Below the pieces are notes generated by a model. That model made no database searches. It worked only from the letters and a program-made list of their open reading frames with translations, and was not told the DNA's origin. A program made the translations under genes and the position numbers. From positions 1-13,800 of the forward strand of contig JALOPK010000057.1 of NCBI GenBank assembly GCA_025453925.1: DNA of 13,800 nt, given 5' to 3'. The first letter of the stretch is position 1, and every line of letters begins with the position of its first letter. Shown here one piece after another: positions 1-13,800 of this stretch. Source of the DNA: Candidatus Eiseniibacteriota bacterium. Its GTDB lineage: Bacteria > JAFGKV01.

Positions 1-1
1 C

Positions 2-820
2 TTCGCGGTGACCAAGGGCCTGTATGGGTTTCACGTGATGTTCACGTCGAAGGACGGGCACAAGACCTCCTCGTTCAATGGCACGTCGTGCGTGACCCGG
101 GATCTGGACCGGGAACTGATCACCTGCGGCTCCGTGGATCGCCTGTTGCGCGAGTCGGTCGAGCAGACCGATCCGCAGGGCCTGTCCGGCAGGTTCGTCG
201 GCGATCTCATCCTGACGCCCGACGTCTTCGCTGACTTCCTCGGCCTCTACTTGGACACGTTCCTCCGGGACAGCGCTCTGATCGCCGGCACGTCACGGCT
301 GAAGGACAAGCTGGACCAGCAGGTATCGGCACCCTGCATCACTGTTCACGACCTTCCGCGGTCCGCCGAACTGGCCAGCAATCACTTTCTGACACCAGAC
401 GGTTTTCTGGCGCAGGACCACACCATCATCGATCGCGGCACGCTCAAGACATACCTTCTGTCGCTGTACGGCGCGCGCAAGACGGGGCTGGCCCGGGCCT
501 TGAACGTGGGAACGTCCTGCATTGTCGAGGCGGGCGACCGCGGAATCGACGATATCGTTGACGGCGTGGAACGGGGTATCATCCTGGGGCGCTTCTCCGG
601 GGGGAATCCCGGCGAGAGCGGAGACGTATCGGGCGTTGCGAAGAACAGCTACTACGTCGAGGACGGACAGGTGCGCTATCCTGTCACGGAGACGATGATC
701 TCCTCGAATCTCCTCGACCTCTTCGCCAATGCCGGGGCCGTGTCGAGCGAGCGGGTGGACTTTGGCTCAACGATTCTGCCGTGGGTACGCTGCACCGGGG
801 TGACGATCTCGGGGAAGTAG
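2..820 (+). CDS. TldD/PmbA family protein, C-terminal part (5' end outside window)
   Basis: The reading frame is open from base 2, so the gene begins left of the window and 272 residues are visible. They match the C-terminal beta-rich half of TldD/PmbA proteins: a segment of the form SAPCITVHDLP, then FLTPDGF..D.TIIDRGTLKTYLLSLYGARKTG, then a late NLLDLFANAGAVSSE...GSTILPWVRCTGVTISGK ending like the PmbA core. TldD and TldE/PmbA form a heterodimeric cytoplasmic protease that trims unfolded or modified peptides; only TldD carries the zinc HExxxH site. That region would lie upstream, so catalytic status cannot be read. NSYYVEDGQ, where TldD members usually have a Cys-containing motif, favours the PmbA/TldE side. 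The GTG at 8 is only an internal codon. The gene converges on the next one across a hairpin. Confidence 0.85.
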   Translation, partial: FAVTKGLYGFHVMFTSKDGHKTSSFNGTSCVTRDLDRELITCGSVDRLLRESVEQTDPQGLSGRFVGDLILTPDVFADFLGLYLDTFLRDSALIAGTSRLKDKLDQQVSAPCITVHDLPRSAELASNHFLTPDGFLAQDHTIIDRGTLKTYLLSLYGARKTGLARALNVGTSCIVEAGDRGIDDIVDGVERGIILGRFSGGNPGESGDVSGVAKNSYYVEDGQVRYPVTETMISSNLLDLFANAGAVSSERVDFGSTILPWVRCTGVTISGK

Positions 821-838
821 CGCCCTCCAGACAAGCGC

Positions 839-862
839 GCCGCCGGCCCGTGGGCCGGCGGC
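839..862. terminator. GC-rich hairpin between convergent genes
   Basis: A perfect 10-bp stem (GCCGCCGGCC pairing with GGCCGGCGGC) encloses a CGTG loop. It lies 18 bases after the TldD/PmbA stop and 18 bases beyond the stop of the convergent minus-strand gene. No T-tract follows on either side, so it is not a classical intrinsic terminator. Its symmetric position suggests a bidirectional transcription stop or RNA-stabilising structure. Confidence 0.5.
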
Positions 863-880
863 AGCCGTTCATCGCCGGAA

Positions 881-1447
881 CTATCGTTCGGAGGCTTCTC
901 CCGGGGTGAGTCGTGCGCCCACGGCGACTCCGCCGGTGCTCCGTTCATACTCCCCTACGGTGTTGGACTCTGTCGAGACTTGGGCGGCATTCCGGGCCTT
1001 GCCCTTGAAGTAGTAAGTGACCGCGGGGTCACCGATGCCCGCCGCGAAATCGTACTGAGTGGTCGGGGCGCTCACTGTCTGCCACACGGAACCCGTTGCG
1101 GCAAAGTACGGGCTGGTGCTGCGATAGAGATCGTAGGCAGCGGCAAGCGCGACCGGATCCCAGAGGAGCCGGGCCGTGGTGGAACTCACGAGCTGAATGG
1201 AAAGCACCATGGCCTCCAGAGGCGCCCAGCCGACGGCGTGCCAAAACCCGTGGGAGGTGCGATAGGTTGCCCCCGCCGAGGTGCCGACGGGTGAGCTCTG
1301 ACCCAACGTCCCGTTCACCGCATAGGTAGCGCCGGACGTCGGACCGCCGCCGGCACCGATGACGGACTGCTGCAGGAAGTAGGTTTGCGCATGGGCGGCT
1401 GAGGATGCCGCCACCAGCACCACCACGGCGATCGCGATTGGCCTCAT
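881..1447 (-). CDS. Small secreted protein with Gly/Ser repeat and FN3-like domain
   Basis: The 188-residue product starts with a clear signal peptide (residues 1-20, MRPIAIAVVVLVAASSAAHA, cleavage before QTY). The ATG at 1447 follows AAGGAGG at 1460-1454 with a 6-base gap, which decides the start although the frame stays open to 1642. Residues 30-70 hold two imperfect copies of a TSxGATY unit (TSGATYAVNGTLGQ and TSAGATYRTSHGFW). Short modules of this kind occur in exported proteins of several GC-rich uncultured phyla. Residues about 75-168 (SIQLVSSTTARLLWDP...AAYDLYRSTSPYF...VTYYFKGKARNAAQVSTESNTV) have the strand pattern of a fibronectin type III-like domain. No catalytic motif or sorting signal is visible. 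A surface or periplasmic structural or adhesive role is an inference. The gene stands alone, 221 bases from its neighbour. Confidence 0.75.
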   Translation of the reverse strand: MRPIAIAVVVLVAASSAAHAQTYFLQQSVIGAGGGPTSGATYAVNGTLGQSSPVGTSAGATYRTSHGFWHAVGWAPLEAMVLSIQLVSSTTARLLWDPVALAAAYDLYRSTSPYFAATGSVWQTVSAPTTQYDFAAGIGDPAVTYYFKGKARNAAQVSTESNTVGEYERSTGGVAVGARLTPGEASER

Positions 1448-1453
1448 GCTCGA

Positions 1454-1460
1454 CCTCCTT
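1454..1460 (-). promoter_or_regulatory. Shine-Dalgarno deciding the start of the secreted protein
   Basis: On the minus strand, AAGGAGG is followed by TCGAGC and then ATG. This consensus site selects the ATG at 1447, immediately before the signal peptide, over upstream in-frame starts. Confidence 0.8.
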
Positions 1461-1576
1461 GAGAAATCCGCTACGGGACGGGCCATCTCGGTCATCCAAC
1501 ACAGGAAGCTACGCCGGGCGGTTCCCGGCGCAAGTACGGGCCTTGATGCGGGCGTGCCGATACCATGCTTGCGGGT

Positions 1577-1595
1577 GCTCACAATCCGCTCACAA
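1577..1595 (-). repeat. Two 11-bp-spaced direct repeats TTGTGAGC
   Basis: On the minus strand TTGTGAGC occurs at 1595-1588 and again at 1584-1577, exactly one helical turn apart, in the 221-base gap upstream of the secreted-protein gene. Eight-base repeats with an 11-base period are the usual layout of binding sites for winged-helix response regulators. No regulator gene lies nearby, and I could not place a convincing -10 box relative to them. Confidence 0.35.
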
Positions 1596-1668
1596 AGCCC
1601 CTCGAGAAGGGATGTATGGGAGGACAACCAGAGTGTCTCCATCCAGTCATGGCGGAGACGACCGGGGA

Positions 1669-2463
1669 TCAGGGTGCGATGGCCGCCTGGAGCACCCCCG
1701 CGACGAATGAGTCATACTCGCCGCCGGCAGCCTGGTGCGCATCCCCGTCCCGGCCACAATCAGCGTCGAGGCGCACACCCTCCAACAAGAGGCGATCCCG
1801 CTCCCACACCATGTCCAACACGCAGGGTCCGGCCAACTCGAGCACCCTCTGGACGTGAAGGGAAAGCCCCGTGGTGAGGGCAGCCCGGACTTCATCGAGA
1901 CGAACGCCGCTCACCGGGCCGGAGACTGAGACACCGGTGAACACGGGGGTCGCATCCCCCTGGGCGCAGCGTTCCACGAGTATTCCCCGCGGGCCGCGCA
2001 ACATCGCGCCGGCCGCGTGCAGTTCATCCCGGTCGGCGACGAGGATGCATTCGGGAACGCCGACCCGGACCCGGGAGACCCGGAGCGGAAAGCCCAGAAC
2101 GGAAGCCCGGGGATCTCGCCCGACGTCCGTCGCCGAGTCAAGAAGAAGCCAGGGGCTCACCGGCACCCCTTCCCGCTCCAGTACCCTTCTCCAGTGCAGG
2201 GGGTGATCCAACAGCGCACGGGTGTGCAGAGGGGGAGTCGCCACAGGGAACCCCGCGTCCGACAGCGCGCACGCCAACCGAAAACCCAGGTGAGTGAACC
2301 CCTGCACGAACGCCATGTCGATGCCCTTCGGCAGAGGGGCAATCGGGCCGTCATGGTCAAGGGGTAGAACGAGAGGCGCGACCTCGTGACCAAGCGCGCG
2401 CAGGGCCGCGATGAAATGGGAGAAGTTGGCGCTCTCTGAGGGAATCATCACGGCAATGTGCAT
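1669..2463 (-). CDS. Divergent ATP-grasp / D-Ala-D-Ala ligase-like protein, catalytic residues eroded
   Basis: The 264-residue product reads as a shortened D-Ala-D-Ala ligase-type ATP-grasp protein. It has an N-terminal Rossmann-like pre-domain (MHIAVMIPSES...LRALGHEVAPLVLP...DMAFVQGFTHLG), then ALLDHPLHWRRVLEREGVPVSPW (residues 84-105), where Ddl has its MDK...L...G(I/L)PTP segment, then GFPLRVSRVRVGV and ILVERCAQGD, and VLDMVWERDRLLLEGVRLDADCG at the end. Family hallmarks are missing. The KP lysine of the ATP site is Arg128-Val, EGSS is absent, and the Mg-binding Glu-x-Asn of the terminal LEVN motif reads LEGV. Ddl is usually about 300-310 residues. It may be a pseudoenzyme or use an unusual substrate. 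The ATG at 2463 has GGAG 5 bases upstream; the frame stays open to 2871 but that extension runs antisense into mfd. It is divergent from mfd with about 199 bases between them. Confidence 0.6.
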   Translation of the reverse strand: MHIAVMIPSESANFSHFIAALRALGHEVAPLVLPLDHDGPIAPLPKGIDMAFVQGFTHLGFRLACALSDAGFPVATPPLHTRALLDHPLHWRRVLEREGVPVSPWLLLDSATDVGRDPRASVLGFPLRVSRVRVGVPECILVADRDELHAAGAMLRGPRGILVERCAQGDATPVFTGVSVSGPVSGVRLDEVRAALTTGLSLHVQRVLELAGPCVLDMVWERDRLLLEGVRLDADCGRDGDAHQAAGGEYDSFVAGVLQAAIAP

Positions 2464-2662
2464 GGGATCTCCGGCGTCTCGAGTGCCCTCACCCGGCGCA
2501 GACGAGTGTGATCCGGAGAGCATAGGTTGCGCGGCGGCCTTTGGCAACCTCGCCCGGATGCCCTCGATTTGGACCTCCATCTTGCCCGGACTCCGTCGAT
2601 AGGTTACTTCCGGCCCTGGCCCCGTGCGGGGCACGACCAACCCTCTCCACGAGCACGCGGCA
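2464..2662. promoter_or_regulatory. Divergent promoter region between the ATP-grasp-like gene and mfd
   Basis: These 199 non-coding bases must hold the promoters of both divergent genes. Visible elements are an inverted repeat with arms AGGTTGC (2524-2530) and GCAACCT (2544-2550), and a direct repeat ATAGGTT at 2522-2528 and 2599-2605. A small hairpin GCCCC-GTGC-GGGGC (2619-2632) covers the alternative GTG start of mfd. I could not define a well-spaced -35/-10 pair on either strand. Confidence 0.45.
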
Positions 2663-5600
2663 ATGAAAGCACCACCACATCCCCCGGTAGCGACAAGCCC
2701 GCTGGAGGAGCTTTCGGCCCGGATCGCCAGCAATCCCACAATCCGCGGGGTGTTCAGCGATCTATCCCGGCACATCCGTGTGCCCCATCCCGGGATCGTC
2801 GCCGGCTCCGCTAAGGCCCTCCTCATTGCCGGGCTATCGCGTGCTCTGGAGACCCCGCTCGTGGTGGTCACCTCGACCGCCGCACGGGCGCGGTGGATCC
2901 TGGATGACCTTCGCGTCGCGGAGTGCCGGCAACCGCTCTTCGAGTTCCCGGACAGCGAGGTTCTGCCCTACGAGGAAAGCAGCCCTGACTCGGATGTGAC
3001 TTCGCAGCGGATGGCGGCACTGGCGGCGATCCGTTCCGGACTCCCCTGCATCGTCGTCACCACCGCAACCTCGTTGCTGTGCTACGTTCCCCGGCCCGCG
3101 GAGGCCCCGGCCGCGGCGGGTCCGCTGGTCGAGGGCGCCCAGGTCGGGTTCACCCTTGTGGTGCATGCGCTGCTCCAGTCGGGATTCACCAGGACCGCTC
3201 TGGTGGAGGAGATGGGCCAGTTCAGCGTGCGCGGCGGGATCATCGACGTGTTTCCCCCCGGGGTCGAAGATCCCCTTCGAATCGAGTTCGACGGTGATAC
3301 CGTGGCGTCGCTTCGCTCGTTCTCCTCGCAGACGCAACGATCCATCGAGGTCGTGCATCGGGTAGACCTCGTGCCCCGGGATGAACTCGTCTCGGTGAAC
3401 CCCGCGTCATGGGACCACGATCCAGAGCCGCCCTTCCTGCGGCGGGCGCGCGAGCTGGGAGTCAGCGAGGAGCAGGTGGACCGCATGCTCCTCGTGCTGC
3501 AGCAGGATCCCCTCCACCCGTGCCGGCGTTGGCTCTACCCCCTCTTCGGCATCGAGCCGGTGTCGTTCCTGGATCTCCTGCCCCGGGGGACTCTGTGCAT
3601 CGTGGACGATTTCGACGGAGCCACCGGCGAACTAGACCGCGCCCATGCGGAAGTCCATGAGCAGCACGCACGCAGGCTGAAGTTGGGCACGCTCCTGCCC
3701 GTGCTGGCGCCTGACGTGCTCTTCTCGGAACCGGCCCGGCTGGCGGCGCGGTTCGCCGCGGAGGCCTCGCTCATCTTCCGTTTCGTCGACGACGAGGGTC
3801 CTCTCAGGATACAACATGCGGAGGCGATCGGCGGCAGCATCCCGGTGCTCAAGGAACGGCTCGAGGCTCTGACGCGCGACGGATATGACATCTGGGTGTC
3901 GTGCGAGAACGAGGGGCAGCGTGAGCGACTCGAAGAGCTTGTCGGATCTCCCGCGCACGTGCGGATCTGGGCAGGCGGCCTCAGGCACGGCTTTCTCTGG
4001 GCCGAAGAGCGCATCGCCCTCTTCACCGACCAGGACATCTTCGAGCGGTATGCCCGGCGGCGGCGCACCAGGCGCCACCACGCGGGGTTTTCCCCGTCGC
4101 GGGTGCTTGAGCTGAACCCCGGCGACATCGTCGTGCATGCGTTCCACGGGGTCGGACGATTCGAGGGACTCGCGCGCATCACCGTGATGAACCGCGAACA
4201 GGAGGTGCTGACCCTCTCCTATCGCGGCGGCGACAGGCTTCACGTGCCGGTCGAGCAGTCTAATCTCGTCGACCGCTACCTTGGTCCCGACGCCCGTGCA
4301 CCCGCGTTGGATTCCCTCGGCGGCGTTCGCTGGAAGCACACCAAGACGCGGGTCCGCAAGGCGGTCCAGGATCTCGCTCAGGATCTCCTCCGCCTCTACG
4401 CCGCGCGACAGGCCGTTCCCGGCTTCGCCTTCCCCGAAGGCAGCCACTGGGAGGACGAAGTGGCCGCAAGCTTCCCCTTCCAGGAGACGCCCGACCAACT
4501 CACCGCATGGAGCGAGATCAACGCGGACATGGCGTCGCCTCGGCCCATGGATAGGCTCATCTGCGGAGACGTCGGGTACGGAAAGACCGAGCTGGCAGTC
4601 CGTGCGGCGTTCAAGGCGGTGCTGGCCGGCAAGCAGGTGGCGGTGCTGGTGCCCACCACCATCCTCGCTGAGCAACACCTCAACACCTTCCGCGAACGCC
4701 TTGCCGAGTACCCCGTGCAGATCGAGATGCTCTCCCGGTTCCGTTCCCGCCAGGAGCAGAAGGAGGTCGTGCGCAGACTCGCCGAGGGTTCCATGGACAT
4801 CGTGATCGGCACCCACCGCCTCCTCCAGCGCGACATCGGATTCAAGGACCTTGGGCTCGTGGTCATTGATGAAGAGCAGCGGTTCGGCGTCGCGCACAAG
4901 GAGCGCCTCAAGCAGCTGCGGACTCAGGTCGAGGTGCTCACCATGACCGCAACCCCGATTCCCCGCACGCTCTACCTCGCGCTGGCGGGAGCACGGGACA
5001 TGAGCGTCGTGAACACGCCGCCTCAGGGCAGGGTTCCCCACAAGACCATCGTGTCGGCCTTCGACGAAGGGCTCATCATCGAGGGGATCCTCCGGGAGCT
5101 GGGGCGCGGCGGGCAGGTCTATTTCGTGCACAACCGGGTGGAATCGATCCTCGCCATGACCGCATTGCTGCGCAAGTTGCTGCCCCAGGTCAGGTTCGAG
5201 ATCGCCCATGGCCAGATGAGCGAGCGAACCCTCGAGGATGTGATGCATGCCTTCATCGGTCGCAAGATCGACGTGCTCGTATGCACCATGATCATCGAGT
5301 CGGGGCTCGACATTCCCGGTGTCGACACCATCATGATCAACCGGGCGGACCGTTTCGGCCTCGCCCAGTTGTATCAGTTACGCGGACGGGTCGGACGCGG
5401 CACCCGGCAGGCATACGCATACCTGATGGTTCCCCCCTTCCGAACCCTCACGCCCCAGGCCCGCCGCCGGCTCGAGGCAATGAAGCAGTTCTCGGAGCTC
5501 GGCTCGGGTCTGCGGCTTTCGCTGCTCGATCTGGAGATTCGCGGCGTGGGCAACATCCTCGGCCGTGACCAGCACGGACACGTGGCGGAGGTGGGGTTCC

Positions 5601-6106
5601 ACCTCTACTGCAGCATGCTCGAGGAGGAGGTGCGTCGGCTCAAAGGCGAGGAGATTCCTCCGCGATACGAACTGACCGTGCAGACCGTCCCGCCGGTCGC
5701 CCTTCCCGAATCGTATGTGCCTGATGAGACCATGCGCCTGGAGATCTACCGCCGCCTTGGCCGGGCCGACTCGGCGGAGGCGGTGCGCGGAGTGCGCGAG
5801 GAACTGATTGACCGGTTTGGAGGTTGTCCGGGGCAGGTGGAACGGTTGCTCAAAGCGGTACGGTTGAAGATCTTGCTGCAGGCTCACCCGATCCAGTCCG
5901 TCCAGTGGAGCGAAGGCGACCTGGCCATCGTCCTCGACCCGGCCGCGACTCCGCCCGCGTTGCTGGTGCATGCCGCCGCTTCTTGCGGCGGGATTTGGCG
6001 CACGGATCGACGGGGCGCAACCGCCCTGCATTGTTCGCTGGGCCGCCCGACGCCGTCGGGTGCGGAACTGGATCCGGTGCTCGATGCACTGGAGAAAGGA
6101 GCATGA
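2663..6106 (+). CDS. mfd: Transcription-repair coupling factor Mfd
   Basis: The product is 1147 residues, close to E. coli Mfd (1148). Mfd is a DNA translocase that pushes stalled RNA polymerase off damaged template and recruits UvrA for excision repair. In order: a UvrB-homology module (residues about 20-330, with FEFPDSEVLPYEESSPDSD and MGQFSVRGGIIDVFPPG), the RNA-polymerase-interacting domain (about 480-550, LNPGDIVVHAFHGVGRFEGL), and a RecG-like helicase core. The core has Walker A GDVGYGKTE near 635, VIDEEQRFGV at about 734, TMTATPIPRTL, and QLRGRVGRG near 907. The TRCF C-terminal domain starts near 1024 (MRLEIYRRL). All key motifs are intact. The ATG at 2663 is preferred because it gives the usual length; an in-frame GTG at 2624 would add 13 residues, and neither has a strong ribosome site. 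It is the first gene of the five-gene plus-strand run. Confidence 0.95.
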   Translation: MKAPPHPPVATSPLEELSARIASNPTIRGVFSDLSRHIRVPHPGIVAGSAKALLIAGLSRALETPLVVVTSTAARARWILDDLRVAECRQPLFEFPDSEVLPYEESSPDSDVTSQRMAALAAIRSGLPCIVVTTATSLLCYVPRPAEAPAAAGPLVEGAQVGFTLVVHALLQSGFTRTALVEEMGQFSVRGGIIDVFPPGVEDPLRIEFDGDTVASLRSFSSQTQRSIEVVHRVDLVPRDELVSVNPASWDHDPEPPFLRRARELGVSEEQVDRMLLVLQQDPLHPCRRWLYPLFGIEPVSFLDLLPRGTLCIVDDFDGATGELDRAHAEVHEQHARRLKLGTLLPVLAPDVLFSEPARLAARFAAEASLIFRFVDDEGPLRIQHAEAIGGSIPVLKERLEALTRDGYDIWVSCENEGQRERLEELVGSPAHVRIWAGGLRHGFLWAEERIALFTDQDIFERYARRRRTRRHHAGFSPSRVLELNPGDIVVHAFHGVGRFEGLARITVMNREQEVLTLSYRGGDRLHVPVEQSNLVDRYLGPDARAPALDSLGGVRWKHTKTRVRKAVQDLAQDLLRLYAARQAVPGFAFPEGSHWEDEVAASFPFQETPDQLTAWSEINADMASPRPMDRLICGDVGYGKTELAVRAAFKAVLAGKQVAVLVPTTILAEQHLNTFRERLAEYPVQIEMLSRFRSRQEQKEVVRRLAEGSMDIVIGTHRLLQRDIGFKDLGLVVIDEEQRFGVAHKERLKQLRTQVEVLTMTATPIPRTLYLALAGARDMSVVNTPPQGRVPHKTIVSAFDEGLIIEGILRELGRGGQVYFVHNRVESILAMTALLRKLLPQVRFEIAHGQMSERTLEDVMHAFIGRKIDVLVCTMIIESGLDIPGVDTIMINRADRFGLAQLYQLRGRVGRGTRQAYAYLMVPPFRTLTPQARRRLEAMKQFSELGSGLRLSLLDLEIRGVGNILGRDQHGHVAEVGFHLYCSMLEEEVRRLKGEEIPPRYELTVQTVPPVALPESYVPDETMRLEIYRRLGRADSAEAVRGVREELIDRFGGCPGQVERLLKAVRLKILLQAHPIQSVQWSEGDLAIVLDPAATPPALLVHAAASCGGIWRTDRRGATALHCSLGRPTPSGAELDPVLDALEKGA
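6095..6101 (+). promoter_or_regulatory. Shine-Dalgarno inside the mfd 3' end
   Basis: AAAGGAG sits in the last codons of mfd and is 6 bases from the GTG at 6108. It supports that GTG as the start of the SurA-like gene and implies translational coupling to mfd. Confidence 0.65.
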
Positions 6107-6107
6107 T

Positions 6108-7388
6108 GTGATAAGTGTGATACTCTCTCTCTCCCTCCTGGCAGCGACTCCTGAGGACTCGACCCTGGGATCGCGGGTCGAGGGCATCGCCGCGGTGGTG
6201 GGAGGAGAACTGATTCTCCGCAGTGATCTCGACGGTCTCGTGGAGTATGAGATACAGCAGCGGAAGCTGGCATCCCCCGATGACAGCACCCTGGCGCGCC
6301 TGAGAGGCGAGATGCTGAACCAGCTCATCGACGACCGGCTATTGCTCAACCATGCGCGCCAGGAGACCCTCACGGCCACGTCTGACGAGATCGAGGCCAC
6401 CCTTCAGGAGCGTGTCGAACAGATACGATCACGTTTCCCCTCCGAGTCGTCGTTCATGGCCCAGTTGGAGGCTGAAGGTCTCGACATGCCGCGCTTCCGC
6501 GAGCTCCAGCGGCGGGTGGTGGAGGAACAGCTCCTCAAGGCCAAGCTCCAGGAACAGCTGCGCAGCGAGTGGAGGATTCAGGTGAGCGAATCGGAGGTGC
6601 GCCGTTTCTGCGACGAGCGCGCCGACGAAATCCCTGACACCCCGGAACGGGTCGAACTGCAGCACATCCTGCTCAAGCCCGGCCCGGCGCCCGCGGTCCG
6701 TGCCGCGCAGGACTCGCTTCTGGCAAGCCTCAAGGCCCGGTTGGCGGCCGGAGAGTCATTCGACGCGCTGGCCCGGGAGTACTCGGAGGACGCCAGCGCG
6801 TCACTGGGCGGCGACCTCGGCTACTTCGCCCGCGGATCCATGGTGCCCGAGTTCGAGACGGCGCTGGAGCGCATGCAGCCGGGAGAGGTGTCCGGCGTGG
6901 TCGAGACCCGATTCGGCCTTCATCTGATCCAACTGGTCCAACGGGACGATGGTGGTTTCAAGGCGCGCCATATCATTAGGCTCCTGCCTCAGACGGCGGA
7001 TGCCGAAGCAATGGATCCGGTGATCAACGAGATCTACGCGAAGAGCGCGACCATGAGCTTCGGCGAGCTGGTTGCCCTGTATTCCGCTGATGCCGACACG
7101 AAGAACGGCGAGGGGCGACTGGGCACAGTGGCCCCGTCAACGCTGGGAACTGCCCCCTTGGGTGCCCTGCTGGACACACTCCCCGAACGCACCCTCTCCG
7201 CGCCGCTCACCGACGAGGCGGGCGTGCACATCTACCGGATCGAACGGCGGCTGCCCGCGGGAAAGCCGGCCTGCGAGGAAATCGCAGCAGGCATTCGTGA
7301 CCTGCTCATGGCCGAGAAGCTGGAAGCCAAGCTGGCGGGTCTGCTCGCAGACCTGCGTCGCGAGACGTACATCGAGGTAAACGAGTGA
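6108..7388 (+). CDS. SurA-like periplasmic chaperone / peptidyl-prolyl isomerase
   Basis: The 426-residue product matches SurA in length (E. coli 428) and layout. It has a short hydrophobic leader (residues 1-14), a SurA N-terminal helical domain (about 24-165, beginning VEGIAAVVGGELILRSDLD), and a canonical parvulin domain (about 181-280). The latter shows VELQHILLKP, SEDASASLGGDLGYFARGSMVPEFE and VSGVVETRFGLHLIQL. A second, degenerate parvulin domain (about 284-381, FKARHIIRLL, GRLGTV, EAGVHIYRIERR) and a closing helix follow. SurA escorts outer-membrane proteins through the periplasm, so an outer membrane is implied. The GTG start lies one base past the mfd stop with AAAGGAG in place. The leader then has no basic residue; starting at an in-frame ATG at 6084, inside mfd, would give MHWRKEHDVISVIL, a better signal peptide but without a good ribosome site. 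The stop overlaps the next start (GTGA). Confidence 0.85.
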   Translation: MISVILSLSLLAATPEDSTLGSRVEGIAAVVGGELILRSDLDGLVEYEIQQRKLASPDDSTLARLRGEMLNQLIDDRLLLNHARQETLTATSDEIEATLQERVEQIRSRFPSESSFMAQLEAEGLDMPRFRELQRRVVEEQLLKAKLQEQLRSEWRIQVSESEVRRFCDERADEIPDTPERVELQHILLKPGPAPAVRAAQDSLLASLKARLAAGESFDALAREYSEDASASLGGDLGYFARGSMVPEFETALERMQPGEVSGVVETRFGLHLIQLVQRDDGGFKARHIIRLLPQTADAEAMDPVINEIYAKSATMSFGELVALYSADADTKNGEGRLGTVAPSTLGTAPLGALLDTLPERTLSAPLTDEAGVHIYRIERRLPAGKPACEEIAAGIRDLLMAEKLEAKLAGLLADLRRETYIEVNE

Positions 7389-8371
7389 CTCTGCGCGTCC
7401 AGCCCTTTCTGACAATCGCTCGCGCCGTCAGGTCCGTGCGACGAATACCCCCGTCTCGAGACCTCCTGACGAGCCTCATGGCGGCCAGCACCGTGTTCGT
7501 GACCGGGTGCGGGGAGCGGAGCGCCACGGGCGATCTGACCGTCGTGGCCACCACCACGCTGGTGGGAGATGTCGTGCGCGTCGTGGGGGGCAATCAGGTA
7601 TCACTGCGAGTCTTGCTGCCGCAGGGCGCCGACCCCCATTCCTTCGAGCCCTTGCCCGGAGACGTCGCGATGCTGTCGGGGGCCCGCCTGGTATTCGCCA
7701 ACGGTCTTGGCCTCGAAGGATTCCTGGCCCCCCTGCTGCACAATGCGGTGGACCCGAGGAGGGTCGTCATGCTTTCGGAAGGCGGCGAGCCCCCTGTCGA
7801 GACATCCATGGACCATGAGCATGAGCATCTTGACGGAGTGGATCCCCACGTCTGGTTCTCGCCCCCTTTGGTGGCGGCCTGGGCGCGAAAAGTGTCGGAC
7901 GCGCTGGGTGAGGCCGATCCCGGCCGCGCAAGGCTGTATGCGGCCCGTGCGGACAGCTACGTTGCGGTGCTGGAGGACCTTGACGGATGGATCCGCGACC
8001 AGGTGGCGGCGATTCCCCTTCCGCGCCGGGTGCTCGTCACCGACCACTCGAACCTGGGGCACTTCGCGTCGCGTTACGGATTCAAGCAAATCGGCGCCAT
8101 CACGCCCGGGTTCAGCACGCTGGCGGAGCCGTCGGCGCGGGAACTGGCAAGCCTCACGGACCGTATCCTCACCGCAGGGGTGCCTGCGATTTTCGTGGGC
8201 ATGACCGTCTCGGTGGAGATCGCGGACCGGATCGGGGCGGATGCAGGAGTCCGCGTGGTCCGCCTCTACACCGGTTCGCTCAGCGGCCCCGATGGGCCCG
8301 CCGCGGACTATCTCGCATTCATGAGGTTCAATGTGCACGCCATCGTGAGCGGACTCGCGGGAGACGGATAG
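7385..8371 (+). CDS. Zinc/manganese ABC transporter substrate-binding lipoprotein (ZnuA/TroA type)
   Basis: This 328-residue cluster A-I binding protein captures Zn or Mn outside the inner membrane. The lipobox VTGC places the lipidated cysteine at residue 42. The metal ligands can be followed: His85 in PHSFEP, His155 in DPHVWFSP and His221 in TDHSNLGHFASRYG. His rather than Glu at the third position is more typical of zinc-type proteins. A short His/acidic loop DHEHEHLD (143-150) sits between the first and second ligands, as in zinc-binding members. At the usual fourth ligand, normally Asp in a YxDSL motif, the sequence reads YTGSLS (295-300). The GTG at 7385 has GAGG upstream and overlaps the SurA-like stop by 4 bases. 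The N-terminus before the lipobox is long, and an in-frame GTG at 7436 could start a tighter signal peptide. The ATPase gene follows 4 bases after the stop. Confidence 0.88.
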   Translation: MTLRVQPFLTIARAVRSVRRIPPSRDLLTSLMAASTVFVTGCGERSATGDLTVVATTTLVGDVVRVVGGNQVSLRVLLPQGADPHSFEPLPGDVAMLSGARLVFANGLGLEGFLAPLLHNAVDPRRVVMLSEGGEPPVETSMDHEHEHLDGVDPHVWFSPPLVAAWARKVSDALGEADPGRARLYAARADSYVAVLEDLDGWIRDQVAAIPLPRRVLVTDHSNLGHFASRYGFKQIGAITPGFSTLAEPSARELASLTDRILTAGVPAIFVGMTVSVEIADRIGADAGVRVVRLYTGSLSGPDGPAADYLAFMRFNVHAIVSGLAGDG

Positions 8372-8375
8372 GTCG

Positions 8376-9179
8376 ATGCGGTTCGCTGCGCACGATGGCG
8401 CCAGTGCCGCGCTGGCGATGCGGGGCGTGTCGGTGTTCCTGGGGGACACTCCGGCCCTGGAGTCGGTCACGCTGGCGGTAGACGGCGGCGAGCAGGTGGC
8501 CATCGTGGGGCCCAACGGCGCGGGCAAGAGCACCCTCCTGAGGACCATCGCCGGAGTGCTTCATCCCTCATCCGGTTCCGTCTTGGTGTATGGACATCGG
8601 CCTCCGGGGCATATCTGCATCGCGTATCTTCCCCAGCGCAGCGCGGTGGACTGGTCGTTCCCGGTGACGGCGCGCGATGTCGTCATGATGGGGAGAGTGG
8701 CCCGGCTGGGCCTTCTCCGACGGCCCACTCGCCATGACCGTGACGTTGTTGCGGAGTCCATCGAGACCGTAGGCCTCACCGACCTCGCCGACCGGCGGAT
8801 CGGCGAGTTGTCCGGCGGGCAGCAGCAGCGGATGTTCATCGGGCGGGCCCTGGCGCAGGAGGCAGGACTGATGCTGATGGACGAGCCGATGACGGGCCTC
8901 GATTCCACGTCTCAATCCGCCATTCTCGACCTGCTGACCGAGTTCCGCCGGCGGGGAGTGGCGACCCTGGTGGCGAACCACGATCTCACCATGTCCAGCG
9001 AACGGTTCGATCGAATCGTGCTGCTGAACCGGCGAGTGATCGCCGATGGGCTGTCCGGCGATGTGCTCACGGAAGTGAACCTCCTGGCCGCCTATGGCGG
9101 GCACGTGCACCGGATCCGGGACGCACTGGAGCCTCTCGCCGTGAGCGACTCGTGCTGCGACCACGGCCCGGAGATCTAG
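8376..9179 (+). CDS. Zinc/manganese ABC transporter ATP-binding protein
   Basis: The 267-residue ATPase powers the metal importer from the cytoplasmic face. All motifs are present: Walker A GPNGAGKST (45-53), Q-loop LPQR (Gln87), signature LSGGQQQR (145-152), Walker B LMLMDEP with Asp169-Glu170, and H-loop His202. The stretch YLPQRSAVDWSFPVTARDVVMMGR is characteristic of the Mn/Zn/Fe chelate subfamily. The C-terminal tail is unusual: GGHVHRIRDA (241-250) and a terminal SCCDHGPEI with adjacent Cys260-Cys261 and a nearby His, which could bind metal (inference). The ATG at 8376 is 4 bases after the lipoprotein stop; an ATG at 8418 is a less likely alternative. The permease gene begins 37 bases downstream. 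Confidence 0.93.
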   Translation: MRFAAHDGASAALAMRGVSVFLGDTPALESVTLAVDGGEQVAIVGPNGAGKSTLLRTIAGVLHPSSGSVLVYGHRPPGHICIAYLPQRSAVDWSFPVTARDVVMMGRVARLGLLRRPTRHDRDVVAESIETVGLTDLADRRIGELSGGQQQRMFIGRALAQEAGLMLMDEPMTGLDSTSQSAILDLLTEFRRRGVATLVANHDLTMSSERFDRIVLLNRRVIADGLSGDVLTEVNLLAAYGGHVHRIRDALEPLAVSDSCCDHGPEI

Positions 9180-9192
9180 CTCGCGCCCGCAC

Positions 9193-9199
9193 AAGGAGG
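9193..9199 (+). promoter_or_regulatory. Strong Shine-Dalgarno misplaced for the permease start
   Basis: AAGGAGG ends 17 bases before the permease ATG at 9217 but only 7 bases before a GTG at 9207 in another frame. That GTG opens a five-codon reading frame (GTG AAC CTC TAT GCT TGA, 9207-9224) overlapping the permease ATG. The next-best site for the true ATG is GGGAGAG at 9198-9204, 12 bases away. Confidence 0.6.
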
Positions 9200-9216
9200 G
9201 AGAGCGGTGAACCTCT

Positions 9217-10089
9217 ATGCTTGATCTCGTGACCGAAGGCTTCGCGCGCGCGGTGCTGGAGCCGTTCTCCTACCCGTTCATGGTGCGGGGGCTGCTCGCG
9301 GCCGTGACGGTCGGCGCGGTATGCGGGATGGTCGGCACCTTCGTGGTGCTGCGCGGGATGGCATTCCTCGGGGACGCGCTGGCGCACGCAATTCTGCCGG
9401 GCGTGGCCACGGCCTACCTGTGCGGCGCAACGCAGAGGGGCACGCTCTTCTGGTGGGCGCTGCTCACTGCGGTGGGCGCGTCACTGGGCGTTGGCGCCAT
9501 CTCGCGGTCAGAGAGGATACGGGAAGACACCGCCATCGGCATCGTATTCGCGGGCATGTTTGCGCTGGGTATCGCGTTGATCTCCACGATGAAAAGCTAT
9601 ACGGTGGACCTCGCCCACGTACTGTTCGGCAACGTGCTGCAGGTCTCGTGGGCGCACTTGCGCACCATGTGGACATGCTCGGGAGTGGTGGTTCTCCTGA
9701 TGGTCTCGTTCTACAAGGAGATGGTGGTGCTATCGTTCGACCCCGTCTTCGCCTCGACCCTCCGGCTGCCCTCCCGCTTCCTCCACTATCTCATGCTGGT
9801 GCTGATCGCGGTGGTGATCGTCGTGTCGCTCCAGACCGTGGGCGTCGCGTTGGCAGTGGCGATGCTGGTGACGCCCGCCGCCACTGCGTCACTGCTGACC
9901 GGCCGGCTGCGGCGCATGATGGCCCTCGCTGCGGGCCTCGGCGCGGCATCGGGAGTTGCAGGCCTCTATCTGTCCTACTATCTGTCCATGGCACCCGGCG
10001 CCGCCATGGTTCTGGTGGCCACCGCATGCTTCCTGGTGGCCTTCGCGATCTCACGGAGGCGGCGCATCCCCACGACACGCAGCGGGTAA
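9217..10089 (+). CDS. Zinc/manganese ABC transporter permease (ABC-3 family)
   Basis: The 290-residue product is an integral membrane protein of the ZnuB/MntC (ABC-3) family and forms the membrane channel of the importer. The family signature MAFLGDALAHAILPGVA (residues 48-64) follows the first membrane helix (about 23-45). Further hydrophobic segments lie at about 76-92, 108-124, 155-165, 190-216, 228-252 and 260-278, consistent with eight or so helices. The product ends in a basic RRRR-type cytoplasmic tail. VGVALAVAMLVTPAATASLLT (208-228) is the conserved late motif. The start is the ATG at 9217, the only start that gives the family N-terminus, although the best ribosome site is better placed for an overlapping mini-frame. 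It is the last gene of the plus-strand run. Confidence 0.92.
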   Translation: MLDLVTEGFARAVLEPFSYPFMVRGLLAAVTVGAVCGMVGTFVVLRGMAFLGDALAHAILPGVATAYLCGATQRGTLFWWALLTAVGASLGVGAISRSERIREDTAIGIVFAGMFALGIALISTMKSYTVDLAHVLFGNVLQVSWAHLRTMWTCSGVVVLLMVSFYKEMVVLSFDPVFASTLRLPSRFLHYLMLVLIAVVIVVSLQTVGVALAVAMLVTPAATASLLTGRLRRMMALAAGLGAASGVAGLYLSYYLSMAPGAAMVLVATACFLVAFAISRRRRIPTTRSG

Positions 10090-10102
10090 AGCCGGAACCT
10101 GT

Positions 10103-10130
10103 GCACGGAATGGGGGGACGGCCTCCGTGC
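10103..10130. terminator. Possible hairpin at the end of the mfd-metal operon
   Basis: Seven-bp arms GCACGGA (10103-10109) and TCCGTGC (10124-10130) enclose a 14-base loop in the 61 bases between the convergent permease and repeat-protein genes. There is no T-tract. The position favours a transcription end, but the structure is weak. Confidence 0.3.
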
Positions 10131-10150
10131 CCGCCCTGCGCGGCGCCTGT

Positions 10151-11827
10151 CTACGGCCCAGAAAGCGGAAACCACGCACGGATCTCGGCCTCAAGCATCT
10201 CGAAGAACCCCCGTTTCTTCGGTCTGGACGGCGCTGGCGGATGATGAACCCAGTCCATGTGGGAGCCCGGTAACAGCCCGTACTCCGCCCGTCGAATCAG
10301 CACGCCGGCACCCCTCTCCATCAGGTCCTCAGCACGTCCCTTTCCGAGAACCCTTGACTGGTCAGCGATAAAGGCCGCTGCGGTGCGGATTGATGTCTCG
10401 GTCCACGCAGCCAAGTAGTCCGCGATCATGGAGAGCACGCACCGGGCCCGATCATCAAGCATCGGCAGAACGCTGTCGATGGCGCACCTCGCGGCCTCTG
10501 ATCCGGTACAGACACCCCCCGCGAGGACGGCGCGAGTCCTCTCGTACAGATCCCAGCGGCCCTCCCGGGCTCTGGGGGTCTCACCTGGCACGATCGCAGG
10601 GTGCACCCGCTCCACGTACAGGCCCAGCAGTTCGCCGGCAAAGAGCTGCCTTATCAGTGACCTCCAGCCGCTCTCCACCATCTCTGCTTCCCAAGCGTCT
10701 CCCAGAACCCTCGCGTGTTCACAGACGATGGCTGCAGCCGCAGCGATCGGAATCCCCTTCTCCGCGGAGACATGGTCCGCCAGGATGGCCATCCTGCAGC
10801 GAGTCTCGGCAGCGACGTCTGGCCAAAAGGCATCCATGAAGGCCCTGGCTGCCTCTGAGCCATTGCAGGGGTGCCTGCGCACGCCCTCAAGCCTGTCGAG
10901 CAGGTCGTGAATCCTACCCCGTGTTCTGCGGGATCCTTCAGGAGAAACGAGGGAGTTCGCCCACTCCCCGAAGAATGGCGGAAGCTCGCTGTACCTCGCC
11001 TGTCTGACGGTTTCCTCCGCGCCCCCCCGTTCCGCCTTTCTCCCTGTACCCCGCCCCATTGCTCTCGCATGATCACAGACGAAGGCGGCTGCAATGCCGA
11101 TTGGTGTCTCAGTCTCCCTGGCAATGTGATCAGCGATGATGGCCAGCTTGCAGCGAGTCCGTGCATCCAACTTCGGCAACGCGCTGTCGACGAACGCTGC
11201 CGCGGCGTCTGATCCGACGCAGGGCGCCTCATCTGGCCGATCGAGCCGCTGGATGAGGCCGTGCGGCAGGCGAGCCCTGATTCCCCCATACTCCGTGCCT
11301 GAAAGAAGCCACCGCGTGTCTCTGGGATCAGCGTACAGCCTCAGCCGCCCACCCCCCGCATGGAACCAGTGGTCCCCCGAGGTTGGGTTGGTACGCTGCA
11401 GGTCCTCAATGTAGACGTAGCAGTGGACTACGACATCGCCGCCATGGGGAATGATGATGGCGCTCACCCCAAAGCTGTCGGGAGGGGCGACGTCAAACTC
11501 CCGAAATTGTCCCTGAGTCACTGTGGCCCGCGCCGGAAGAGGAGCGATCCCCCACACTACCCGCATTTTCAGAGAACTCCGGCCACACGTGGGTTCGCGG
11601 TGAAAGCCGCCCTTCCCCGCGATCCTCACCTCCGACCCAACGGCGATGGGCCCGACTGGCTCCGATACTCTGACTCCGGAGTGAGCTAGTTCCGAACTAT
11701 ACCTGCCACCATGGGAATGGAACCACCCCCAGGCGAGGTCCTCGCTGGCATCCGCGGCATTGCCAGTGATGGCCAGGGATGCGATGAAAACGCCAATCGC
11801 AGTTGTTGCGATTCCGTGGGTGCACAT
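10151..11827 (-). CDS. Exported protein with three tandem Cys-containing repeats, unknown family
   Basis: I do not recognise this 558-residue protein. Residues 1-25 form a signal peptide (MCTHGIATTAIGVFIASLAITGNAADA). Residues about 45-175 look beta-rich (VGSEVRIAGKGGF, SAIIIPHGGDVVVHCYVYIED, GGGRLRLYADP). Then come three copies of a roughly 118-residue unit whose conserved core starts at 202, 320 and 439. The pattern is xCxGSxAAxxxxD...P.L...(T/A)RC...xxIADH/Y...I..AAAxxxxxxxRxxG. Cysteines fall at 203/226/251, 321/344/369 and 440/463; the third cysteine of the last copy is Ala488. Each core is followed by a less conserved segment (RYSELPPFF, LFAGELLGLY, AEYGLLPGSH). The cores are predicted helical, and disulphides are plausible outside the cytoplasm. 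The ATG at 11827 has GGGAGGGAG 8 bases upstream and opens directly into the signal peptide, so the frame to 11935 is not used. Function unknown. Confidence 0.75.
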   Translation of the reverse strand: MCTHGIATTAIGVFIASLAITGNAADASEDLAWGWFHSHGGRYSSELAHSGVRVSEPVGPIAVGSEVRIAGKGGFHREPTCGRSSLKMRVVWGIAPLPARATVTQGQFREFDVAPPDSFGVSAIIIPHGGDVVVHCYVYIEDLQRTNPTSGDHWFHAGGGRLRLYADPRDTRWLLSGTEYGGIRARLPHGLIQRLDRPDEAPCVGSDAAAAFVDSALPKLDARTRCKLAIIADHIARETETPIGIAAAFVCDHARAMGRGTGRKAERGGAEETVRQARYSELPPFFGEWANSLVSPEGSRRTRGRIHDLLDRLEGVRRHPCNGSEAARAFMDAFWPDVAAETRCRMAILADHVSAEKGIPIAAAAAIVCEHARVLGDAWEAEMVESGWRSLIRQLFAGELLGLYVERVHPAIVPGETPRAREGRWDLYERTRAVLAGGVCTGSEAARCAIDSVLPMLDDRARCVLSMIADYLAAWTETSIRTAAAFIADQSRVLGKGRAEDLMERGAGVLIRRAEYGLLPGSHMDWVHHPPAPSRPKKRGFFEMLEAEIRAWFPLSGP

Positions 11828-12065
11828 GGCTGGATCTCCCTCCCTATCGGTAGCCCAAGGGCTCCCCCAGTTGAGGGCAACAGGGCGCAGTGAGAATGTA
11901 CCACTCCCCTGGCTCTCTTCATAGGGAACGAGCACTCGCGTTCCCTATCCCCACTGCGACGGACATCGCCCGCCCCTCTCTCCAACGAAGGACGCCGAGT
12001 GGGGATTCCTCTCCTATGCGACTGGCTTGCCGCTGACCCCTCGCCCCTGACGCCTCACTCCCCTC
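11828..12065. promoter_or_regulatory. Leader/promoter region of the repeat protein with nested inverted repeats
   Basis: These 238 bases contain no gene. They hold a perfect inverted repeat (ATAGGGAACG 11921-11930, CGTTCCCTAT 11939-11948) and a wider one (ATCCCCACT 11947-11955, AGTGGGGAT 11998-12006). The heptamer ATAGGGA recurs on the minus strand at 11847-11841, next to the ribosome site. No clear -35/-10 pair was found. Confidence 0.5.
11921..11948. repeat. Perfect 10-bp inverted repeat upstream of the repeat-protein gene
   Basis: Arms ATAGGGAACG and CGTTCCCTAT flank an 8-base spacer. It lies 94-121 bases upstream of the repeat-protein ATG and about 118 bases past the diguanylate cyclase stop. 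There is no T-tract on either strand, so an operator or mRNA-leader hairpin fits better than an intrinsic terminator. Confidence 0.6.
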
Positions 12066-12962
12066 CTACCCCACCGTGAGCAGGTTGCGGCCTGATTCCT
12101 TGCTCTGATACATCAGCCCGTCGGCACGGGCGATGATGGTGTCGGGCGTGTCGTCGGGCACGCCAAGGGTGGCGCCCAGCGACGCCGTCACGGAGATCCG
12201 CGTCCCCTCGTGCGTGATGAAGCTCTGCTCGATGAGCATCCGGATCCGCTCGGCGATCTCGACGAGCATGGATGCGGTGACATTGTCCAGCACGATGACG
12301 AACTCATCGCCGCCCCGGCGCGTCACCACGTCACGGGGACGTACTGAACGCTCGGCGGTTCTCGCCACCATGAGGAGCACGTGATCGCCCACCTGATGGC
12401 CGAACGCGTCATTGATGAACTTGAAGTGATCCACGTCCAGAAACACGATCCCGAAGGGAATGCCATGAGCGGCAAGGCGCGCGAGCCGGTCACGAAGCGT
12501 CAGTTCGCATGCCTTGCGGTTGCCGGCATCGGTGAGTTCGTCCACACGCGCCTCGCGGCGCGCCTCCGACAGGTCCCGGAGCAGGTCATGAACGCCGTTG
12601 TCTTCCGAGAACACCTCGATCGCACCGATCACCATGCCGCTCGAGTCTCGGATGGGCGAAACCCTGACCGTAACCGGCACCCGGTGCCCCTGCTTGTGAT
12701 GGAGGTAGACATGCGACTCACGCGTCCCCCCGTCCTCGACGGCCGCGGCCAGCGGACAGTGGCCCGTACAGAGCTCTTGACCACGCTCGTCCACGTGCTG
12801 GAGGATACCATCGGAACAACGCGAACCCACGACCTCCGCACGGGAGTAGCCGGTGATGCGCTCCGCGGCGGGATTCCAATAGGTGATCCGCCGGTGCCGG
12901 TCGGTCGCATAGACACCGTCGGGGATGCTGTCCAGCAGCAGCTCTGCGTTGAGTACGGTCAT
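12066..12962 (-). CDS. PAS-GGDEF diguanylate cyclase
   Basis: The 298-residue product is a cytoplasmic sensor that makes cyclic di-GMP from GTP. A PAS domain (about 5-120: LLDSIPDGVYATDRHRRITYWNPAAERITGYS ... VPVTVRVSPIRDSSGMVIGAIEVFSE) is joined by a helical linker to a GGDEF domain (about 140-295). The active site is intact: FLDVDHFKFIND (Asp176, Asp178), GHQVGDHVL and GGDEF at 217-221. An inhibitory I-site RPRD (208-211) lies five residues before GGDEF, so product feedback is expected. The PAS domain carries Cys49 and a LCTGHCPLA motif (Cys65, Cys69) that could hold a metal or sense redox. No membrane segment is seen. The start is the ATG at 12962; a GTG at 12965 directly precedes it, with AAGG about 8 bases upstream. 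A palindrome lies 48 bases upstream of the start. Its target process is not apparent from the neighbours. Confidence 0.92.
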   Translation of the reverse strand: MTVLNAELLLDSIPDGVYATDRHRRITYWNPAAERITGYSRAEVVGSRCSDGILQHVDERGQELCTGHCPLAAAVEDGGTRESHVYLHHKQGHRVPVTVRVSPIRDSSGMVIGAIEVFSEDNGVHDLLRDLSEARREARVDELTDAGNRKACELTLRDRLARLAAHGIPFGIVFLDVDHFKFINDAFGHQVGDHVLLMVARTAERSVRPRDVVTRRGGDEFVIVLDNVTASMLVEIAERIRMLIEQSFITHEGTRISVTASLGATLGVPDDTPDTIIARADGLMYQSKESGRNLLTVG

Positions 12963-13009
12963 CACTCCAGCCTTGGTGTGGATTGCGACACGCGAGAGCC
13001 CGGTGGACC

Positions 13010-13031
13010 ACTATTCTAATATCAGAATAGT
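13010..13031. promoter_or_regulatory. Perfect palindrome upstream of the diguanylate cyclase (candidate operator)
   Basis: Arms ACTATTCT and AGAATAGT are perfect 8-bp complements around a 6-base AT-only-but-one spacer. The AT-rich 22-bp site stands out in GC-rich surroundings and lies 48 bases upstream of the cyclase ATG, where a minus-strand -10 box could be. A transcription-factor operator is the likeliest reading. Confidence 0.55.
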
Positions 13032-13271
13032 CAGTGACGCACGAAAGGAAGCGCGCGGCGAGCGGTCCACGGAATGCCCGGGCATCGGGAACTGCGTACA
13101 CCATCAACACCGCCACGGGCCTGTCGGGTTCCGCGTCCCGGCCCAACAGGCAGGGCATCGTATCGGCCGTCCATCCCGGTAGGCCTGACAGACTGGACCA
13201 CGCGCCAACGCGGCGAGCCGTCTCCGCCGCCTGCCGCCGAGCCCCCATCACCCCGGCGATCCTCTACCGTC

Positions 13272-13300
13272 TTGACATCCCAAGCCGAGCATCGTACTCT
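13272..13300 (+). promoter_or_regulatory. Sigma70-type promoter of the GntR gene
   Basis: A consensus -35 TTGACA (13272-13277) is followed 17 bases later by TACTCT (13295-13300) as the -10 box. Transcription would start near 13307, about 50 bases ahead of the GntR ATG. Confidence 0.65.
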
Positions 13301-13306
13301 CCTGCC

Positions 13307-13324
13307 GTTCTACAGTAATAGAAC
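13307..13324. promoter_or_regulatory. Palindromic operator candidate at the GntR transcription start
   Basis: GTTCTA and TAGAAC are perfect 6-bp arms around CAGTAA, beginning 6 bases after the -10 box. YtrA-type GntR repressors bind GT-rich palindromes of this kind in their own promoters, so autoregulation of this operon is likely (inference from family and position). Confidence 0.6.
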
Positions 13325-13355
13325 AGCAATTCACCAAGGACAAGGAGTGCCGCCC

Positions 13356-13760
13356 ATGTGGACCAGGCTGAGAGTTGAGCCATCCAGCGCGGTGCCCATC
13401 TGGAGGCAGATCGAGGAGGGCGTCAGAATGCTGCTGCTTGGCGGTTCGCTGTCGTCGGGAGCGGCGGTGCCGTCGGTGCGTGAAATGGCGAGGGAGCTGC
13501 GCGTGAATCCGCTGACGGTGCTCAAGGCATACCAGCGGCTCATTGATCAGGGTCTGCTGGCAGTGCGTCGCGGTGAGGGGACCTATGTCTCCGAGATCCC
13601 CTCTGAGACGGTCGCGGAGTATCGCCGCGAGATCCTCGCCTCCAGCGCTCGGGAATTCGCCGCGACCGCGCGGGCCATGAGCTCGTCACTTGCCGACGCA
13701 ACGCAGGCTGTGGCGCGACAGTGGGCAGAACTCGACGCAGAAGAGGGAGGTGTCCAATGA
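13356..13760 (+). CDS. GntR family transcriptional regulator, YtrA-type
   Basis: The 134-residue protein has only the winged-helix DNA-binding domain (residues about 8-75: PIWRQIEEGVRMLLLGGSLSSGAAVPSVREMARELRVNPLTVLKAYQRLIDQGLLAVRRGEGTYVSE) and a short helical tail. The absence of a large effector domain and the short length are typical of the YtrA subfamily, which usually represses ABC-transporter operons encoded directly downstream. The ATG at 13356 has AAGGAG 8 bases upstream and lies 3' of the promoter and palindrome. The frame is open back to 13074, but that part would precede the promoter and is not coding. The stop TGA overlaps the next ATG (ATGA), showing translational coupling. Confidence 0.9.
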   Translation: MWTRLRVEPSSAVPIWRQIEEGVRMLLLGGSLSSGAAVPSVREMARELRVNPLTVLKAYQRLIDQGLLAVRRGEGTYVSEIPSETVAEYRREILASSAREFAATARAMSSSLADATQAVARQWAELDAEEGGVQ

Positions 13761-13800
13761 CAAGACACGGGGTTGCCGGTCCGCCCGTTTCCATCGAGAA
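13757..13800 (+). CDS. Start of a downstream gene, probably ABC transporter ATPase (3' end outside window)
   Basis: The ATG at 13757 overlaps the GntR stop by 4 bases and has GGGAGG 6 bases upstream. Only 14 full codons are visible (MTRHGVAGPPVSIE). An xVSIE strand at this place fits the first beta strand of an ABC ATPase, and genes after YtrA-type regulators commonly encode one. The identity is inferred from context, not from sequence motifs. Confidence 0.5.
   Translation, partial: MTRHGVAGPPVSIE

Follow-up and report, generated by a model that had tools for sequence, protein, structure and literature searches.

The window, the whole stretch of 13,800 nucleotides analysed here, contains on its minus strand a complete gene of 558 codons plus stop (10151..11827), recognized by its open frame, its homology to other Fermentibacteria modules, and its codon usage. 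The original prediction gave these coordinates correctly and left out the strand. When all six frames were compared with the codon usage of the neighboring genes, this frame fitted best, if weakly (-0.04 bits per codon), and its GC3 is 0.71, compared to 0.78 to 0.86 in the core neighbors and 0.80 in a paralogue from the same genome. A possible ribosome-binding site, GGGAGGGAG, read directly from the sequence, lies 8 bases before the ATG (11836..11844, minus strand). About residues 1 to 25 (11753..11827) form a predicted signal peptide, as indicated by a hydrophobic stretch, a helix at residues 6 to 21 of the structural model, and equivalent N-termini in relatives; the cleavage site was placed by eye. 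The signal peptide is followed by an Ig-like beta-sandwich domain at about residues 49 to 168 (11324..11683), which is indicated by model strands, structural alignment with VIA-align, and a weak sequence match to the N-domain of the relatives. The remainder consists of three helical units, comprising residues 202 to 319 (10871..11224), 320 to 438 (10514..10870), and 439 to 558 (10154..10513), each of them supported by unit-to-unit scores, the model, a tree of units, and an independent profile. All these features are encoded on the minus strand. An HExxH motif was not found in the 558 residues, and the frame stops after unit 3.

The AlphaFold2 model of the protein was calculated from a thin alignment of 8 rows and has a mean pLDDT of 60.6. 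It contains eight strands at residues 55 to 162 and, after these, one order of helices that recurs three times at this modest overall confidence, with most core helices at a pLDDT of about 75 to 88; the units are thus predicted to have a helical fold. Sequence and model agree with the original description of a probably exported protein with a beta-rich N-domain and helical repeats. Comparison of the N-domain with solved structures by VIA-align gave Z scores of about 9 to 10 and rmsd values of 2.3 to 3.7 over 95 to 111 residues, the matches being Ig-like domains of transglutaminase 2, bacterial alpha-2-macroglobulin, and C3. These structural matches concern the Ig-like domain alone, as none of the rows listed aligned to the helical unit. 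The Ig-like fold is common and says nothing of function. The top whole-length Foldseek matches, to complement proteins, were discarded as meaningless, as their TM score was about 0.15 and only the Ig-like domain aligned. A search of a viral structure library gave no match.

The triplicated unit

As originally described, the copies begin at P202, P320, and V439, with spacings of 118 and 119 residues. Local BLOSUM62 scores between the units were 200, 197, and 144, compared to a mean of 28 to 29 and a maximum of 62 for shuffled sequences (1000 for each comparison). A profile built only from the single units of other genes recognized exactly three domains in the window protein, at residues 209 to 296, 325 to 407, and 444 to 530, with scores of 39.8, 21.7, and 47.6 bits; the best score among 2000 shuffled proteins was 6.9 bits. 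The three-unit repeat in this protein is confirmed. The motifs Cys-x-Gly-Ser-x-Ala-Ala and (T/A)RC are present in all three copies, and the third cysteine, found as C251 in copy 1 and C369 in copy 2, is replaced by Ala488 in copy 3, all as first noted. The IAD(H/Y) positions that had been listed as shared hold with the exception of copy 2, which reads LADH, not IADH, and copy 3 carries an additional cysteine, C448, that had been overlooked.

The statement that the protein belongs to no named family stood up to searches of Pfam, NCBIfam, and PDB sequences with the window protein and the unit profile, none of which gave a convincing match; in Pfam, the window protein had no match up to an E value of 10. 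A single weak match to an entry of unknown function was obtained in PHROGs (E 0.004). A TPR identity of the units was rejected on the basis of the Pfam result, the nearest hint being a marginal match of one relative's unit to TPR_14 (E 0.019 for the unit by itself, 0.12 within the whole protein).

In a tree of units, those of the window protein group as a single clade (support 100/99) separate from all single units, which places the triplication within the lineage of the window protein itself; long branches could exaggerate this clade. The window units share pairwise 33 to 40% of their residues and 52 to 55% of their bases, and no long DNA repeats remain between them, so that the triplication must be old. 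Half of the residues that are identical between the units are encoded by different codons, and third positions are conserved least, which suggests that the protein has been under selection for a long time. Unit 3 is nearest to the single units of the relatives, with 34% identity to the paralogue of the same genome versus 22 to 23% for units 1 and 2. Flanking repeats of the mobile-element type were not found around the gene.

Genomic site and relatives of the module

The gene is arranged tail to tail with the zinc-uptake operon znuABC, in a gap of 1977 bp between znuB and a PAS-GGDEF gene (window 10089-12066). In a sister genome, G001, znuA-znuC-znuB is likewise followed by the GGDEF gene; znuB and the GGDEF gene are only about 125 bp apart, and no copy of the window gene lies in between. 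Because the flanking genes are syntenic there without it, the window gene is accessory and was either gained in the window or lost in G001. Its GC3 below that of the core neighbors makes weak constraint or a foreign source possible. A link to zinc through znuABC was rejected, since the operon is convergent to the window gene and keeps its place without it in G001. Two further open reading frames of the window, both on the minus strand, had no Pfam match. The one at 884-1642 looks exported and has a fibronectin-like tail (..SNTVGEYE) that resembles the ends of Fermentibacteria peptidases (..SNTVGEFEF), and this tail is possibly a C-terminal domain common to exported proteins of Fermentibacteria. 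The other, at 1672-2871, is conserved at 50% in G001 and partly in G002, and by eye looks ATP-grasp-like or glycosyltransferase-like.

Homologues of the arrangement of signal peptide, Ig-like beta-sandwich, and helical unit, hereafter called the module, were found only in three Candidatus Fermentibacteria genomes, namely the window's own genome (G000), G001, and G002. The other copies in Fermentibacteria usually have one unit and usually precede a secreted HExxH metallopeptidase. Such combinations occur at G000:C16, G001:C112 (JAFGKV010000082.1), G002:C203 (JAUXFG010000003.1), and G002:C276, so that all four members of this peptidase family detected in Fermentibacteria carry the module. When GTDB was scanned with a closer alignment as query, at one genome per species, two loci only were returned, both from Candidatus Fermentibacteria (JAFGKV010000082.1 and JAUXFG010000003.1). 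Beyond Fermentibacteria, about 430 genomes (383 from mixed phyla and 47 from another phylum with a related peptidase) yielded no convincing copy, and no relatives of the window protein turned up among plasmids and viral contigs. The search of the 383 genomes gave three short matches at E 0.003 to 0.008, which were regarded as chance. Short, weak matches in G006, G096, G363, and G021 (E 5e-5 to 0.008) were not common to the query types and were likewise treated as chance, as was a match at G000:C126 (E 0.008) on the opposite strand of a long, repeat-rich open reading frame. With single sequences as queries, the matches span N-domain and unit (residues 18 to 276 in G001, E 2e-12; residues 85 to 285 in G002:C158, E 4e-15); an independent profile of the N-domain scored only 15 bits against the window protein.

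In the peptidase fusions, the Ig-like domain precedes the unit wherever the contig extends that far, and the unit is followed by a transthyretin-like region, an HExxH catalytic part with a downstream EGWA motif, and C-terminal beta domains. The peptidase tails are BACON-like, carboxypeptidase-regulatory-like, and fibronectin-like, as judged from weak profile matches and inspection by eye. The models of the window protein and of the G002:C276 fusion both have an eight-strand N-domain. In the fusion, the Ig-plus-helical module is predicted with fair confidence and is followed by roughly 45 residues that are charged and predicted with low confidence; from residue 374 on, the pLDDT is below 50. 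Just before this fusion gene (L016:774-4406) lies a truncated, 87% identical copy of the helical unit (L016:2-607), which represents a recent tandem duplication that the contig end interrupts. At G001:C112 (L031:1060-1090) and G002:C203 (L032:6210-6240), module and metallopeptidase are in different frames, the split being at different places, which may reflect an assembly error, gene decay or real breakage, or a natural splitting of module and enzyme. A free-standing protein of 381 residues with one unit is encoded at G002:C158. Homologues thus share the architecture and differ in repeat number, as anticipated for a family, with one unit in the relatives and three in the window protein; the unnamed, lineage-confined domain family with its triplicated member in the window is real.

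The secreted peptidase family itself, defined by the transthyretin-like region, HExxH, and EGWA, was present in 12 of 386 genomes (L004, L016, L031, L032, L044-L052), and the two Fermentibacteria members scanned in Pfam gave no metallopeptidase match. The module could not be detected in nine more distant peptidase relatives from other lineages, and in L045, L049, L050, and L051 the transthyretin-like region directly follows the signal peptide. The module is hence a lineage-specific accessory part that is not needed for folding of the enzyme.

The comparison with relatives overturned the view of the cysteines as hallmark of the repeat. The first two cysteines of each unit occur only in the window protein. 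Nearly all of the cysteines are missing from the relatives, which have V and R (or V) at positions one and two, and V, R, or G across the cysteine positions. The third cysteine is common only to the window protein and the G002:C276 units. Moreover, DsbA and VKOR were not found in the three Fermentibacteria genomes, of which one has a completeness of 82%. The label "Cys repeats" is misleading for both of these reasons, and the cysteines are, as judged from the aligned units, a trait local to the window protein. It is very unlikely that they form a disulfide or metal site in each unit that would make the repeat rigid or metal binding: two positions are kept as cysteine in all three units, with three cysteines per unit if C448 replaces the third in unit 3, and a zinc-uptake operon adjoins the gene, but the mature protein has an odd number of cysteines, eleven, and the zinc genes do not form one operon with the window gene.

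Possible functions of the freed module

We tentatively favor, with a probability of about 0.4, the reading that the window protein is a multivalent binder that is exported, has no enzyme part, and stems from the N-terminal accessory module of the peptidases. In the secreted HExxH metallopeptidases, the module sits between signal peptide and catalytic part; in the window lineage, it stands alone, and its helical unit was triplicated long ago. Each unit would then most likely contact the same kind of partner that the peptidase-borne module may contact, candidates being a substrate protein, a cell surface component, or the peptidase itself, and three units would add avidity. This reading is preferred because the module is tied to secreted proteases wherever the enzyme is present in Fermentibacteria, lacks a catalytic motif, and has been freed and multiplied. 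Neither a catalytic motif nor a family was found in the window protein, and the single-unit protein at G002:C158 provides a stand-alone relative. On the other side, GC3 and codon fit of the gene are below those of the neighboring genes, and the confidence of the AlphaFold2 model is low to middling. The originally proposed binding scaffold is a reasonable guess from the sequence.

The main rival is a propeptide-like inhibitor or regulator, in which the module would keep the peptidase latent and the free protein would act after export as a three-headed inhibitor of the same enzymes. The window protein shares homology with the N-terminal part of a secreted peptidase, the module lies between signal peptide and catalytic part in all four peptidases, and the charged stretch after the module of G002:C276 is a possible cleavage site. 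Precedents by analogy come from other families, in which free-standing propeptide-like proteins are inhibitors of cathepsins and of a malaria subtilisin (PMC6993865, PMC4089206). We nevertheless consider this role rather unlikely, as peptidase relatives in other lineages lack the module, the free-standing module genes are not adjacent to a peptidase of the same family, and a module of two domains is large for a propeptide; the poorly predicted part of the G002:C276 model gives no usable docking picture. It is less probable still that the gene is a relic left over from a broken peptidase gene and now drifting. Its low GC3, its absence from the same site in G001, and the frameshifts in two related peptidase genes fit such decay, but the frame of 558 codons is intact, and the three units keep their invariant positions at a DNA identity of no more than 52 to 55% and with no long repeats left, which argues that frame and residues were maintained for long.

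A further and quite doubtful reading would make the freed, multiplied metallopeptidase module a three-headed inhibitor or a substrate-capturing adaptor that regulates a secreted protease, with a fold of its own that is confined to one candidate phylum. What the locus offers is a small domain, unnamed and confined to its lineage, which goes with all detected Fermentibacteria members of one secreted protease family and which, in the window protein, has been freed from the enzyme and amplified. If its partner is the protease or a substrate of the protease, it would provide a testable handle on extracellular protein handling by these uncultured anaerobic fermenters.

Among known systems, the closest are the Fermentibacteria metallopeptidases, whose modules run from signal peptide through Ig-like domain to helical unit, as in the window protein, and are homologous to it across the module. 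They differ in having one unit rather than three, followed by the transthyretin-like region, the HExxH part, and the C-terminal beta domains, and in lacking the first two cysteines of the window units. The G002:C158 protein is, like the window protein, an exported module without catalytic part, but has a single unit whose C-terminal helical end is complete, and lies at another chromosomal place. There is nothing unusual in the repeat architecture: TPR-like scaffolds are likewise built from all-helical repeats, although the TPR unit has 34 residues, compared to about 118 in the window protein, which has no TPR match. The I29 inhibitors CTLA-2alpha and crammer and the Plasmodium protein SUB1-ProM (PMC4089206, PMC6993865) belong to unrelated families with unrelated enzymes, and the window gene does not adjoin the gene of the peptidase; by analogy, however, they resemble the window protein as cases in which the N-terminal module of an enzyme occurs as a free protein.
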